Part shown: positions 1 through 64,000 of the stretch, piece after piece | Numbering within the stretch: the first letter of the stretch is position 1 | Layout: every line of letters starts with the position of its first letter | Source: Pseudomonadota bacterium | GTDB lineage: Bacteria; Desulfobacterota; Syntrophorhabdia; Syntrophorhabdales; Syntrophorhabdaceae | Direction: 5' to 3' | Length of the DNA stretch: 64,000 nucleotides | Assembly: GCA_026388275.1 (NCBI GenBank) | Contig: JAPLKB010000030.1 | Span: 1-64,000, forward strand | Program-made: the position numbers and the translations under genes | The notes under the pieces: model-generated | The model's input: only the letters and a program-made list of their open reading frames with translations | Told to the model about the DNA's origin: nothing | The model's database searches: none

Positions 1-81
1 ATGAAGTCTTCAGAATTGGAACCGTTAATTGATGAAATTATTGTTGACACGAAAGCATGGATTAGGGATAATGTGAAATGA
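1..81 (+). CDS. C-terminal tail of an unidentified protein (5' part outside window)
   Basis: An open frame enters from the left edge in frame 1 and stops with TGA at 79-81. It encodes 26 residues ending AWIRDNVK. An ATG lies at base 1, but this looks like the end of a longer gene because no ribosome site can be seen. Too little is present to assign a family. Confidence 0.35.
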   Translation: MKSSELEPLIDEIIVDTKAWIRDNVK

Positions 82-268
82 TGTGTAACTAACCAAAATA
101 ATAAGGCAAAGCAGACTTTGTTACGTATAGCACCTACAATTAAGTAAATTCAGGCAAACAAAATGCTAAGAATTACCGATTGAAAGAGAGTACAACACCA
201 GGATCAGCTACTTTCATGAGAGGTCGGCTGTATTCAGTAGTCAGAAGGTTTTCATTTGATGCCATTCT

Positions 269-1021
269 TTATGGTTTACTTCCAATGTATATTCTTATAG
301 GAGCTTTATTCGCGCCAGGTGGTGCCATTGTAAATCCAGGCCAATCTTCTCTCTTAGAGATCCCCTCATTCGCAGCAGTAATTCCTGTTGCATTTAACGC
401 TGATAGCAAAGCCGATGCGGCAATTTTCTCGGACTCGCTGGCATCGACCAAAACCCCAACAGATAGTCCAATAAATGACCCACTTCCAACAGCCGTTGAG
501 GAAAATACAATTAATCCGGCGGCACGTAAGGGCATCTCGATTAAAGAGCGAAAATGAGTAATCTCTGGACTTTCTCCAACTTGGAGAATGTCAATGGAAA
601 TTCCAGCATATGGTTTAAGTCTCTTAGATAAACCAGATATTTGTTCTGGTGTAATTGATCTTGGTGCCAATTTCTCCTCAATTTTTACTCTTGCTAATCG
701 TTCGCCTTCTGCTATTTTGTTTGCCTCCGCTGCTCGGGCATTTGCGGCTGCGGCTGCGGCCTTCGCTTCCTCGGCTCTGGAATTAGCACCAGCCAAATTA
801 GATTCTGCTTGCTTTGCGGCTGCGAGAGATTGCGACGCATCCGCCTTTGCTTCCTCTGCACGAACGTTAGTGTTGGCAAGGTCACGTCTTAAATGTTCTT
901 CTTTTACATTGCCCATCCAAACAACCAAGACAGTTGCAATTGCTCCAATGACTAAGGCACCAATTAAAAACATATTAGCCGCGTCGTACAACCGAACCGC
1001 GGTTTCAAATGAAGGCCACAT
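269..1021 (-). CDS. Membrane-anchored Ala-rich coiled-coil protein, unknown function
   Basis: I do not recognise a family. The protein is about 250 residues when started at the ATG at 1021, which has a GAGG-type ribosome site about 8 bases upstream; the frame stays open to 1096. A transmembrane segment near residues 17-36 (FLIGALVIGAIATVLVVW) is followed by an Ala/Glu/Lys-rich heptad-like stretch (repeats such as RAEEAKADA and RAAEANK), typical of a coiled coil. A globular C-terminal half follows, containing a Gly/Ser/Val-rich segment. This layout suggests an inner-membrane anchor with a soluble domain, but which side it faces is unclear. The open frames on the opposite strand here mirror its Ala-rich codons and are not counted as genes. 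Confidence 0.6.
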   Translation of the reverse strand: MWPSFETAVRLYDAANMFLIGALVIGAIATVLVVWMGNVKEEHLRRDLANTNVRAEEAKADASQSLAAAKQAESNLAGANSRAEEAKAAAAAANARAAEANKIAEGERLARVKIEEKLAPRSITPEQISGLSKRLKPYAGISIDILQVGESPEITHFRSLIEMPLRAAGLIVFSSTAVGSGSFIGLSVGVLVDASESEKIAASALLSALNATGITAANEGISKREDWPGFTMAPPGANKAPIRIYIGSKP

Positions 1022-1357
1022 ACACTTCCTCACAATTCTTCCTTGGCTCTCACTTTTAGCAATTGCCATTGTATTCGTTGCTGCATCAATTGCCACTATC
1101 GGTATTGCTCGTCACAGCCACAGAATGAGACTGATAATCTCTAACAAATAATATAGAAGCATCGTATTTTCCAGTTTCTTTAATATTATACGCTCACCCA
1201 TCAAAAAAACAATAGCAAAACTTATGAAATATATTGAGAAAATTATCAGAGTAATTAGCAATTATCTGGTAATATCAGGTTTAAACGACCATCGGTATTT
1301 ATGGGTATTTTTCCACAATTACCAGTCATATTATTGGTCAACGGAAAAGAGCAATTC

Positions 1358-2233
1358 TTACCGTAAAGGCACTACCTCGATTTGGGCTACTTGCTGCATG
1401 TGTTTCCCTAACTGACGAGATGTCCAAGGGTGTTGTTTAAAACTAAATTTCCCTTCATAAAGAGTATTTAGACAGCTCACTAATGTTTGTATGGTTGCTT
1501 CTGGAGACCGAGGATTAGCATTTATAACAATTTGTGTTAGTTTTTTACCAAAATCTATCCCTGACTGTTTTTGTTTGTGTTCTAATAGCTCAATAAGTTC
1601 CTGAAATAGGACAGGATCATTGACTTCCAATCGAACCTTAAAATAATAAAGACCTATAGCCTCTTTATCCATGTTGGTGAATGTATTAGATAGTGTGTTG
1701 TCTTTTAGGGCTTGTTTTGTACGCTTCTCAAATGTTTCGCCGGGATTGATACCCCAAACTCGAACTTTACTATAAAAAATATAATGCAGTATGGGGTCAT
1801 ACAGTTGCTCAGCTAATTGATGAAATGCTGCCCAGTTGGTCTCGTTATCCATATAGTTCGGAATCAACCATTTTAAAACAGGGTATCCTTGATCTCTTAG
1901 TTCAAAGTGATACAGTTCATGAACGATAACATCAATCTTTCGGCCATGGGCAGGATTAATCCAGATAATTGGCGTGCCATCATCACCTACGTTTGACTTT
2001 CCGGACATGGGATCCTTTTCATCTAACCATTCTTCACGCACCTGCTTACCAAATTTTCGTTCTACTTCTACTAATAGGGATTTTACCTCACAGTTATTAA
2101 AAGGTAACCCGAAAAGAACATGCATAAATTCATTTTCTTCTTGAGCGTTCAAGCAATTAATTGGCAAGATGCATATAAAAACAAATATAACAAAAGGCAG
2201 TCGCAAATAAGACAACTTTTCTAAAAGAAACAT
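1358..2233 (-). CDS. Secreted HELYH-motif protein, putative zinc metallopeptidase-like
   Basis: A 291-residue protein with a hydrophobic signal segment (residues about 10-30, ending LNA). The motif HELYH at residues 105-109 lies in VIVHELYHFELRDQGYP and matches the HExxH zinc-binding pattern of gluzincin/SprT-like peptidases. The context (a loop, then a strand with DVIV, then the helix with HELYH) fits such a fold. No obvious third zinc ligand motif can be named from sequence alone, so peptidase activity is inference. The likely location is periplasmic or extracellular. The gene stands alone between the coiled-coil gene and a repeat-bearing spacer in AT-rich accessory-looking DNA. Confidence 0.6.
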   Translation of the reverse strand: MFLLEKLSYLRLPFVIFVFICILPINCLNAQEENEFMHVLFGLPFNNCEVKSLLVEVERKFGKQVREEWLDEKDPMSGKSNVGDDGTPIIWINPAHGRKIDVIVHELYHFELRDQGYPVLKWLIPNYMDNETNWAAFHQLAEQLYDPILHYIFYSKVRVWGINPGETFEKRTKQALKDNTLSNTFTNMDKEAIGLYYFKVRLEVNDPVLFQELIELLEHKQKQSGIDFGKKLTQIVINANPRSPEATIQTLVSCLNTLYEGKFSFKQHPWTSRQLGKHMQQVAQIEVVPLR

Positions 2234-2492
2234 TTTTATGGATATATCATATTCTCCGAACTGTCGTAAGCACTTTTATTCCCGCTCCGTATTCAGAACA
2301 CACAGATGAATATAACAATGGAGACGCCTACAGTTGCCATTCTCTTTTTCAAGCCCTTTTTATATTGTATATTTATAATTCTGATAATTATATCAATAAA
2401 TGTCAAGAATATTGCAATAGATTTTTCTCCATTACCACTTGAAGCACTTTATTACAATGGAAAATAGAAAAAATAACATTTCAGGAAGGAAC

Positions 2493-2580
2493 TTGTACCT
2501 CAAAAAAAGCCACGCAGTGTGCATTTCGGTAAGAAAGATTTGGCTTCAGGCAAAAACCGCGGAGCGCGCACTCCAGGAAG
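2493..2580 (+). repeat. Dispersed 46/47-bp-period degenerate repeat, copy A
   Basis: The block starting TTGTACCTCA and containing CCACGCAGTGTGCATTTCGG followed by AAGAAA closely matches 48369-48413. A degraded second unit begins near 2557, 47 bases after the CCAC of the first unit at 2510. A partial inverted copy lies near 46272-46299. The match between distant non-coding sites shows a dispersed repeat family and not a gene. Confidence 0.65.
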
Positions 2581-2617
2581 CTAACACTTTTTTTCAAGTA
2601 CGCAAGAACCGGATGAA
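2580..2617 (+). repeat. 38-bp direct repeat, left copy (flanks hepT/mntA)
   Basis: The stretch starting GCTAACACTTTTTTTCAAG and continuing ACGCAAGAACC then GATGAA is repeated at 3642-3680 with only about two or three differences. The two copies bracket the toxin-antitoxin pair at 2838-3471. Confidence 0.75.
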
Positions 2618-2837
2618 ACTTAATTAATATTATCTGCTCATTTCCCTTCTTTTTCATTCTCTCTCACAATCTCATTTACAATCTTCTCTGCATGAACGGG
2701 AGAATAGATGGGAATAATCTGCCTTACTGAATTCACCTTTCATGGAATCGAAGCAGGCATTTGGTAGGGCATTTAAGGTAATATTCAAAATTGTGGGATG
2801 TACAACAATGGGTGTATTCAGGAAGTGATACTGATTT

Positions 2838-3188
2838 TCAATCTCTTTTTGCAGAGATTAATCTTTCAAGCATGAGCTTCAACTCCGGTAATCGTTCCTG
2901 TGCGACTTTCCAGACAGTCTTCAAGTCTACACCCATGTAATCGTGTATAAGCACGTCTCGCATACCAGCCATTTTGCTCCAGGGAATGTCAGGATATTTC
3001 TGGCGAAATGATGTTGGTATACGTTTAGCAGCTTCGCCAAGAACTTCAAGGCTCCTGATTACCGCATTGACAGTCTTCTTATCTTCTGCAAATGTCTCGT
3101 AATGCATACCACGTGTGAACTCTTCTACGTCGGCAATGGCAGTCAGGATATCGTCAAGGTAATCAGCCATCTCACGACCCTTAGACAT
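2838..3188 (-). CDS. hepT: HEPN-domain toxin RNase HepT
   Basis: A small helical HEPN protein of 116 residues. The catalytic motif Rx4HxY is visible as RDVLIHDY (Arg77, His82, Tyr84). In characterised HepT/MntA systems the HEPN protein is an RNase toxin, and its motif tyrosine is AMPylated by the partner nucleotidyltransferase. The start chosen is the ATG at 3188, with AGAGG upstream, giving an 8-base overlap with the end of the mntA gene. The frame is open further upstream but that part lies wholly inside mntA. The tight overlap implies translational coupling, antitoxin first. Family assignment is firm from motif and pairing; toxicity is inferred. Confidence 0.88.
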   Translation of the reverse strand: MSKGREMADYLDDILTAIADVEEFTRGMHYETFAEDKKTVNAVIRSLEVLGEAAKRIPTSFRQKYPDIPWSKMAGMRDVLIHDYMGVDLKTVWKVAQERLPELKLMLERLISAKRD

Positions 3189-3471
3189 ATTCAACCTCTG
3201 CCAGGATATATTTACCAATAGTCGGTTTAAGGGCTGTTTCCATAACCAGATCAACCTTATTATGCAGCCTGCTTTCAAGGTACTCACGGAGGTCCAGAAA
3301 ATCGAAAAGATCAATATCACGACTGAAGGTGACAAGTATGTCTATGTCACTCTTTCTCCTCTGCCGTTCTCTGACGTATGAGCCGAAAAGTCCGAGGCGC
3401 TTGACCCCATAGCGGGATTCCATTTCTGGCTTTATACTTCTAATAATGTCAACTACCTCTTTTTTCCCCAT
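3181..3471 (-). CDS. mntA: MNT-type nucleotidyltransferase antitoxin MntA
   Basis: A minimal nucleotidyltransferase of 96 residues. The signature GSx10DxD is intact (Gly30-Ser31, Asp42, Asp44 in SDIDILV), with a probable third acidic ligand at Asp74 (KVDLV). Known MntA proteins transfer AMP to the HepT tyrosine and so neutralise the RNase. The gene begins with ATG at 3471 and its last 8 bases overlap hepT. The ribosome site is weak (a GCGGG stretch before the start). Both genes lie between 38-bp direct repeats, consistent with a module that arrived as a unit. Confidence 0.88.
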   Translation of the reverse strand: MGKKEVVDIIRSIKPEMESRYGVKRLGLFGSYVRERQRRKSDIDILVTFSRDIDLFDFLDLREYLESRLHNKVDLVMETALKPTIGKYILAEVEYV

Positions 3472-3813
3472 AATAAATTACCCGCCAGTTTAAATCTGAT
3501 ATAAAAATTAATTATATAGAAAGTATAGGTGAATCTACTTTTTATGTCAAAAGGATTAATCTAAAGCGGGTGGAAAAAGCATTATAATCAGGAAATTGGC
3601 GGAACATTGTGTTAATTTTGTTCAGATGCATGAGCGTTATCGCTAACACTTTTTTTCAAGCACGCAAGAACCTGATGAACTATAAATCCTTTTACAAAGG
3701 AAATACAGTGAAGAACGGCAGGGATTTTTTTGAAAAAGCACCGGATTCAGGTTTTTAAATACATATAAAACGAAAAGATTATGTTTTTTATTTGAAAACC
3801 CTTTAAGGTATAT
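3472..3813. other. Spacer between mntA and ahbB
   Basis: This divergent spacer contains the right 38-bp direct repeat (3642-3680) and must hold promoters for both the leftward mntA-hepT pair and the rightward ahbB operon. No clear sigma-70 pair could be fixed. An AAGG ribosome site at 3805-3808 serves the GTG of ahbB. No gene is seen. Confidence 0.5.
3642..3680 (+). repeat. 38-bp direct repeat, right copy
   Basis: GCTAACACTTTTTTTCAAG followed by CACGCAAGAACCTGATGAAC nearly matches 2580-2617. Immediately upstream the bases GAGCGTTATCGCTAAC form a short hairpin (AGCG/CGCT arms), which the left copy lacks. Confidence 0.75.
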
Positions 3814-4284
3814 GTGAAAATTAACAACATGTATAAAATTCTAAAAAACATACCCGGTGATTTCCCGATTATTGAGAGACCATACGATGAAATGGCAAAC
3901 AATGCAGGTATGAGCGAGGTAGAGTTCTTATCTGCGCTCAACAAATTAAAAAAAGAAGGCATAATACGGAGAATTGCCGCTGTACTTTTTCATCGAAGGG
4001 CTTCCTATACACATAATGCAATGGTTGTCTGGAAAGTTAAGGATGATGATGTTGACAGGGCAGGGGGCATCATGGCTTCTTTCCCTGAGGTCAGCCATTG
4101 TTATGAGAGGGAAAAAGGGGATTATTGGGATTACAACTTATACACAATGATACACGGGAAAAGCCTTGAAGACTGTAAAGAGATCGCCGGACGTATCTCA
4201 GAGCATACAGGCATAAAAAACTTCCAAATGTTCTTCAGCAAGAGGGAATTTAAAAAGATACCGCTAAGGGTGATTTATGAATAG
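3814..4284 (+). CDS. ahbB: Siroheme decarboxylase subunit AhbB (Lrp/AsnC-like fold)
   Basis: A 156-residue protein with an AsnC-type winged-helix N-terminus (residues about 10-50, ending RRIAAVLFHRRASY) and an RAM-like C-terminus containing VSHCYERE, YNLYTMIHG and a final FFSKREFKK block, all typical of AhbA/AhbB. These proteins decarboxylate siroheme to didecarboxysiroheme in the alternative heme pathway of sulfate reducers and archaea. The start is a GTG at 3814 with AAGG five bases upstream; an ATG at 3829 is possible. The stop overlaps the hemL start by 8 bases. The linkage to hemL supports the tetrapyrrole role. The partner ahbA is not in this window. Confidence 0.85.
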   Translation: MKINNMYKILKNIPGDFPIIERPYDEMANNAGMSEVEFLSALNKLKKEGIIRRIAAVLFHRRASYTHNAMVVWKVKDDDVDRAGGIMASFPEVSHCYEREKGDYWDYNLYTMIHGKSLEDCKEIAGRISEHTGIKNFQMFFSKREFKKIPLRVIYE

Positions 4285-5569
4285 AGAAAAATCGAGCGAA
4301 TTATACGCAGAAGCAAGGAAATATATACCTGCCGGTGTAAACAGTCCTGTAAGAGCCTTTCAATCAGTACACGATACACCGTTTTATGTGAAAAATGCCA
4401 AAGGTTCATACCTTTTTGATGTTGATGGAAATACTTACCTTGATTACGTTGCCTCATGGGGTGCAATAATACTCGGACATGCCCATGACGGACTTATTGA
4501 AGAAGTGAAATCAGCGCTTGATAAAGGCACAAGCTTCGGAGCCTGCCACCCCGATGAAATTAAACTGGCAAAGCTCATTATAGAAGCATTTCCTTCAATA
4601 GACCTTGTGAGACTGACAAGCTCGGGAACGGAAGCAACAATGAGCGCCATAAGGCTTGCAAGGGGTTTTACCGGAAAAAACAATATCATAAAATTTAAGG
4701 GCTGCTACCACGGGCATGTTGACAGTCTTCTTGTAAAAGCCGGTTCAGGTCTGGCTACTTATGGAATACCGGACAGCAGGGGTATCCCGGATGTGCTTGC
4801 AAAATGTACATATATTGCTGATTTTAATCATATCGACACAGTGCGGAATATTGTCAGAGAGAACAAGGACATTGCCTGTGTCATACTGGAACCTGTTATG
4901 GGTAATATGGGTCTCATCCTGCCTGAAAAGGGGTTTCTTGAGGACATTCAGGAAATTTGCAGAGAGTCGGGGATTTTACTTATTTTCGACGAAGTAATAA
5001 CAGGTTTCAGAGTTACATACGGTGGGGCTCAGCACCTTTACGGAATTGACCCGGATATAACATGTCTTGGAAAGATCGTCGGCGGAGGTTTCCCTATAGG
5101 TGTATTTGGCGGCAAAAAAGAAATCATGGATATGATTGCCCCTCTCGGCGATGTTTATCAGGCGGGTACGTTGTCAGGCAATCCCATAGCAGTAAGGGCA
5201 GGAATATATGTGCTTGAACATTTGAAGAAAAACAGCGACATATATAGTTCAATGGATAAAAACATTAACAGATTAAAAACACAGTTGCTTCAAATTGCGG
5301 AGAAATATGGCATTCCTTATAAGATCAATAATATTACCGGCATGTTTACAGGATTCTTCTCTCGTAGCCCTGTTAACGATTACGAGGCTGCCCTGACATC
5401 AGACCGGGCAATTTATGAAAAGTTTTTCAAATTAATGCTTGAAGAAGGGATATTTTTTGCCCCAAGCCCATTCGAGGCTTCATTTTTAACAGACTCATAC
5501 GGGGAAAACGAAATCATGAAGACTGTAGACGCCTGTGAAAAGGTTTTTAAAACACTTAAGGGCTATTAA
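4277..5569 (+). CDS. hemL: Glutamate-1-semialdehyde 2,1-aminomutase
   Basis: HemL converts glutamate-1-semialdehyde to 5-aminolevulinate, the first committed tetrapyrrole precursor in the C5 pathway, in the cytoplasm with PLP. The protein has 430 residues, a normal family length. The N-terminus carries the family block IPAGVNSPVRAF; the PLP-binding Asp lies in IFDEVITGFR, and the Schiff-base lysine is Lys266 in GKIVGGGFPIG. The ATG overlaps the ahbB stop by 8 bases and its own stop is one base before alr, so the three are translationally linked. Confidence 0.96.
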   Translation: MNREKSSELYAEARKYIPAGVNSPVRAFQSVHDTPFYVKNAKGSYLFDVDGNTYLDYVASWGAIILGHAHDGLIEEVKSALDKGTSFGACHPDEIKLAKLIIEAFPSIDLVRLTSSGTEATMSAIRLARGFTGKNNIIKFKGCYHGHVDSLLVKAGSGLATYGIPDSRGIPDVLAKCTYIADFNHIDTVRNIVRENKDIACVILEPVMGNMGLILPEKGFLEDIQEICRESGILLIFDEVITGFRVTYGGAQHLYGIDPDITCLGKIVGGGFPIGVFGGKKEIMDMIAPLGDVYQAGTLSGNPIAVRAGIYVLEHLKKNSDIYSSMDKNINRLKTQLLQIAEKYGIPYKINNITGMFTGFFSRSPVNDYEAALTSDRAIYEKFFKLMLEEGIFFAPSPFEASFLTDSYGENEIMKTVDACEKVFKTLKGY

Positions 5570-5570
5570 A

Positions 5571-6695
5571 ATGAGCAAAATGAGAAATCATAGAGCTATT
5601 GCGCAGATAGATTTAAAAGTACTTGAAGAAAATTATTGGATGATAAAATCCCGGTTGTCTGAGAATGTTAAAATACTCTGCGTTGTCAAAGCCGATGCTT
5701 ATGGCCACGGCATGATTCAAGTTGCCGGTAAACTTGAATCTATAGGCGCCGACTATTTAGGAGTTGCAACGGTCAGTGAGGGTATGCATCTAAGGTCTCA
5801 TAATATAAAGGCCCCTGTACTTGTCATGGGCGGCATGGTGCCCTGGGAGGACGTGCAGCAGGTTTTGGACAATAACCTTACGCTGGCTGTGCATGATCTG
5901 GATATGTTAAAAAGAGTAAAAGATGCCTGTATACTTCAGGATAAAACAATAAACATTCACCTGAAAGTCGACACCGGTATGGGAAGGCTTGGTTTTAATC
6001 CCGGTAATATACCTGCTGTAATTGAAGAGTTAAAGGACAAAAAATGTGTCAAAGTGGAAGGCATTATGAGTCATTTTTCTTCTTCAGAAATAAGGGATGA
6101 ATACGGGAAGATACAGGTAATGGTTTTTAGAAATATTTTACAGTTGTTTCAAAACAGCGGCATTAAAACAAATCTTAATCATATGGCAAACAGCGGAGCC
6201 ATAATTAATTATAAAGAAGCGCATTTCAATATGGTGAGAGTCGGAATAAATCTTTACGGTTCTTATCCTTCAGTCGAATTGCGAGAGAGTTTCCCTGTAA
6301 AACAGGTAATGAAGCTGATATCAAGGATTGCGGTGGTCAAAGAGTTTCCTCCGGGGTATGCACTGAGTTACGGGAGATCTTATACTACGAAAAAGAATGC
6401 AAAGATAGCATGCATACCTTTTGGTTATGCAGATGGTTACCCCAGATCTCTGTCGAATAAAGGTTTAGTGTTGATAAAGGATAAAAGGTGCAATGTGGTT
6501 GGAAAGGTTTGCATGGACTGGATATTGGTTGATGTAACGGGTATTGAGGATGTGAAAGCAGGCGACGAGGTGATTTTGCTGGGTAACGGTAATAATGATA
6601 GAATTACTGCTGATGAGATGGCGCACCTGGCAGGCACTATCCCTTACGAAATACTCTGTAAGATATCCGGAAGAGTACCGAGGATTTATGAATAG
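5571..6695 (+). CDS. alr: Alanine racemase
   Basis: A PLP enzyme that interconverts L- and D-alanine for peptidoglycan. From the ATG at 5571 it has 374 residues, the usual size. The PLP lysine is Lys40 in VVKADAYGHG, and the second catalytic base is Tyr267 in GYALSYGRSY. The C-terminal beta domain includes VCMDWILVDVT. The frame is open back to 5535, inside hemL, but 5571 sits one base after the hemL stop and gives the family N-terminus. The 3' end overlaps mlaE by 8 bases through the same ATGAATAG overlap seen at ahbB/hemL. Confidence 0.95.
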   Translation: MSKMRNHRAIAQIDLKVLEENYWMIKSRLSENVKILCVVKADAYGHGMIQVAGKLESIGADYLGVATVSEGMHLRSHNIKAPVLVMGGMVPWEDVQQVLDNNLTLAVHDLDMLKRVKDACILQDKTINIHLKVDTGMGRLGFNPGNIPAVIEELKDKKCVKVEGIMSHFSSSEIRDEYGKIQVMVFRNILQLFQNSGIKTNLNHMANSGAIINYKEAHFNMVRVGINLYGSYPSVELRESFPVKQVMKLISRIAVVKEFPPGYALSYGRSYTTKKNAKIACIPFGYADGYPRSLSNKGLVLIKDKRCNVVGKVCMDWILVDVTGIEDVKAGDEVILLGNGNNDRITADEMAHLAGTIPYEILCKISGRVPRIYE

Positions 6696-7461
6696 CAATC
6701 TGGTCAGGAAAATCTTTGCCCCGGTCATAGATTTTATAAAAGAGACCGGCAATATAGGGCTGTTTTTTATTCAAAGCATCTACCTGTGTTTCAGAAGACC
6801 TTTCAAGTTTAACTATATACTCAAACAGATGGAATTTATCGGTGTAAATTCGGTTGCCGTTGTAGTCGTTTCAGGCGGTTTTATCGGGATGGTCCTTGCT
6901 CTGCAGTCTTATCATGGATTCAGACGGTTCGGTTCTGAAGGACTTGTCGGGGTTACTGTGGCATTAAGCATGACCCGTGAACTTGGTCCTATTCTCACAG
7001 GCCTGATGGTCACCGGCAGGGCAGGTTCTGCAATGGCGGCAGAGCTTGGCACAATGAGGATAACCGAGCAGATTGATGCATTAACGGTCATGGCCCTCAG
7101 TCCGATAAAATATCTTGTTGTGCCCAGGGTTATTGCGTCTTTTTTGATGCTTCCGGTTTTGACCATCGTGTCGGATTTTATCGGGATCATGGGCGGTTAC
7201 CTTGTGGGGGTTAAGCTCCTCGGGATTAACGAAGGCGCATTTATCAATAAGATAATTAAGTACCTTAACCCTGAAGACATATTCAATGGTCTTGTAAAAG
7301 CAGCTTTCTTCGGAATTATTTTGAGTGTTATCTCATGCTATAAGGGTTTTTATACAAAAGGGGGCGCAGAAGGTGTAGGCCGGTCAACTACTGAGGCTGT
7401 TGTTTTTTCAAGCCTTATCATATTGATATCGGATTATGTATTGACTTCGCTGATGTTCTAA
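6688..7461 (+). CDS. mlaE: MlaE-family ABC transporter permease (lipid transport)
   Basis: An inner-membrane permease of 257 residues from the ATG at 6688. It is the MlaE/TrgD1 type: several hydrophobic helices, with the conserved segments TRELGPILTGLMVTGRAGSA and MAAELGTMRITEQIDAL, which are diagnostic of the family. With MlaF and MlaD it forms an ABC complex that moves phospholipid between inner membrane and outer-membrane-facing carriers. The start chosen overlaps alr by 8 bases; the longer frame to 6595 lies within alr and lacks family sequence. The following mlaF begins one base after the stop. Confidence 0.94.
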   Translation: MNSNLVRKIFAPVIDFIKETGNIGLFFIQSIYLCFRRPFKFNYILKQMEFIGVNSVAVVVVSGGFIGMVLALQSYHGFRRFGSEGLVGVTVALSMTRELGPILTGLMVTGRAGSAMAAELGTMRITEQIDALTVMALSPIKYLVVPRVIASFLMLPVLTIVSDFIGIMGGYLVGVKLLGINEGAFINKIIKYLNPEDIFNGLVKAAFFGIILSVISCYKGFYTKGGAEGVGRSTTEAVVFSSLIILISDYVLTSLMF

Positions 7462-7462
7462 T

Positions 7463-8227
7463 ATGGATGATATAGCGATAAAATTAATAGATGTGCATAA
7501 AAGCTTCGGCAATCAAAAAGTGCTTGACGGGATAAATCTTGAAATAGAAATAGGAAAAACTACGGTAATAATAGGAAAAAGCGGCGGCGGGAAAAGCGTT
7601 CTGCTGAAGCATATAATCGGGCTTTTAAAACCGGATAAAGGTGAAATATGGATAGACGGCGTTGAAATCACAAGATTGAAGGAAAGAGATCTGAACGATG
7701 TCAGAAAAAAGTTCGGAATGCTTTTTCAGGAAGCAGCCCTCTTTGACTCTATGGATGTTTTTGATAATGTGGCGTTTCCGCTTCGCGAACATACAAAGAT
7801 GAAGGAAGCCGAGATAAGGGTAATTGTTGAGGAGGAGCTGAAACAGGTCGGCCTTTTAAATGTTACTGAAAAGATGCCATCCGAACTGTCCGGCGGCATG
7901 AGGAAAAGGGTAGGGCTTGCAAGGGCACTTGCCCTTGATCCTGGTATAATACTCTTTGATGAGCCGACGAGCGCCCTTGATCCTATTATATCGTTGACGA
8001 TATTGGATTTAATAAAGGAGACGCAGACATATTTTAAAAAAACATACCTTGTAATAAGCCACGATATACTCGGTATGTTCAGGATTGCCGACAAAGTTGC
8101 CATGCTGAGCAACGGCAGGATCATAGAATACGGAGCGCCCCTTGAGATCAGACAAAGCAGCAATGATGCCACAAGGGAGTTCTTGAGGGCGACAAAAATA
8201 CCGGGGTTTGCAGGAGGGGATTTATGA
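7463..8227 (+). CDS. mlaF: MlaF-type ABC transporter ATPase (lipid transport)
   Basis: A cytoplasmic ATPase of 254 residues that powers MlaE. Walker A is GKSGGGKS (residues 38-45), the signature is LSGGMRKRVGLARALA, Walker B is IILFDEPTSALDP, and the switch His is in VISHD. The R-K-R-V variant of the signature is typical of MlaF/Ttg2A. The gene starts one base after mlaE and overlaps mlaD by four bases (ATGA). Confidence 0.95.
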   Translation: MDDIAIKLIDVHKSFGNQKVLDGINLEIEIGKTTVIIGKSGGGKSVLLKHIIGLLKPDKGEIWIDGVEITRLKERDLNDVRKKFGMLFQEAALFDSMDVFDNVAFPLREHTKMKEAEIRVIVEEELKQVGLLNVTEKMPSELSGGMRKRVGLARALALDPGIILFDEPTSALDPIISLTILDLIKETQTYFKKTYLVISHDILGMFRIADKVAMLSNGRIIEYGAPLEIRQSSNDATREFLRATKIPGFAGGDL

Positions 8228-9228
8228 ATAATAAAGCATTTTCCACGGAGTTAAAGGTAGGTATACTGGTTCTTACAGGGATTCTCATACTTTTTTATAT
8301 GTCGTTCAGGATTGGAAAGTACGGGTTTTTCCGGGAGCAGGGCTATGAGCTTTATATAACCTTCAGTAATGCAAGCGGCCTTGATGTCAAAACGCCTGTC
8401 CAGATTGCCGGTGTTGCTGTGGGGAGAATTAAAGAGATTGTGCTTGAAAGCTACAAGGCCAAAGCAACCCTTACCATAAAAAAAGGTGTAAACATACCTG
8501 TTGACAGCAAAGTAGCCGTGAAATCACAGGGCGTTCTTGGAGATAAATTTATTGAAATCATACCCGGTACGGGGAAAACGTTCCTGGCACAGGGTGGCAA
8601 AATTGAGGACATAATACAGACGCCTAATGTTGATGAAATCTTTACAAATGTCAGTACGGCTGCAAAAAACTTCGGCGACACGATGAGCGAATTCAAAGGA
8701 TTAGTCGGCGAGAAAGAAAGGGCTGACATAAAAAAGAGTATCGAGAATATCCAGGTACTGAGCGGTGAGTTTAAAAACATTGTTAAAGGGAATAAAGATA
8801 ATTTAGGCCGTATTGTTAATAATGCTGATGAAACATTAACAGGACTAAAATCGATTGTGAAAAACGTAGAGGATGGTAAAGGGACTCTGGGCCTTCTGGT
8901 TAAGGATGATACATTATACAAGGATGCAAAAGATGCTGTGAGCACGATAAAAAACATTACATCTGATATAGAACAGGGAAAGGGAACAATCGGCAAACTT
9001 GTTGCAGATGACGCCATATACACTGATGCAAAGGATGCGGTAAAGAACATAAAGGATATTACAGACGGCATCAAAAGAGGAGAAGGTTCATTAGGAAAGT
9101 TTGCAAAAGATGATAAACTGTATAATGAAACAGAAAAGGCCGTGAAAAAGGTTCAAAGGGCAGCAGACGGCATTTCGGAAATGACACCCGTTACTATTCT
9201 TGGCACTATTTTAGGTATGTTCTTCTGA
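8224..9228 (+). CDS. mlaD: MlaD-family MCE protein with C-terminal repeats
   Basis: A periplasmic, membrane-anchored MCE protein of 334 residues. An N-terminal transmembrane helix (about 11-28) precedes one MCE domain (about 37-115, with ASGLDVKTPVQIAGVAVGRI and GVLGDKFIEI). It is longer than the classic MlaD (about 180). The extra C-terminal region is helical and contains three related units of about 38 residues (KGTLGLLVKDDTLY, KGTIGKLVADDAIY, EGSLGKFAKDDKLY). Such long tails are known in other MCE proteins and can form a periplasmic tunnel or needle. No mlaA, mlaB or mlaC gene follows. Confidence 0.92.
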   Translation: MNNKAFSTELKVGILVLTGILILFYMSFRIGKYGFFREQGYELYITFSNASGLDVKTPVQIAGVAVGRIKEIVLESYKAKATLTIKKGVNIPVDSKVAVKSQGVLGDKFIEIIPGTGKTFLAQGGKIEDIIQTPNVDEIFTNVSTAAKNFGDTMSEFKGLVGEKERADIKKSIENIQVLSGEFKNIVKGNKDNLGRIVNNADETLTGLKSIVKNVEDGKGTLGLLVKDDTLYKDAKDAVSTIKNITSDIEQGKGTIGKLVADDAIYTDAKDAVKNIKDITDGIKRGEGSLGKFAKDDKLYNETEKAVKKVQRAADGISEMTPVTILGTILGMFF

Positions 9229-9233
9229 TTTTA

Positions 9234-10589
9234 ATGTGGAAATTTGTTTTTATTATTATACTTTTTCCCTGCTCTATTCAGGCGTTCTGGCCTGTTTATT
9301 GGGAATTCGGGGGAGAAAAGAGATTTTTAGGTCCTCTTGTTTCTTATAAACAGGAAAACAATGAAACCAATCTGACAATAAGACCATTCCTCTTTTCCTA
9401 TGATTCCGATGAAGGAGGGGTTTACAATTATCTTTATCCTCTTGGAAGATCAGCTAAAGATAAGTCGTATTTTATCCCTTTCTACCTTTCAAAAGGTACA
9501 TCCAAACCTGACAACGATGTTTCTGATGCAGGTATTTTGTCCGAACCCTCCGATACATCACTCCTGTTGTTTTTTCACGGTACATCCTCTAAGGGGACTT
9601 ATGGCGGGTTATTCCCGTTTTATGGAAAACTCTACGACAGGTTTGGAAAAGATGAAATGGGGTTTTTTATGTGGCCATTTTACAGCTATACAGAAACTGA
9701 CGGGGCGAAAAAAACGAATCTGCTCTGGCCTTTTATTTCTATTTATAGCGGTACAGAAAAAGGATTTAAACTGTGGCCTATCTTCGGAACAAAAAAGAAG
9801 GAGGGTATAAAGAATTCAAGTTTTTTTCTCTGGCCTATATTCTTTAAAGAAGAAGATTATCTTGATAAGGACGACCCGTTAGAAAAATTCTATGCCATAC
9901 CTTTCTATCTGTCATCAAAATCTAAAACAAGGGATGAATATGCGATTATGTTCCCTTTATACTCATATTCAAAAGATCAGTACAGGGAGAAAACGAATCT
10001 GCTCTGGCCGGTTTTTTCATTTACAAAAGGTGAAGATGTGTCAGGATACGGTATTTTCCCATTTGTATTGTCAGAAAAACGGGAGGATTACAGCTCTTTG
10101 AGTATATTATGGCCTGTTTTGTACAACCAGACGGAATGGTTTATAAAGGACAGGCGATATTCAAAGAAACAGGTGCTGTTGTTTAATAGATATGTGGATG
10201 ATGAAGAAAGTATTTTTTTTAATATCTGGCCAATATTTGAACATCAGGAGAAAAATGGACGTACTGACGTGATTGTACCCTCCATTCTGCCCGTGAGATC
10301 TGTTGATATTGACAGAATTATAAAACCGCTTTTTACAATAATAGAACACCGTGCTGAAGTAAATAAGAACATGACAAGCTTCTTCTACGGACTTATTACA
10401 AGAGAAGAAGAAGATGAAGACAACTGGAAGATGAGATTTGCCTTTCTTTTCGAGCTTAAAAAAGAATCAGGCAGTATTGGCTATGAAATCCTTTCAGGAT
10501 TATTCGGTATAAATAAATCACGGGTAAAAATACTATTCATACCCTTTAAGCGTGGCAGCAGTGAATCAGGTATAAAAAATACTGAATAA
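9234..10589 (+). CDS. Secreted WP-repeat protein of unknown function
   Basis: A 451-residue protein with an N-terminal signal segment (MWKFVFIIILFPCSIQA). The body holds at least eight Trp-Pro motifs in related settings: FWPVYWEFG, MWPFYSY, LLWPFISIYS, KLWPIFGTKK, FLWPIFFKEE, LLWPVFSFTK, ILWPVLYNQ and IWPIFEHQ. They alternate with short aromatic strands and charged turns. The repeat spacing and aromatic content suggest a beta-rich, possibly outer-membrane-associated fold. I cannot name a family. It starts five bases after the mlaD stop, so it is probably co-expressed and may serve the lipid transporter, for example as an envelope partner. That role is inference. Confidence 0.75.
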   Translation: MWKFVFIIILFPCSIQAFWPVYWEFGGEKRFLGPLVSYKQENNETNLTIRPFLFSYDSDEGGVYNYLYPLGRSAKDKSYFIPFYLSKGTSKPDNDVSDAGILSEPSDTSLLLFFHGTSSKGTYGGLFPFYGKLYDRFGKDEMGFFMWPFYSYTETDGAKKTNLLWPFISIYSGTEKGFKLWPIFGTKKKEGIKNSSFFLWPIFFKEEDYLDKDDPLEKFYAIPFYLSSKSKTRDEYAIMFPLYSYSKDQYREKTNLLWPVFSFTKGEDVSGYGIFPFVLSEKREDYSSLSILWPVLYNQTEWFIKDRRYSKKQVLLFNRYVDDEESIFFNIWPIFEHQEKNGRTDVIVPSILPVRSVDIDRIIKPLFTIIEHRAEVNKNMTSFFYGLITREEEDEDNWKMRFAFLFELKKESGSIGYEILSGLFGINKSRVKILFIPFKRGSSESGIKNTE

Positions 10590-10622
10590 ATATAAGTGTC
10601 TATATGAATCAGCGGAGTTGTT

Positions 10623-10794
10623 ATTCCAATCCTAAATCAAGGCGCTATCATCGTTGGCTTCGTCATCTGCTCCTCCGACGTACTGCGACCCGCAAGCGGG
10701 TACCCCGCGCCTACGTTGCCTCTTCCTTGCCGCCTTGATTGCCCCGCAAGTTGCAGTGGGGTAAGTCATTTCATCCTTGATTTAGAATTGGAAT
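10623..10794. mobile_element. Small TIR-bounded (MITE-like) palindromic element
   Basis: The bases 10623-10642 (ATTCCAATCCTAAATCAAGG) are the inverted complement of 10775-10794 with one mismatch, giving 20-bp terminal inverted repeats around a 172-bp GC-richer core. The core has nested palindromes, including CGACCCGCAAGCGGGT near 10686-10701 and a GCCCCGCAAG...GGGGTAAGTCATTTCA unit at 10737-10773 that recurs elsewhere in the window. No gene is inside. The right end touches the pfk stop codon (10794-10796). It could also act as a terminator between the two convergent genes. Confidence 0.6.
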
Positions 10795-12035
10795 TACTGA
10801 AGCAGATAACCGAATTTCGACCTGAATTCTTCAGGTTTTAATTTTGCTGTGCTTGCAAGATGTTTTAAACGATCTCCTTCAAAATCTTCCTTCTCAATTC
10901 TAATCATGTATTTTCTTGCAACTTCATATGTTTCGGAATTGATATCAACCGTCCGTATTTTAGAGGTGCCCCCTGAATCAAGCATTTCAGTAAAGGAGAC
11001 CGGGATAATATGGCTTTCATAAACTGTTATCATTGAACCTGATCCGCCTTTCATGAGGAAACGTACTGCGCCATATCCGAGGTTTCTTGTGTACTCAATG
11101 TCGAATGGTATGGGAGGAGCTGCTCTTAATTCATATCCTATATTCATGCTGACAATAGGGGCGGTTATGTCCATTCCGATGAGATTCTTCTTGACGAGCG
11201 ATTTGAGAATTTTGCCGATTTGAATATCAGACAGCCTTATTTTGCCGGATATTTCATCTTTTTCGACATTTTCGCATCTGCTAAGTTCTTCTGTATCGAA
11301 TTTTTCAGCTACTCCCTCAGCTATTACAGCAACACCATAATCTTTTCCCATGGAGACCCTTTTTATTATTGAACCGGTCAGGATATCCGCAACTTTTTGT
11401 ATTGAAACCTTTTGTTCATTAAATTCTTCAGGAATTATTGTTAATGTAGCACCGGATGCCTTGCCGATTCCAAGTGCCAGATGGCCGGCATGTCTTCCCA
11501 TGGTGCTGATAAAATACCACCTTCCCACTGTTCTTGCATCTTCCATTATGTTGGTGACAAGCTCGACCCCTACATGCCTTGCGGTTTGATAACCGAAAGT
11601 TGAGAATCCGCCAGGCAAGGGAATATCATTGTCTATTGTTTTTGGAGTATGAACAACGCTTATAGAACCTCTTCCCTCTCTTTCTATCCAGTTTGCCATA
11701 TAGAGGGTGCCCTCACCCCCTATTGTTATTAGATATTTTATTCCGATCTGCTTTAATGTGGACATAAGGGTTTTAAATTTTTGCTTAGCATTTTCCGGAG
11801 CGTCACGGGATGTCCTGAGTATTGATCCTCCAGTTGCATGCAGTCTTGACACATCATCGATTGTAAGAGGGATAATACTGTCTTTATTTCCATCGAAGAG
11901 CGGCTTGAAGCCGCCGACAATACCGACAACCCTTTTCCCTTGATTAACGGCTTCGATTGTAGCGGAGCTTATGACTCCGTTAATTCCAGGCGCCGGCCCA
12001 CCACCCACTATTATTCCGACTGTATCTTTTGGCAT
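10794..12035 (-). CDS. 6-phosphofructokinase family (ATP- or PPi-dependent)
   Basis: A 413-residue cytoplasmic kinase of glycolysis, phosphorylating fructose 6-phosphate. The visible motifs are GGGPAPGIN (11-19), the donor loop GGEGT (106-110), the catalytic PKTIDND (131-137), and a GRHAGHLALG substrate loop. The donor signature is mixed: Gly at the GGEG position argues for ATP, while Lys in PKTIDND is common in PPi-type and in trypanosomal ATP-type enzymes. The length exceeds the bacterial PfkA (about 320) and fits the group II/III long forms. The stop codon abuts a TIR element. The next upstream gene on the same strand (bS22-like) is about 280 bases away, so pfk probably has its own promoter. 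Confidence 0.9.
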   Translation of the reverse strand: MPKDTVGIIVGGGPAPGINGVISSATIEAVNQGKRVVGIVGGFKPLFDGNKDSIIPLTIDDVSRLHATGGSILRTSRDAPENAKQKFKTLMSTLKQIGIKYLITIGGEGTLYMANWIEREGRGSISVVHTPKTIDNDIPLPGGFSTFGYQTARHVGVELVTNIMEDARTVGRWYFISTMGRHAGHLALGIGKASGATLTIIPEEFNEQKVSIQKVADILTGSIIKRVSMGKDYGVAVIAEGVAEKFDTEELSRCENVEKDEISGKIRLSDIQIGKILKSLVKKNLIGMDITAPIVSMNIGYELRAAPPIPFDIEYTRNLGYGAVRFLMKGGSGSMITVYESHIIPVSFTEMLDSGGTSKIRTVDINSETYEVARKYMIRIEKEDFEGDRLKHLASTAKLKPEEFRSKFGYLLQ

Positions 12036-12235
12036 ATAAATTTATTTTGCCTTTTTCTTTATGTATTTGCAAGCTTTTTATAAAATATTTTAAATAAGTC
12101 AGGAAGACAATAAAAATATTCAAAAGAAGGTAGACTGATATTGTCGGATTTTAATTATAATTTTTTTATATCTTCGTATTGGAAAAGGGAAAATCTGTTT
12201 TGAAGTCTTCAAACATATTGCTAATAATTAAAAAG

Positions 12236-12281
12236 TTTGCCCATCTTTCAGATAGTTATCGAAACTGAAAAGATGGGCAAA
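12236..12281 (-). terminator. Long hairpin downstream of the bS22-like gene
   Basis: TTTGCCCATCTTTCAG at 12236-12251 pairs with CTGAAAAGATGGGCAAA at 12265-12281, with a single bulged base and a 13-base loop. It lies after the leftward small ribosomal-type gene and before pfk, so it fits a rho-independent terminator; the A/T flanks support use on the minus strand. Confidence 0.65.
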
Positions 12282-12315
12282 AATTGACACAGAAAATATA
12301 ATGATTATGCGATTC

Positions 12316-12408
12316 TTATTTTCTCCGTTGGTGTCTCGTTCTTTTTCTTAGCTTTCTATATTTATGTTTTCTAATTTTCTTTTTCCTCCATTTTAAAACA
12401 CTACCCAT
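12316..12408 (-). CDS. AURKAIP1/COX24-domain small ribosomal protein (bS22/mS38-like), 30 aa
   Basis: A 30-codon gene, very basic. It begins MGSVLKWRKKKIRKHKYR and ends RTRHQRRK, matching the AURKAIP1/COX24 domain of bacterial bS22-type proteins and mitochondrial mS38, which bind the small ribosomal subunit near the decoding region. The ATG at 12408 is preceded by a strong AGGTGA site 5-10 bases upstream, which overlaps the stop codon of the metallophosphoesterase gene. A hairpin terminator follows. It is easily missed because of its length. Assignment rests on the conserved K-K-R and RTRHQRRK pattern; bS22 function has been shown in other lineages, not here. Confidence 0.85.
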   Translation of the reverse strand: MGSVLKWRKKKIRKHKYRKLRKRTRHQRRK

Positions 12409-12417
12409 TATTTCACC

Positions 12418-13236
12418 TCATTTTTTTATAGAAAATTTATCTTTCGGATATTCATTCATATCATAAACGGTGAAAATATAACCTCCATTTTCTCTTTTTG
12501 CAATAATATAATGAAAGAAACCTCCATATTCTTCATCGAATGTGAGAAGTCGCGAGCCTCCCCCCCCTGTAGTAACATATATAATTCCGTCTTTTTCGAT
12601 TTTGTTATACAAATGTTCGTGACCTGCAAAAACTATATTCACTCCGCTTTTCACGAACAAATCATGGAGGCTGTCTCTATCTGCTGCATACCTGTCAAGG
12701 CAGTAACCCTTGCCGAAGATTGTCGGGAAAAGGGGTTTATGAAGAAATACGATTTTAAATAAAGAGTTTATCTTAAGCTCTTCCTTAAGCCATTCCAACT
12801 GTTTTCCCGTTACCCTGCTTATTTCACCTGGTGTTTCAGTGGAAAGAACTATAAAATGGGCGTCTTCTGTAGAAAGAGAATGGTAGACTGGTTTTGATAT
12901 TAAATTGCTGAATACTTTTAATGATTTAGCGCTATTGATGTCATGATTGCCGGGCGCTATATGAAAGTTGAAATTTTTCCCTGTCAACTCCAGAAACCTG
13001 CCCCATTCTTTCTCGCTTCCAGGTCTGTCAATAACATCCCCGACAAGAAAAATAGTATTTATATTTTTTTTGCTTATTATGTTCAAAAATTGCTTATATA
13101 CGGATTCTGTTGATCCGATTTTGGTATCGCCGATGATTGCAAAAGAGGAAAAATCATTAGACAGTACCGTAAAAGGCAATAATAAAATAAAAATGGCGAA
13201 TACGATCAATAGTCTTATATGATGTGCAGGCCGCAT
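12418..13236 (-). CDS. Secreted calcineurin-like metallophosphoesterase
   Basis: A 272-residue protein with an N-terminal hydrophobic signal (residues about 8-26). The metallophosphoesterase motifs are in order: IIGDTKIG (36-41), FLVGDVIDRP (64-72), APGNHD (95-100), and FAGHEHLY near residue 195-200. The first motif is D-T-K where many family members have D-x-H, so one metal ligand may differ. The substrate is unknown; family members act on phosphomonoesters, phosphodiesters or nucleotides in the periplasm. The bS22-like gene starts 9 bases downstream and is likely co-transcribed. Confidence 0.85.
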   Translation of the reverse strand: MRPAHHIRLLIVFAIFILLLPFTVLSNDFSSFAIIGDTKIGSTESVYKQFLNIISKKNINTIFLVGDVIDRPGSEKEWGRFLELTGKNFNFHIAPGNHDINSAKSLKVFSNLISKPVYHSLSTEDAHFIVLSTETPGEISRVTGKQLEWLKEELKINSLFKIVFLHKPLFPTIFGKGYCLDRYAADRDSLHDLFVKSGVNIVFAGHEHLYNKIEKDGIIYVTTGGGGSRLLTFDEEYGGFFHYIIAKRENGGYIFTVYDMNEYPKDKFSIKK

Positions 13237-13412
13237 GGTATGCCTATAATACTAAATATTTCTTATATTCGCAAATAGTTCTTGAGTCAAAAAGAGGAGG
13301 GTGTGTATTTACGGTACTGCAATTCCTTCCTGCAAGTCCTGTCAGTATGGTCTGCTTTTGATGGCTGAATTGAAGTTTTGAATTTGAAATCACTGCTTTA
13401 ATGATGTTTGTA

Positions 13413-13441
13413 TTGAAAGGGCGCATAAAAACAGCTATAAT
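13413..13441 (+). promoter_or_regulatory. Sigma-70-type promoter for tRNA-Arg
   Basis: TTGAAA at 13413-13418 and TATAAT at 13436-13441 are separated by 17 bases, a near-consensus promoter. Transcription would begin a few bases before the tRNA at 13453. Confidence 0.75.
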
Positions 13442-13452
13442 AAATATACAAT

Positions 13453-13527
<75 letters not shown>

Positions 13528-14155
13528 CTTTTACTATATTGATAACTTACAGATTCATACCTTTCTTGTCTCATGAAATAAGACACAGTATTGCAATGCA
13601 AGACAGTTTATTGCAATGCAAGACAGAAATATCTTTCTTTCCATGGCTCCATAAACGTTTCATCAAAGAGGGTTTATTTAATATCATTCACAATATTGCA
13701 TTAGTCTCCTTGTATGTTTCTTCTGGCACAATTCTTGTATCTCATAGATTCACAACGTTCCTCCGGGGCTTATTGAAAGACTTGCAGCATCCACTATATC
13801 GCATGGAGAGAATATTGTTCATAATATTCGTCAAGGCAGTGAGATTGTTGAGATGGGCGGCAAGGACAAATACATTGTGGTGGAGTCTCAAGCAGATATT
13901 GACAGTGCATAACCTGAATGATATCATGATTCTTTACATGAGAAACGAGTATTGATAGCATCTTACTTTTTAAAAAAAATATGTGTACACGCATGGAACT
14001 CCATATGCTCCTATGGCGGTAGCTATGCTCGTGAACGGCAGTTATGAATTTTGCGTTATCTTTTCCCTTCAAAAACTTGAGAAAAATCTCATTTTCATGA
14101 TCAAGAAATGACGGCAAGCCGTTGAGTGAATTCAGAAAATCCTTGGAGAAATAGC
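13528..14155. other. Decayed DNA downstream of tRNA-Arg
   Basis: No intact gene. A 20-bp unit containing TTGCAATGCAAGACAG is duplicated in tandem at 13590-13626. Two short protein-like frames survive without starts: 13748-13912 (see separate entry) and 13974-14111, which reads YVYTHGTPYAPMAVAMLVNG and ends MIKK. The stretch then runs into a nosL-like pseudogene. The picture is of gene remnants left beside a tRNA gene. Confidence 0.5.
13748..13912 (+). pseudogene. Orphan C-terminal gene remnant
   Basis: A stop-to-stop frame of 54 codons without a start reads protein-like: it contains VPPGLIERLAAS, HGENIVHNIRQGSEIVEM and GGKDKYIVVESQADIDSA and then stops. Codon choice looks coding, unlike the flanks. 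An in-frame TAG precedes it at 13745-13747. I do not recognise the family. Confidence 0.4.
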
Positions 14156-14448
14156 ATGAGAAAAATGTTTGTTCTGAACCTCACAATGTCTGTCTGCTTC
14201 TTCTTCGGAGGAATGGTGTTTGGCCCAGATAAAGGAAGACATCAATCAATACCAGGGAAGCCTTTTTCGTAATCCGGAGCGATATTCAAGGACCCATGGG
14301 TCATGAACCGATTCCTTTTTAAGAGGAAGGAGATGCAAAAAAGTTCCTGAAAGATCACAAAGGCAGGAAAATTTGGAAGTTCAAGGATATCACCCCGAAA
14401 GTAATCCTGTTGCTCGATAATCCAAAACAAATAGGGACAGATAAATAG
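14156..14448 (+). pseudogene. nosL-like pseudogene (internal deletion plus frameshift)
   Basis: The ATG at 14156 has a GGAGA site and opens a signal-peptide-like N-terminus (MRKMFVLNLTMSVCFFFGG). The frame then ends at a TAA. In another frame the DNA encodes TREAFFVIRSDIQGPMGHE, matching KAYYVQGSDVYGPMGRE of the intact NosL-like protein at 35604-36083. After one further frame change it continues EEGDAKKFLKDHKGRKIW and ends at TAG 14446-14448, again matching that protein (EGEAKGFIKDHKGKTL). The central CPVCGM metal domain is missing. The remnant therefore derives from a second copy of the gene. Confidence 0.75.
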
Positions 14449-14569
14449 TTTTATTCTTTTCTGTTGATACACTGCTGGAAGGCCTTATTTTCATAAAATA
14501 ATTAAAAGTGTTTTCGTCGAAAGAATAATGTATTAAAATATAGATATTTGTTTTATATGTTGAATCAAT

Positions 14570-15022
14570 ATGATGGTTGATATGATGAAGTTAAAAAACA
14601 GGTTTCTGTCCCTATTTTTAGGGAAGAAGGGTTTTACCCTTGTGGAAATGATTGTAGTCATGGTCATGATTGCCCTTCTTGCTGCTCTTGTGGGGCCCAG
14701 GCTTTTCTCGAAGGTAGGTAAAGGTAAACAGTCTGCTGCGAAGGTCCAGATTGAATTGCTCGGACAGGCGCTGGATCATTTCAGACTTGATGTCGGCAGA
14801 TATCCCTCAACCCAGGAAGGTTTGAATGCATTAACCGTCAATCCTGGTGTTGAGCGCTGGGAGGGACCCTATCTCAAAAAAAGTCTGCCGAATGATCCCT
14901 GGGGAAAACCTTATCACTACCTGTTTCCCGGTATCCACGGTGAATATGATCTCTTTTCCTACGGGAGGGATGATACCCCTGCTGGAGAAGGTGAAGACAA
15001 AGATGTGGTGAGCTGGGAATGA
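14570..15022 (+). CDS. gspG: T2SS major pseudopilin GspG
   Basis: The main subunit of the type II secretion pseudopilus in the periplasm. It has 150 residues. The prepilin peptidase site is GKKG/FTLVEM (Gly21/Phe22, with Glu at +5), followed by the hydrophobic alpha-helix. The C-terminus has the GspG signature of GKPYHYLFPG, GEYDLFSYGRD and a calcium-loop-like acidic DTPAGEGEDKDVV end. Several ATGs open the frame (14570, 14573, 14582, 14585) and none has a clear ribosome site. It leads a ten-gene operon read through to gspM and gspC; gspD follows after 33 bases. Confidence 0.95.
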   Translation: MMVDMMKLKNRFLSLFLGKKGFTLVEMIVVMVMIALLAALVGPRLFSKVGKGKQSAAKVQIELLGQALDHFRLDVGRYPSTQEGLNALTVNPGVERWEGPYLKKSLPNDPWGKPYHYLFPGIHGEYDLFSYGRDDTPAGEGEDKDVVSWE

Positions 15023-15055
15023 CGTGTTTCCGATACACAAGAGTGACAGGTAACT

Positions 15056-17164
15056 ATGCATAGCATTTCATTTTATAAATATTATTGCGGCGATCTACTT
15101 GTGAGACGAGGAATTGCCCTGATCCTGAAGGTTGTTGTCATTCTCGCTGTAGTGATGCCTTTTCCACCGGTGTGGGCTCAGGAATCCCCCTCAAGCATAC
15201 CAGCGGCTGCACCCTCAACCATACCAGCGACCCCTCAGGTTCAGCCCCCTCAGTTGCCCGCATCTAAAGGACCGCCACCCGGCATGGCCCCTCAGTCAAC
15301 AGCCCCTCAGTCAACAGGGCCTCAGCCAACGGCCCCTCGGTCCGTGATACCTCCAGGATCACCTTCTCCGGCAAATGAGGGCCAAATAGTGTCCTCCCCT
15401 GCTGTAATGCCGCCAGTCTCGCATCCCTTTATCCAGCAACAGAGGTCAACCATCAACGGCGGTCAGGTCACCCTTAATTTTGACGATGCCGATGTCTATG
15501 AGGTAATTCAAACAATATTCGGACAGATTTTAAGGGTCAATTATGTGGTTGATCCCCGTGTCAAAGGACGGGTGACATTCAGGTCTATCACGCCTGTGGC
15601 ACGTGAAAATGTCCTGCCGACAATGGAAGTCATTCTAAGGCTCAACAACATTGCCGTCGTGGAAGAGTCAAACCTCTACAGGATCGTTCCCATCGGTGAC
15701 ATAGCAAAAGAGCCGGCCCGTGTCCAGCTTGGAAGGGATTCGAAGAGCATTCCGTCGACGGGCAAGGCATTGCTTCAGGTGGTGCCCATTCGTTACATGC
15801 AATCTTCGGACGTGGTGAAACTGGTAACACCTTTTCTGTCTGCAAATGCGGTGGTCATTGATGTACCTAAGAGTAATCAGATTATCATGGTGGATACAGA
15901 CGCCAATGTGAAGAGGCTTCTTGGACTGGTGGAGATTTTTGACAACGAACAGCAGAAGAAAAAGGGACCCCAAGTCTTTGTGTATCATGTGCAGAACGGC
16001 AAAGCAAAGGAAATTGCCGTACAGCTTCAGCAGATCTTTCTAACTGGAAAATCCTCCTCCGGTGAAAAAGCGACCACCGTTGTAACAGCACCCCAATCCC
16101 AATCCAGATCCGCGCTTCCATCCCAACCCATGTCTGTGCCCCAATCAACTCAGCCCGGTTCCAGGGAACCTTACGGCGGAGAAGCCCTTGTCTCGGATAT
16201 TACACGGATCTTTTCCGATGAAACGCTCAATGCAGTCATTGTGCTCTCAACCCCTGAAGATTACGAAATTATTAAAGACGCGATCGTGAAGATCGATCTT
16301 GTCCCGAGGCAGGTCATGATCGAAGGCATGATCGCTTCGGTTATCTTGACGGATAATCTGAGTCTCGGTCTGGCCTGGTCCATCAAGACGAATGTATTCG
16401 GTCTGGCCTCGACCATTGCCTTGAATCCTGCAAGCCTGAATCCGACAAAGATTCCGGGAACGGGATTGAATCTGGTAGGAACGGATTCCAAAGGCGACAT
16501 AAGAGATATTATTTCCGCCCTGGCGTCGCAGTCCAAGGCTAAACTTCTTGCGGCACCACATATCCTTGTATCGGATAATCAGGAAGCTCGTATTCAAGTG
16601 GGGCAGCAGGTGCCCCTTGTCACGTCGGAGACCTTTGGTTCAACGACTATCGCGCCTCAGAGGACGATCCAGTACAGAGACATCGGCATTATTCTGAAGG
16701 TGAAACCGCAAGTGAATGACAGTGGACTGGTCTCGCTTGAAATAAAACAGGAAGTCTCCACCTTTGAGACCATACCCCTCACCTTAACGACGCAGGACAT
16801 TATCATCAATAAGACGGAAGCCTCCACTAACCTGGTCGTGCAGGATGGCCACACTATAATTATTGGCGGCCTTATCAGAGAGGATAAGACAAAGTCGTTG
16901 AACGGCATTCCATGGCTATCCAAGATACCAATCATAGGCTCTCTTTTCGGAAATACGATCGATAATGAAACGAGAACGGAAATCATCATCCTTTTGACAC
17001 CCCATGTGGTCAAAAGTCAAAAGGAGGCAAAGGACCTTACTTCAGATTATATCAATAAATTCACGGACACGGGCAAGGGGGGAATCACGAATGAGGAGCT
17101 TCTGAAGAAAGGCAAACTCGGGGGGAGTTCTAAAAACAGCCAAACAATCAATCCACTCCCATAA
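15056..17164 (+). CDS. gspD: T2SS outer-membrane secretin GspD
   Basis: The outer-membrane channel of the T2SS, 702 residues. A hydrophobic signal segment (about 20-40, ending VWAQ) is followed by an unusual Pro/Ser/Gln-rich linker (about 42-118) with repeats such as PQSTAPQSTGPQPTAPRS. Then come the N0 domain (NFDDADVYEVIQTIFGQIL), the N1/N2 KH-like domains, a second Ser/Gln-rich insert near 345-370, and the secretin domain with GQQVPLVTSE and PWLSKIPIIGSLFG. The gene lies between gspG and gspE, not in the E. coli order. No pilotin gene is seen. Confidence 0.95.
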   Translation: MHSISFYKYYCGDLLVRRGIALILKVVVILAVVMPFPPVWAQESPSSIPAAAPSTIPATPQVQPPQLPASKGPPPGMAPQSTAPQSTGPQPTAPRSVIPPGSPSPANEGQIVSSPAVMPPVSHPFIQQQRSTINGGQVTLNFDDADVYEVIQTIFGQILRVNYVVDPRVKGRVTFRSITPVARENVLPTMEVILRLNNIAVVEESNLYRIVPIGDIAKEPARVQLGRDSKSIPSTGKALLQVVPIRYMQSSDVVKLVTPFLSANAVVIDVPKSNQIIMVDTDANVKRLLGLVEIFDNEQQKKKGPQVFVYHVQNGKAKEIAVQLQQIFLTGKSSSGEKATTVVTAPQSQSRSALPSQPMSVPQSTQPGSREPYGGEALVSDITRIFSDETLNAVIVLSTPEDYEIIKDAIVKIDLVPRQVMIEGMIASVILTDNLSLGLAWSIKTNVFGLASTIALNPASLNPTKIPGTGLNLVGTDSKGDIRDIISALASQSKAKLLAAPHILVSDNQEARIQVGQQVPLVTSETFGSTTIAPQRTIQYRDIGIILKVKPQVNDSGLVSLEIKQEVSTFETIPLTLTTQDIIINKTEASTNLVVQDGHTIIIGGLIREDKTKSLNGIPWLSKIPIIGSLFGNTIDNETRTEIIILLTPHVVKSQKEAKDLTSDYINKFTDTGKGGITNEELLKKGKLGGSSKNSQTINPLP

Positions 17165-17228
17165 ATCTTTTCATTTTAGTAGTTTTGTATGCCTCACTTC
17201 CATTGTATTTTATTAAGGATATGTACCT

Positions 17229-18752
17229 TTGAGTAAAGAGACCTTTTTCCTGAAAATCGAAAGTTTCCCCAAAGTGCCCTTTATCATGGAAGGGTTGTCT
17301 TCCCGTTTCATCCGTGAAAACAAGGTTGTTCCCATAGAGTTTAAAGACGACGCCCTCACCGTCGTAATGGCCAATCCTGAGGACAGGGCGATTATCGACG
17401 CTCTCCGGGTAGCCGTATCACCGGAGGTTATTGTCTACGCGGGAGACGTCCATGCCATCGATGAGTATATCGCCAAATTTTATGGCAAGGAGTCCCAGGA
17501 TATCAATCAAATCATCGAAACCATGGATGAAACGGATCTTCATTTCGCAGGGGATGATGAAGAAGATATTGGCCATCTCAAAGACCTCGCTTCCGAGGCG
17601 CCCATTATCAGGCTCGTGAATCTCTTCCTTACCAGGGCAGTGGAAAGCAGGGCGAGCGATGTGCATATAGAACCCTTTGAGGATGAGTTGAAGGTCCGAT
17701 ACAGGATTGACGGTGTTTTGCATGACATCGAATCGGTACCTAAGAAGCTGCAGGCTGCCATTGTTTCCAGAATCAAGATTATGGCAAAACTCGACATTGC
17801 CGAAAGGAGGCTCCCTCAGGACGGCCGCATCAAGATGATGATCAAGGAAAAGGGCATCGATCTCCGGGTATCGAGCATTCCGGTACTTTACGGTGAAAGC
17901 GTTGTTATGAGACTTCTCGATCAGGAAGGTATCGTCATTGACCTTAATTGCCTCGGATTTCCTGCAGGTACCCTCTCTACCTTTAACCAGCTTATCAACA
18001 AATCAAACGGTATTATTCTGGTAACGGGGCCTACGGGGAGTGGCAAGACCACCACCCTTTACGGTGCTCTGGACAGGATCAATTCACCGGACAAAAAGAT
18101 TATTACCGTTGAGGACCCCATCGAATACCAACTCAAAGGGATCAATCAGATCCAGATCAAACCGCAGATCGGCCTGAACTTTCCCAATATCCTCCGGCAT
18201 ATTGTCAGACAGGACCCCGATATTATTATGATCGGCGAGATCAGAGACCTGGAAACAGCGGAAATAGCCATGCAGTCTGCTCTGACGGGGCATCTCGTCT
18301 TCTCCACATTGCATACCAACGATGCCCCAGGCGCCATCACGAGGCTGCTTGATATCGGTGTGGAGAACTTTCTGATTTCTTCAACAATGAGAGGAATCCT
18401 GGCCCAGAGACTGGTGAGAGTTATCTGCCCCGATTGTAAAGAAGAAGACCGTTCGAGCTTCAGCAGAGAAGATCTTATCGGTCTCGGGATTGAAAGCAAT
18501 GTGCCCCTTTATAGAGGAAGGGGCTGTGAAAAGTGCGCTTCCACGGGTTACTACGGTAGAACAGGCATCTACGAATTGCTGTCCGTGGATGAAGGTATCC
18601 GTCACATGATTCTCAAAAACGCCGACTCGAACCGGATCAGGGAAGCGGCGAGACAACTCGGCATGAGAACGCTCTACGAGGATGGGATAGAGAAAGTCAA
18701 AGAGGGGATTACAACGCTGAGCGAGGTATTCCGAGTGACACAGGGAGCGTAG
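17229..18752 (+). CDS. gspE: T2SS ATPase GspE
   Basis: The cytoplasmic hexameric ATPase that drives pseudopilus assembly, 507 residues. The start is TTG at 17229 with AAGGAT upstream. The MshEN-like N-terminal domain (about 1-140) precedes the motor: Walker A GPTGSGKT (267-274), the Asp box (ITVEDPIEYQ), Walker B DPDIIMIGEIRD and the His box (HLVFSTLHTND). A C-terminal zinc cluster is visible as C400-P-D-C403 and C433-E-K-C436. gspF begins immediately after the stop. Confidence 0.97.
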   Translation: MSKETFFLKIESFPKVPFIMEGLSSRFIRENKVVPIEFKDDALTVVMANPEDRAIIDALRVAVSPEVIVYAGDVHAIDEYIAKFYGKESQDINQIIETMDETDLHFAGDDEEDIGHLKDLASEAPIIRLVNLFLTRAVESRASDVHIEPFEDELKVRYRIDGVLHDIESVPKKLQAAIVSRIKIMAKLDIAERRLPQDGRIKMMIKEKGIDLRVSSIPVLYGESVVMRLLDQEGIVIDLNCLGFPAGTLSTFNQLINKSNGIILVTGPTGSGKTTTLYGALDRINSPDKKIITVEDPIEYQLKGINQIQIKPQIGLNFPNILRHIVRQDPDIIMIGEIRDLETAEIAMQSALTGHLVFSTLHTNDAPGAITRLLDIGVENFLISSTMRGILAQRLVRVICPDCKEEDRSSFSREDLIGLGIESNVPLYRGRGCEKCASTGYYGRTGIYELLSVDEGIRHMILKNADSNRIREAARQLGMRTLYEDGIEKVKEGITTLSEVFRVTQGA

Positions 18753-19946
18753 GTGGCTATCTATTCCTACCAGGCATCGACGAGGGACGGCAACATGGTT
18801 GAGGGCGTCATCGAAGCAGCGGACGATAAAGCAGTGATTGAGCGGCTGAAAGATGCCGGCGCCATTCCTATTAAAGTCACGGCACAGAAAGAAAACATCA
18901 GGACAAAAATCCATCTCCGGTCCTCCAGAAAAGATCTTCAGGCGTTTACTACGGAACTGTCCGTCCTGCTCAATGCGGGGTTAACCCTTGACAGAAGCCT
19001 CCAAATCGTCTCGGATGTCTCCGGGAGTGATGAAATCAAAGGTGTTGTTCAATCTCTTCTGAAATCCATCCGGGAGGGAAATACCTTTTCCGACGCCCTT
19101 CAGAAGTATCCAAAGATCTTTCCCCGGATGTATGTCAATATGATCAGAGCGGGCGAAGCCAGTGGCGTACTAAACGTCATTCTGGAAAAGCTGAATGAAT
19201 ATCTCGAATCATCCAGGGAGTTGAGGGAACACATTATTTCAGCCATGATCTATCCGGCTATCCTGATCATCACGGGGGGTATTTCGATCATCATCTTACT
19301 TACCTTTGTGCTCCCCAAGTTCTCTGTCATTTTTGCCGAGCTTGGCGGTGCCCTCCCTCTGCCGACCCAGATTCTTCTTTCCCTCAGCGAAGGCTTGAGA
19401 GCATTCTGGTGGATCATGTTGCTGACAATAGCTGCAGGATGGGTTGCTTTCCGCTATTATCTCAAATCCGATGGGGGCCGGTACCGATGGGATGCCTTCA
19501 AGATCCGAATTATGGGTGAGCTCATCGGAAAGCTTGAAACGGTCAGATTCTGCAGAACCCTTGGTTTGCTTCTGAAGAGCGGGGTGCCCCTCCTTCAAGC
19601 GTTGAACAACGCCAGAGATGTCATAGGGAATCAAGTCATTGCCTCTGCCCTGGGTGCCGTCTCCAAAGGGGCGAAGGAAGGCAAGGGCATCTCGGCGCCG
19701 CTTACGGAGGCAGGAGTCCTGCCTGCCCTGGCCATGTCCATGATCAAGGTTGGTGAAGAGACCGGTCAGTTGGACACTATGCTTCTCAAAGTTGCAGCGG
19801 CGTATGAAAAAAGTCTGCAGGAGACGATCAAGCGATTTGTGAGTCTCCTGGAACCTGCCATGATTCTGATCATGGGTCTGATAATTGGTTTTATAGTCAT
19901 TTCCATGCTTGTCGCTATCTTCAGCATTACCGACCTCCCTGTGTAA
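18753..19946 (+). CDS. gspF: T2SS inner-membrane platform protein GspF
   Basis: A polytopic inner-membrane protein of 397 residues that couples GspE to the pseudopilus. The start is GTG directly after the gspE stop. Two GspF domains are seen: the first contains FTTELSVLLNAGLTLDRSL, the second FCRTLGLLLKSGVPLLQAL, each followed by a hydrophobic hairpin (about 165-190 and 365-395). The ending MLVAIFSITDLPV is usual. The last base of its stop is the first base of the gspH ATG. Confidence 0.96.
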   Translation: MAIYSYQASTRDGNMVEGVIEAADDKAVIERLKDAGAIPIKVTAQKENIRTKIHLRSSRKDLQAFTTELSVLLNAGLTLDRSLQIVSDVSGSDEIKGVVQSLLKSIREGNTFSDALQKYPKIFPRMYVNMIRAGEASGVLNVILEKLNEYLESSRELREHIISAMIYPAILIITGGISIIILLTFVLPKFSVIFAELGGALPLPTQILLSLSEGLRAFWWIMLLTIAAGWVAFRYYLKSDGGRYRWDAFKIRIMGELIGKLETVRFCRTLGLLLKSGVPLLQALNNARDVIGNQVIASALGAVSKGAKEGKGISAPLTEAGVLPALAMSMIKVGEETGQLDTMLLKVAAAYEKSLQETIKRFVSLLEPAMILIMGLIIGFIVISMLVAIFSITDLPV

Positions 19947-20389
19947 TGAGAGCCGGATTTACCATGATTGAACTTGTGGTGGTTCTTTTCTTCATCACCC
20001 TGATCCTCGGTTTGTCCACTGTATTTTTTTCAGGCAGCCTGCCGTCTGTCAGAATCATGTCAACTGCAAGAGAGATGTCGGCAACCATGAAGCACGCCCA
20101 ATCCCTGGCCAGGATCAATCATGAAAAACAGATTATCACCATCGATCTGGACGCAAAGCGCTATGGCATTGAGGGTTATGCGGCCAGGGAGATTCCCCGG
20201 GATGTCCAAATCAAGGTGGTAGACCCTTTCTCGGGAGAAATTTTAAAAGGAAGATATCACCTCGTGTTTCCCGTCATAGGGGGAGGAGGCGGAGGAGTGG
20301 TTGTCCTGTGGAACAACAGGAAAAAACTAAGCATCTGGACGGACCCGGTGGCCGGATCGCGAATATTTGGGTCAAGCCCCAAAATTTAG
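19946..20389 (+). CDS. gspH: T2SS minor pseudopilin GspH
   Basis: A 147-residue pseudopilin. A very short leader with cleavage at RAG/FTMIEL precedes the hydrophobic helix (VVVLFFITLILGLSTVFFSG). The rest fits GspH: a beta-rich domain with SAREMSATMKHAQSLARIN and a Gly-rich loop (IGGGGGGVVVLWNNRK). It overlaps gspF by one base. It would sit near the pseudopilus tip with I, J and K. Confidence 0.9.
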   Translation: MRAGFTMIELVVVLFFITLILGLSTVFFSGSLPSVRIMSTAREMSATMKHAQSLARINHEKQIITIDLDAKRYGIEGYAAREIPRDVQIKVVDPFSGEILKGRYHLVFPVIGGGGGGVVVLWNNRKKLSIWTDPVAGSRIFGSSPKI

Positions 20390-20410
20390 CAAAATGGAAA
20401 AATACAAGAT

Positions 20411-20821
20411 ATGACCTCAAGATTCACAAAATTCAACCAAAAAGGATTCACCCTCCTGGAAGTGCTTGTGGCCCTCGCCATCCTGGGTATTGCTGTTACC
20501 TATGTCCTGCAGCTCTTTTCAACAAATATGAGAACGATATCCTTGTCGAGAGACTACGGGTTGGCTGCCATGCAGGCAGAGGCAAGGATGAGACAGGTCC
20601 TTGACGATGATCAATTGAATGAGCAATCGTGGAGCGAGGTAACAAGCGAGGGTTACCGGTTGGACCTGAAGGTGTCCAATGTTCTTGTTGACCGGACGGA
20701 CAATTTGGCGGTAAAACTTTTAGCGATCGACCTGACCATCCGCTGGCAGAAAGGCGTTAAAGAAAGGTCCCTGACGTTGAGAACGGTCAAGCTTACAAAT
20801 AAAACAGGATTCAAATTGTGA
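20411..20821 (+). CDS. gspI: T2SS minor pseudopilin GspI
   Basis: A 136-residue pseudopilin with the leader site NQKG/FTLLEVLVALAILG. The C-terminal part (LDLKVSNVLVD, LAIDLTIRWQKG) fits GspI. GspI nucleates the tip complex with J and K. The last four bases overlap the GTG start of gspJ. Confidence 0.9.
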   Translation: MTSRFTKFNQKGFTLLEVLVALAILGIAVTYVLQLFSTNMRTISLSRDYGLAAMQAEARMRQVLDDDQLNEQSWSEVTSEGYRLDLKVSNVLVDRTDNLAVKLLAIDLTIRWQKGVKERSLTLRTVKLTNKTGFKL

Positions 20822-21414
20822 ATGTCCGTGGCTTTACACTCCTGGAACTCCTGATCTCCATTTCCCTGATCGTGATAATTGTCGTCATTGTCACCGGTGC
20901 GATGCGGCTGGGCTATCGTTCCGTCGAAGTTGGTGAGAAAAAGATAGATTCCCTTAATCGGCTTCGTATGTCCCTCCGCATCATCGATGCGCAGCTTCAG
21001 TCAGAGGTTCCTCTCGTACATGACGGGGAAAACGGTAGAGAATTCTATTTCAGGGGCGACAGAAAATCGCTTCAATTTTCAACAAACTATTCCATCTGGG
21101 ATGGAAGGCAAGGCTATGTCATAGCCGCCTACAGGATAGAATCTGATGATCATGGGAGACAGGTGTTGTATGTGTCGGAAAATGTCATCGGTCTCAAGAG
21201 CAAAAGAGAGACGAAACTCTTTGATGACATGGATGACATCTATTTCGAGTATTTTGATAGGGTTACCACAAAAGAAGATAAATGGACGCCGCAGTGGGTG
21301 GAAACGACGGACATCCCCGAAAAAGTGAGGATTCAGATCTATCAGGGGGTGACGAAACTTTCCCTGATTATTCCCATGAGAGCAAGAGAATCGTTGCTGA
21401 GGACCACACAGTAA
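20818..21414 (+). CDS. gspJ: T2SS minor pseudopilin GspJ
   Basis: A 198-residue pseudopilin. The start is GTG overlapping the gspI stop (GTGA). The leader is minimal: VRG/FTLLELLISISLIVIIVVIV. The larger C-terminal domain (REFYFRGDRKSLQFSTNYS) agrees with GspJ size and fold. gspK starts one base after its stop. Confidence 0.9.
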   Translation: MNVRGFTLLELLISISLIVIIVVIVTGAMRLGYRSVEVGEKKIDSLNRLRMSLRIIDAQLQSEVPLVHDGENGREFYFRGDRKSLQFSTNYSIWDGRQGYVIAAYRIESDDHGRQVLYVSENVIGLKSKRETKLFDDMDDIYFEYFDRVTTKEDKWTPQWVETTDIPEKVRIQIYQGVTKLSLIIPMRARESLLRTTQ

Positions 21415-21415
21415 C

Positions 21416-22405
21416 ATGGAGTATAACATGCAAAGACAAACCGGAGGGGTTAATTCCCTGGTAACTTCCCAGCAAGGCATCGCCCTGATGATGGTTCTTT
21501 GGATTCTGGTATTTTTGACTGTTATCGTTCTTTCATTTTCCGCAACGGTGAGGACAGATGCGTATTCTGCATTATCTTTCAAGAAAGAGGTAGAAAACAA
21601 ATTTCTTGCAGAAGCTGGCATTCAAAGGGGCCTCATGGAGATCTTTTATCGGAATTTCAACAAAAATCAGAAAGTTATCATAGAGGGTCGAGAGGTGTTA
21701 CCGGTGGATGGCCGGGTTTATCAGAGCCCTATAGGGGATGGCTTCTATACATTTTGTATCATGGACGAATCCGGAAAGATCAATATTAATGCCCTGTCCG
21801 ACAATACCAGGGTCATCATGTACAATCTCCTCGTCAACAGGGGTATCCCCGGACAGGAGGCGGATGCCTTGGTAGATTCAATCCTGGATTGGAAAGACGC
21901 TGATGATCTGCATCGGCTGAACGGTGCTGAAAACGATTATTATCTGTCCCTGCCGGACCCCTACCAGGCAAAAAATGCCAGTTTTGATACCCTGGAGGAA
22001 TTGTTACTCGTCAAAGGGATGACCCCGCAGATCCTCTTCGGAGATGATGGGAAAAGCGGCATTGCTCCAATGCTTACGGTACATTCAGCGACAAACAAAA
22101 TTAATGTAAAGACAGCGCCAAGAGAGGTGCTGATCGCCATTCCAGGCATGACCGCCGACCTGGCAGACAGCATCATAGCCCTTAGAGAATCAAAACCCGA
22201 AGAATTCGTTCAGCAACTGCAAGCGCTTTTTGATAAAAGTTATGATACCATGATGCCGTATATCGGAGCGGGGGATTCAAACATCTACACCATCGACGCA
22301 GTGGGCTACCGGGAAGATAAGAGGAAAGGATACACCATCAGAGCAACCTTTATCATGGAAAGTGCCGACAAATACCGTACAATTTTCTACAAGAGCCCGG
22401 CATAG
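21416..22405 (+). CDS. gspK: T2SS minor pseudopilin GspK
   Basis: A 329-residue tip pseudopilin. The leader ends QQG, followed by IALMMVLWILVFLTVIVLSFS; GspK lacks the usual Glu+5, which fits here. The body has the GspK helical domain with NINALSDNTR, DSILDWKDADDLHRLNGAE (calcium and SAM-like fold) and a helix-hairpin-helix-like NVKTAPREVLIAIPGM. The ATG at 21428 is an alternative start closer to typical leader length. Confidence 0.92.
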   Translation: MEYNMQRQTGGVNSLVTSQQGIALMMVLWILVFLTVIVLSFSATVRTDAYSALSFKKEVENKFLAEAGIQRGLMEIFYRNFNKNQKVIIEGREVLPVDGRVYQSPIGDGFYTFCIMDESGKININALSDNTRVIMYNLLVNRGIPGQEADALVDSILDWKDADDLHRLNGAENDYYLSLPDPYQAKNASFDTLEELLLVKGMTPQILFGDDGKSGIAPMLTVHSATNKINVKTAPREVLIAIPGMTADLADSIIALRESKPEEFVQQLQALFDKSYDTMMPYIGAGDSNIYTIDAVGYREDKRKGYTIRATFIMESADKYRTIFYKSPA

Positions 22406-22413
22406 GCAATACT

Positions 22414-23976
22414 ATGAAAGAAGCCACCGGATTTAAAACGTTAAGAATTTATGCCGTCTCCTCGAGGTTGAGCCTGACAAAGACGATACGTCGCCTATGG
22501 AAGGTGCTGACGTTCAGCCTTGTTGAGGGTATTATTTTTCCAGCACAAAACCTCTGTGTTTCCATCGGAATGACAGGTCTTTCCATTGCTTACGGATCGA
22601 TGTTTTTATCACGTGTGCAGATGAAGGGTTTCCGGGAATTTCCATTTGAAGACGACCGGCGTCCTGATCCGGAGCATATCGCCGAACTTGTCAGCACAAC
22701 TATCAATGACCTGAAGGCAAATAAAACGGAAATCACTCTCAGCATTCCCAAGTTATGGGCCATTGTACAGTCAGTAGAGTTTCCACTTGCTGTAAAAGAA
22801 AATCTCCCGAACGTTATTTCCTATGAACTGGACAGGCTGACGTCCCTCAGTCCGGAAAATGCCCTGTACGATTTTAGAATTCTGAGAGAAGAAGCCGATC
22901 GGATCCATATCCTTCTCGTTGCAGCAAGAGCAGATGTGGTCAATCCCTACATTGAAGCCCTCAGGAAAAAAGGTATCCCGGTGAAAAGGCTGACCGTCAA
23001 CATTTCCGGTATTAGCGCTCTTTTGGCATATCTGGAGCAGGGAACAGATGCCCTTTTTTTTGAGATTAACAGGCGTGGATATGAGGGAGGCCGCATCCAG
23101 GAGGGTTTGATCATGTCCGCATTCAACGGTAGTTTCAGCGCCGATGACGGGGAAACATGGGCGGATGCCATCATGACGGCAATAAACTACCCAGCGGCAA
23201 GCCGCGGGGCAATCAATCCTTTAATCGCTGCTCATAGTGAACAGGGGAAGCCCCTGCAACTGATAGCTGATTTCAGGGACGGGCTGGAGGTGATGCCGGA
23301 GCGAAAACTTGCCCTGCCGGTCAAAAACCTGCAAGACCTGAACATGGCGCCGCTGTTCGCAAAGAATCTGCAAACTGTACGGGAACTGCCTTTCACAGCT
23401 CTCGGAGGGGTCCTGGAGTCCTTATGGCCAAAGGCCTGGAAGCTGGACCTGCTCGGTAAAGGAACGCAGAAAAGATCAAAAGCGCCGATGGGTGTTTCAG
23501 CATTTCTTTTATTTGTCATGATTGCCACGGGAATTTTCTACCTTGTTGCACCGCTCCAGATTGAAAAGACAAGGGGTCATGAAATTGACCGTCGGACGGC
23601 CTTGATCAAAGGGGATGTCAGAAAGGTTGAGGCGATAAAAAAAGAAGGGGATTTATTGGCAGGTGAAATTGCAACGATCAACAGCTTCAAACAAAACAGC
23701 CCTATGACGTTGGCGATCCTGAAGGAATTGACAGCCGTTCTTCCGAAGACATCATGGCTGACGCGGGTGAGAATTACCGAAACAACAGTGGATATTGAAG
23801 GCTACGCGAGTGCCGCTGCAGAGCTTCTCTCAAAATTGGAAGGGTCATCAAATTTCAAGAAGGTCGAGTTTGCCTCGACGACAACACGGGACCAAAAAAT
23901 GAATACTGACCGGTTTGCCATTAAGATGGAAATAAAAGGGTTGAAAAAGGAAAAGGCGGAGAACATAAAACCGTGA
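22414..23976 (+). CDS. gspL: T2SS inner-membrane assembly protein GspL (PilM/PilN-like)
   Basis: A 520-residue bitopic protein. The N-terminal cytoplasmic part is an actin-like (PilM/GspL) fold that binds GspE; it includes LSIPKLWAIVQSVEFPLAVKENL and ISYELDRLTSLSPENALYDF. One transmembrane helix lies near residues 360-380 (GVSAFLLFVMIATGIFYLV). The periplasmic PilN-like domain contains LAILKELTAVLPKTSWLTRV. The size is above the E. coli GspL (about 400). gspM overlaps its end by four bases. Confidence 0.87.
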   Translation: MKEATGFKTLRIYAVSSRLSLTKTIRRLWKVLTFSLVEGIIFPAQNLCVSIGMTGLSIAYGSMFLSRVQMKGFREFPFEDDRRPDPEHIAELVSTTINDLKANKTEITLSIPKLWAIVQSVEFPLAVKENLPNVISYELDRLTSLSPENALYDFRILREEADRIHILLVAARADVVNPYIEALRKKGIPVKRLTVNISGISALLAYLEQGTDALFFEINRRGYEGGRIQEGLIMSAFNGSFSADDGETWADAIMTAINYPAASRGAINPLIAAHSEQGKPLQLIADFRDGLEVMPERKLALPVKNLQDLNMAPLFAKNLQTVRELPFTALGGVLESLWPKAWKLDLLGKGTQKRSKAPMGVSAFLLFVMIATGIFYLVAPLQIEKTRGHEIDRRTALIKGDVRKVEAIKKEGDLLAGEIATINSFKQNSPMTLAILKELTAVLPKTSWLTRVRITETTVDIEGYASAAAELLSKLEGSSNFKKVEFASTTTRDQKMNTDRFAIKMEIKGLKKEKAENIKP

Positions 23977-24551
23977 GGCACAAAAGCAGGATTTTGATAA
24001 TTGCTCTTCCCTTCACACTTATCCTTCTTGGCTTTGTTATCTATGAGTATGGTTTTCTGGTGATCCGGGCAGAGCAGACAGCCACCAGGGAAATATATGA
24101 GCTCAAGGCAAAGGGTCTCGAAAAACAGTTGGCCCTGATCGTTCAGAAACCGCAGCTTGAGAAAAGGCTCGATGCTTTGAAAGAAATAAGAAAAGCGGAT
24201 GATGGGAAAATTATTGAGGGTCAAACCGTCCCCCTTGCAGCAGCGGCATTGCAGAACACTGTTAAAGGAATCATCAGCAGCAGGGGTGGGACCATATCCA
24301 GCGAGCGTGTTGAGAAACCCGAAGACCTCGGAAAATTCGAAATTATCAGCGTCACCATCGATACGGCCATGCCCGATATAAGGTCGCTCAGTGACGCCAT
24401 TTACGCGATAGAGACGCAAACACCGTTTCTTACGATAAGAGAGCTTGATGTGAGAATAAAAGATTACCGGGAACCAAGGGAGCTCCAGGTAAAATTAAAG
24501 ATATCAGCCATCGCTGTATCCAGTGAGATCTCAAAATTCAGCAAACGCTAA
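23973..24551 (+). CDS. gspM: T2SS inner-membrane protein GspM (PilO-like)
   Basis: A 192-residue protein starting with GTG overlapping gspL. One N-terminal transmembrane helix (about 8-25) is followed by a coiled-coil stretch and a ferredoxin-like periplasmic domain (ISSRGGTISSERVEKPEDLG). This is the GspM/PilO layout; it partners GspL. Confidence 0.82.
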   Translation: MRHKSRILIIALPFTLILLGFVIYEYGFLVIRAEQTATREIYELKAKGLEKQLALIVQKPQLEKRLDALKEIRKADDGKIIEGQTVPLAAAALQNTVKGIISSRGGTISSERVEKPEDLGKFEIISVTIDTAMPDIRSLSDAIYAIETQTPFLTIRELDVRIKDYREPRELQVKLKISAIAVSSEISKFSKR

Positions 24552-24642
24552 AATGCAATAATTCAACCCTTGACCAGGATGATAGCCTGCCATATTAGTG
24601 TGATCACTGATTCAATCCAACAGAATAAGGTAAAAAGATAAC

Positions 24643-25359
24643 ATGCAATATTTAAAATATCTTTTTAAAAGCATCCATCTTCTGAATATTGGGCTTATCG
24701 TAGCCCTTGCCTTAATGGCGCAGTATGCCATACTGCCCCTCTTAAAAAAAATGAGCACAGAAATGACTATGCCTACAGGCAAACATATCTCAATCGGAGA
24801 AGAGGAAAAACAGGCAAGCGCGCAGACCTCCCCGTTTTCCGACTTCATGATGATTGCGGAGCAGAACCTTTTCCATCCTGACAGGATAATACCCTCTCAG
24901 AAGGTTTCTGTTCCATTGCCGGAGATTGTTCTCTATGGAGTCCTGATCACGGATACCATGAGCGTAGCCTTCATCGAAGACAGGAAAACCGCTCGCTCGA
25001 CACCGGGCCGGGGAAAGCGCCAGATGCAACTAAAGAAAGGAGACACTGTGAGTGGCTTTGTCCTCCGGGAGGTTGAGCCGGACCGGATCATCCTTGTAAA
25101 GGGAGATGACAAGTTGGTAGTATTACTGGACGATAAGAACAAAAGGAAGTCTGCGGAAAAAGCGGCATCAATGGCTTCGAAAGAGCCGGCAAGCACTTTG
25201 CCCTCAACATCCTCGCCGCCTGCAGCTTCTCCAGCAAGTGCTACGTCTTCAAAAGCAGCAGCGTCTCTTACCCCCGCACCGACTGTGGCGCCCCAGACTC
25301 CCGGTACACCTCAGATATCGCGTAGGCAGAGGATACAGCAGTTGCTAAATGAAAAGTAA
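24643..25359 (+). CDS. gspC: GspC-like T2SS protein lacking a PDZ domain
   Basis: A 238-residue protein with one transmembrane helix (about 14-35) and a periplasmic homology-region domain (DFMMIAEQNLFHPDR, then LPEIVLYGVLITDTMSVAFIED and MQLKKGDTVSGFVLREVEPDRIIL), the hallmark of GspC/PilP. The C-terminus is a Pro/Ser/Ala-rich low-complexity tail (about 180-235) with no PDZ or coiled-coil domain. GspC links the inner platform to the secretin N0 domain. It comes last in this operon after a 91-base gap, whereas enteric gspC comes first. Confidence 0.8.
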   Translation: MQYLKYLFKSIHLLNIGLIVALALMAQYAILPLLKKMSTEMTMPTGKHISIGEEEKQASAQTSPFSDFMMIAEQNLFHPDRIIPSQKVSVPLPEIVLYGVLITDTMSVAFIEDRKTARSTPGRGKRQMQLKKGDTVSGFVLREVEPDRIILVKGDDKLVVLLDDKNKRKSAEKAASMASKEPASTLPSTSSPPAASPASATSSKAAASLTPAPTVAPQTPGTPQISRRQRIQQLLNEK

Positions 25360-25394
25360 ACCCTCCGTCTCCAATAAACAAGTGAGGAAACACA

Positions 25395-26840
25395 ATGAGA
25401 AAGCAGAATAATCTCCCGGCGAATACAGTTGAATTGGGCCGTCAGGGGGAGACTGAACGCAGCCAGGCCGATGAAGCTCTTTTCAGGGAGAGAAATCAGC
25501 TCAAAAAACTTCTCTATATATGCCAGATGGCGGATACACAAATCCAGGAAATAAGTTCTTTCGTGATTGAAGAGTGCATCAGAATCAGCGAGAGCGAACT
25601 GGGATTCTTCGGGTTAATCAGCGAAGATGAAACATTGATGACGGCCCATTTATGGTCGGAAAAGGTCATGGAAACCTGCGCCATGGATAATAAACCGGTG
25701 GAATTCCCTTGCGGGAATGCCGGAATCTGGGCAGAGGCGATAAGACAGCGCAAGCCGGTGACCATCAATGACTACAACAAACCTGATCCCCGCAAGAAGG
25801 GCTGCCCCGACGGCCATGTAGCTTTGTCGCGCCTGATGAGCATTCCCATTGTCGATGGAGGTAAAGTCGTTGCTGTTGCCGCGGTTGCAAACAAGCGGGC
25901 AGAATACACTGAATCCGATTACCTCCATATCCATATCTTTCTGGAGAACATGTGGAGCATCATACAGCGGAATCGGTCAATAGAAGCCTTACGGGTAAGT
26001 GAGGAGAGGTTTCGCACCGTTGCTGACTTTACCTATAACTGGGAAACCTGGAGCGGCGACGACGGCCGCTATATCTATGTCTCTTCCTCCTGTAAGAGAA
26101 TGACGGGCTACTGCGTAGAAGAATTCATGAACGATCCCGATCTTATGACGAAGATTGCCCACCATGACGATTGGGCGCTTCTGGCCAGACATGAGCAGGA
26201 ATGCATCACCAGAGAGGTTTGCCACCTTGACTTCCGCATTATCACCCGGGACGGCGAGGAGCGTTGGATCAGCCACATCTGCCAGTCGGTATTCAACCCT
26301 GACGGAAAATCCCTTGGCCGCCGCGCCAGCAACCAGGACATCACCCAGCAAAAAACACTGGAAATCAAACTGGATACATACAATCAGCAACTGGAACAGC
26401 TGGTGGCAACACGGACGGCGGAGCTGGAGGAACTGAATACGGCCCTGAAAGTTCTGCTGCAGCATCGGGAAGCGGAAAAGACCGAGACCGAACAGAGAAT
26501 TCTGGCAAATATGAACGAGCTTGTTACCCCCTATCTGGAGAAACTGAAAGCAAGTCAGTTGGGCATCACGCAAAAGACCCTCATAGATATTTTGGAAAGT
26601 AATCTGAAAGATATTTTTTCTCCTTTCCTGCGCCACCTTTCCACGGCTCAATACAATCTGACCCCTCAGGAAATTCAGATTGCCACCATGATTCAGAGCG
26701 GCAGGACCAGCAAAGAAATGGCATCTATTTTAAACGTATCGTACAGAACGATCAATTTTCACCGCGAAAACATCAGAAAAAAGCTCGGCCTTGGAAACAA
26801 AAAGGTCAATCTCAGATCCCACCTGTTATTAATTACATAA
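25395..26840 (+). CDS. GAF-PAS-LuxR transcriptional regulator
   Basis: A 481-residue cytoplasmic regulator. A GAF_2-type sensor (about 35-195, with SELGFFGLISEDE and PCGNAGIWAEAIRQRKPV) is followed by a PAS domain (about 205-325, ending RRASNQDITQQK), a coiled coil (about 330-375) and a LuxR/FixJ HTH (about 415-475, LTPQEIQIATMIQSGRTSKEMASIL). There is no receiver domain and no transmembrane helix. It lies between the T2SS operon (35 bases after gspC) and the multicopper oxidase, so it may control one or both. Ligand unknown. Confidence 0.88.
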   Translation: MRKQNNLPANTVELGRQGETERSQADEALFRERNQLKKLLYICQMADTQIQEISSFVIEECIRISESELGFFGLISEDETLMTAHLWSEKVMETCAMDNKPVEFPCGNAGIWAEAIRQRKPVTINDYNKPDPRKKGCPDGHVALSRLMSIPIVDGGKVVAVAAVANKRAEYTESDYLHIHIFLENMWSIIQRNRSIEALRVSEERFRTVADFTYNWETWSGDDGRYIYVSSSCKRMTGYCVEEFMNDPDLMTKIAHHDDWALLARHEQECITREVCHLDFRIITRDGEERWISHICQSVFNPDGKSLGRRASNQDITQQKTLEIKLDTYNQQLEQLVATRTAELEELNTALKVLLQHREAEKTETEQRILANMNELVTPYLEKLKASQLGITQKTLIDILESNLKDIFSPFLRHLSTAQYNLTPQEIQIATMIQSGRTSKEMASILNVSYRTINFHRENIRKKLGLGNKKVNLRSHLLLIT

Positions 26841-26861
26841 TGCCAGTATTTAGCTGGTATT
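26838..26861 (+). terminator. Hairpin after the LuxR-type gene, doubling as repeated half-sites
   Basis: TAATGCCAG and CTGGTATTA form an inverted repeat around TATTTAG, starting at the stop codon of the regulator. The right arm CTGGTATT at 26854-26861 is repeated at 26876-26883, exactly 22 bases on, so this may be an operator for the downstream oxidase in addition to, or instead of, a terminator. Confidence 0.4.
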
Positions 26862-27030
26862 ATGTTTGATATAAACTGGTATTGCTTTACCGCCTAATGA
26901 TACTTAATTATATTTAGCGAAGAAATGACAAAATGCAAACAACGAGACCTTTGAATTCTGCAACCAAGCACTTTATCCGTCATTCCTGTGCAAGCGGCAT
27001 TCAAAAAAACAGACGTAAAAGGAGACTAAT

Positions 27031-30000
27031 ATGAAAGGACCAGGATGGATTTTACTTGTAAGTTTGTTGGTGATCGTTGCTGCCAATCCCTTAGGGGTCA
27101 ACCTCGCTCAGGCAGGCCCGGGGACACTGGCAGGGACAGATGCTTCGGTAACGCCGAGCGGCGGCACGTTTTACGCCAACAGTCCTTTAGGCACGCATCG
27201 GTACTGTAACGCTGCCGGCGTGTGCAGTGCTACAAGAGATTCTGGAACAGCCCTTGCAAAGTTTGTCGACAAGCTGCCGGGACTGGGATCGGCGAACGCG
27301 AATGGTCTTGGGCAATATATCCCTGTTGCCACTCCTGATACGACAACCTATTCGGGATCTGATTACTACGAGATCGGACTGAAGGACTATACCCAAAAAA
27401 TGCATACGAACCTGCCCAAAGCTACCAAACTCAGAGGTTATTATCAGAAGAATGGAACAGACCATTCTACACAGTATCTGGGACCCCTGATCTTGGCCAA
27501 AACGTACGATCCTACCAAAACGGCGGGCGTGGCGGGAAATGGAAAGCCGGTGCGTATCAAGTTTTTAAATGAGCTTGGCATAAATGGCGCCGGTGACCTA
27601 TTCATTCCTGTAGATACCACGTATATGGGTGCAGGGATGGGACCTTTGTCCGCTGCTGGCGCACCTTGTGATCCATCTCTCCCTGGCGCAACATGTGCCA
27701 GTTATACACAGAACCGTGCCACCATCCATCTACATGGCGGCGTCACGCCATGGATCAGCGACGGTACACCCCACCAATGGATCACCCCGTCAGGAGATTC
27801 AACCCCCTACAAAAAAGGTGTGAGCCAGCAAAACGTTCCTGATATGCCGGATCCAAACGGTCTGGTACAAGGATCGGCTACTTTTTATTACACCAACCAG
27901 CAGAGCGGCCGACTGATGTTCTATCATGATCATGCCTATGGGCTCACCCGTCTCAATGTCTATGCCGGCGAGGCCGCGGGATATCTTTTATACGACCAGA
28001 CAGAGGAAGATTTTATTCTGGGGACCAATACCTCGGGTAACAACTCTGGCCTTAAATCGCCAATCCCTAATAATGGCGGAGGTGTTTATACTTATGGTAT
28101 TCCACTTATCATCCAGGACAAGACCTTTGTGCCAGCCGACATCGCAGTCCAGGATGCCAAGTGGACAAATGCCAAATGGGGAGTATCCGGTGACCTCTGG
28201 TATCCGCACGTATATGAGACGAATCAGTGGCCTGATAATCCGGACAACAGCGGAGCAAACAATTTCGGCAGGTGGGATTGGGGCCCCTGGTTCTGGCCGC
28301 CGGTAATCGTGGATGCGGCGCACAGCACGCCACCGGTATACCAGTGGGATGTGACCGGCACACCTGAAGCATTCATGGACACCATGTTGGTCAACGGCAC
28401 TGCCTATCCCTACCTTCCGGTGAGCCCGACAGCTTATCGGTTCCGAATTCTTAATGCCTGCAATGACAGACCTCTCAATCTGCAGCTGTATGTGGCCGAT
28501 CCCATGATCACAACCGGAGCAGGCGTTGGCAAGGAAGTCCCAATGGTTACCGCAGCCTCGCGTCCGGCCTGTTCTCCGACGCTTGCAACTAATTGCACAT
28601 GCAACGATGGAACCAGTAAGCCTAACATCCTCTGGAGGAATACTGCGACCGGTCAGAATTCCGTCTGGTTAATGAATGGGATAGAGTTTTTGAGCGGGCA
28701 ATCCTTAAATCAAGTACCCGATCCGAACTGGGCACTTGTTGGTGTGGGTGACTTTAATGGTGACGGCAACCCGGACATCCTCTGGAGGAATACTGCGACC
28801 GGTCAGAATCACGTCTGGTTCATGAATGGGACAGAGATTTTGGACGGGCAATACTTCCATCAAGTACCCGATCTGAACTGGAAAATTGTTGGTGTGGGTG
28901 ACTTTAATAGTGACGGTAAGCCTGACATCCTCTGGAGGAATACTGTGACCGGTGAGAATCACGTCTGGTTCATGAATGGAATAGAAATTTTGAGTGGGCA
29001 ATATTTCAATCAAATACCCGATCCTAACTGGGCACTTGTTGGTGTGGGTGACTTTAATGGTGACGGCAACCCTGACATCCTCTGGAGGAATACTGCGACT
29101 GGTCAGGATTACGTCTGGTTCATGAATGGGATAGAAATTTTGAGCGGGCAATACTTCAATGAAGTACCCGATCTGAACTGGAAAATTGTTGGTGTGGATG
29201 CCTTCAATGCAGGCGCCAACTCGCCGGCAGGCTGCTTCCCTGATACATGGCCTACGGATGGAAGGGCAGGCGGTGTGCCTGATCCTGCCTATGCAGGTCC
29301 GAAGATGATCCAGATAGGCACCGAAGGCGGTTTGCTGCCTGCGCCGGTGGTGCTCAATAATCAGCCGGTTGGCTATGAATACAACCGGAGAACCATCGTG
29401 GTTCTCGATATCCTGAACCAGACGCTCCTGTTGGGACCGGCAGAGCGTGCCGATGTCATCATCGACTTCTCCGCTTTCCCCGGTAAAAACGTCATTCTCT
29501 ATAACGATGCACCTGCGCCCAATCCGGCTTTTGACCCGCGCTATGACTATTTCACGGGAGACCAGGATAATACCTGGATGGGCGGTGCTCCTACGACTGC
29601 GGCAGGATATGGCCCCAATACCCGGACCATCATGCAATTCCAGGTGGCATCTGGTTCTGCAACGACACCATATTACAATGACACGGCTAAGATGGCCACT
29701 TTGACCACAGCGATGCAAACCGCCTTCAATGCGACTCAGCCCAAACCTATTGTGCCGCAGACGACATATCCTGCACCAAATAACGTTGTTGTCGGCGCCC
29801 AGTATGCACACATCCAGGACAACTCTATGACTTTCAAGCCAATTGGAGGAGCATCAAATACGATCAATTTTAACTCCAAGGCCATCCAGGAACTGTGGGA
29901 CCCCTACGGACGGATGAACGCTACACTGGGAGTCGAACTGCCTTTTACCAATAATAATATACAAACAACAATCCCGTTGGGGTACGTAGATCCGGTTACC

Positions 30001-30429
30001 GAGACAATTAATAACAATGAGACCCAACTCTGGAAGATTACTCATAACGGTGTTGACACCCACCCTGTTCACTTCCACCTGTTTAACGTGCAGCTCATCA
30101 ACCGGGTCGGCTGGGACGGGGCAATAAGACCACCTGAACCAAACGAACTGGGCTGGAAAGAAACCGTCAGGATGAAACCACTGGAAGACGTTATTGTTGG
30201 ATTCAAAGCGGTTCTACCTACACTTCCCTTTGCTATTCCCAACAGTAATCGTCTTCTGGATCCGACTAGGTTGGTAGGAACCAATCTCACACTAATAGAC
30301 CCGGCAGACGGAAATGCGAAAGTCTACGTCAATGCAATGACCGATTTTGGTCATGAGTACGTATGGCATTGCCACATCCTGGGCCATGAAGAGAACGATT
30401 TCATGCGGCCGATGATCTTGGTACCATAG
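27031..30429 (+). CDS. Secreted multicopper oxidase with inserted FG-GAP-like repeats
   Basis: A 1132-residue protein with a signal peptide (about 1-28, ending AQA) and a strong AAGGAG site before the ATG. All four copper motifs are present: HLHG (His233, His235), HDH (His299, His301), HPVHFH (His1011, 1014, 1016) and HCHILGH...M (His1113, Cys1114, His1115, His1119, Met1125). It should therefore bind the T1 site and the trinuclear cluster. Residues 530-729 are four tandem 50-residue repeats of the type ILWRNTATGQNHVWFMNG...VGVGDFNGDG, resembling FG-GAP/VCBS calcium-binding beta-propeller blades inserted in the cupredoxin array. Related deltaproteobacterial oxidases (OmpB of Geobacter) act extracellularly on metals and are T2SS substrates. 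The substrate here is unknown. Confidence 0.92.
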   Translation: MKGPGWILLVSLLVIVAANPLGVNLAQAGPGTLAGTDASVTPSGGTFYANSPLGTHRYCNAAGVCSATRDSGTALAKFVDKLPGLGSANANGLGQYIPVATPDTTTYSGSDYYEIGLKDYTQKMHTNLPKATKLRGYYQKNGTDHSTQYLGPLILAKTYDPTKTAGVAGNGKPVRIKFLNELGINGAGDLFIPVDTTYMGAGMGPLSAAGAPCDPSLPGATCASYTQNRATIHLHGGVTPWISDGTPHQWITPSGDSTPYKKGVSQQNVPDMPDPNGLVQGSATFYYTNQQSGRLMFYHDHAYGLTRLNVYAGEAAGYLLYDQTEEDFILGTNTSGNNSGLKSPIPNNGGGVYTYGIPLIIQDKTFVPADIAVQDAKWTNAKWGVSGDLWYPHVYETNQWPDNPDNSGANNFGRWDWGPWFWPPVIVDAAHSTPPVYQWDVTGTPEAFMDTMLVNGTAYPYLPVSPTAYRFRILNACNDRPLNLQLYVADPMITTGAGVGKEVPMVTAASRPACSPTLATNCTCNDGTSKPNILWRNTATGQNSVWLMNGIEFLSGQSLNQVPDPNWALVGVGDFNGDGNPDILWRNTATGQNHVWFMNGTEILDGQYFHQVPDLNWKIVGVGDFNSDGKPDILWRNTVTGENHVWFMNGIEILSGQYFNQIPDPNWALVGVGDFNGDGNPDILWRNTATGQDYVWFMNGIEILSGQYFNEVPDLNWKIVGVDAFNAGANSPAGCFPDTWPTDGRAGGVPDPAYAGPKMIQIGTEGGLLPAPVVLNNQPVGYEYNRRTIVVLDILNQTLLLGPAERADVIIDFSAFPGKNVILYNDAPAPNPAFDPRYDYFTGDQDNTWMGGAPTTAAGYGPNTRTIMQFQVASGSATTPYYNDTAKMATLTTAMQTAFNATQPKPIVPQTTYPAPNNVVVGAQYAHIQDNSMTFKPIGGASNTINFNSKAIQELWDPYGRMNATLGVELPFTNNNIQTTIPLGYVDPVTETINNNETQLWKITHNGVDTHPVHFHLFNVQLINRVGWDGAIRPPEPNELGWKETVRMKPLEDVIVGFKAVLPTLPFAIPNSNRLLDPTRLVGTNLTLIDPADGNAKVYVNAMTDFGHEYVWHCHILGHEENDFMRPMILVP
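28618..29217 (+). repeat. Four tandem 150-bp coding repeats
   Basis: The units begin at 28618, 28768, 28918 and 29068, each exactly 150 bp. They share long identical runs (for example CATCCTCTGGAGGAATACTG). Units 1 and 3 end DPNWALVGVG, while units 2 and 4 end DLNWKIVGV, so a 300-bp pair was probably duplicated. The last unit decays at its end. Confidence 0.9.
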
Positions 30430-30458
30430 CCTGTCATTGCACAGACAAGACTTCAACT

Positions 30459-30498
30459 TCAGGGGACAACTCCCGATATCAAAGGAGTTGTCCCCTGA
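30459..30498 (+). terminator. Perfect 15-bp hairpin after the multicopper oxidase
   Basis: TCAGGGGACAACTCC at 30459-30473 pairs perfectly with GGAGTTGTCCCCTGA at 30484-30498 across a 10-base loop. It lies 30 bases after the stop. It has no T-run, so it may be a processing or mRNA-end hairpin, not a canonical terminator. Confidence 0.65.
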
Positions 30499-30650
30499 TT
30501 ACAATCATGCGATGTTTATCTTTGAAAAGGAGCATCCGGCTGTGCTCAAATCTGAAAACAAATAGAACGAATCGGGTTTGTGCAGGATTTAGGAAATTAC
30601 CTGAAAGTTTTTTATGAATATGCCCGGTCATGAATCAGGAGGATGGGAGA

Positions 30651-31505
30651 ATGAAAATTAAAGTTTGGGGTTGCCGTGGATCCATAACAACACCCGGTCT
30701 CAATACTCTTCGTTACGGGGGCAATTCTACTTGCCTGGAGATACGCTCCGTTTTGGGACAGGTCTTTGTTGTTGACGCCGGTTCCGGCCTGCGCAATCTC
30801 GGGAAAGCCCTTAGGCAGGAAGAGGATATCTCGGATGTTCGTTTTTTCCTGACACATCCGCACTGGGACCACCTGGTAGGCTTTCCTTTTTTTGAACCGG
30901 CCTATTCCGATCATTACAATATTACCTTTTGCAGCGGGCCTCATTCACAGGACGCGATACGCAGATACCTGTCCCGCCAGATGGAAGCCCCTTATTTCCC
31001 AATTGATTTTAAATATTTGAAGGCCAACTTCAACTACCGTTGCGATCAGCCTAAGTCAGGAAACGGCAATTGCATGATTGGCAGTATGGAATTTTGCGCC
31101 TTTCCCCTGAATCATCCTGGCGGCGGGTATGGCTTTAAATTTGTCGAAAGCGGAAAGGCATTTGTGTTCCTGAGTGACAATGAACTGGGATTTCAGCATA
31201 AAGGCGGCTTGTCAAATGAGCAATATGTTGCATTCTGCCGCGATGTTGACCTGCTCTTTCATGACGCCCAATATACGGCTGAAGAATATAAGCACACCCG
31301 AGGATGGGGACATTCCACATACAAAGATGCCACAGATTTGGCAATCGATGCCGGTGTTAAACGTTTTGGGCTGTTTCATCACGATCCGGACCGCACAGAC
31401 GATGACATGGATCAGCAGGCGGATTACTGCCGGGAACAAATAAGCCGGGCCGGCAGTCCAGCGGAGTGTTTTCCCTGTGCAGAGGGAATGGTGGTTGAAC
31501 TATAA
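30651..31505 (+). CDS. MBL-fold metallohydrolase (RNase Z/PhnP-like)
   Basis: A 284-residue metallo-beta-lactamase-fold protein. It opens with KVWGCRGSITTPG and RYGGNSTCLEI, the usual start of this subfamily. The metal motif is LTHPHWDHLVGFPFF (HxHxDH with an intervening W), with further ligands likely in PLNHPGGGYGF, FLSDNE, FHDAQY and LFHHDPDR. No transmembrane or signal segment is seen. The ATG at 30651 has AGGAGG eight bases upstream and is preferred over 30630. It probably acts on a small phosphodiester or nucleotide ligand, but the substrate cannot be read from sequence. It is a single-gene unit. Confidence 0.85.
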   Translation: MKIKVWGCRGSITTPGLNTLRYGGNSTCLEIRSVLGQVFVVDAGSGLRNLGKALRQEEDISDVRFFLTHPHWDHLVGFPFFEPAYSDHYNITFCSGPHSQDAIRRYLSRQMEAPYFPIDFKYLKANFNYRCDQPKSGNGNCMIGSMEFCAFPLNHPGGGYGFKFVESGKAFVFLSDNELGFQHKGGLSNEQYVAFCRDVDLLFHDAQYTAEEYKHTRGWGHSTYKDATDLAIDAGVKRFGLFHHDPDRTDDDMDQQADYCREQISRAGSPAECFPCAEGMVVEL

Positions 31506-31693
31506 AGGAGATCATCTCTTTACCATAATGAGACGATCTTTTAATGGTTGTCTTTAAAAATTCTGAAAACCTTTAATTGGTGTATCTCTTCTGATGGCAA
31601 ACGACTTCAGAATCGAATATTTTAATCAGAATTGTTTAAAGGTTCTAAAAAACAGAGATTACAATAAATAAATTACATTTTCACACAAGGAGG

Positions 31694-32401
31694 ATGATGA
31701 AACGGAAACTGAGCAGCACTATAGGGATATTGATCTTAGGCTATTTGTTTCTTGCTGTTGCGGCAAATGCAGCGGAAGAATCTGTTCTAAAAACACAAAA
31801 GGATAAGATAAACTATGGTATCGGGGTCAGTGTGCTGAGGAACTTCAAGCAGCAGGAAATTGACCCGGATCTTGAGTTCGTAATCAAGGGCATGATGGAC
31901 GCTCAATCAGGCGGCAAGCTCCTTTTAACCGAAGAGGAACTCCGCAGCACCCTGGACGCGTATCAAGCTGAACTAAAACAGATGCACGCACAGGCAATGA
32001 AAGCAGCAGCCATTGAAAACAAGCAAGAGGGCGACGCCTTCCTGGCCGCAAACAAGAAAAAGGAGGACGTGGTCACCCTGCCGAGCGGGCTGCAGTACAA
32101 GATCCTCAAGGCAGGCGACGGCAAGAAGCCATCGGGGAATGATATGGTGGAGTGCCATTACCGGGGAACCCTCATCAAGGGAACCGAATTTGATAGTTCC
32201 TATCGCACCGGAAAGCCTGCTGTCTTCAAGGTCTTAGGTGTGATTCCTGGCTTGACTGAGGCATTGATGCTCATGCCGGTCGGCTCCAAGTGGCAACTTT
32301 TCGTTCCTCCCGAGCTGGCTTATGGAATAAGGGGCGCGGGCCGCGACATCGGGCCGAACGCGACACTCATCTTTGAACTCGAACTTCTCGCCATCAAGTG
32401 A
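31694..32401 (+). CDS. FKBP-type peptidyl-prolyl isomerase (Mip/FkpA-like)
   Basis: A 235-residue periplasmic foldase. A signal peptide (about 1-27, ending ANA) is followed by the helical dimerisation domain (about 30-125, KDKINYGIGVSVLRNF and the long KQMHAQAMKAAAIENKQ helix) and the FKBP domain (about 135-235) with VECHYRGTLIKGTEFDSSY and PPELAYGIRGAG, the catalytic surface. AAGGAGG sits directly before ATGATG (31694/31697), so either ATG could serve. Such enzymes assist folding of outer-membrane and secreted proteins; the neighbouring secreted oxidase is a plausible client (inference). Confidence 0.93.
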   Translation: MMKRKLSSTIGILILGYLFLAVAANAAEESVLKTQKDKINYGIGVSVLRNFKQQEIDPDLEFVIKGMMDAQSGGKLLLTEEELRSTLDAYQAELKQMHAQAMKAAAIENKQEGDAFLAANKKKEDVVTLPSGLQYKILKAGDGKKPSGNDMVECHYRGTLIKGTEFDSSYRTGKPAVFKVLGVIPGLTEALMLMPVGSKWQLFVPPELAYGIRGAGRDIGPNATLIFELELLAIK

Positions 32402-32461
32402 TGTATGCCTATGTAATTTACCATAAGCATCTATGTCATGTAAGCGGCGTCCCCTGGTATC

Positions 32462-33469
32462 TTAATAACCTTCGAGTCTGAAATCGGTAAATAACATGGC
32501 ACAGATTGTGATTACAGCAAAAATGAGATAAAGAATAAGAGTCATAAGGGTGAGCAGCTTTTGAATACGGGGAACAATTTCATAGAGACTTTCTATGTAT
32601 CTGAAAGGTATAAGCATACCAACACCAGTGCCGGCCACAACTCCCCCGAGGAGTGTGCTATATATCAAATACCCGATATAATGATACTCTTTCTGCAGGA
32701 TACAGAAGGGACAATGGTGCGTCGGCAGCTCATAAAAATAAAGTGAGATGAATGAAATAAGTGCCGCGATTGATACCGCAAAGGTAACCAGGGTCATAAT
32801 GGAAAAAAATAGTCCGGCTAATGCCCTGCTCTTAAGGAAGAAATAGAGCCCGGACATTAAGGTAATCGTCATGACGGCACAAAAAAGGATCTTCATGGGT
32901 ATACCTGGCAGCGCCGTAAGGCTTGCCCCTATTCCTGTACTTTCCGGACTGAAGAGACTTCCACAGCATGATGTAATGATATTGGCCTTAAGATTAAGAA
33001 AATAGGCGCCCTGGGTGAACATCTCTGCAAAAATAAAAGGCGTTATTATGAGAAGCAATAGGTATTTCGTTTTTATTAAAGGGTAATCAACAGCTCTGTT
33101 ATCCGTGTAGTTCAATATGAGCCATACTCCACCGAGCAGGAAGTTAAATATTTTAAGTAGTATGGTGGGGTACCCGAAACCATTTACATTCAATGTTCCT
33201 GCCGCACACATGGCGCCGACAAAGAGGCTGCTCAGCTTGTCGGCTGTAAAGATGAACAAAAAAAGCGAAAGGAGCTGAAAACCGAAAGCGTAACTCATGA
33301 TAGTTGAAATAAGGTATGTTTTTCTTTCCAGGCTCAATTGCAGTTCACTGCCATCCTGTAAATCCCAGTTTCTCAAAATGCTCACCCCGTACCAGGCAGC
33401 ATATAAAACCATGTAGCTCACAATTATAGAACCGATAAAAAGGGCGATAACAGCGGGCTGCATGATCAT
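32462..33469 (-). CDS. Polytopic membrane protein with a periplasmic-type CPFC motif
   Basis: A 335-residue inner-membrane protein with about eight hydrophobic helices. Between two of them lies ELPTHHCPFCILQKEYHYIGY (Cys253, Cys256, preceded by His251-His252). This resembles the thiol loop of DsbB/VKOR-type or copper-relay proteins, but I cannot name the family. It is the last gene of a leftward operon and overlaps the ABC ATPase start by four bases, so it almost certainly works with that transporter and the two NosL-like proteins upstream. Thiol or metal relay at the membrane is inference. Confidence 0.75.
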   Translation of the reverse strand: MIMQPAVIALFIGSIIVSYMVLYAAWYGVSILRNWDLQDGSELQLSLERKTYLISTIMSYAFGFQLLSLFLFIFTADKLSSLFVGAMCAAGTLNVNGFGYPTILLKIFNFLLGGVWLILNYTDNRAVDYPLIKTKYLLLLIITPFIFAEMFTQGAYFLNLKANIITSCCGSLFSPESTGIGASLTALPGIPMKILFCAVMTITLMSGLYFFLKSRALAGLFFSIMTLVTFAVSIAALISFISLYFYELPTHHCPFCILQKEYHYIGYLIYSTLLGGVVAGTGVGMLIPFRYIESLYEIVPRIQKLLTLMTLILYLIFAVITICAMLFTDFRLEGY

Positions 33470-34152
33470 GGGCGTGTCCCTGCGGCCAGTACCTTTCCAT
33501 CACGGAGTTCTATCACCCTGTTTACTTCGGTTGACTCGAAAACAAGAGGATCGTGGCTTGCGATAAGGACTGTCTTCCCTTCCCTGTTGAGCCTTGCCAT
33601 GATTTCGATAAATTCACTGGACAGCTTCGTATCGAGGTGTGCGGTAGGTTCGTCTGCGATGATAATGCTCGGATTATTGATCAGCGCCCGTGCAATGGTA
33701 ACACGCTGGGCTTCCCCTCCTGACAGCCATTCTACCCTGGAGGATGCTTTTAGGGATATGTTGAAAAGGTGGAGGAGTTCAAGAGCCCTTTTCTTTAGAG
33801 CAGCGTGTTTCTCTCCGCAAGGATAGGCAGGAATCATAACATTCTCAAGGGCTGTCATACCTTTGATAAGGTTATACTGCTGAAAGATGAACCCAAAGGT
33901 TTTACGGCGTATTTCCGTGAGAAACCGCTCCGGAAGGCTTGTTATTTCACGGTTGAGGATTTCCACTCTCCCCGTTGTCGGCTTTGTCATGGCGCCGATG
34001 ATACTCAGTAGAGTCGTCTTCCCCGATCCGCTGGGACCCTTCAAAACCGTTACCATATTGGAATCTATGGCAAGGTTGATATCATCGACGGCCATAAACT
34101 CGTTTGAGTTGCCTTTATTAAAAATCTTCGTTACATGTCTCAGCTCAATCAT
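33466..34152 (-). CDS. LolD/MacB-type ABC transporter ATPase
   Basis: A 228-residue cytoplasmic ATPase of the LolD/MacB/FtsE class. Walker A is GPSGSGKTT (39-47), the signature LSGGEAQRVTIARAL, Walker B SIIIADEPTAHLD, and the switch His in IASHD. It pairs with the FtsX-type permease encoded just upstream (7-base gap). Transporters of this class act as mechanotransmitters on periplasmic or lipoprotein substrates and do not import solutes. Its place beside nosL-like genes parallels NosFY/NosL-type copper delivery, though NosF belongs to another ABC subfamily. Confidence 0.92.
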   Translation of the reverse strand: MIELRHVTKIFNKGNSNEFMAVDDINLAIDSNMVTVLKGPSGSGKTTLLSIIGAMTKPTTGRVEILNREITSLPERFLTEIRRKTFGFIFQQYNLIKGMTALENVMIPAYPCGEKHAALKKRALELLHLFNISLKASSRVEWLSGGEAQRVTIARALINNPSIIIADEPTAHLDTKLSSEFIEIMARLNREGKTVLIASHDPLVFESTEVNRVIELRDGKVLAAGTRP

Positions 34153-34159
34153 GGCGTAT

Positions 34160-35293
34160 CTAAAGCCTCATTACTTCATCAGGGTCTACAATTGCCGCTT
34201 TCCAGGAAGGGATAATAGTAGCCGCAGTGTAGGGGACAACTGTCAGGAAAAACAATGCTGCTACCTGATAGGGGTCTATGTAAGGGATGAGGCGGAAATG
34301 CGGGTACAGCACGGACCATCCCTTAAGAACCGGCTCAAAAAAAATATATGAGGCAAAAAACACGTGGAGGTAGGCAAATACAATCCCCATCAAAAAAGCA
34401 GAGAGAGAAATAACCATGCCTTCCCACAATTTCATGGAAATTACTTCGGATGTTTCCCATCCTACTGCCTTCAGTATACCGATCTCCCGCCTTTCTTCAG
34501 AGCTGAGACTTGTCGCCTTGTCCCATGCAAGGATGACAAAGGCAAGGATGGCCCCGGCAATGATGAATATCAGCAGCCCTCCGCGCCAATCAAACACTGC
34601 ATCATAGGTTCGTGCAATTTCATCCCGAAGAATCGGCCGGGTATCCGGAAGGAGCCTTTTTATTTTGTCCGCCACGGTGCTCAATTCCTTCTTGTTTCTC
34701 ACCTCCAGGGTCAAGTCTGTGAAATATCCTTTCTTTATACCAAAGAGATTTTTGAAGTCCCTTTCGGATATTTCCACTATATCTGATGAAACAAGTTCCG
34801 ACTCAGAAGACATAACATCAGATATCTCAAACGTCATATATGAGCCGTCAAAACCCTTAAGCGGCATAAAGTCTCCTTTTTGTGCATCGAGAACTTTTGA
34901 AACACCCCGACCTATAGCAACAATACCCGTCTTGGCCTCATAATCCTTAGCAGCTATCAGAGTATAATTAGCCCCGGTTGACGGTTCGTAGTAATAACCC
35001 CACAAGCGCCCTTTCACATTGCGTACGCCAGTGATCCCTTCTATGATACGAATATAATCCTCCGGGACGAGATCGTGCCGCCCGGCAACAAGCTTCTGCA
35101 CTACGATCTCAGGACTGCCCTGCAGAATAATAGACGCCTCTCTCTTTATAGATGTGGTGAAAAAAAAGATAGATGCCAGAATTAAAACTATTATCGTATA
35201 GACTGCCAGTAACGCAAGGTTTTTTCCCCATCTCCGCAAGAGCGAGGAAAGGGCAAAGTCGATGATATTTCTCTGCTTCTCAACCCAGATCAC
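34160..35293 (-). CDS. FtsX/MacB-like ABC transporter permease
   Basis: The permease partner of the LolD-like ATPase, 377 residues. An N-terminal transmembrane helix (about 25-45) is followed by a periplasmic MacB-PCD-like domain (about 50-235) and three C-terminal helices bearing the coupling motif EERREIGILKAVGWE and VVPYTAATIIPSWKA. A GTG at 35293 overlaps the upstream stop as GTGA with a G-rich ribosome site, and is preferred to an ATG at 35311. The ending AAIVDPDEVMRL is typical of MacB/LolC. Confidence 0.9.
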   Translation of the reverse strand: MIWVEKQRNIIDFALSSLLRRWGKNLALLAVYTIIVLILASIFFFTTSIKREASIILQGSPEIVVQKLVAGRHDLVPEDYIRIIEGITGVRNVKGRLWGYYYEPSTGANYTLIAAKDYEAKTGIVAIGRGVSKVLDAQKGDFMPLKGFDGSYMTFEISDVMSSESELVSSDIVEISERDFKNLFGIKKGYFTDLTLEVRNKKELSTVADKIKRLLPDTRPILRDEIARTYDAVFDWRGGLLIFIIAGAILAFVILAWDKATSLSSEERREIGILKAVGWETSEVISMKLWEGMVISLSAFLMGIVFAYLHVFFASYIFFEPVLKGWSVLYPHFRLIPYIDPYQVAALFFLTVVPYTAATIIPSWKAAIVDPDEVMRL

Positions 35294-35607
35294 ATTCCCC
35301 CCGGTTTGCATTTTGTGAGGCGCGGCGGAGGCCCTATTATCGATCCTGAAGGAAAGTGTTCCATAGATGAGGGGTGGTCCTGAAAAGGTGTGGCAAAATC
35401 AGCCATAGCCGGGTTTCTGGTGTATTGCGCGTCCGTAAAAAGACAAAGGTCCGTCAGTCCATACTTTTCCACTATTCTCGTACGCTCTTTGAGGAAAAGC
35501 GCATCGTTCAGGCCTCTAAAATGAGCATGAACAAAAACAATGAGCAACGCGCAGACGTTAGCTGCAAGCCACAGGAGGAAAATGTTGGATTTTCTTTTGA
35601 ATATCAA
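35290..35607 (-). CDS. Small membrane-anchored protein with an FQDHP...EHFPSGS block
   Basis: A 105-residue protein with one N-terminal transmembrane helix (about 9-29, FLLWLAANVCALLIVFVHAHF) and an extracytoplasmic domain containing DAQYTRNPAMADFATPFQDHP and SSMEHFPSGSIIGPPP. The gene overlaps both neighbours by four bases (nosL-like upstream, permease downstream), which argues strongly that it is real and part of the same complex. The His/Met-containing FQDHPSSMEHF block looks like a conserved motif and could bind metal, but I know of no characterised member. Confidence 0.72.
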   Translation of the reverse strand: MIFKRKSNIFLLWLAANVCALLIVFVHAHFRGLNDALFLKERTRIVEKYGLTDLCLFTDAQYTRNPAMADFATPFQDHPSSMEHFPSGSIIGPPPRLTKCKPGGM

Positions 35608-36083
35608 TTGAGCCCTATTATGATCGAATCGGAAATTTCCTGGAATCTGAGTAATGTTTTGCCTTTATGGTCCTTTATAAACCCCTTTGCTTCCCCCTCC
35701 TTTTCAAATGGTATCAGTTCTCTCCCCATGGGTCCGTAGACGTCGCTTCCCTGGACATAATATGCTTTCAAACCGTCAATGTAGCTTAACCCGTAGTAGT
35801 CAGTCACATAGATTGAGCCGATATCGGTTCTCCTCGCTTTAGGGTTATATTTGCTTAGATTGAAGTAATATTTGAACATGTCCTTAGCTCCGTCAAAAAA
35901 TGCAAATGAGCCGTCTTTAAAGTCTATCCGTGCAACAAAATCAGGATACTTTGCCACGAACATACCGCATACGGGACATTTATCGCGCGGCCCCGGTTGT
36001 GGAGGATTTTTTTCCTCCCCCCACAGAACCATCGCCCATGTAAGACTGATCAAAATAATAACAAAAAGGGATCGCTTCAACAT
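35604..36083 (-). CDS. NosL-family protein (CPVCGM type)
   Basis: A 159-residue secreted protein. The signal segment (about 3-22) has no lipobox Cys, unlike classical NosL lipoprotein. The metal motif is CPVCGMFV (Cys36, Cys39, Met41), followed by the NosL fold (FVARIDFKDGSFAFFDGAKDM, YYVQGSDVYGPMGRELIPF). NosL binds Cu(I) for nitrous-oxide reductase assembly; no nosZ is present here, so this one probably delivers or senses copper for another system. A decayed relative lies at 14156-14448. Confidence 0.87.
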   Translation of the reverse strand: MLKRSLFVIILISLTWAMVLWGEEKNPPQPGPRDKCPVCGMFVAKYPDFVARIDFKDGSFAFFDGAKDMFKYYFNLSKYNPKARRTDIGSIYVTDYYGLSYIDGLKAYYVQGSDVYGPMGRELIPFEKEGEAKGFIKDHKGKTLLRFQEISDSIIIGLN

Positions 36084-36104
36084 TGTTGCCCCTGAAAATC
36101 ACAT

Positions 36105-36620
36105 CTAATGGCTCATTTTCTTTTGTTTCATCATTTTTCTTTTTTCCCGGATCATCTTCGTATCTGCATACATGTCCTCGTAAGTCGCTTTAATGGCCTC
36201 ATCAAACGTGGCAATACTCCCGCCGTTAGCTTTTATAAAAGCGTCAGCATCTGCCTTCCTCTCGAATGCCCATTTGCCTCGTTTGGTCATGACGCCAGGC
36301 TTGGTGCCGCCAATGACCCAGAGGGCCTGTTCCGCATCAATGAGCTTTTTTGTATTGTAATCGCCGACCTTGATAGTCTTTGGTGTTTTATCGAGATGAA
36401 TGGCAAGATCCACGGCAGCACAATGGAGGCTGCAAACTGCAAGCTCTGTGCCGTCATCATAAATTATAAGCATTCTGCTGTGGGAGAACTGCCCCCTGTC
36501 CATTCCACAGTAACTGCATGCCTTGTTCGTGTCAATATCGGCTTCACTGAAAGCAGTGCCGGTCCAAAACATATTTATACAAATAATAAATCCAACCAGC
36601 AATAACTTTTTCCTACTCAT
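36105..36620 (-). CDS. NosL-like secreted protein (CSYCGM type)
   Basis: A 171-residue protein and the first gene of the leftward operon. It has a signal peptide (about 1-25, ending AFS) and the metal motif CSYCGMDRGQFSHSRM (Cys35, Cys38, Met40), followed by a NosL-type domain (YDDGTELAVCSLHCAAVDL, which adds two Cys and a His). The C-terminus is very basic and Met-rich (KMIREKRKMMKQKKMSH), perhaps a further metal-binding tail. It differs from the next NosL, so the two are likely paired and not redundant. Confidence 0.85.
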   Translation of the reverse strand: MSRKKLLLVGFIICINMFWTGTAFSEADIDTNKACSYCGMDRGQFSHSRMLIIYDDGTELAVCSLHCAAVDLAIHLDKTPKTIKVGDYNTKKLIDAEQALWVIGGTKPGVMTKRGKWAFERKADADAFIKANGGSIATFDEAIKATYEDMYADTKMIREKRKMMKQKKMSH

Positions 36621-36886
36621 TGAAAAACCTCCTTTTTTTCTTGAAGCATTAAACCGTCATTTAAGCTTTTCATTTTTATATGACACAAACAATGCGTTGT
36701 CAAGGTTGTGAAAGGCTTACGGGTCGTAGATGTCAAGTACAAGAGAAAACAGCAATGAAGTGAACCAGGGGATGGTAAACATTCAATTATGTCATTTTTG
36801 CCTTGCCCTTGTCGTCAATGTATTGATGTGTTATCTTTATTATTCAGGATGATCGCTTCAGTGAATAATACAGCGGAGTTTTAATA
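36621..36886. other. Divergent intergenic region of the copper island
   Basis: This 266-base spacer separates the leftward nosL operon from the rightward ytkA-like-cusBA operon, so both promoters and any copper operator should be here. I see no clear CueR, CsoR or CopY operator palindrome. A GGAG at 36874-36877 can serve the TTG start at 36887. Confidence 0.4.
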
Positions 36887-37288
36887 TTGTATATATATGT
36901 AAGGAAATCGCTCACGGTTATCTTTTTGTTTATAGTTGGCATGTCAATTGCTTATGGTAGAGATTATACCGTAAGACGGAAGATTGACGGCTATACCGTA
37001 GATGTATCTATCAATCGAAACCCCCCTATCGTCGGCAGGAATGATCTGCGGGTTGAGATAAAGGACCTTCTTGGAAAATATGTTTTAAATATGCCTGTAA
37101 CAGTCAATTACTACATGCCTCCCATGCCGGGTATGCCGCCCATGAATTATACAGTGCAGGCATCATCCCGTGGTTCTGGATACGGGGCAACCATGGACCT
37201 CATCATGACGGGTCCATGGAATATCGTCATCAGGGCAAATACTGAAGGGAAACCCTTAAGAATGACTATTCCCATTGATGTGAGGTAG
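36887..37288 (+). CDS. YtkA/FixH-like Met-rich periplasmic protein
   Basis: A 133-residue protein with a signal or anchor segment (about 8-23) and a beta-sandwich of the YtkA/FixH type. The segment YYMPPMPGMPPMNY (Met77, 80, 83, 86) is Met-rich and suited to Cu(I) or Ag(I). The start is TTG at 36887, with GGAG upstream; no in-frame ATG lies near. It precedes cusB by 25 bases, the position at which cusF-like carriers are often found, so a periplasmic copper carrier role is plausible but not shown. Confidence 0.75.
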   Translation: MYIYVRKSLTVIFLFIVGMSIAYGRDYTVRRKIDGYTVDVSINRNPPIVGRNDLRVEIKDLLGKYVLNMPVTVNYYMPPMPGMPPMNYTVQASSRGSGYGATMDLIMTGPWNIVIRANTEGKPLRMTIPIDVR

Positions 37289-37313
37289 AATTGAAGGCAG
37301 CCAAAAAAATGTA

Positions 37314-38576
37314 ATGCGAGGTATCCGAAATATGAGAAAAATGTACGTCGTAATCCTTGCTGTTATTCTCCTTGGAGTCGCGGTGTATCTCTTGCTCCCG
37401 GTTCGTCAGGATATGAACAGGAAGATATCAGTTGCGGCAGCCCCGCACCCCTCCTCTCAAACCCCGGACAAGAGAGCCGTGGAAACCTCGTCTGGGGCTT
37501 CTGTTCCCGGAATAGAACCGGGGGGACATAATGATGGCATAATAACCGTTGAAGTCCCCCTTGAAAAACAGCAGACAATGGGTTTGAAGACTGTTGCGGC
37601 TGCAGTAAAACCGATGAAAAAGACACTAAGGACGGTGGGCCGCGTCGAATTCGACGAGAGGAAACTGACCACTGTGAATATCAAAGTTGAGGGATGGATC
37701 GAAAAACTCTATGCTGATTACACAGGGAAGTATGTGGACAAGGGTACTCCGCTTGCCGATATATACAGTCCGGAGCTGATATCTCTGCAACTTGAGTATA
37801 TTAACCTTATAAATCAGCAATCAAACACGGGTTTCCGTTCTCAAAGAAATATTGAATTCAGCTGGGGAGATAGATACGGGACAGTGGGGAGAGCAGCTTT
37901 TTATGACCCCCAGGGCTTGTTTGAAGTAGCTAAACAGAAATTTGCCCTCTGGGAAATCCCTGAAGAACAGATCAAAGAAATTGAAAGAAGCAAGAAACCC
38001 ATAAAAACCATGACGATTAAGAGTCCTGCAAGGGGATACGTTTTTCAAAAACCTGTTTTTAAGGGCACGCGGGTTGCTCCGGGGGATAAGATCTTTGATA
38101 TTGTGGACCTCTCTACAGTGTGGGTACTGGCTGATATATACGAATATGAAATACCTTTTATAAAAGTAGGACAGAGTGCCCGGATCACCTTGAGTTACTA
38201 TCCCGGAAAAGAGTTTTCCTCCAGAGTTGATTTTATCTACCCTTCTCTTTCGGGACAGACGAGGACAGCAAAGGTCCGCTTTGTCCTTCCTAACCCCAAC
38301 CTTTTACTCAAACCACAAATGTTCACCAACGTAGAGATGGAACTCAGCCTTGGAGAGCGGCTTTCAATTCCTGAGACGGCCATTCTCGATACAGGCACAA
38401 GACAGGTCGTTTATGTTGTTCTTGGGGATGGCATTTTTTCTCCCCGGCAGATCAAAGTCGGAGACAGGGCCAATGGAATGGTTGAAGTTCTTAGCGGTCT
38501 TAAGGCCGGAGAGAGGGTTGCCTCATCTGCCGTCTTCCTTATCGATTCAGAGGCGAAGCTGAAGGGCGTACAATGA
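37314..38576 (+). CDS. cusB: RND efflux periplasmic adaptor CusB-like
   Basis: The periplasmic membrane-fusion protein of a heavy-metal RND pump, 420 residues. An N-terminal helix (about 9-27) anchors it; the adaptor has the family blocks RTVGRVEFDERKLTTVNIKVEGWIEKLY, the alpha-hairpin segment, and IKSPARGYVFQKPVFKGTRVAPGDK (lipoyl/barrel). The second ATG at 37332 is the better start, with GAGG upstream; 37314 is the longest. It overlaps cusA by four bases. No cusC outer-membrane channel gene is in the window. Confidence 0.92.
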   Translation: MRGIRNMRKMYVVILAVILLGVAVYLLLPVRQDMNRKISVAAAPHPSSQTPDKRAVETSSGASVPGIEPGGHNDGIITVEVPLEKQQTMGLKTVAAAVKPMKKTLRTVGRVEFDERKLTTVNIKVEGWIEKLYADYTGKYVDKGTPLADIYSPELISLQLEYINLINQQSNTGFRSQRNIEFSWGDRYGTVGRAAFYDPQGLFEVAKQKFALWEIPEEQIKEIERSKKPIKTMTIKSPARGYVFQKPVFKGTRVAPGDKIFDIVDLSTVWVLADIYEYEIPFIKVGQSARITLSYYPGKEFSSRVDFIYPSLSGQTRTAKVRFVLPNPNLLLKPQMFTNVEMELSLGERLSIPETAILDTGTRQVVYVVLGDGIFSPRQIKVGDRANGMVEVLSGLKAGERVASSAVFLIDSEAKLKGVQ

Positions 38577-41500
38577 TAGAGCGGATCATTGAACTATGCA
38601 GTAAAAACAGGCTTATAACAATTCTTTTCGTAATTATTCTTGTAGGCTGGGGATACTGGGCAATCGAACATTCTGCCCTTGATGCCCTCCCCGATCAAAG
38701 TGACACGCAGGTCATTGTCTATACGGACTGGCCCGGGAGAAGCCCCGATCTCGTCGAGAACCAGATCACCTATCCTGTCAGCGCCACGCTCCTTGCAGCG
38801 CCACAGGTCAAGGCAGTGCGGGGATTTTCTTTTCTTGGAAGTTCCTTCATTTATGTCATATTCGAAGACGGTACAGACATTTATTGGGCCAGAAGCCGTG
38901 TACTGGAATACCTCCAGGCCGTGAAAGGTAAAATACCGACTGACGTAAATCCCGTGCTCGGTCCCGATGCTTCAGGTGTGGGATGGGGATTTTCCTATGC
39001 CCTGGTTGACGAACAAGGAGATAAAGACCTGTCAGAATTGCGTTCCCTCCAGGACTACAATGTGAAACTTGCCCTTGAAAGCGTGCCGGGGGTTGCTCAG
39101 GCAGCCAGTATCGGAGGTTTTGTCAAACAATACCAGATTACCGTTGATCCCAACCGGCTTCTTTCTTATGGCATACCTATAAATAAGGTTTTCGAGGTCG
39201 TAAGAAAAAGCAACAGCGACATCGAGGGTCGTGTTATTGAAATGTCCGGCGCAGAGTATGTCATTCGCGGCAGAGGGTATATCCAAAGCGTCAAAGATCT
39301 CGAAGTCGTTTCTGTCAGTAACGATGGATCGGGGACCCCTGTCTTCCTGAAGGACATCGCTCAAATTCGCCTGGGACCGGAGATACGCCGTGGTCTGGCA
39401 GACCTTGACGGAAAAGGAGAGGTTGCAGGAGGCATCGTTGTTGTCAGGCACGGAGAGAATGTCTTAAATGTTATTGACCGTGTAAAAGAAAGGATTAAGA
39501 ACGATATTGCCCCCAATCTCCCCAAGGGCGTCAAAATAGTCACCACTTACGACCGCTCCGATCTTGTCTATAAAGCTGTGGGCACCTTGCGCAATGAAAT
39601 TATTATTCTTATTCTTTCCGTCAGCATCATCTGTCTGGTCTTTCTTCTTCACCTTCCCAGCGCCTTTGTCGTCATCCTCACTCTGCCGTGCGCTATTCTT
39701 ATCTCCTTCATATTCCTCTATTTTCTGAAAGTTACCTCCAATATTATGAGCCTTTCAGGCATAGCCATCTCCATAGGCATTCTCGTCGACGCTTCTATAG
39801 TCATGGTGGAGAACGCCCACAAGAAGCTGGAAGAAGCAGGCTATGGGCTAAAAACTTCTGAAAACCGGACTCGTATTATCATAGATGCGGCTAAAGAAGT
39901 GGGGCCTTCTCTTTTCTTTGCTCTCATGGTTATTACTGTTGCCTTTCTACCAGTATTCACCCTCCAGGGACAAGAAGGAAGACTTTTCAGGCCTCTCGCC
40001 TACGCCAAGACCTTTGCCATGTTTGCCGCAGCCTGCCTAGCCATTACGCTTACACCTGCACTGATGACCCTGTTTATAAGGGGCCGTATACGTCCGGAGA
40101 GCGATAACCCTGTGAATCGTGGATTGGAAAGGATTTATGAGCCCATGGTCCGTTTCTGTCTTAAGTTTCACAAAAAGGTAATCATAGGGGCTTTGATCCT
40201 CATGGCTGTGACACTATATCCATATTTGAAACTGGGTAATGAATCGATGCCGGCCTTTTTCGAAGACGCACTTTTTTACATGCCTGTAACTGCGCCCGGT
40301 GTATCAATTTCAGAAGTCTCTTCGTTGCTTCAAAAGCAGGATAAAATTTTAAAGGGGTTTCCTGAGGTGTCTCAGGTATTCGGCAAAGCAGGCCGTGCTG
40401 AGACTGCTACTGACCCGGCGCCCCTTGAGATGTTTGAAACAACCATCAATCTCAAACCCAGATCACAGTGGCGAAAGGGGATGACTGTCGAAAAACTGAT
40501 TATGGAGATGAACGACGCCCTGGCCATGACCGGCGTCTCCAATGCTTTTACATCGCCCATAAAGGCAAGGATCGACATGCTCACCACCGGCATAAGGACG
40601 CCACTGGGGATGAAAATCTTCGGTCCTCATGTTGATGAAATTGAAAAGATAGGAATAGAAGTGGAGAAATTGCTTAAGAGCGTACCACATACACGGAGCG
40701 TCTACGCCGAAAGGGTTAATACGGGCTATTTTATCGATATATCCATCAACCGCGAAGAGGCGGCACGTTACAATCTTACCGTAGATGATGTCAACGGCAT
40801 TATCCAGTCTTCTGTCGGTGGATTCAATATTACCACCACAATCGAAGGAAGGGGACGTTATCCAGTCAATATCCGCTACGCCAGGGAACTGCGAAGCGAC
40901 ATAGACACCATAAAAAGGGTACTTGTTCCTGTTTCTTTTTCAACAACTCAACCGGATCTGCCCGCTGTAACTGCACCCGGCATTGCCCAGGTACCTCTCT
41001 CGCAACTAGCGGATATCAAGATAGCTAAAGGTCCGACACAGATCAAGAGCGAAGCAGGTATGCTCACCGGATATGTTTACATTGATTACACCGGAGGAGA
41101 TACCGGAACCTACATCAAAGAGGCAAAGAGACGTTTGGCCTCCCTGAAGATTCCAGACGGTTACCGACTCGAATGGAGCGGTGATTATCTGCGTCTGGAG
41201 AGTATCCGAGAGCACCTCAAAACCGTGATACCTCTCACACTCCTTCTGATTATTATCATCATTTATTTCAGCACCCGGTCTTATATGAAGACCGTTATTG
41301 TCCTCCTCGCTGTCCCCTTTTCCCTTGTGGGTTCCTTCTGGTTCCTCTATTTCCTGGGATATCATATGAGCACTGCTGTCTGGGTCGGGATCATCGCCCT
41401 CGCAGGTCTTGACGCAGAAACCGGCGTCGTCATGCTGCTTTATCTCGATCTTTCATATGACAGATGGAAAAAAGAGGGACGATTAAAAAACATTTCCGAC

Positions 41501-41752
41501 CTGCAGGCTGCAATCATGGAAGGGGCAGTAAAAAGGCTTCGGCCTAAGATTATGACAGTAGCGACAGATGCGGGGCTCATCTTCGTTTTGTTTGACACGG
41601 GCATCGGTTCGGAGGTCATGAAGAGCATTGCCGCGCCCGTGATCGGTGGTCTCGTGACCTCTACCATTCTTGAGCTCACTATTTACCCTGCTATATACAT
41701 GCTCTGGAGAAAAAGGGCGCTGGCGAAAGAAGTGTTATCGGGCCGGCAATAA
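38573..41752 (+). CDS. cusA: RND copper/silver efflux pump CusA
   Basis: A 1059-residue heavy-metal-efflux RND transporter of the inner membrane. The copper-binding residues of E. coli CusA are conserved at a constant offset of three: Met570, Met620 and Met669 (CusA Met573, 623, 672), and Asp614 and Glu622 in DPAPLEMFE (CusA Asp617, Glu625). The RND motif with GIAISIGILVDASIVMVENA and the second-half GIIALAGLDAETGVVML are present. It pumps Cu(I)/Ag(I) with CusB across the periplasm. The gene overlaps cusB by four bases. Confidence 0.95.
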   Translation: MIERIIELCSKNRLITILFVIILVGWGYWAIEHSALDALPDQSDTQVIVYTDWPGRSPDLVENQITYPVSATLLAAPQVKAVRGFSFLGSSFIYVIFEDGTDIYWARSRVLEYLQAVKGKIPTDVNPVLGPDASGVGWGFSYALVDEQGDKDLSELRSLQDYNVKLALESVPGVAQAASIGGFVKQYQITVDPNRLLSYGIPINKVFEVVRKSNSDIEGRVIEMSGAEYVIRGRGYIQSVKDLEVVSVSNDGSGTPVFLKDIAQIRLGPEIRRGLADLDGKGEVAGGIVVVRHGENVLNVIDRVKERIKNDIAPNLPKGVKIVTTYDRSDLVYKAVGTLRNEIIILILSVSIICLVFLLHLPSAFVVILTLPCAILISFIFLYFLKVTSNIMSLSGIAISIGILVDASIVMVENAHKKLEEAGYGLKTSENRTRIIIDAAKEVGPSLFFALMVITVAFLPVFTLQGQEGRLFRPLAYAKTFAMFAAACLAITLTPALMTLFIRGRIRPESDNPVNRGLERIYEPMVRFCLKFHKKVIIGALILMAVTLYPYLKLGNESMPAFFEDALFYMPVTAPGVSISEVSSLLQKQDKILKGFPEVSQVFGKAGRAETATDPAPLEMFETTINLKPRSQWRKGMTVEKLIMEMNDALAMTGVSNAFTSPIKARIDMLTTGIRTPLGMKIFGPHVDEIEKIGIEVEKLLKSVPHTRSVYAERVNTGYFIDISINREEAARYNLTVDDVNGIIQSSVGGFNITTTIEGRGRYPVNIRYARELRSDIDTIKRVLVPVSFSTTQPDLPAVTAPGIAQVPLSQLADIKIAKGPTQIKSEAGMLTGYVYIDYTGGDTGTYIKEAKRRLASLKIPDGYRLEWSGDYLRLESIREHLKTVIPLTLLLIIIIIYFSTRSYMKTVIVLLAVPFSLVGSFWFLYFLGYHMSTAVWVGIIALAGLDAETGVVMLLYLDLSYDRWKKEGRLKNISDLQAAIMEGAVKRLRPKIMTVATDAGLIFVLFDTGIGSEVMKSIAAPVIGGLVTSTILELTIYPAIYMLWRKRALAKEVLSGRQ

Positions 41753-41763
41753 TCTTTGCTCGT

Positions 41764-43017
41764 TTATTTTCGTAGGTAAAGAAAATCGACTTTGCCACGT
41801 GCCATCATGCAGGAATGGGTAAAGCCATATTTTTTGATGATAGCAAGGGCTTGATCTGCCTCGGTTTTGTTTGTGCCGAAATCGAACAATGAACGATCGC
41901 TGTCAACAACCTTCCAATTACCTTTGATTTGCCGTACATTTATTGTAGCTGGATTGAAGGACAGGCAATCCTCACCGCTGAAAGTGCCTGCGGGTGCAGC
42001 ATTTCCCGTAAGCATATAATGAAAAGAAGGCCTCGGACTACCTACAAAACATGATTGGTTCAATGTATAATGCTTAATTATAGCCAGAGAATTCTCTGCT
42101 TCAATCTTATCGATACCAAAACTTAATAGTTTGCTGGGGCTGTCAATGATGCTCCAAACGCCCTGAATCTGCTGAACTACGGCTGTCGCAGGGTCAAAGG
42201 AGACACAGTGTTCTTGTGCGGTTTCGGGCAGTTCATTCAGGCTTGATTGCGGAATAACTGTATTCATGGGTAAGGCCCCTTTTTGGCCTGGTTGAGGAGG
42301 TATAGGGAAAATGTCTGGGCCTTGCCCACTCTTAGGGGGTGGCATCAAAGGAAAATTGCCTGTTGCAGGCTGCCCTTTTTGGTCCTGCCGGGTTATCGAA
42401 AGTCCAGTCGGCATGGGTTCTTTGCCCTGGAGTTGTGGTCCGGAAGAATCTATCGGAGCTGTCGCCTGCACCTTTTTGATCTCCTGTTGACTAAGAGCAT
42501 CTTGCTGTTTGGAATCTGCCTGATTTGTACAACTGCCCCGGAGAAAGGCAGCATTGGATCGGATCTTCGCGTTGATGGGATAAACGACCTCGATTAATGC
42601 CCATTCGTTAAATGTGGAGGGCTTGGTGGAATCACCTATCTGCCATGTATGTGTTATTTCTTTTCGCTCTTTCTTCTTAAACGTGAGAGCTATAGCCTTC
42701 ATAGGTGTATTATCACTGCGAACTATTTTGTAGAACACTGTCATTGGCTTGTTAGCATAGATTTGACCTTTCAGAATGAAAACTGCAGGGCATGAGCCCG
42801 TATATGTGAGAGGGATTACATTCAGATCCGCAATAACGATGATCCCGCGGCGCTTTATGCGGGGGTTCATATATGGCTGCTCTTTTGTTGGCATTTGTTG
42901 CACAACAGGTTTTTCCGGTATATTCGATTTTTCCTGGGAGTATACATCTGCCGTAAAGCCCATAAGCATCATGCATGTCAAAAACATAACATCAATCATT
43001 AAGCTTTTTCTCTTCAC
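41764..43017 (-). CDS. Secreted protein with a duplicated C-terminal Cys-rich domain
   Basis: A 417-residue protein with a signal segment (about 1-27, ending VYS). The N-terminal third is a beta domain with two Cys (TGSCPAVFILKGQIYANKP ... RGSCTNQ). The middle (about 185-275) is Pro/Gln-rich and unordered. The C-terminus has two related units of about 65 residues: one starts CVSFDPATAVVQQIQGVW and contains NQSCFVGSPRPSFHYML, the other starts CLSFNPATINVRQIKGNW and contains THSCMMARGKVDFLYL. Each has a Cys pair likely to form a disulfide. Function unknown. It runs convergent with cusA, 11 bases apart. Confidence 0.7.
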   Translation of the reverse strand: MKRKSLMIDVMFLTCMMLMGFTADVYSQEKSNIPEKPVVQQMPTKEQPYMNPRIKRRGIIVIADLNVIPLTYTGSCPAVFILKGQIYANKPMTVFYKIVRSDNTPMKAIALTFKKKERKEITHTWQIGDSTKPSTFNEWALIEVVYPINAKIRSNAAFLRGSCTNQADSKQQDALSQQEIKKVQATAPIDSSGPQLQGKEPMPTGLSITRQDQKGQPATGNFPLMPPPKSGQGPDIFPIPPQPGQKGALPMNTVIPQSSLNELPETAQEHCVSFDPATAVVQQIQGVWSIIDSPSKLLSFGIDKIEAENSLAIIKHYTLNQSCFVGSPRPSFHYMLTGNAAPAGTFSGEDCLSFNPATINVRQIKGNWKVVDSDRSLFDFGTNKTEADQALAIIKKYGFTHSCMMARGKVDFLYLRK

Positions 43018-43480
43018 TGTGCATCTCCTCGGTTATATTTCGTGAATCTATTTTACGTTTATTCTCAATAATTCTAAGACCTCGATAAGCCGTTGTCAAT
43101 TTTTTTGAATGCTTTGGATGTAGCGTTCGGTTGTTGTAAGTTTTTCATTACCGAGAATTTTCTATATCGATGCTATTAGGGACTCTTGTATCGTCAAGAA
43201 CCGATGCGGCAACCCTTGTGTATCCGGGAAAACATGGAAGAAGGCGATAGGTGAGATAACTATGGTGATGCACATCTGATAAAATATCAGGCTTCAAAAC
43301 TGCGATATTTGCCCCACCATTGCCACATGCAGATCGTGTAGTTTTCTTAAGAATTGGTACAAAACAATATTGATATCCCTTCGTACTTTATTGCCCCGCC
43401 GAGTCAATACCGCGTCCGCTTGCTTCGAAATGGTTCCATATTCTTGCCTTTGATACCCCGTCCGCTTGCGGCGGGGTGAT
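43018..43480. other. Spacer with REP-like palindromes
   Basis: No gene seen. The spacer separates the duplicated-domain gene (start at 43017, leftward) from the cyclophilin 3' end at 43481, so its left part should hold a promoter for the former. Its right part carries the GATACCCCGTCCGCTTGCGG-type palindrome at 43452-43489. Confidence 0.5.
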
Positions 43481-43489
43481 TCATTTCAA
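43452..43489. repeat. REP-like palindrome, copy 1
   Basis: GATACCCCG...CGGGGTGATTCATTTCAA. The pattern GATACC(C/T)CG-loop-CGGGG(N)3TTCATTT recurs at 45231-45268, with related forms at 45136-45170 and 10737-10773. It overlaps the cyclophilin 3' end and may act as its terminator. Confidence 0.65.
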
Positions 43490-44092
43490 CTTTCCGGCGC
43501 TGTCTAATATTTTGTTCCATTTTTCGAGCTGATCCTTGTACTTTTCTGCTAATGCAGTGTAATTTCCCTGTATCGTGATATTTGTGATTTTATCCCCTGC
43601 GACAATGCCTCTTACTACCTTCATATCTTTGATGTCCACAACCTCTCCAAAAATAGTATGTTTATTGTCAAGGTGTGGAGTTGGAACATGGGTGATAAAA
43701 AATTGGCTCCCGTTTGTGTTGGGACCGGCGTTTGCCATGGAGAGGATGCCTGCTCTATAATGTTTCAGACTTGAAGAAAATTCGTCAGCAAATTCGTACC
43801 CGGGACCTCCTGTACCATTTCCTAAAGGACATCCTCCCTGAATCATGAAGTTTGGTATAACCCTGTGAAAGGTGAGGCCGTTATAAAAGCGCCTCCTTGA
43901 CAAATTAACAAAATTAAGAACAGTCAATGGAGCTTTGTCCTGGAAAAGGTTCAAGTTGATGTCACCCTTTGTTGTATGGATTGTTGCTGTCAATTTATTT
44001 TTATCAAAGTTTTTATCGTCCGCAAAAACTTCTGCATTAAAAAGAAATGATAAAACCAGCAATGCTGAGCACAAAACCAATATTCTTCTCAT
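43481..44092 (-). CDS. Periplasmic cyclophilin-type peptidyl-prolyl isomerase
   Basis: A 203-residue enzyme from the ATG at 44092, which has GGAGG about 10 bases upstream; the frame reads up to a TTG at 44113. A signal peptide ends near FADD. The cyclophilin core includes [42 protein letters not shown] and [12 protein letters not shown], giving the catalytic Arg/Phe/Gln set of the PpiA class. A C-terminal helical tail ([17 protein letters not shown]) extends beyond the core. It stands alone, with REP DNA at its 3' end. Confidence 0.93.
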
Positions 44093-44195
44093 TTTTAAAT
44101 GTCCTCCTATCAATTACAAATATTTTGCTGATTATAAAGGCATAATCTCCTTCTGTCAATAAGTTAGCGACACACGCCCCTTCGGACATTTGTTA

Positions 44196-44229
44196 CTGAG
44201 TAACTTTAAAATAGTGTTAAGTTACTCAG
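44196..44229 (-). terminator. Hairpin downstream of the dnaJ-like gene
   Basis: CTGAGTAACTT at 44196-44206 pairs with AAGTTACTCAG at 44219-44229. It lies just beyond the leftward dnaJ-like stop and before the cyclophilin gene. Confidence 0.55.
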
Positions 44230-44261
44230 AAGACACAGCAATCAGGCGTCTATGAAAAATC

Positions 44262-45053
44262 TCAGGCTTTGAGGTAATTTTTTATTTTCTGCAGGAAGGG
44301 CAGGGCAATATCAACCTTCAAATAGAGATCGCCCGGTGCAGACGGGCCTCCATTGCTGTGCCCTAATCCCTGCAAACGGATCTTCTGCCCATGGGTTACA
44401 CCGGGAGGTATGGTAATGAGAAGATTTCTGGAACTCTCTTTGTCCTTGTAAGGTATTTTGCCCCCTTCTTTCGCTTGTAAGATGGTGAGGGCCAACTGGT
44501 CGTACCTGTCCCTTCCTTGCTGCGTCTGAATTCCTGTAATCTTTTTAAAGGCATATCCTGCCAGTTTCTGCAGAAACCACGGCACAATTCCTTTTTGTAT
44601 GCCTTGCACTCCCTTTTGCATATGGCCGGACCATACAAAACCCCGTCCAAAGATGTTTCCTCTTCTGAATTCAAAGGTGCGGTAGCCGGATCCATAGGTT
44701 TCTCTAAAGACATCTTCAAAACCCCTGAATCCGAATGACCGTGAGATCTCCTCAAATAGCTGATTAATATCGGACCCTCTGAATATATCTTCCTCGGAAT
44801 GCCTGTCCCGGAATCTGTTATATGCAGAATTACCATAGGTTTGTCGGAGATCGTCGTACTGTTTGCGCTTTGTCTGATCGGACAGTACAGCGTAGGCTTC
44901 GTTTATCATTTTCATCCGTTCTAATGCATCCGCACCACCCCCGTTTCTGTCCGGGTGATACTGAAAAGCAAGGCTGCGGTAAGCCTCCTTGATCTTCTTG
45001 GGTGAGGCATCTGCTTCTACATAAAGAATCTCATAATAATCTTTTTGTTCCAT
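44262..45053 (-). CDS. DnaJ-like (J-domain) co-chaperone
   Basis: A 263-residue protein. The J domain (1-70) carries the DnaK-stimulating HPD at 33-35. A Gly/Phe/Arg-rich linker follows (GFRGFEDVFRETYGSGYRTF). There is no zinc-finger domain. A short C-terminal domain resembles DnaJ CTD (LLITIPPGVTHGQKIRLQGLG and GDLYLKVDIALPF). The layout is closest to CbpA/DnaJ class B, but the central region (about 130-190, with a hydrophobic GIVPWFLQKLAGYAFKKI) is unusual and may touch membrane. It has its own promoter. Confidence 0.88.
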   Translation of the reverse strand: MEQKDYYEILYVEADASPKKIKEAYRSLAFQYHPDRNGGGADALERMKMINEAYAVLSDQTKRKQYDDLRQTYGNSAYNRFRDRHSEEDIFRGSDINQLFEEISRSFGFRGFEDVFRETYGSGYRTFEFRRGNIFGRGFVWSGHMQKGVQGIQKGIVPWFLQKLAGYAFKKITGIQTQQGRDRYDQLALTILQAKEGGKIPYKDKESSRNLLITIPPGVTHGQKIRLQGLGHSNGGPSAPGDLYLKVDIALPFLQKIKNYLKA

Positions 45054-45076
45054 AGTCTCCTTATAAGTAATTACTC

Positions 45077-45106
45077 AGTATACCTTAAATTTAGACTCTG
45101 TCTCAA
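45077..45106 (-). promoter_or_regulatory. Promoter of the dnaJ-like gene
   Basis: On the minus strand TTGAGA (45106-45101) and TATACT (45082-45077) are 18 bases apart. The -10 is followed by a start at 45053, with AAGGAG about five bases before it. Confidence 0.6.
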
Positions 45107-45135
45107 GTCAGAAGCATCCCCTGTTCAATCAAATT

Positions 45136-45268
45136 GATTCCTCGAAGCCTTGCTTCGGGGTGACCACATTCCCTCGCCCCTTGAGGGAGAGGGCAGGGTA
45201 AGGGGGGATAATCATGATACCCATTCCTCTGATACCTCGCAGCTCTGCTGCGGGGAGGTTCATTTGGA
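45136..45268. repeat. REP-like palindromes, copies 2 and 3, with a Gly-rich tract between
   Basis: GATTCCTCGAAGCC...CTTCGGGGTGACCACATT at 45136-45170 and GATACCTCGCAGCTCTGCTG then CGGGGAGGTTCATTTGGA at 45231-45268 are both stem-loops of the REP-like type. Between them lies the GAGGGAGAGGGCAGGGTAAG tract, a sequence type often repeated in genomes of this group. No gene is present at 45054-45346. Confidence 0.65.
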
Positions 45269-45346
45269 GTTGTATAATAATGAGGTTAAAGGCAGCGTGT
45301 ATCTGCTTTAAGTAAATATATCGGACATTCATTTCACGAAAACCGA

Positions 45347-46105
45347 CTACGTCAAATCCTCGGTAAATCTCTCCCGGAGAAACTCGTAGATTTTGTTTCC
45401 AATAGACAGACCGAGGTCAATGAACTCCGGTCCAAAAACTCTGCCAATATGGGATAGAAATGTGTCTTTAATACGTGATATTCCCTCCATCCCCTCCAGA
45501 AACTGCGGAATAATAGCGGCGATTGACACCCGGGAAAATCGGAGCATTTCCCAAAGCGTCACTATGAAATTGTCCGGTCCCCATCGGAACTTGTCCGCAT
45601 CATACAACGTATCGCTGAGAAGCTTGCCTATTGTGGATGTTATGATCGCGGGCTCAACAAATGCCTCGTGATTTGCGATAGCCTGGACAACATACTGCCT
45701 GTCCCCCTCTGGTACACCAAGATTATCAAGCAATGAACCGGCAGCGATGGCGCCTGCTTCTGCGTGATTTTGATCCCCCCGTCGCATGTCGTGGAGAAGG
45801 CCGGCAACATGGGCCAGGACAACAACCTTATTTGCATCAGAATCTTCCAGGCCGATCTTTGCCCCTTCTGCCAGTACAAGGGCTCCTGCTTCTACAGCAA
45901 CCCTTTCCGCATGATCCAGCCCATGACCGGGGTTCCGGGCGAGGTCCTGTGCAATGATCTTGCGGCAGATGGCGACGAGGGGCGACTGCTGATAGATCCT
46001 GTGTGATTCGGTAAGTTCCGCAGCACAGGTTTCGTAGAAATGCGGATCCGGAAAAGAAGCGGCGATGTTTCGCGCAGAGTTCATCATTTCGTCATAGATA
46101 TCCAC
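45347..46105 (-). CDS. HD-domain metal-dependent phosphohydrolase
   Basis: About 252 residues from a GTG at 46105 that has AGAGAGGA upstream; the frame is open to an ATG at 46156. The HD motifs are visible: GHGLDHAERV (first His and the following His), the central LLHDMRRGDQNHAEAGA with the HD pair, and a later Asp in TLYDADKFRWGPDN. HD proteins hydrolyse nucleotides or cyclic dinucleotides; the specific substrate is unknown. It is a single gene. Confidence 0.85.
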   Translation of the reverse strand: MDIYDEMMNSARNIAASFPDPHFYETCAAELTESHRIYQQSPLVAICRKIIAQDLARNPGHGLDHAERVAVEAGALVLAEGAKIGLEDSDANKVVVLAHVAGLLHDMRRGDQNHAEAGAIAAGSLLDNLGVPEGDRQYVVQAIANHEAFVEPAIITSTIGKLLSDTLYDADKFRWGPDNFIVTLWEMLRFSRVSIAAIIPQFLEGMEGISRIKDTFLSHIGRVFGPEFIDLGLSIGNKIYEFLRERFTEDLT

Positions 46106-46271
46106 TCGTTTGTCCTCTCTGGAGCTGAAGCAATTCCAGTATCTCGCTATCTGCAAACTCTTAACGATATTGAGTGTTCGGCTCAGATTGTTGCTCCAGT
46201 CTCTTCTCTATATATGTCTGCTCTATGTATATCACAATGAAAACTAAATTTACCAATTATTAAAGCCACCT

Positions 46272-46299
46272 ACGAATGCGCACACTGCGTGGTTTCCCA
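46272..46299 (-). repeat. Inverted partial copy of the dispersed repeat
   Basis: Read on the minus strand it is GGAAACCACGCAGTGTGCGC, matching the core AAACCACGCAGT(G/A)TGCATT of the copies near 2.5 kb and 48.3 kb. It lies just 5' of the ParB-like fragment. Confidence 0.55.
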
Positions 46300-46395
46300 G
46301 AGGCATGGATTACCAGGAGAAAGAGGGGCCATTGCTTCCCAAGGTTATTTCTTTTCTAAAAAACATTCCTCATCCTGCCGCTCAGAAACCGGGTC

Positions 46396-46929
46396 TTGAA
46401 TCCATCCCGGCGACCCGAAACTCTCTCGGAAGAAATCGTTACAACAGTTGTAACGATTTCTGAAATCTCTGCAAAGTCAACAAGGACAGTGCTTAGCACG
46501 ATATCACTTTTAAAACTGGTTCCTAAAATTCAGGACGTAATTGCCAGTGGAAAACTTCCTGTTTCACAGGGATATCTCTTTGCCGCTAACCTTGGAAGTC
46601 CTGACTTTTTTATCATATTTGATGAAATAATGGAGACGCCTGTAACCTATATTAAATTAGAGAAAATGCTTACCGCGTATAAAAGAAGAAAACCGGAATC
46701 AACAGACCCGAAACCAATACCAATGAAAATAAAAGTTGCAAGCATAGAGGCCGCAAAGACATATTTTGAAGAAAAGACCGGCATGTACACAAAAAATGAT
46801 CTTCAAACACTTGCTGAAGAACTTAAGACTTTCCTTGCTTCAATAGAAAAGCAGATTGAGACTGCCCCGGAGATTGTGCCAATAAAACCGGTGAAACAAC
46901 CGGGTAAAAAACCTGTTCCGCAGGTGTAA
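46396..46929 (+). pseudogene. ParB-like partition protein fragment (N-terminus missing)
   Basis: A 177-codon frame, with TTG at 46396 as the only early start. It contains a ParB/Spo0J-type HTH (TISEISAKSTRTVLSTISLLKLVPKIQDVI), the follow-on ASGKLPVSQGYLFAANLGSP and a helical C-terminus, ending in a Lys/Pro-rich tail. The N-terminal ParB CTPase (GERRxR) domain is absent. It is therefore the C-terminal two thirds of a ParB/KorB-like protein: either a truncated gene or a small DNA-binding protein kept on its own. A 31-bp palindrome lies inside. Confidence 0.55.
46431..46461. repeat. 31-bp perfect palindrome inside the ParB-like frame
   Basis: AGAAATCGTTACAAC (46431-46445) and GTTGTAACGATTTCT (46447-46461) are exact inverted complements around a single A. 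The repeat also encodes EIVTTVVTIS in frame. It has the look of a partition site or operator. Confidence 0.8.
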
Positions 46930-47134
46930 AGATTAATGCGTGCAAGCAGCTTTGCTGTTCCTTGAAAGATAAGGATTATCAATAGAAATGTGTCTTCATT
47001 ATTGGTATGGTGATTTATAGCACCTACAAGTCAATAGCCCCAGGGAATGACGATTACCATTTGAAGTATTTGCCAGAATTGAATATGATTAACCTAATGA
47101 AGAAAAAGTTGAAAGATTAGGAAAGTTCAATAAA

Positions 47135-48184
47135 TTGCATAAACAGCCACTTATATATATCTTTATTTCGGCTGCCCTCTTTGGAATCAGCCCACCCTTT
47201 GCCAAGCTACTTATGAAAAGTATCCCTCCGGTTGCTTTAGCTGGACTTCTCTATTTAGGGGCATTTGTAGGACTCTCTCTATATTCGATGATTCGGGGAA
47301 TAGTTTCTACCGAAAAGGCAAGAAGTGCCAACCTAAAAAAGGAAGATTTTCCGTGGTTGTTCGGCGCTATACTTTCAGGCGGAATTATAGCCCCGATATG
47401 CCTGATGTTCGGATTAAACCGGATTTCCGGTTTTACCACCTCGTTGTTGCTGAATCTGGAAGGGATTTTTACGGCAATCATTGCCGTTATTTTGTTTAAG
47501 GAGAACGCAGGAAAGAGATTGTGGCTGGCGTTAATGTGCATGACCGTAGCGGGGGTGTTCTTAACTTGGGATTCAAGCCAGGGCAAGTTTAATCTAATCG
47601 GGCCCTTTTTGGTCACTCTTTCAATGATATTCTGGGGTATAGATAATAATTTGACCCGAAATATCTCAACAAGAAATCCGATACAGATCGCCCGCATTAA
47701 GGGATTTGTGTCGGGTTTAGTATCTGTATCACTGGCATATACGTTCGGGATGAACATTAAATGGGATTCAACTATTGTTTATGCTCTTTTGCTGGGCTCT
47801 TTCAGTTATGGTATCAGCCTTGTGTTTTTTATCAAAGCCCTCGAAGGATTAGGCTCTTTTAGAACAGGTATATTTTTCAGTTTGGCCCCTTTTATTGGTG
47901 CTGTAGCTTCACTCATATTGCTTCAAGAATGGATCGGTTGGGTAATGTTTCCTGCAATTATACTCACGATCGCTGGTGTCTGGCTTATAAGTACTGAAAA
48001 GCATTCACATCTGCACTTGCATCAAGAGGAAATTCATACACATTTGCATAATCACAAAGATGTTCATCATATACATGAACATATAGAAACTGTTCATGAG
48101 CCACATATACATGAACATAAGCACCTTGAAGAATATCATGTTCATTCCCACTGGCCAGACACACATCATAGACACGAACACTAA
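47135..48184 (+). CDS. EamA/DMT-family transporter with a His-rich C-terminal tail
   Basis: A 349-residue inner-membrane protein. It has ten hydrophobic helices in two EamA repeats (FGISPPFAKLLMKSIPPVALAGLLYLG; PFLVTLSMIFWGIDNNLTRN). The tail (about 288-349) is extraordinarily His-rich: HSHLHLHQEEIHTHLHNH, HHIHEHIETVHEPHIHEH and onward to the C-terminal HHRHEH. Such tails bind Zn, Ni, Co or Cu, so a metal-linked role is likely. The start is TTG at 47135 with AGGAAAG upstream. Substrate unknown. Confidence 0.88.
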   Translation: MHKQPLIYIFISAALFGISPPFAKLLMKSIPPVALAGLLYLGAFVGLSLYSMIRGIVSTEKARSANLKKEDFPWLFGAILSGGIIAPICLMFGLNRISGFTTSLLLNLEGIFTAIIAVILFKENAGKRLWLALMCMTVAGVFLTWDSSQGKFNLIGPFLVTLSMIFWGIDNNLTRNISTRNPIQIARIKGFVSGLVSVSLAYTFGMNIKWDSTIVYALLLGSFSYGISLVFFIKALEGLGSFRTGIFFSLAPFIGAVASLILLQEWIGWVMFPAIILTIAGVWLISTEKHSHLHLHQEEIHTHLHNHKDVHHIHEHIETVHEPHIHEHKHLEEYHVHSHWPDTHHRHEH

Positions 48185-48294
48185 TCGCCGTCTAATATAT
48201 CAGAATAAATTTTAAAGATTACTGCATATCATATATTCTAAACAATATTGATGAGTTGTGAATTACAGGAAGCAGCAGTGCATTTAAAACTAAA

Positions 48295-48413
48295 CCACGC
48301 AGTATGCATTTCGGGAAGAAAGCAGTGCCTTTGGCGAAAACCACGTAGTATCGAATTCAGAAAGTTGCTTGTACCTCAGGAAAAAACCACACAGTGTGTA
48401 TTTCGGAAAGAAA
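48295..48413 (+). repeat. 46-bp-period degenerate tandem repeat (three units)
   Basis: The cores start at 48295 (CCACGCAGTATGCATTTCGG), 48341 (CCACGTAGTATCGAATTCAG) and 48387 (CCACACAGTGTGTATTTCGG), exactly 46 bases apart, each preceded by AAAA. The 48369-48413 block matches 2493-2536. The spacer 48185-48486 holds no gene; it lies between the converging DMT and kinase genes. Confidence 0.7.
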
Positions 48414-48486
48414 TGCCGGTCAGGTGAAAATTGTATCAATAAAAAACGTGATAGAAAATAAATTAGTTTTAAAATCACAATCCCAC

Positions 48487-51414
48487 TTATTCTAAACCTT
48501 GTCTTTCGTCCAGTACTTCCCGAATCTTCTGCAGGAGGGCATTTGTTGAGACAGGTTTTTGAAGAAAGTTAAATTTCTTGTCTTCGACGCCTTTATCAAT
48601 AAAAACATCCCTTGTATAACCGCTTGTAAAAATTACTTTGATATCCGGTTTGATTTTATGTATCTCATTATAAGCTTCCCGTCCGTTTTTTTTCGGCATA
48701 ACAGTATCGAAGATAAGAAGGTCAATCTTGTCGGCCTTCTTAAACTGTTCTATCGCGTCTACTCCGTCCAACGCCTCAACGACTGTGTATCCGTATTTAA
48801 TGAGAATCTCGCTGATGAGGCTTCTAACCGCATTATCATCTTCGGCAACCAGAATTGTTTCGTTGCCCCCTATAGCAGCCGCAGGTTCATGTTTTTCCTC
48901 TTTACCGGCTTTATTTACCACTGGAAGGTAAATACGGAAGGTTGTCCCCATGTTCGGTTCGCTGTATACAGTAATATAGCCATTATGTTGCTTTACGATT
49001 CCATAGACCGTAGAAAGTCCCATGCCTGTTCCTTTCCCAGTTTCTTTGGTAGTAAAGAAGGGATCAAATATCCTTTCCTGTGTTGCCTCATCCATGCCCA
49101 CACCTGTATCTGAAATAGAAAGAAGGGCATATTGGCCGGGGATACCATAACCATGAAAACGCTGGAACTCATCATCTAACGATATTGCCTCTGTCTCAAT
49201 AGTAAAGGTTCCACCCTGTGGCATAGCATCCCTGGCATTGGTGGCAAGATTGAAGAGTATCTGGTCGATCTGAGTTGTATCAGCCATGATTGTGATGTCT
49301 TCGGTGGCTAAGGATGTCTTAATGGCTATATCCTCGGTGACAAGGCGTTTTAGAAGCTTCTCTGTCCCCCTGATAATACTGTTTAAACTGATCGGCTTAA
49401 GACTGATGGCCTGTTGCCTGCTGAAGGTTAAAAGGCTCTGGACAAGGTCCGTTGCTTTATGCGATGCGGAGAAAATCTGATCTACATATTTTTGTGAGGT
49501 TGCATCATTTATATTCATTCTCAGGAGAGCTGCATACCCCATAAGAGCCGTAAGGATGTTATTGAAGTCATGGGCAATACCTCCTGCCAATGTACCTATA
49601 GCCTCCATCTTCCGGGATTGACGGAGCTGGGTCTCAAGATGTTTGAATTCACTAATGTCTCTGATGCTTTCTATGGCCCCCACTATTTTGCCGGTCTTGT
49701 TAAATAATGGTGAGGCTTTACCGGATAAGAAGGCCCCTTTCCCTTTGTATAACATAGGGGTAAATGCTTCGGCATACAGCAGGTTACCTTTTTTTATTAC
49801 TGATTGATATTTTTGCTGCAGTTCACCGGAATCCATAATGACGAGGTCAATTAAAATGGGTCTTTTTTCACCATAAAAAGGTATGGCATAAGCATAGTCA
49901 CCTTTGCCGATGATCTCTTCTTTTTTGACGCCTGTCATTTTCTCACAGGCAAGGTTCCACGCCACCAACTTCTTTTTATCATCGATTACGAAGGTTGCAT
50001 CAGGCAGGAATTCGATGATGTCGAAAAGACGCTGATGAGTTAACTGGAGTTCTTCCTCGGCATGTTTGAGCTCGGTGATATCTATTAGGGAGGCAACACT
50101 CTTCTCTGTGCCATGAATAATGTCGATAACAAGATAGATGCTGCGTACCTCTCCGGTCCGCCTGACAAACCGGAATTCATACCTCTGCAATGCCTGGTGA
50201 CGGTTCTCCCTTCGTATTTGGTGCTGGGCAATCATACGATCCAGGTCTTCAGGAAGCACGAACTCGGTCCAGCTTTTCTTACCCTCGATTTCATTCTTGG
50301 CGTATCCGCAAAGACGTTCGAACTCAGCATTGCAAAGACTGATTGTGGTGTCTTTCTCAAGAATAGCGGTGGCTGCCCCGGTGTTTTCAAACACTGTCCT
50401 GTACCGTTGCTCGCTTTCCTGGAGTGCCTCCTCTACAAGACGGCGTTCTTCGCCTTCCCGTATAATGAACCAGGCCTTCAGCCCATAGTAAGAAAACAGA
50501 ATGCCACCCAACAGGAGAAAACTTATGATCATAATAAGTTTGTTCCGGAAACCCTCCAGGGAAGAGAGTATTTCGTTTTCAGATGAGGCAACAACAATAG
50601 ACCAGAAAGTGTTCCCAATGGTAATGGGCATGTATACGGCATGTTTCTTTACAACATCCACCGTCTCAGCTCGAATCTTATCAAAGGTATATATGGTAGC
50701 GCCCTCATGTCCTTTGAGCATCTCCTGAGCCATAGTCAGGATGGAAGGAAAATTCTTGCAGTTCTCGAAGACAGAATTCCCTACGTGACCGGGTATGGGA
50801 CAGAAGAGTTCTGTTCCATACCTGCTTATTACCCAGGCATATCCTGTCTTACCGATCTTTATGGCTTCGAGATATCTTTTTGCCAGGAATTGAAAATTTA
50901 TGGCGATGGCAACTGTTCCCTGGTAAATCCCATTTTTAAAAACGGGCATGTGGAGGGCAACGGTGCTATACCCCTGAACAGCAAAGAACACATCACTTAT
51001 GACAGGCTTGTGGGTATTCATAATCTCACGTATATGCTTCTGGTAAGAGATATCTCTGCCCATGACATTTCGGTCATAGGGGATCGTGTAAATAATTCTA
51101 CCGTTTGCATCTACACGTGTAACAGCTCTAAGCAGTTCACTGTTTTCCTTATAGAGGTTTTCAATATCATCCTTACCAGTTTTATCCATATTTTTGATAT
51201 GGCTCGATTCAGAGAGTATGGTCAGGATTTTCGTCCAGTTAGTGAAGAAGTCTTCTATCCCCCGGGCTGCCTGCCTGGCATGAAGCAATTGTTCGGTATT
51301 CAGACTCCTGATAGATTCCTGTTTGGCCTTCTCATAAAAAGATGTGAAGAGTAAACCGCAAATGACAATAAAGAAAGTAAAAACAAGAAGTATATATCTT
51401 AAGTTCATCGTCAA
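48487..51414 (-). CDS. Hybrid sensor histidine kinase (dCache-PAS-PAS-HisKA-HATPase-REC)
   Basis: A 975-residue membrane kinase. TM1 (about 7-27) and TM2 (about 295-315) enclose a dCache-type sensor (about 35-290). Two PAS domains follow (about 340-460 and 465-590). HisKA has the phospho-acceptor His615 in GGIAHDFNNILTAL, then comes the HATPase with N box and DTGVGMDEA and GKGTGMGLS. The C-terminal receiver has phospho-acceptor Asp903 in LLIFDTVMPKKNG and a Lys in LQKPVS. No cognate response regulator lies beside it. The signal is unknown; small carboxylate or amino-acid ligands are usual for dCache. Confidence 0.95.
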   Translation of the reverse strand: MTMNLRYILLVFTFFIVICGLLFTSFYEKAKQESIRSLNTEQLLHARQAARGIEDFFTNWTKILTILSESSHIKNMDKTGKDDIENLYKENSELLRAVTRVDANGRIIYTIPYDRNVMGRDISYQKHIREIMNTHKPVISDVFFAVQGYSTVALHMPVFKNGIYQGTVAIAINFQFLAKRYLEAIKIGKTGYAWVISRYGTELFCPIPGHVGNSVFENCKNFPSILTMAQEMLKGHEGATIYTFDKIRAETVDVVKKHAVYMPITIGNTFWSIVVASSENEILSSLEGFRNKLIMIISFLLLGGILFSYYGLKAWFIIREGEERRLVEEALQESEQRYRTVFENTGAATAILEKDTTISLCNAEFERLCGYAKNEIEGKKSWTEFVLPEDLDRMIAQHQIRRENRHQALQRYEFRFVRRTGEVRSIYLVIDIIHGTEKSVASLIDITELKHAEEELQLTHQRLFDIIEFLPDATFVIDDKKKLVAWNLACEKMTGVKKEEIIGKGDYAYAIPFYGEKRPILIDLVIMDSGELQQKYQSVIKKGNLLYAEAFTPMLYKGKGAFLSGKASPLFNKTGKIVGAIESIRDISEFKHLETQLRQSRKMEAIGTLAGGIAHDFNNILTALMGYAALLRMNINDATSQKYVDQIFSASHKATDLVQSLLTFSRQQAISLKPISLNSIIRGTEKLLKRLVTEDIAIKTSLATEDITIMADTTQIDQILFNLATNARDAMPQGGTFTIETEAISLDDEFQRFHGYGIPGQYALLSISDTGVGMDEATQERIFDPFFTTKETGKGTGMGLSTVYGIVKQHNGYITVYSEPNMGTTFRIYLPVVNKAGKEEKHEPAAAIGGNETILVAEDDNAVRSLISEILIKYGYTVVEALDGVDAIEQFKKADKIDLLIFDTVMPKKNGREAYNEIHKIKPDIKVIFTSGYTRDVFIDKGVEDKKFNFLQKPVSTNALLQKIREVLDERQGLE

Positions 51415-51703
51415 TCCTTTCTAATAAATCGACGTCTTCTTGATACTTACACTGGCATAATTAGACATTATACATTATATTGTTCTTTCCTCTTATCCTT
51501 ATCTTTAATTATACATCAAGGGTTATTGATTGCCATTAGAAATATAAAATATTTTAAGAATTATTGATTCCGAGGATAACAGGAAGACAACCGTATTCCT
51601 CAGAGATAGAAAATAAGCTATCAGGCATTTGCACGTTTTATCCGATTATCAACAAATCCAGGCAAGTATCTATGGAACTTCTGGAATTTTACTATAGTTG
51701 AGG
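51415..51703. other. Spacer between the kinase gene and the liv operon
   Basis: AT-rich. No gene seen. It lies between the leftward livF end and the leftward kinase start, so the kinase promoter should be here, but I could not place it. Confidence 0.4.
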
Positions 51704-52414
51704 CTATACTCCGAGGTATGCTTCTGTGACCCTTGCATCGTTTTTGAGCACTGACGATTCACCCTCCATGACAATACTCCCGTTTTCAAGAACATAGGTC
51801 CTCTGAGAATGTTCCATTGCCATGCGGGCATTCTGTTCAACAAGGATCATGGATATATGTTTTTCTTTATTGATAAGCTTTATCAGCGCAAATATTTCTT
51901 TAGTAATAATAGGTGAAAGCCCCATAGACGGTTCATCAAGGAGAAGGAGTTTTGGATTGGCCATAAGAGCCCTGCCCATGGCGAGCATCTGTTGCTCACC
52001 GCCTGACAGGGTACCTGCATTTTGTTTTAAACGCTCACCAAGCCTGGGAAAGGTAGTAAGAATAAGCTCGTACAGTTCTTTTTTTAAGTGTCTGTCTTCA
52101 AGTGAATATCCACCGAGTTCAAGGTTCTCCTTTACTGAAAGGTCGGCGAATACCCGTCTTCCCTCCGGCACCATTGTAATGCCGCACTTCACAATCTTTT
52201 CAGGTTTAAGCCCGCTTATTTCCCGGTCTTCAAATTCAATATTGCCGCCCTGCGGTTTTAGGAGACCGGCAATAGCTTTCAAAAGGGTAGTCTTTCCGGC
52301 GCCGTTTGCACCAATAACCGAGAGGATTTCGCCGGGTATTACTTCTAAAGTCACATTATCAAGAGCTTTGATTATGCCATATTTTATTGTGAGATTGTCT
52401 ATTTTGAGCATCAT
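51704..52414 (-). CDS. livF: Branched-chain amino-acid ABC transporter ATPase LivF
   Basis: A 236-residue ATPase of the LIV transporter. Walker A is GANGAGKTT, the signature LSGGEQQMLAMGRALM, Walker B LLLLDEPSMGLSP, and a C-terminal His-less LVEQNARMAME segment typical of LivF. The ATG at 52414 (or 52411) has GGAG upstream and lies just after the livG stop; the frame is open to 52453 within livG. Confidence 0.95.
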   Translation of the reverse strand: MMLKIDNLTIKYGIIKALDNVTLEVIPGEILSVIGANGAGKTTLLKAIAGLLKPQGGNIEFEDREISGLKPEKIVKCGITMVPEGRRVFADLSVKENLELGGYSLEDRHLKKELYELILTTFPRLGERLKQNAGTLSGGEQQMLAMGRALMANPKLLLLDEPSMGLSPIITKEIFALIKLINKEKHISMILVEQNARMAMEHSQRTYVLENGSIVMEGESSVLKNDARVTEAYLGV

Positions 52415-52421
52415 ATAATCA

Positions 52422-53189
52422 TTACTCCAATGCATCTCCAAGGTATGCCTCAATTACCTTTTTGTCTTTTTTCACCTCTGAGGGCAAGCCTTCCATAATC
52501 TTTTCACCAAAATCCATTACGACTATCCTGTCGGAAATACCCATGACAAGCTTCATCTGGTGCTCTATGATAATTATCGAGAGAGAATATTTGTTTTTTA
52601 TCACATTTATTGTATCCACAAAATCAAGGACTTCTCTTGGGTTCATGCCTGCCCCGGGTTCATCGATTAGTAATAACCTCGGCCCTGTTGAAAGTGCCCG
52701 TGCAAGTTCTAACTTTCTCTGTTCGCCATAAGGCAGGCTGCCGGTAGGGTAGTCTTCCTTGCCGGATAACCCGAAAAAGTCAATGAGACCTCTCGCCTTT
52801 TCTTCGGCCTTTCCTTCTGCAGCAAAATATTTTTCAGTCCGGAATACAGCAGAAAGCATATTATAACTCTTTTTGGCAAGTACAGCCGATAGGATGTTCT
52901 CAAAAACAGTGAGACCGCTGAATAGCCGCATGTTCTGAAACGTGCGCGACATTCCGAGATGCGACAGTTTGTATGGTGCGACCCCTGTTATGTCTTTATC
53001 ATAGAATTTTATTACACCCCCATCGGGACGGTAGAACCCGGTAATAAGATTGAATACTGTGGTTTTACCTGCGCCATTGGGTCCTATTATGCCGAGCGTC
53101 TCACCTTCCCGGATATGAAATGACATATTATCAACAGCCTTAACGCCGCCAAAACTTTTTTCAAGGTTTATTACTTCCAATGCTTTCAT
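52422..53189 (-). CDS. livG: Branched-chain amino-acid ABC transporter ATPase LivG
   Basis: A 255-residue ATPase. Walker A is GPNGAGKTT, the signature LPYGEQRKLELARAL, Walker B LLLIDEPGAGMNP, and a C-terminal EHQMKLVMGISDRIVVMDFG. The L-P-Y-G-E-Q signature is a LivG hallmark. livM ends 17 bases upstream. Confidence 0.95.
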   Translation of the reverse strand: MKALEVINLEKSFGGVKAVDNMSFHIREGETLGIIGPNGAGKTTVFNLITGFYRPDGGVIKFYDKDITGVAPYKLSHLGMSRTFQNMRLFSGLTVFENILSAVLAKKSYNMLSAVFRTEKYFAAEGKAEEKARGLIDFFGLSGKEDYPTGSLPYGEQRKLELARALSTGPRLLLIDEPGAGMNPREVLDFVDTINVIKNKYSLSIIIIEHQMKLVMGISDRIVVMDFGEKIMEGLPSEVKKDKKVIEAYLGDALE

Positions 53190-53205
53190 AGTTCAAAATT
53201 TCATT

Positions 53206-54138
53206 CTATTTTTTGGCCATCAAACCGTATGGTTTCCACATCATAAGGGCAATAAGCAATACCGGGATTACCACCCATCTTAGATCCAACATTTCAACGG
53301 GCAGAACAATCCGCAGTCCTTCTATTAATCCCACCCATAAAATGCTTGCATAGATCGTTCCCCTTATACTTCCCATTCCCCCGATGATAACAATGATGAG
53401 AAAATCTATCGATTTGAGTATGTCAAAATTTGACGGATGGAGAAAAGTGTAAAGATGAGCATAAAGGGCGCCGCCGACACCTGCGAGCATACATCCGTAA
53501 GAAAATGCCATGAGTTTTGTTTTTGATGTGTTAATCCCCGCAGAGGTTGCCGCAAGTTCATCGTCCCTGATGCATCGCAGGAAGAGTCCGTACCGCGAAT
53601 ATATGAGATTTTTTGTAATTAAGACAATGAATAATGCAGAAAAAAACGTAAGTTCGAGGTTGGTTATTTTTGATATACCGACAAACCCCCTTGACCCGCC
53701 GAGCATCTCTGCAAACCTATCGGAATTATCCAGAAATACCCTGACGAGGGTGCCGAAACCGAGCGTTGCTATAGCCAGAAAATCATCCCTCAACCTCAAA
53801 ATAGGAATTCCGATAAGATAACCGATGCAGCCGGCAACAATACCGCTGATCAGCAATACAGGTAAAAAAGAGAATACCCCCTCTATTCCGAATATCTTTG
53901 CAAGATAAGCGGATGTATAGGCTCCGATACCGTAGAATGCCGCATGACCCAATGAAAACTGGCCTGTATATCCATAAATCACATTCAGACCCAGAGCGGC
54001 TATAGTCATAATAATGGCAAATAAGGTAATCTGCTGGATGTAAGCTGATATAAAATTATTGGCAAAGAGTATCTTAAGCAGGATATAAACGGCAAAAGAT
54101 ATTATTAAAAACTTTCTTGATTCGAGAAAAAACCTCAT
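53206..54138 (-). CDS. livM: Branched-chain amino-acid ABC transporter permease LivM
   Basis: A 310-residue permease with about eight to ten helices. The family blocks ALGLNVIYGYTGQFSLGHAAFYGIGAY and the SRYGLFLRCIRDDELAATSAGIN coupling loop are clear. The overlap with livH is four bases (ATGA). Confidence 0.95.
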   Translation of the reverse strand: MRFFLESRKFLIISFAVYILLKILFANNFISAYIQQITLFAIIMTIAALGLNVIYGYTGQFSLGHAAFYGIGAYTSAYLAKIFGIEGVFSFLPVLLISGIVAGCIGYLIGIPILRLRDDFLAIATLGFGTLVRVFLDNSDRFAEMLGGSRGFVGISKITNLELTFFSALFIVLITKNLIYSRYGLFLRCIRDDELAATSAGINTSKTKLMAFSYGCMLAGVGGALYAHLYTFLHPSNFDILKSIDFLIIVIIGGMGSIRGTIYASILWVGLIEGLRIVLPVEMLDLRWVVIPVLLIALMMWKPYGLMAKK

Positions 54139-55025
54139 ACCTTCTCAATCCTCTTTCCGAATATCCCGCTTGGTTTCAAAATGAGAACAAGCAGGAGGAT
54201 GATGAATATTAAACCATCTCTGAATGTGGATGAAATGAATGCGGAGACAAAGACCTCTAAAAGACCGATTATGAATCCTCCGAGCACTGCGCCGTGCACA
54301 ATGCCTATACCGCCGAGCACTGCTGCTATAAATGATTTTATACCCGGCATGATTCCCATAAAAACATTAATCTGAGGATAGGCAATCCCGTAAAGAATAC
54401 CCCCTAACCCGGCAAGGGATGCACCGACAATAAAAGTGAATGAGATAATCCCGTCAATGCCTATGCCCATGAGCGAGGCTACTTCCTGGTCGTATGAGAC
54501 TGCCCGCATAGCCCTTCCGTATTTTGTCCGATAAACAAGTAAATAAACAAGAAAGAGTGAAATAAATGTAATTGAGAATATAAGGAGTTGCACATTTGTA
54601 ACAGTAAACATGGCAAAATTATAGCTTTCTATTTCAAAGGGCCTGGGAAAACCAATATAATTCGGGGTAAAAAGAGCGTTTAAACTGAGAAAATACTCAA
54701 GAAACAACGATACACCGACAGCAGTGATAAGCAGGGAAATCTTCGGTGCATGTCTGAGCGGCTTATAGGCTATCTTTTCAATGAGATATCCGGCAAGACC
54801 TGTGCTTAGCATTGTAATAATAAAAACAAAATAGATGGGCATACCGAATTTTGTAATAAGGAAATAGGCGATGAATGCCCCGAGCATGAAGATATCGCCA
54901 TGGGCAAAATTAATAAGCCTCAACACCCCGTAAACCATGGTGTAGCCAAGGGCAATAAGGGCATAGACAGCCCCTAACTGGAGGCCGTTAATTGTCTGTT
55001 CAATTATATAACCAAGAAGTTCCAT
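54135..55025 (-). CDS. livH: Branched-chain amino-acid ABC transporter permease LivH
   Basis: A 296-residue permease. The motifs GAVYALIALGYTMVYGVLRLINFAHGD and TKYGRAMRAVSYDQEVASLMGI define LivH. The ATG at 55025 has GGAG about eight bases upstream; a GTG at 55028 is also in frame. Confidence 0.95.
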   Translation of the reverse strand: MELLGYIIEQTINGLQLGAVYALIALGYTMVYGVLRLINFAHGDIFMLGAFIAYFLITKFGMPIYFVFIITMLSTGLAGYLIEKIAYKPLRHAPKISLLITAVGVSLFLEYFLSLNALFTPNYIGFPRPFEIESYNFAMFTVTNVQLLIFSITFISLFLVYLLVYRTKYGRAMRAVSYDQEVASLMGIGIDGIISFTFIVGASLAGLGGILYGIAYPQINVFMGIMPGIKSFIAAVLGGIGIVHGAVLGGFIIGLLEVFVSAFISSTFRDGLIFIILLLVLILKPSGIFGKRIEKV

Positions 55026-55060
55026 CACAGATCTCCGTACAGCCTACTATTATACAGGGG

Positions 55061-55170
55061 CTCACGTCGCCCCCTCCACCACGACCCGCTCTGCGGGTGC
55101 CCCGGCCGTCGGAGTTTCCCGCACCCGCAAGCGGGTACCCGGCTCACCGTGTGAGCTAAACAAACCCTGT
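55061..55170. repeat. Palindrome-rich spacer within the liv operon
   Basis: ACGACCCGCTCTGCGGGTGC, CACCCGCAAGCGGGTACC and GGCTCACCGTGTGAGC are three adjacent stem-loops. The CCCGCAAGCGGGTACCC core recurs at 10690-10706. It lies between livJ and livH and could attenuate read-through, so that livJ (binding protein) is made in excess. Confidence 0.6.
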
Positions 55171-55275
55171 CGATGTCCGGGGTACTCACGATAGTGGGTC
55201 GTGCCTTTGAATTCAACCTGGTATAACTTTGCCGGTTTGAAAAACCTTACCTCACCGTGCAACATTTTACAGCTT

Positions 55276-56403
55276 TTACGGATTAATTGTCGTCATATAT
55301 TTTATTTTGTCCTTCTCGACCTTCAGGAGGACAACAGATTTTATCGCATCACCGTTCTTATCAAAACTTATGTTTCCTGTCACCCCTTTGTGGTTTTTTA
55401 AAGAGGAGAGAAGTTTTATTATCTCTTCCTGCGTCGGTTTTTTTGCGCTGTCTATTGCCTTCAGCAGAATCATTGTGGCATCATAACCGAGCGCTGCCAG
55501 GGCATCCGGTACTGCCCCGTGTTTTTGCTTATACCTTTTTATAAACGCCTCTGCTATTGGATCTTTCCTGTCAGGCGAGTAATGATTGGTAAAATAACCT
55601 CCGACTATAGCGCTGCCTCCAATCTTCATCAACTCCGGAGAGTCCCATCCGTCGCTGCCCAGCAGGGTTGATTTCAAACCTTTTTCTCTTACTTGTCTCG
55701 CAATAAGCGCAACTTTGTTATAATAGTCGGGCAAATAGATAATATCGGGCTTTTTCATGGCTATTTTTGAAATCAGGGCTGAAAAATCCACATCATCTTT
55801 CTGGTAGGATTCATAGGCCACAATAGCCCCTTTATCTTTTATAAAAGTTGCTTTAAAGAACTCTGCGAGACCTTTCGAATAGTCATTGCCTACATCATAG
55901 AGCACTGCAGCCGTTTTTGCCTTCAATTCCTTCAACGCAAAAGTTGCAGCCACAGTACCCTGAAAAGGGTCCGTGTAGCATGCCCTGAAGACATAGGGCT
56001 TCCTTTTTCCTTCATATGTTGTTACTTTCGGATTTGTGGCAGCGCCGGAAATCATGGGAACCTTGTTTTTATTTGCTATATCGCTGACAGGAATAGTCAC
56101 TTTGGATGTGAGTGGACCGCTGATCGCAACAACTTTATCCTGTGTGATCAGTTTAAGCGCTGCATTGGCGCCTTCTGTGGGATCGTTTTTGTCATCGGCT
56201 ATAACCGGCTCAATGTTATATTTTCCATTTTTTGCATACTCCTCAAGCGCTATAACAAAGGCATTTTTTGCCGACTCTCCGAATGTTTTTACATCACCTG
56301 TCAACGGCGTTATAAGACCTATTTTCACGGTATCTTTTGCATGTGAAATGCCGGTGATAAAAAAGAGCAGAAAGAAGATAACAACATATTTTTTCATATT
56401 CAT
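55276..56403 (-). CDS. livJ: Branched-chain amino-acid-binding protein LivJ/LivK-like
   Basis: A 375-residue periplasmic-binding protein of the Peripla_BP_6 class. A signal peptide ends near residue 22 (GISHA). The start VKIGLITPLTGDVKTFGESAKNAF and the two-lobe pattern (ISGPLTSKVTIPVSDIANKNKVPMIS) fit the family. It is first in transcription order of livJ-H-M-G-F; the 250-base palindromic spacer lies before livH. The ligand may be Leu/Ile/Val, other amino acids, or aromatic or amide compounds. Confidence 0.93.
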   Translation of the reverse strand: MNMKKYVVIFFLLFFITGISHAKDTVKIGLITPLTGDVKTFGESAKNAFVIALEEYAKNGKYNIEPVIADDKNDPTEGANAALKLITQDKVVAISGPLTSKVTIPVSDIANKNKVPMISGAATNPKVTTYEGKRKPYVFRACYTDPFQGTVAATFALKELKAKTAAVLYDVGNDYSKGLAEFFKATFIKDKGAIVAYESYQKDDVDFSALISKIAMKKPDIIYLPDYYNKVALIARQVREKGLKSTLLGSDGWDSPELMKIGGSAIVGGYFTNHYSPDRKDPIAEAFIKRYKQKHGAVPDALAALGYDATMILLKAIDSAKKPTQEEIIKLLSSLKNHKGVTGNISFDKNGDAIKSVVLLKVEKDKIKYMTTINP

Positions 56404-56569
56404 ACCTCAATTTATTGTTAAAAAATTCACATAATAAAAATAAAAAATATAACAGGTTTTGTAAAGACTTTTTATTCTTAGCTGAAAATCCTTTTTTACA
56501 CCATAGGTAACTACTCTCATAGAAAATGTATTTACCTTATCTCAGGAATGGGTTAAATAAATACGCATT

Positions 56570-58369
56570 ATGAAACAAATACGGAATTTCAGCATTATTG
56601 CCCATATAGACCACGGAAAATCAACGCTTGCCGACCGTTTGATCCAGCACGCAGATCTCGTGGAAGACCGGCAGTTCCGCGACCAGATACTCGACAACAT
56701 GGATATTGAACGCGAGCGGGGCATTACGATCAAGAGCCAGACTGTTAATTTACCCTACAAAAGTAAAATAAACGGAGAAGAGTTTGAATTCAATCTTATT
56801 GATACCCCGGGCCATGTAGATTTCTCATATGAAGTATCCCGTGCGCTTGCTTCATGTGAAGGGGTGCTGCTCCTTGTTGATGCCTCGCAGGGGGTTGAAG
56901 CGCAGACACTGGCCAACCTTTATGCAGCCATGGAACACAACCTGGTTGTTATTCCGGTCATTAATAAAATTGACCTGCCTTCTGCAGATATTGAACGGGT
57001 AAAAGAAGAAATTGACGGTGAACTCGGTCTTGACCCTGAATCAGCTCTGCTCTGCTCGGCAAAGGAAGGTACAGGCGTTGAAGAGATATTTGAGGCAATT
57101 GCCGAACGGATACCGCCGCCTGCGGGGGACATGGAAAAACCTCTGTCTGCCCTGATATTTGACGCACAATATGATTCATTCCGCGGGACAATAATCAGTT
57201 GCCGTATATTTAACGGTTCAGTCCGTCCCGGTGATACCATCCGGCTTATGGCTATGGGTACACAGCACAGGGTTGAGGAAGTGGGCATATTCCGTTTGAA
57301 GATGGAACCGAGAAAGGAACTTACAGCCGGGATGGTGGGTTATATTATTGCCGGTATTAAAACTGTAAGTGATACCAGAATCGGCGATACCATAACCCTC
57401 GATACAAACCCTGCAAAAGATCAGCTTCCAGGCTTTAAAGAGGTAAAACCGGTTGTTTTTTCATCTATTTATCCGATTGCCTCCGATGATTATCTTTCAC
57501 TTGCAGACGCACTTGAGAAATACAAGCTGAACGATGCAGCCCTCGTTTATCAGAAAGACTCTTCTGCTGCGCTGGGACAGGGCTTCCGATGCGGATTTCT
57601 CGGTCTGCTTCACCTCGAGATCGTCCAGGAACGGCTTGAACGCGAGTTTGACCAGTCCATCATCATGACTGCTCCCAGTGTCCAGTATCGTTTCCTCCTT
57701 GCCGACAGTAGTACAGTCATCATAGATAACCCGGCATATTATCCTGACCCTACAGAGATTAAAATGGGTGAAGAACCTTATATCAGGGCCAGCATTATGA
57801 TTCCCGAACGTTACGTAGGGGTTGTGATGAAGCTCTGCCTGGATCGGCGCGGAGTAAATTCCCGTCTCAGTTACCCTACTTCAGGCCGTGTTGAAATTAC
57901 CTTTGATATGCCGTTAGGCGAGGTAATCTTCGACTTTTACGACAGACTAAAGAGCATTACCCAGGGGTACGGGTCTTTTGATTACGAGATTATTGATTAC
58001 AGAGAAAGCGATCTGGTAAAGCTCGATATACTCGTAAACGGAGAAAAGGTTGACGCCCTCTCTATGATCGTCCACCGCGAACATGCCCGTGAAAGAGGGG
58101 TAAAGGCATGTGACAGTCTTAAAGAAGAAATACCGAGACAACAGTTCAAAATAGCCATCCAGGGGGCTATTGGAGGGAAAATCATCTCACGTTCAACCAT
58201 TACGCCTTTTAGAAAAGATGTTACTGCAAAATGTTATGGCGGCGATATTTCCCGGAAAAGAAAACTTCTTGAAAAGCAGAAAAAAGGTAAGAAAAGGATG
58301 AAGATTGTCGGTGCAGTGGAAATTCCTCAGAGCGCTTTTATGGCAGTGCTGAAAACAGATACGGAATAA
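56570..58369 (+). CDS. lepA: Elongation factor 4 (LepA)
   Basis: A 599-residue translational GTPase, the normal length. G1 is AHIDHGKST (residues about 11-19), G3 DTPGHVDF, G4 NKIDLP. The LepA-specific C-terminus (YRESDLVKLDILVNGEKVDALS and RKRKLLEKQKKGKKRMK) is intact. It acts at the ribosome by back-translocation or recycling of stalled complexes. It is a single gene, divergent from livJ. Confidence 0.97.
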   Translation: MKQIRNFSIIAHIDHGKSTLADRLIQHADLVEDRQFRDQILDNMDIERERGITIKSQTVNLPYKSKINGEEFEFNLIDTPGHVDFSYEVSRALASCEGVLLLVDASQGVEAQTLANLYAAMEHNLVVIPVINKIDLPSADIERVKEEIDGELGLDPESALLCSAKEGTGVEEIFEAIAERIPPPAGDMEKPLSALIFDAQYDSFRGTIISCRIFNGSVRPGDTIRLMAMGTQHRVEEVGIFRLKMEPRKELTAGMVGYIIAGIKTVSDTRIGDTITLDTNPAKDQLPGFKEVKPVVFSSIYPIASDDYLSLADALEKYKLNDAALVYQKDSSAALGQGFRCGFLGLLHLEIVQERLEREFDQSIIMTAPSVQYRFLLADSSTVIIDNPAYYPDPTEIKMGEEPYIRASIMIPERYVGVVMKLCLDRRGVNSRLSYPTSGRVEITFDMPLGEVIFDFYDRLKSITQGYGSFDYEIIDYRESDLVKLDILVNGEKVDALSMIVHREHARERGVKACDSLKEEIPRQQFKIAIQGAIGGKIISRSTITPFRKDVTAKCYGGDISRKRKLLEKQKKGKKRMKIVGAVEIPQSAFMAVLKTDTE

Positions 58370-58377
58370 TCAACCCA

Positions 58378-58421
58378 AATGATAAACCCTACGATGTACC
58401 TCCATCATAGGGTTTATCATT
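58378..58421. terminator. Bidirectional terminator between lepA and the MFS gene
   Basis: AATGATAAACCCTACGATG and CATCATAGGGTTTATCATT form a 19-bp stem with one mismatch around a 6-base loop, just beyond the lepA stop and before the convergent MFS gene. Confidence 0.8.
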
Positions 58422-58602
58422 GTCTTCCAGTCATCATCTTAAAATAGCTAATAAGCCGCCTTTTTTTGGCCTACTTTCTTTTTTTCACTCATCGGTTTCC
58501 AAATTCACTGAAGTTGAGATTGATGTCGGCAGCACGAATATCTGATTATCAGGATCCGGATGAGCTTCTTAGTCCTTTTCGTTTCGGTAATTGCCACCAA
58601 TC

Positions 58603-59850
58603 CTATGAATTATTGCATAAAACATCCTTATTCTTGGTGAGAGTCTCTTTTAAGAAGAAGCTGAGAATCCCAGCGGCAAACAAAATAAATCCTGTCAAAT
58701 ACAATGTAGCAGCTATACCCAGCCTATCGGCTATGCCTCCTCCTATGGCGGGAAAGATTCCTCCCCCTAACAGCTCCCCGATACCAGTGACTATACCGAT
58801 AGCAGTTGCAGCAAAGCGAAATCCGGCGCTCTCAGTGATGAGAGTCCAGCTTACACCGCCGGCGCCTGACGCAGCGAAAGAGTACAGGAATATAGTTCCG
58901 AAGAGGACAACCAACGGAGTCCCCGGACCGAGAGAAGCAAATATAACTCCAAAAATTCCACCCAGCAATAGAGTAATCATATTTGCCTTTCTTCGCCCTA
59001 TACGGTCAGAGACAGCTCCCAGGATAAATGTACCGAGGAAAGCGCCGATACCAAAACCGGTCATGGCTATTCCTACGGCGGTAATCGGTAACCCGTGTAC
59101 TTTAATCATGAACATCACTCCGAAAGTAGTAAATAGCCAGAGCCAAACCATCTGGGCTGTCCAGACAAAAATCATCAAAATAATATTCCGGGACTTAAAG
59201 ATGCCCCAATAACTGACCTCGTGTCCCATACCATCCAGTTTTATCTGATTGGTTTTACCATCTTTCCGGGCTTTTATTATGGCTGATGTGGAAGCAGGCT
59301 CACGCATGAACAGAAATAAGAGAATCCCCAGGATTATTGCAGGTACGGCATAGACAAAAAACACCGGTCTCCATCCCAGGGATGCCATGAGCCCTGTACT
59401 TAGTATAGGCCCAACAGCACCGCCGATAAGTACAAAAAACCCGGTCATTAAACCCATATTTCTTCCCCGATTTTGCGGCGGCGATTCTTCCGCAAGTGTA
59501 GCAGACGCCGGACCCGCTAATCCACCTTCCGCAAATCCCATCACAGCGCGGATAATTAGTAATATCCCGAAAGTCCCTGCAATTCCGGTCAACCAACTAC
59601 ATATCCCACCAAAAATCATAAGAAAGACAACAACAAGGCGTCTTCCGATATAATCTGACAGGCTTCCCATAGCCCAGGTTCCGATAGCCCAGGCAAAACC
59701 GAATGCGGAGATTATCATTCCTACCTGGGTATAGTTCAGTTTGAAATCCTGCTGGATCCCCGGCATTACAAAGGCTATAACCATACGTTCAAGACCTACC
59801 ATCCCCCAACTGCAAACCAACAACAAAAGTATTCGTGTAGAATATTTCAT
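58603..59850 (-). CDS. MFS transporter
   Basis: A 415-residue major facilitator with 12 helices in two halves. The motif GSLSDYIGRRLVV between TM2 and TM3 and AVSDRIGRRKANM in the second half are the MFS A-motif. The opening MKYSTRILLLLVCSWGMVGLERMV resembles the ACS/aromatic-acid or organic-anion cation symporter group. It is last in a leftward cluster behind UPF0261 and CocE-like genes, so it likely imports their substrate. The 64-base gap to the upstream gene permits co-transcription. Confidence 0.92.
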   Translation of the reverse strand: MKYSTRILLLLVCSWGMVGLERMVIAFVMPGIQQDFKLNYTQVGMIISAFGFAWAIGTWAMGSLSDYIGRRLVVVFLMIFGGICSWLTGIAGTFGILLIIRAVMGFAEGGLAGPASATLAEESPPQNRGRNMGLMTGFFVLIGGAVGPILSTGLMASLGWRPVFFVYAVPAIILGILLFLFMREPASTSAIIKARKDGKTNQIKLDGMGHEVSYWGIFKSRNIILMIFVWTAQMVWLWLFTTFGVMFMIKVHGLPITAVGIAMTGFGIGAFLGTFILGAVSDRIGRRKANMITLLLGGIFGVIFASLGPGTPLVVLFGTIFLYSFAASGAGGVSWTLITESAGFRFAATAIGIVTGIGELLGGGIFPAIGGGIADRLGIAATLYLTGFILFAAGILSFFLKETLTKNKDVLCNNS

Positions 59851-59914
59851 GTGTTACCCCCTTAAATAATTATGCAGTAGTAAATTGCCGTCTCCTTCCA
59901 AGTGTTGGAAATTA

Positions 59915-61129
59915 TCACATTTTACTAAGAAGCAAAGTCGTTGCCTTTTCAGAAAACATTGGGTCATTTATGTGCGCCTGAATCTCTTCAATCTCAACCA
60001 GACCATTCGACACCCTTTCTCTAAGAATGCCGACGAACCTCCGGCCGGCCTCAGGATCGTAAAAAGGCATTTCTTTACCACGATCCAGCTTTGAAAAACC
60101 CTCCAGCGGAACCAGAACAACTATAGGTGCAATGGCCTTGTTTATCTTCTCTGCCATCAGAGCACCGATTTGTTCCTGTTCTTGTGGGGTTGTCTTTATC
60201 AGGTTAACCATACCGTGCGAGAGTATCCTTCTCTCCCTGAGTTCAGTTGGAATCAACTGTGCCGCAGACAAGGGAAAGAAATCGAGCCCGCCGGAAGAAA
60301 TAACCTGAGGAATTCCCGTCTCGCAGGCAGCGGTAAACTTTTCCTCGCCTCCTTTTATCAGGCCTCCGCATATGTGGTTTACAATCTCGTAGCAGGATAA
60401 ATCCAGCGTACCGCTGAAATACCCCTCTCGTACCAGTTTTTCCAAGCCGCCTGTGCCGATTGAATGAAAAACAATCGGCTCATACCCCTTCTCAAGTAGC
60501 AGGGATTTGCATCCTTCCACATAAGCATGGACTCCCAGAGCACTGATGGCTACCAGGCGTTTTTCCTCCGCTTGTGTTTCCTCCTGTTCCTCGGCCATCC
60601 CGCAGATAGCGCCTGCTGCCCTTCGCAGGATCATCTTTGTTATACGGTTCACACCCCACAGATCAGCAGGAGACTGGATCATTCCCTGGTCTATACTGAC
60701 CATTTCAATATTTATACCTCCGGCAAAGGCTACGGTAGAAAGCGCCAGCTTTGGAATGTTTACAGGCAGTTTCCGCATGGCCTCTAATGCCTGGGTGGTG
60801 CCAAGGCCGCCACCGATGGACAGGAGAGCGTCCATCTTTCTCCCGGCTATAAGATCTTCCATAATCTTCCTTGCGCCCAGGGCCATGACAGAAAGGGTAC
60901 TGGAGTATGTGCCCATATCTATGCCGAGCTCTTGCAGGGTGCGTCCTGCAGCCATGGCTACCTCCTCACGGGGGAAGTCCGGGCGGAAAGGGACTTCCCC
61001 CCTTATGCCTATGTCCATAACCAGGGGATTGTGCCCTCTTTTCTTGATCAGCTCCTTTACATAGAGGGCTTCCTCACCTTTTGTATCCAAGGTAACGATA
61101 ATAACGATATTTTTAACAGTTTTATCCAT
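59915..61129 (-). CDS. UPF0261 / Tm-1-like ATP-binding protein
   Basis: A 404-residue protein from the ATG at 61129, which has GAGGAGG upstream. A GTG at 61192 overlaps the previous stop (GTGA) and would add 21 residues. The N-terminal domain (IVIIVTLDTKGEEALYVKELI, then GGGLGTTQALEAM) is the Tm-1-like ATP-binding fold known from plant virus resistance; the C-terminal half contains FHSIGTGGLEKL and VISSGGLDFFPL. UPF0261 proteins occur in bacterial gene clusters for compound breakdown, with no settled reaction. The coupling to the CocE-like gene is tight. Confidence 0.88.
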   Translation of the reverse strand: MDKTVKNIVIIVTLDTKGEEALYVKELIKKRGHNPLVMDIGIRGEVPFRPDFPREEVAMAAGRTLQELGIDMGTYSSTLSVMALGARKIMEDLIAGRKMDALLSIGGGLGTTQALEAMRKLPVNIPKLALSTVAFAGGINIEMVSIDQGMIQSPADLWGVNRITKMILRRAAGAICGMAEEQEETQAEEKRLVAISALGVHAYVEGCKSLLLEKGYEPIVFHSIGTGGLEKLVREGYFSGTLDLSCYEIVNHICGGLIKGGEEKFTAACETGIPQVISSGGLDFFPLSAAQLIPTELRERRILSHGMVNLIKTTPQEQEQIGALMAEKINKAIAPIVVLVPLEGFSKLDRGKEMPFYDPEAGRRFVGILRERVSNGLVEIEEIQAHINDPMFSEKATTLLLSKM

Positions 61130-61188
61130 GTTTGGAACCTCCTCTGTTGACTCTGCATGCTTTCCCTTAGAACCAGACATTGGTTCAT

Positions 61189-63030
61189 TCACAAACCCTG
61201 CTCATCAGAGGGGATGATCGGCAGAAGCAAATGTGACTTACCAAAGTGAATGCTGTGGGTCACTGTTTGCATATGAGGCAAATAGTGAGCGCCCCAGGCG
61301 CCGAGTCTGCAAAGAAGGTCGTCCTGGTTTCTAATAACCAATTCCATGCAATGTCCCTTCTTAAATATCATTGAAGTCGGCATAATCGCTATCGCGTATT
61401 CAATGACCTCGTCCGGAGATACAGGTACGGGATCTTTCCGCGGATGAATAGGCAGGTAAGGCTTAGATTTAGCTTCATCGAGAACTCTGTGCTCTGCAGC
61501 AAGACCGCCATTGCTCACCAATGTTTTTTTGCCTTCCGGGTCCACATCCATCAGATCCACCATCCAGTTTGTTTCATCCGTGTTGATGGATGCATGCAGA
61601 TACAAAGCTATATACCCTGTCATATCAATATCGAAAGGCAATGGTTCGGTTCTATAGGTCAAGCAGTAGACAGTCGGATCTATGTACGGCGCCGGTTGGG
61701 TAAATGTGTCAGGCTCATGTGCTCCTTTGACTGTTTCTGTCGACAGACCGCCCCGGGGATGCAAATAAAACTTTGTGTACTCTGTCCTTTCAAGAGGCCA
61801 TTTATCCTCAAAACGCCATTTGTTGACTCCGTTTACGAATATTTTCAGCGGAGGTTCGTCAATGATTCCTGTGTCTATTCCCTTAATCCAGTAATCGAAC
61901 CACCTCACAACTTCGTCTGCAAATTGAGTTTGGGGACGATCCGGAGACAAGGGAGGCCACAGGAGGAGCTTCTTATGCGTTGACCCTATATTTTCAAAGG
62001 CTTCAAAGCTGCACCACGTATGCGTCGGAACAATCCCCGAAGTTGACAGATACGTTGGGGCCGTTATCTGAGGGAGTTTTGATGGAGGAAGAGACACAGG
62101 ATGAAATGATTCCAGTAACGTATCAAATACTATGGGAGAGCGCAGCGGATATTTGAGCAATGAATACCACTTGCTATTGTACCTTATGTCCGGATGATTC
62201 AATGCTTCCTTAAGCCTGGCCTCTAATTCTTCCTTTGAAAGATTGAACATCAACGGCAGAGTGCGGGTATTCTCGGGAACAGGGGCGCTGTCATTTCCAT
62301 GCCTGCCGCTTAAAACACTATTCATCTTACAGTCAAAGATTCCTGTCCATCCGTAGTCGCCCTTATGGTAAAGGGTTAGAAAAGGCGTAATAGCCTTCAG
62401 GGCGGGCGGAGGATTCTCAGCCAATTCCAACTGGGTGCCTGAAAAACCACAGGAACCTGTCATGCCAACATTGCCGTCACACCATGGTTGTTTTGCAATC
62501 CACTCTACAAGATCGTAAGTATCTGATTGAGGGACCCACATGCTGGAAGGACGCTGGCTTGTCCCTTCTGATTTGCCTATATTCCTTGGTTCGGCAATGA
62601 TATGTATATAGCCCCTTTGCACCAGATAATCGATATCTCCTACCTCAATGCACCCATCCCACAAAGGAGAATCATAATATTCCTGCAACGGTAACCAACG
62701 CGTCATTTCCTGTAACTCTTTCCCCCATCCGAAGAACGAAAGGAGCGCAGGGAATCGCTTTCCATCTGTATCAGGACTGTAAATATCTATTGCCAAACGT
62801 ACGCCATCACGCATGGTCACCATTACGTCCTTCTTTACCTTTACCGAGTAAACCGGCTGCGAACCTTCTTGCTTGACAACCTGCGGATAACCGTCGAAGT
62901 AAACACCCTTTACATTGGAGCCATAAGGAACCGGCTGTCCAATGGGTTTATAGCCTTTTATCCTTATTGTTATGTCGTCACCACGGTAAATATGCAAATT
63001 GGGTTGAACTTGTTTAATTTTAATTGGCAT
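61189..63030 (-). CDS. CocE/NonD-family protein lacking the usual Ser-Asp-His triad
   Basis: A 613-residue protein of the X-Pro dipeptidyl-peptidase/CocE type: an alpha/beta-hydrolase core (RDGVRLAIDIYSPDTDGKR, RGYIHIIAEPRNIGKSEG) and a jelly-roll C-terminal domain (FDIDMTGYIALYLHAS). The nucleophile elbow reads VGMTGSCGFSGTQ, with Cys194 where family members have the GxSYxG Ser. The regions that normally carry the catalytic Asp (GWYD) and His (GPWxH) read SGIVPTHTWCSF and LLLWPPLSPDR, without these residues. It may be a Cys-dependent or non-catalytic relative. No signal peptide, so it is probably cytoplasmic. Confidence 0.85.
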   Translation of the reverse strand: MPIKIKQVQPNLHIYRGDDITIRIKGYKPIGQPVPYGSNVKGVYFDGYPQVVKQEGSQPVYSVKVKKDVMVTMRDGVRLAIDIYSPDTDGKRFPALLSFFGWGKELQEMTRWLPLQEYYDSPLWDGCIEVGDIDYLVQRGYIHIIAEPRNIGKSEGTSQRPSSMWVPQSDTYDLVEWIAKQPWCDGNVGMTGSCGFSGTQLELAENPPPALKAITPFLTLYHKGDYGWTGIFDCKMNSVLSGRHGNDSAPVPENTRTLPLMFNLSKEELEARLKEALNHPDIRYNSKWYSLLKYPLRSPIVFDTLLESFHPVSLPPSKLPQITAPTYLSTSGIVPTHTWCSFEAFENIGSTHKKLLLWPPLSPDRPQTQFADEVVRWFDYWIKGIDTGIIDEPPLKIFVNGVNKWRFEDKWPLERTEYTKFYLHPRGGLSTETVKGAHEPDTFTQPAPYIDPTVYCLTYRTEPLPFDIDMTGYIALYLHASINTDETNWMVDLMDVDPEGKKTLVSNGGLAAEHRVLDEAKSKPYLPIHPRKDPVPVSPDEVIEYAIAIMPTSMIFKKGHCMELVIRNQDDLLCRLGAWGAHYLPHMQTVTHSIHFGKSHLLLPIIPSDEQGL

Positions 63031-63160
63031 GACTATTCTCCTTTTTTTAAGTCAATAAATGGACGAACCTTTATTGCTGCCCGCGAGATTTTGTTATGTC
63101 TCGCTCTCAATGAAACATTAATGATAAATTATACTTGTAAGAATGTTTGGATTGAAGGGA

Positions 63161-63997
63161 CTAATTCTGGAAAATACGGTACTTTTCTCGGATACTTTGA
63201 CGAAAATGATAAGGACTCATACCTGTCTCGCGTTTAAACAGGCGCCCAAAATAGAAGGGATCTTCAAAAGACAGGGAATAAGCAATCTCGTATACGGTCA
63301 ATTCGGTGTTTGCAAGTAAACGTTTTGCCTCTAAGATTAATGTTTGGCGGATTATTTGACCTGGGGTGCTGCCAGTGGCACTTTTTACTGTTTCACAAAG
63401 ATGGCCTTCAGTGACGTACAGTTGTTCTGCCAGGGACTTTACGGACCGTTGGGTACCTCGCTGTTCAGTAACTAACCGTTTAAATCTCCTTACTAACTCC
63501 GGTGAGATTTTAGAGTCTCCCTGCAGATTGCAAATATTATATAGTAACCGTATCTTAACTAATAAAATATGCAGGTATGCCCTTAATATTGATGCACATT
63601 CAGCTTTGTGTGTCAGATATTCAGATACAAGGTTGTTAATCAATGGCAGGATGGCCTGTGTCTGGTCTTCTTCCAACTTCAGGAAAGGGAATTGTTCGGA
63701 GTAAAAAGAAGCAAACTCTGAAAGCAAGCTCGAATCCGATGGGGTGTGCAGAAGAAATTCATCAGTGAAAAAGATGAGCCATCCCTGAAGGGAAGTGCTG
63801 ATTTGCCAAAAATGGATTTGCCTTGGTGAAATAAAATAAAGCGTATGGGGTTGGATCGGGTATGTTTGAAAATCAATGATATGCTGGCCTTCGCCTTGAG
63901 TAATATAGAGAATTTCATAAAAGTTGTGACGGTGAGGAAAGTTTGCCTTTGCATCGTCGGGCATTTGTTCAAAAGAGCTGATTTCAAAAGGTATCAA
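63161..63997 (-). CDS. AraC-family transcriptional regulator (possibly cut by the window edge)
   Basis: At least 278 residues. The N-terminal part is a cupin-like sensor (HRHNFYEILYITQGEGQHIIDFQ...PRQIHFW); the C-terminal part is an AraC HTH pair (SLAEQLYVTEGHLCETVKSATG; YEIAYSLSFEDPFYFGRLFKRETGMSPYHFR). The first visible start is TTG at 63997, and the frame runs on beyond the window edge, so the real start may lie outside. It is upstream of and in line with the CocE/UPF0261/MFS genes and is their likely regulator. Confidence 0.9.
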   Translation of the reverse strand: MIPFEISSFEQMPDDAKANFPHRHNFYEILYITQGEGQHIIDFQTYPIQPHTLYFISPRQIHFWQISTSLQGWLIFFTDEFLLHTPSDSSLLSEFASFYSEQFPFLKLEEDQTQAILPLINNLVSEYLTHKAECASILRAYLHILLVKIRLLYNICNLQGDSKISPELVRRFKRLVTEQRGTQRSVKSLAEQLYVTEGHLCETVKSATGSTPGQIIRQTLILEAKRLLANTELTVYEIAYSLSFEDPFYFGRLFKRETGMSPYHFRQSIREKYRIFQN

Positions 63998-64000
63998 TTC

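Follow-up and report, generated by a model that had tools for sequence, protein, structure and literature searches.

A HepT/MntA toxin-antitoxin gene pair lies between two near-identical direct repeats in the stretch of DNA analysed here (hereafter the window: positions 1 to 64,000 of contig JAPLKB010000030.1, assembly GCA_026388275.1, from a bacterium of the Syntrophorhabdaceae). Because about one-fifth of the relatives of this pair likewise sit between repeats, which are different in each case and locally copied, we suggest that such pairs move into genomes by a transposase-free route in which DNA of the landing site is duplicated. For the movement of small toxin-antitoxin pairs without a phage, plasmid or transposon as carrier, the signature of a duplicated target, present at ~20% of the loci, offers a direct and countable trace of insertion events. 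The divergence of the repeats dates the insertions, and the repeats define the ends of the mobile unit.

The gene pair and its flanking repeats

The features of the region are listed in Table 1. The two direct repeats are identical at 36 of 38 positions (two mismatches), with 1062 bp from start to start, and their similarity extends weakly to 53 bp at 83%. The 19-base core GCTAACACTTTTTTTCAAG has exactly two exact matches in the 3.5-Mb genome, which are the two repeats, and no match with up to one mismatch was found in 98 related genomes. In the window, 0.06 chance matches with up to three mismatches are expected. The named relatives of a neighboring gene indicate a Syntrophorhabdaceae-like genome.

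Table 1. Features in and around the HepT/MntA interval (window coordinates)
Feature	Coordinates	Strand	Remarks
Dispersed repeat copy	2430..2626	+	Head from ATTACCACTTG; unit 1, 2478-2525; unit 2, 2526-2573; end unit, 2574-2626
Left direct repeat (copy 1)	2580..2617	+	End unit of dispersed element; 2580-2594 of local type, 2595-2617 of donor type
vapC (PIN) relic	2641..2740	-	Last 25 codons with 92% amino-acid identity (2641-2715), then frameshifted and truncated
hepT	2838..3188	-	HEPN ribonuclease toxin, 116 aa; HepT-like PF01934, 2.7e-32; motif RDVLIHDY (RX4HXY), from alignment
mntA	3181..3471	-	MNT adenylyltransferase antitoxin, 96 aa; NTP_transf_2 PF01909, 3.7e-13; PDB 1wot, 5yep; motif GSX10DXD, from alignment
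Conserved stretch upstream of mntA	3520..3555	-	Found also in G036 and G030; probably the promoter region; module homology ends here on the right
Right direct repeat (copy 2)	3642..3679	+	Solo end unit lacking the usual preceding CAGGAA
Start of synteny with sister species G001 (85%)	3773..4284	+	Includes siroheme decarboxylase ahbB-like gene (3814-4284), followed by hemL

The antitoxin gene mntA lies upstream of hepT and overlaps its start by 8 bp; its GSX10DXD motif reads GSYVRERQRRKSDID. With an RX4HXY toxin and an adjacent upstream GSX10DXD antitoxin, the pair corresponds to the type VII Class I HepT/MntA systems (PF01934/PF01909). It is not filed as an NCBIfam equivalog, since its scores for HepT_toxin (NF047751) and MntA_antitoxin (NF047752), 47.1 and 47.2 bits, are below the curated cut-off of 60; these equivalogs are a narrower set than the Pfam-defined family, and membership of the wider Class I rests on motifs, gene order and Pfam. 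No solved structure matching HepT by sequence was found. By analogy, the pair should work as a type VII system, in which MntA would AMPylate the tyrosine of the HepT RX4HXY motif and so block the RNase.

Homology of hepT-mntA to other genomes spans about 2836 to 3555. Most of the left part of the interval is filled by the vapC relic, and no transposase gene was seen between the two repeats. A sequence-only reading of the window had described near-identical 38-bp direct repeats around a HepT/MntA pair, with no transposase present; the repeats were borne out by the alignment and by the two genomic places of the core, the identity of the pair by its Pfam matches and both signature motifs, and the transposase was indeed not seen between the repeats. 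Contig C57 carries an intact vapBC-like pair, the source type of the vapC relic, in which a DUF6364 antitoxin and a PIN_3 toxin directly adjoin a complete dispersed repeat (L062:1610-2289). A 5'-truncated hepT relic, 88% identical to hepT of the window, is found near a 192-bp direct repeat pair in another genome (G016, contig C8; L069:2264-2542).

The left repeat ends a dispersed intergenic element

Copy 1 is the last unit of a modular, genus-restricted, dispersed intergenic element of ~200 bp. The element opens with a head, which starts ATTACC(A/G)CTTG, continues with ~47-bp units of the pattern CAGGAAG...CAGGCAAAAACCGCGCAG... in variable number, and may close with an end (tail) unit, CAAGTACGCAAGAACCGGATGAAC. 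The unit model gave 61 hits in this genome and 19 in the sister species; two other genera had two and one, and another 56 genomes had none. As copy 1 is the end of a dispersed element, the repeats are not dedicated cassette ends. Abundance of the repeat across the genome, which had been named as the observation that would speak against its belonging to the module, came out half true: about 13 good matches to the tail unit occur in this genome, several of them solo, but copies 1 and 2 are the most similar pair among them (95%; next pair 87%, median 66%). All 15 positions of the variable left half are the same in copies 1 and 2, compared with at most 11 of 15 for any other tail pair. Taken alone, the dispersed nature of the repeat weakens the notion of cassette ends; the junction with C57-type DNA and the family-wide bracketing, both described below, restore it.

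The element at the left repeat recurs at about 45 other genomic places (e.g. L081:1497-1724, L062:2302-2493, L088:1474-1618), and at 28 of 40 copies the downstream neighbour is on the opposite strand. It sits between genes of all kinds, and the neighbours of other copies are ordinary; toxin-antitoxin genes as its usual neighbours were rejected in view of this diversity. Same-orientation pairs of elements within 2 kb are in excess genome-wide (6 observed, 1.15 expected), and the elements within the pairs examined are not closely alike. At two loci that this genome has in common with its sister species, the 3' end of the gene still carries the element and the sequence beyond it has changed, and elements coincide with synteny breaks between this genome (G000) and the sister species (G001). 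Searches for a known RNA family gave no Rfam match, and neither a consensus structure nor a folding signal was obtained for the repeat. A Y1/RAYT transposase was rejected as well, with no PF01797 match in G000 and positive control genomes. The repeat had no match in viral contigs, nor had the region in plasmids.

Other repeated sequences were observed in the window. A block at 1142-1354 (~110-213 bp) is 85-89% identical to sequences in other genera of the family (L183:1095-1309; L184:1501-1709; L185; L186). The block lies just upstream of unrelated genes, namely one for a coiled-coil membrane protein in the window, a restriction endonuclease-like gene in G005 and, in G016, one for a membrane protein. 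At its far end it is similar to the head of the dispersed repeat. Bases 60 to ~145, with the bases preceding them, recur with at least 99% identity at six other contig ends (C6, C16, C46, C53, C56, C64) and probably belong to the margin of an insertion sequence whose multiple copies interrupted the assembly. Several copies of the dispersed repeat are located 1-3 kb from contig ends carrying this sequence. A tandem array at 28621-29209 has a 150-bp unit in 3.9 copies (87% matches).

A junction within the left repeat and the sister species

Compared with the closest paralogue, on contig C57, the head of the element is 58% identical, the two units 79% and 76%, and the left half of copy 1 47%; from there onward, identity is 92% in the right half of copy 1, 95% in the intergenic sequence and 97% in vapC. 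Because this step in identity falls inside the repeat, copy 1 is a joint between the local element and C57-type DNA, and the interior was joined at copy 1 by recombination. The sequence to the right of copy 1 is the vapC relic and not the toxin-antitoxin module, and at C57 vapC is likewise contiguous with the tail unit. Since the relic adjoins copy 1, the event does not amount to hepT-mntA inserting cleanly and by itself into a target. As the repeat family is dispersed, copy 2 may also have arisen independently, as a solo copy.

The sister species G001 does not have the module. It aligns with the window only from 3773 on, beyond copy 2, and no close match to 60-2480 was found in it; G001 differs from the window over more than the module.

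Direct repeats at HepT/MntA loci across the phylum

In G062 and G036, which have the closest hepT-mntA homologues, the pair also lies between direct repeats of ~50 bp, unrelated in sequence, and no flanking repeats were found at the G030 locus. To survey the family, the left and right flanks of HepT loci across the phylum were compared at 101 usable loci, mostly in draft assemblies, with a score of 25 or more as the criterion for direct repeats. Direct repeats of 28-326 bp bracketed 20 of the 101 loci, a number in which one event appears twice (G062 and G162), giving a fair independent count of 19; the arrangement common to these two genomes speaks against assembly error there. As the threshold was chosen after a first sample of 30 loci that were the best hits, the second, independent sample at threshold 25 gives the cleaner estimate (12 of 74 loci, 16%). 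Locus L286 was left out of the count, its slice running past the contig end.

In the same-contig control, with equal geometry 2.5-4.5 kb away, direct repeats were found in 2 of 328 cases, both from one tandem array. Inverted flanking repeats occurred at 1 of 101 loci, and pairing the left flank of one locus with the right flank of another gave 1 of 1496. The excess of direct repeats at HepT/MntA loci over the controls has a p value of about 1e-11. Both signature motifs were present at 95 of the 101 loci, 19 of which had repeats. Loci of PIN_3 toxins (VapC), analyzed by the same test, had repeats in 5 of 67 cases (control at those loci, 1 of 35), a rate below that of HepT (p = 0.03) and above the pooled background (p = 0.003). 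The ~80% of HepT/MntA loci without such repeats count against the proposal made below, and may represent old events or another route.

At the other loci, the interval between the repeats (770-1469 bp) is mostly too short for more than the toxin-antitoxin pair. The repeat sequence is different at every independent locus and copies local DNA: the 3' end of a tRNA-Glu in G232 (46-47 bp), what reads from translation alone as the 3' end of dapL in G240 (213 bp) and as the start of a type I restriction gene (hsdR) in G149 (72 bp), and a gene 3' end in G062 and G162. In two genomes, G126 (L293:5281-5450, 6288-6458) and G149 (L250:5329-5400, 6099-6170, reverse-complement coordinates), HepT/MntA was observed at or beside an apparent type I restriction gene, part of which is duplicated.

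The G062 locus can be compared with its empty site. The congeners G099 and G189 contain the left flank of G062 and a single copy of the target (partial in G099), without the module, and in G099 the right flank resumes nearby. On another contig, G099 carries the module with homology to 857 of the 910 bp that separate the repeats in G062 (query 1042-1898 within the inter-repeat interval 1010-1919), and none beyond. The comparison gives direct evidence of what moved at the G062 site, namely the segment between the repeats. With variable repeats that are own to each locus, and a related genome with a single-copy empty site for the G062 locus, the pattern matches insertion with long target duplication.

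The proposal that the window's module had been inserted as a cassette can accordingly be kept in part. Insertion of a segment is supported by the step in copy 1, the sister species without the module and the family-wide excess of direct repeats, whereas fixed cassette ends are not right: the repeats copy local sequence, here the end unit of the dispersed repeat, as target duplications do.

Proposed mechanism and alternatives

The explanation we favor, with moderate confidence, is that HepT/MntA is a small mobile unit without a transposase of its own, which entered by recombination that left a duplicated target. In the window, the duplicated target would be the end unit of the dispersed intergenic repeat upstream of ahbB-hemL. 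The incoming DNA would have comprised the right half of such a unit, the 3' end of vapC and hepT-mntA, joined at copy 1, and copy 2 would close the other side of the insertion. Copies 1 and 2 would then derive from one event, in which host recombination or repair, homologous or microhomology-based, presumably joined the incoming DNA, and toxin addiction may help the insertion to persist. More tentatively, and with somewhat less confidence than doubt, HEPN/MNT pairs and, to a lesser degree, other toxin-antitoxin pairs might be autonomous transposase-free mobile units. Their insertion, as a two-gene segment with nothing else, would follow a common pathway in which 30-330 bp of target is duplicated, often at the end of a gene or tRNA, and the toxin would select for cells retaining the tandem structure.

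Two tail units recombining reciprocally or ectopically, as in the entry of a tail-vapC-hepT-mntA circle into a resident tail by single crossover, would also give a copy 1 of local type on its left and C57-like on its right, and it would suit the coincidence of elements with G000/G001 synteny breaks. The hybrid look of copy 1 and the vapC relic that came along make it a strong alternative for the window case; on the whole we consider it unlikely, as it does not account for the loci at which the repeat is a unique gene end, unless the donor carried part of the gene, and copies 1 and 2 do not differ in their left halves. It is less likely still that the bracketing is a coincidence, with the toxin-antitoxin pair merely lying between neighboring, independent copies of a REP/ERIC-like dispersed repeat. 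The many unit and tail hits in the genome, the excess of not closely alike same-orientation pairs and the ordinary neighbors of other copies would all agree with this, but the variable left part common to copies 1 and 2 is in no other copy, identity changes stepwise within copy 1, and other HepT/MntA loci are bracketed likewise by sequences that are not dispersed.

A transposon origin, in which the repeats would be remnants of an insertion sequence or a repeat mobilised by RAYT, could draw on the start of the window in sequence repeated at six other contig ends. We regard it as very improbable, given a genome without Y1 transposase, an interval in which no transposase gene was seen, inverted flanking repeats that are not enriched, and duplications of such variable length. 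Direct repeats around a small operon of a kind common in integrons might further recall a gene cassette between attC sites. This can practically be dismissed: the flanking sites of such cassettes would be similar, but the repeats here differ at each independent locus and copy different host sequences, among them genes or tRNA, similarity between loci is near zero, and the units of the element have no conserved structure.

Comparison with known systems

In the Shewanella HepT/MntA system (SO_3166/SO_3165), the RNase is silenced through adenylylation of its RX4HXY tyrosine by MntA (PMC7641770). The pair in the window has the same gene order, RX4HXY and GSX10DXD motifs and Pfam families; unlike in the HepT/MntA type VII systems described, about one-fifth of the loci here have flanking target duplications, of which we found no description, and the NCBIfam scores are below the cut-offs. 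HEPN/MNT has been called the most abundant system of this kind in prokaryotes (PMC7641770). Its mobility has been noted by comparative genomics, as in Thermus, in which strains HB8 and HB27 differ in the presence of a module at one locus (PMC2701414). The same presence or absence between related strains is seen here; direct repeats are not mentioned in that text, and no report of HEPN/MNT insertion with long target duplication was found in open-licence papers.

The element in the window shares with REP, ERIC and MITE-type repeats that it is a multi-copy intergenic family, here located at synteny breaks. It is unlike them in its modular build of head, ~47-bp units and end unit, and in having no RNA family, structure or Y1 transposase.

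The closest parallel is found in restriction-modification systems, whose insertion leaves target duplications of roughly 100 bp (PMC3874152), as described by Nobusato et al. 2000 and Furuta et al. 2010 in the summary given there, and also in PMC3031569. In both cases, addictive two-gene modules, apparently without a transposase, are flanked by direct repeats that copy the target and vary in length around ~100 bp. The loci analysed here differ in their cargo, a HEPN/MNT type VII pair or less often a PIN_3 locus, and in a repeat length of 28 to 326 bp; in the window, moreover, a dispersed repeat serves as the target and the insert includes a vapC relic. Through this signature, the spread of toxin-antitoxin pairs is linked to the mechanism that has been proposed for restriction-modification systems.
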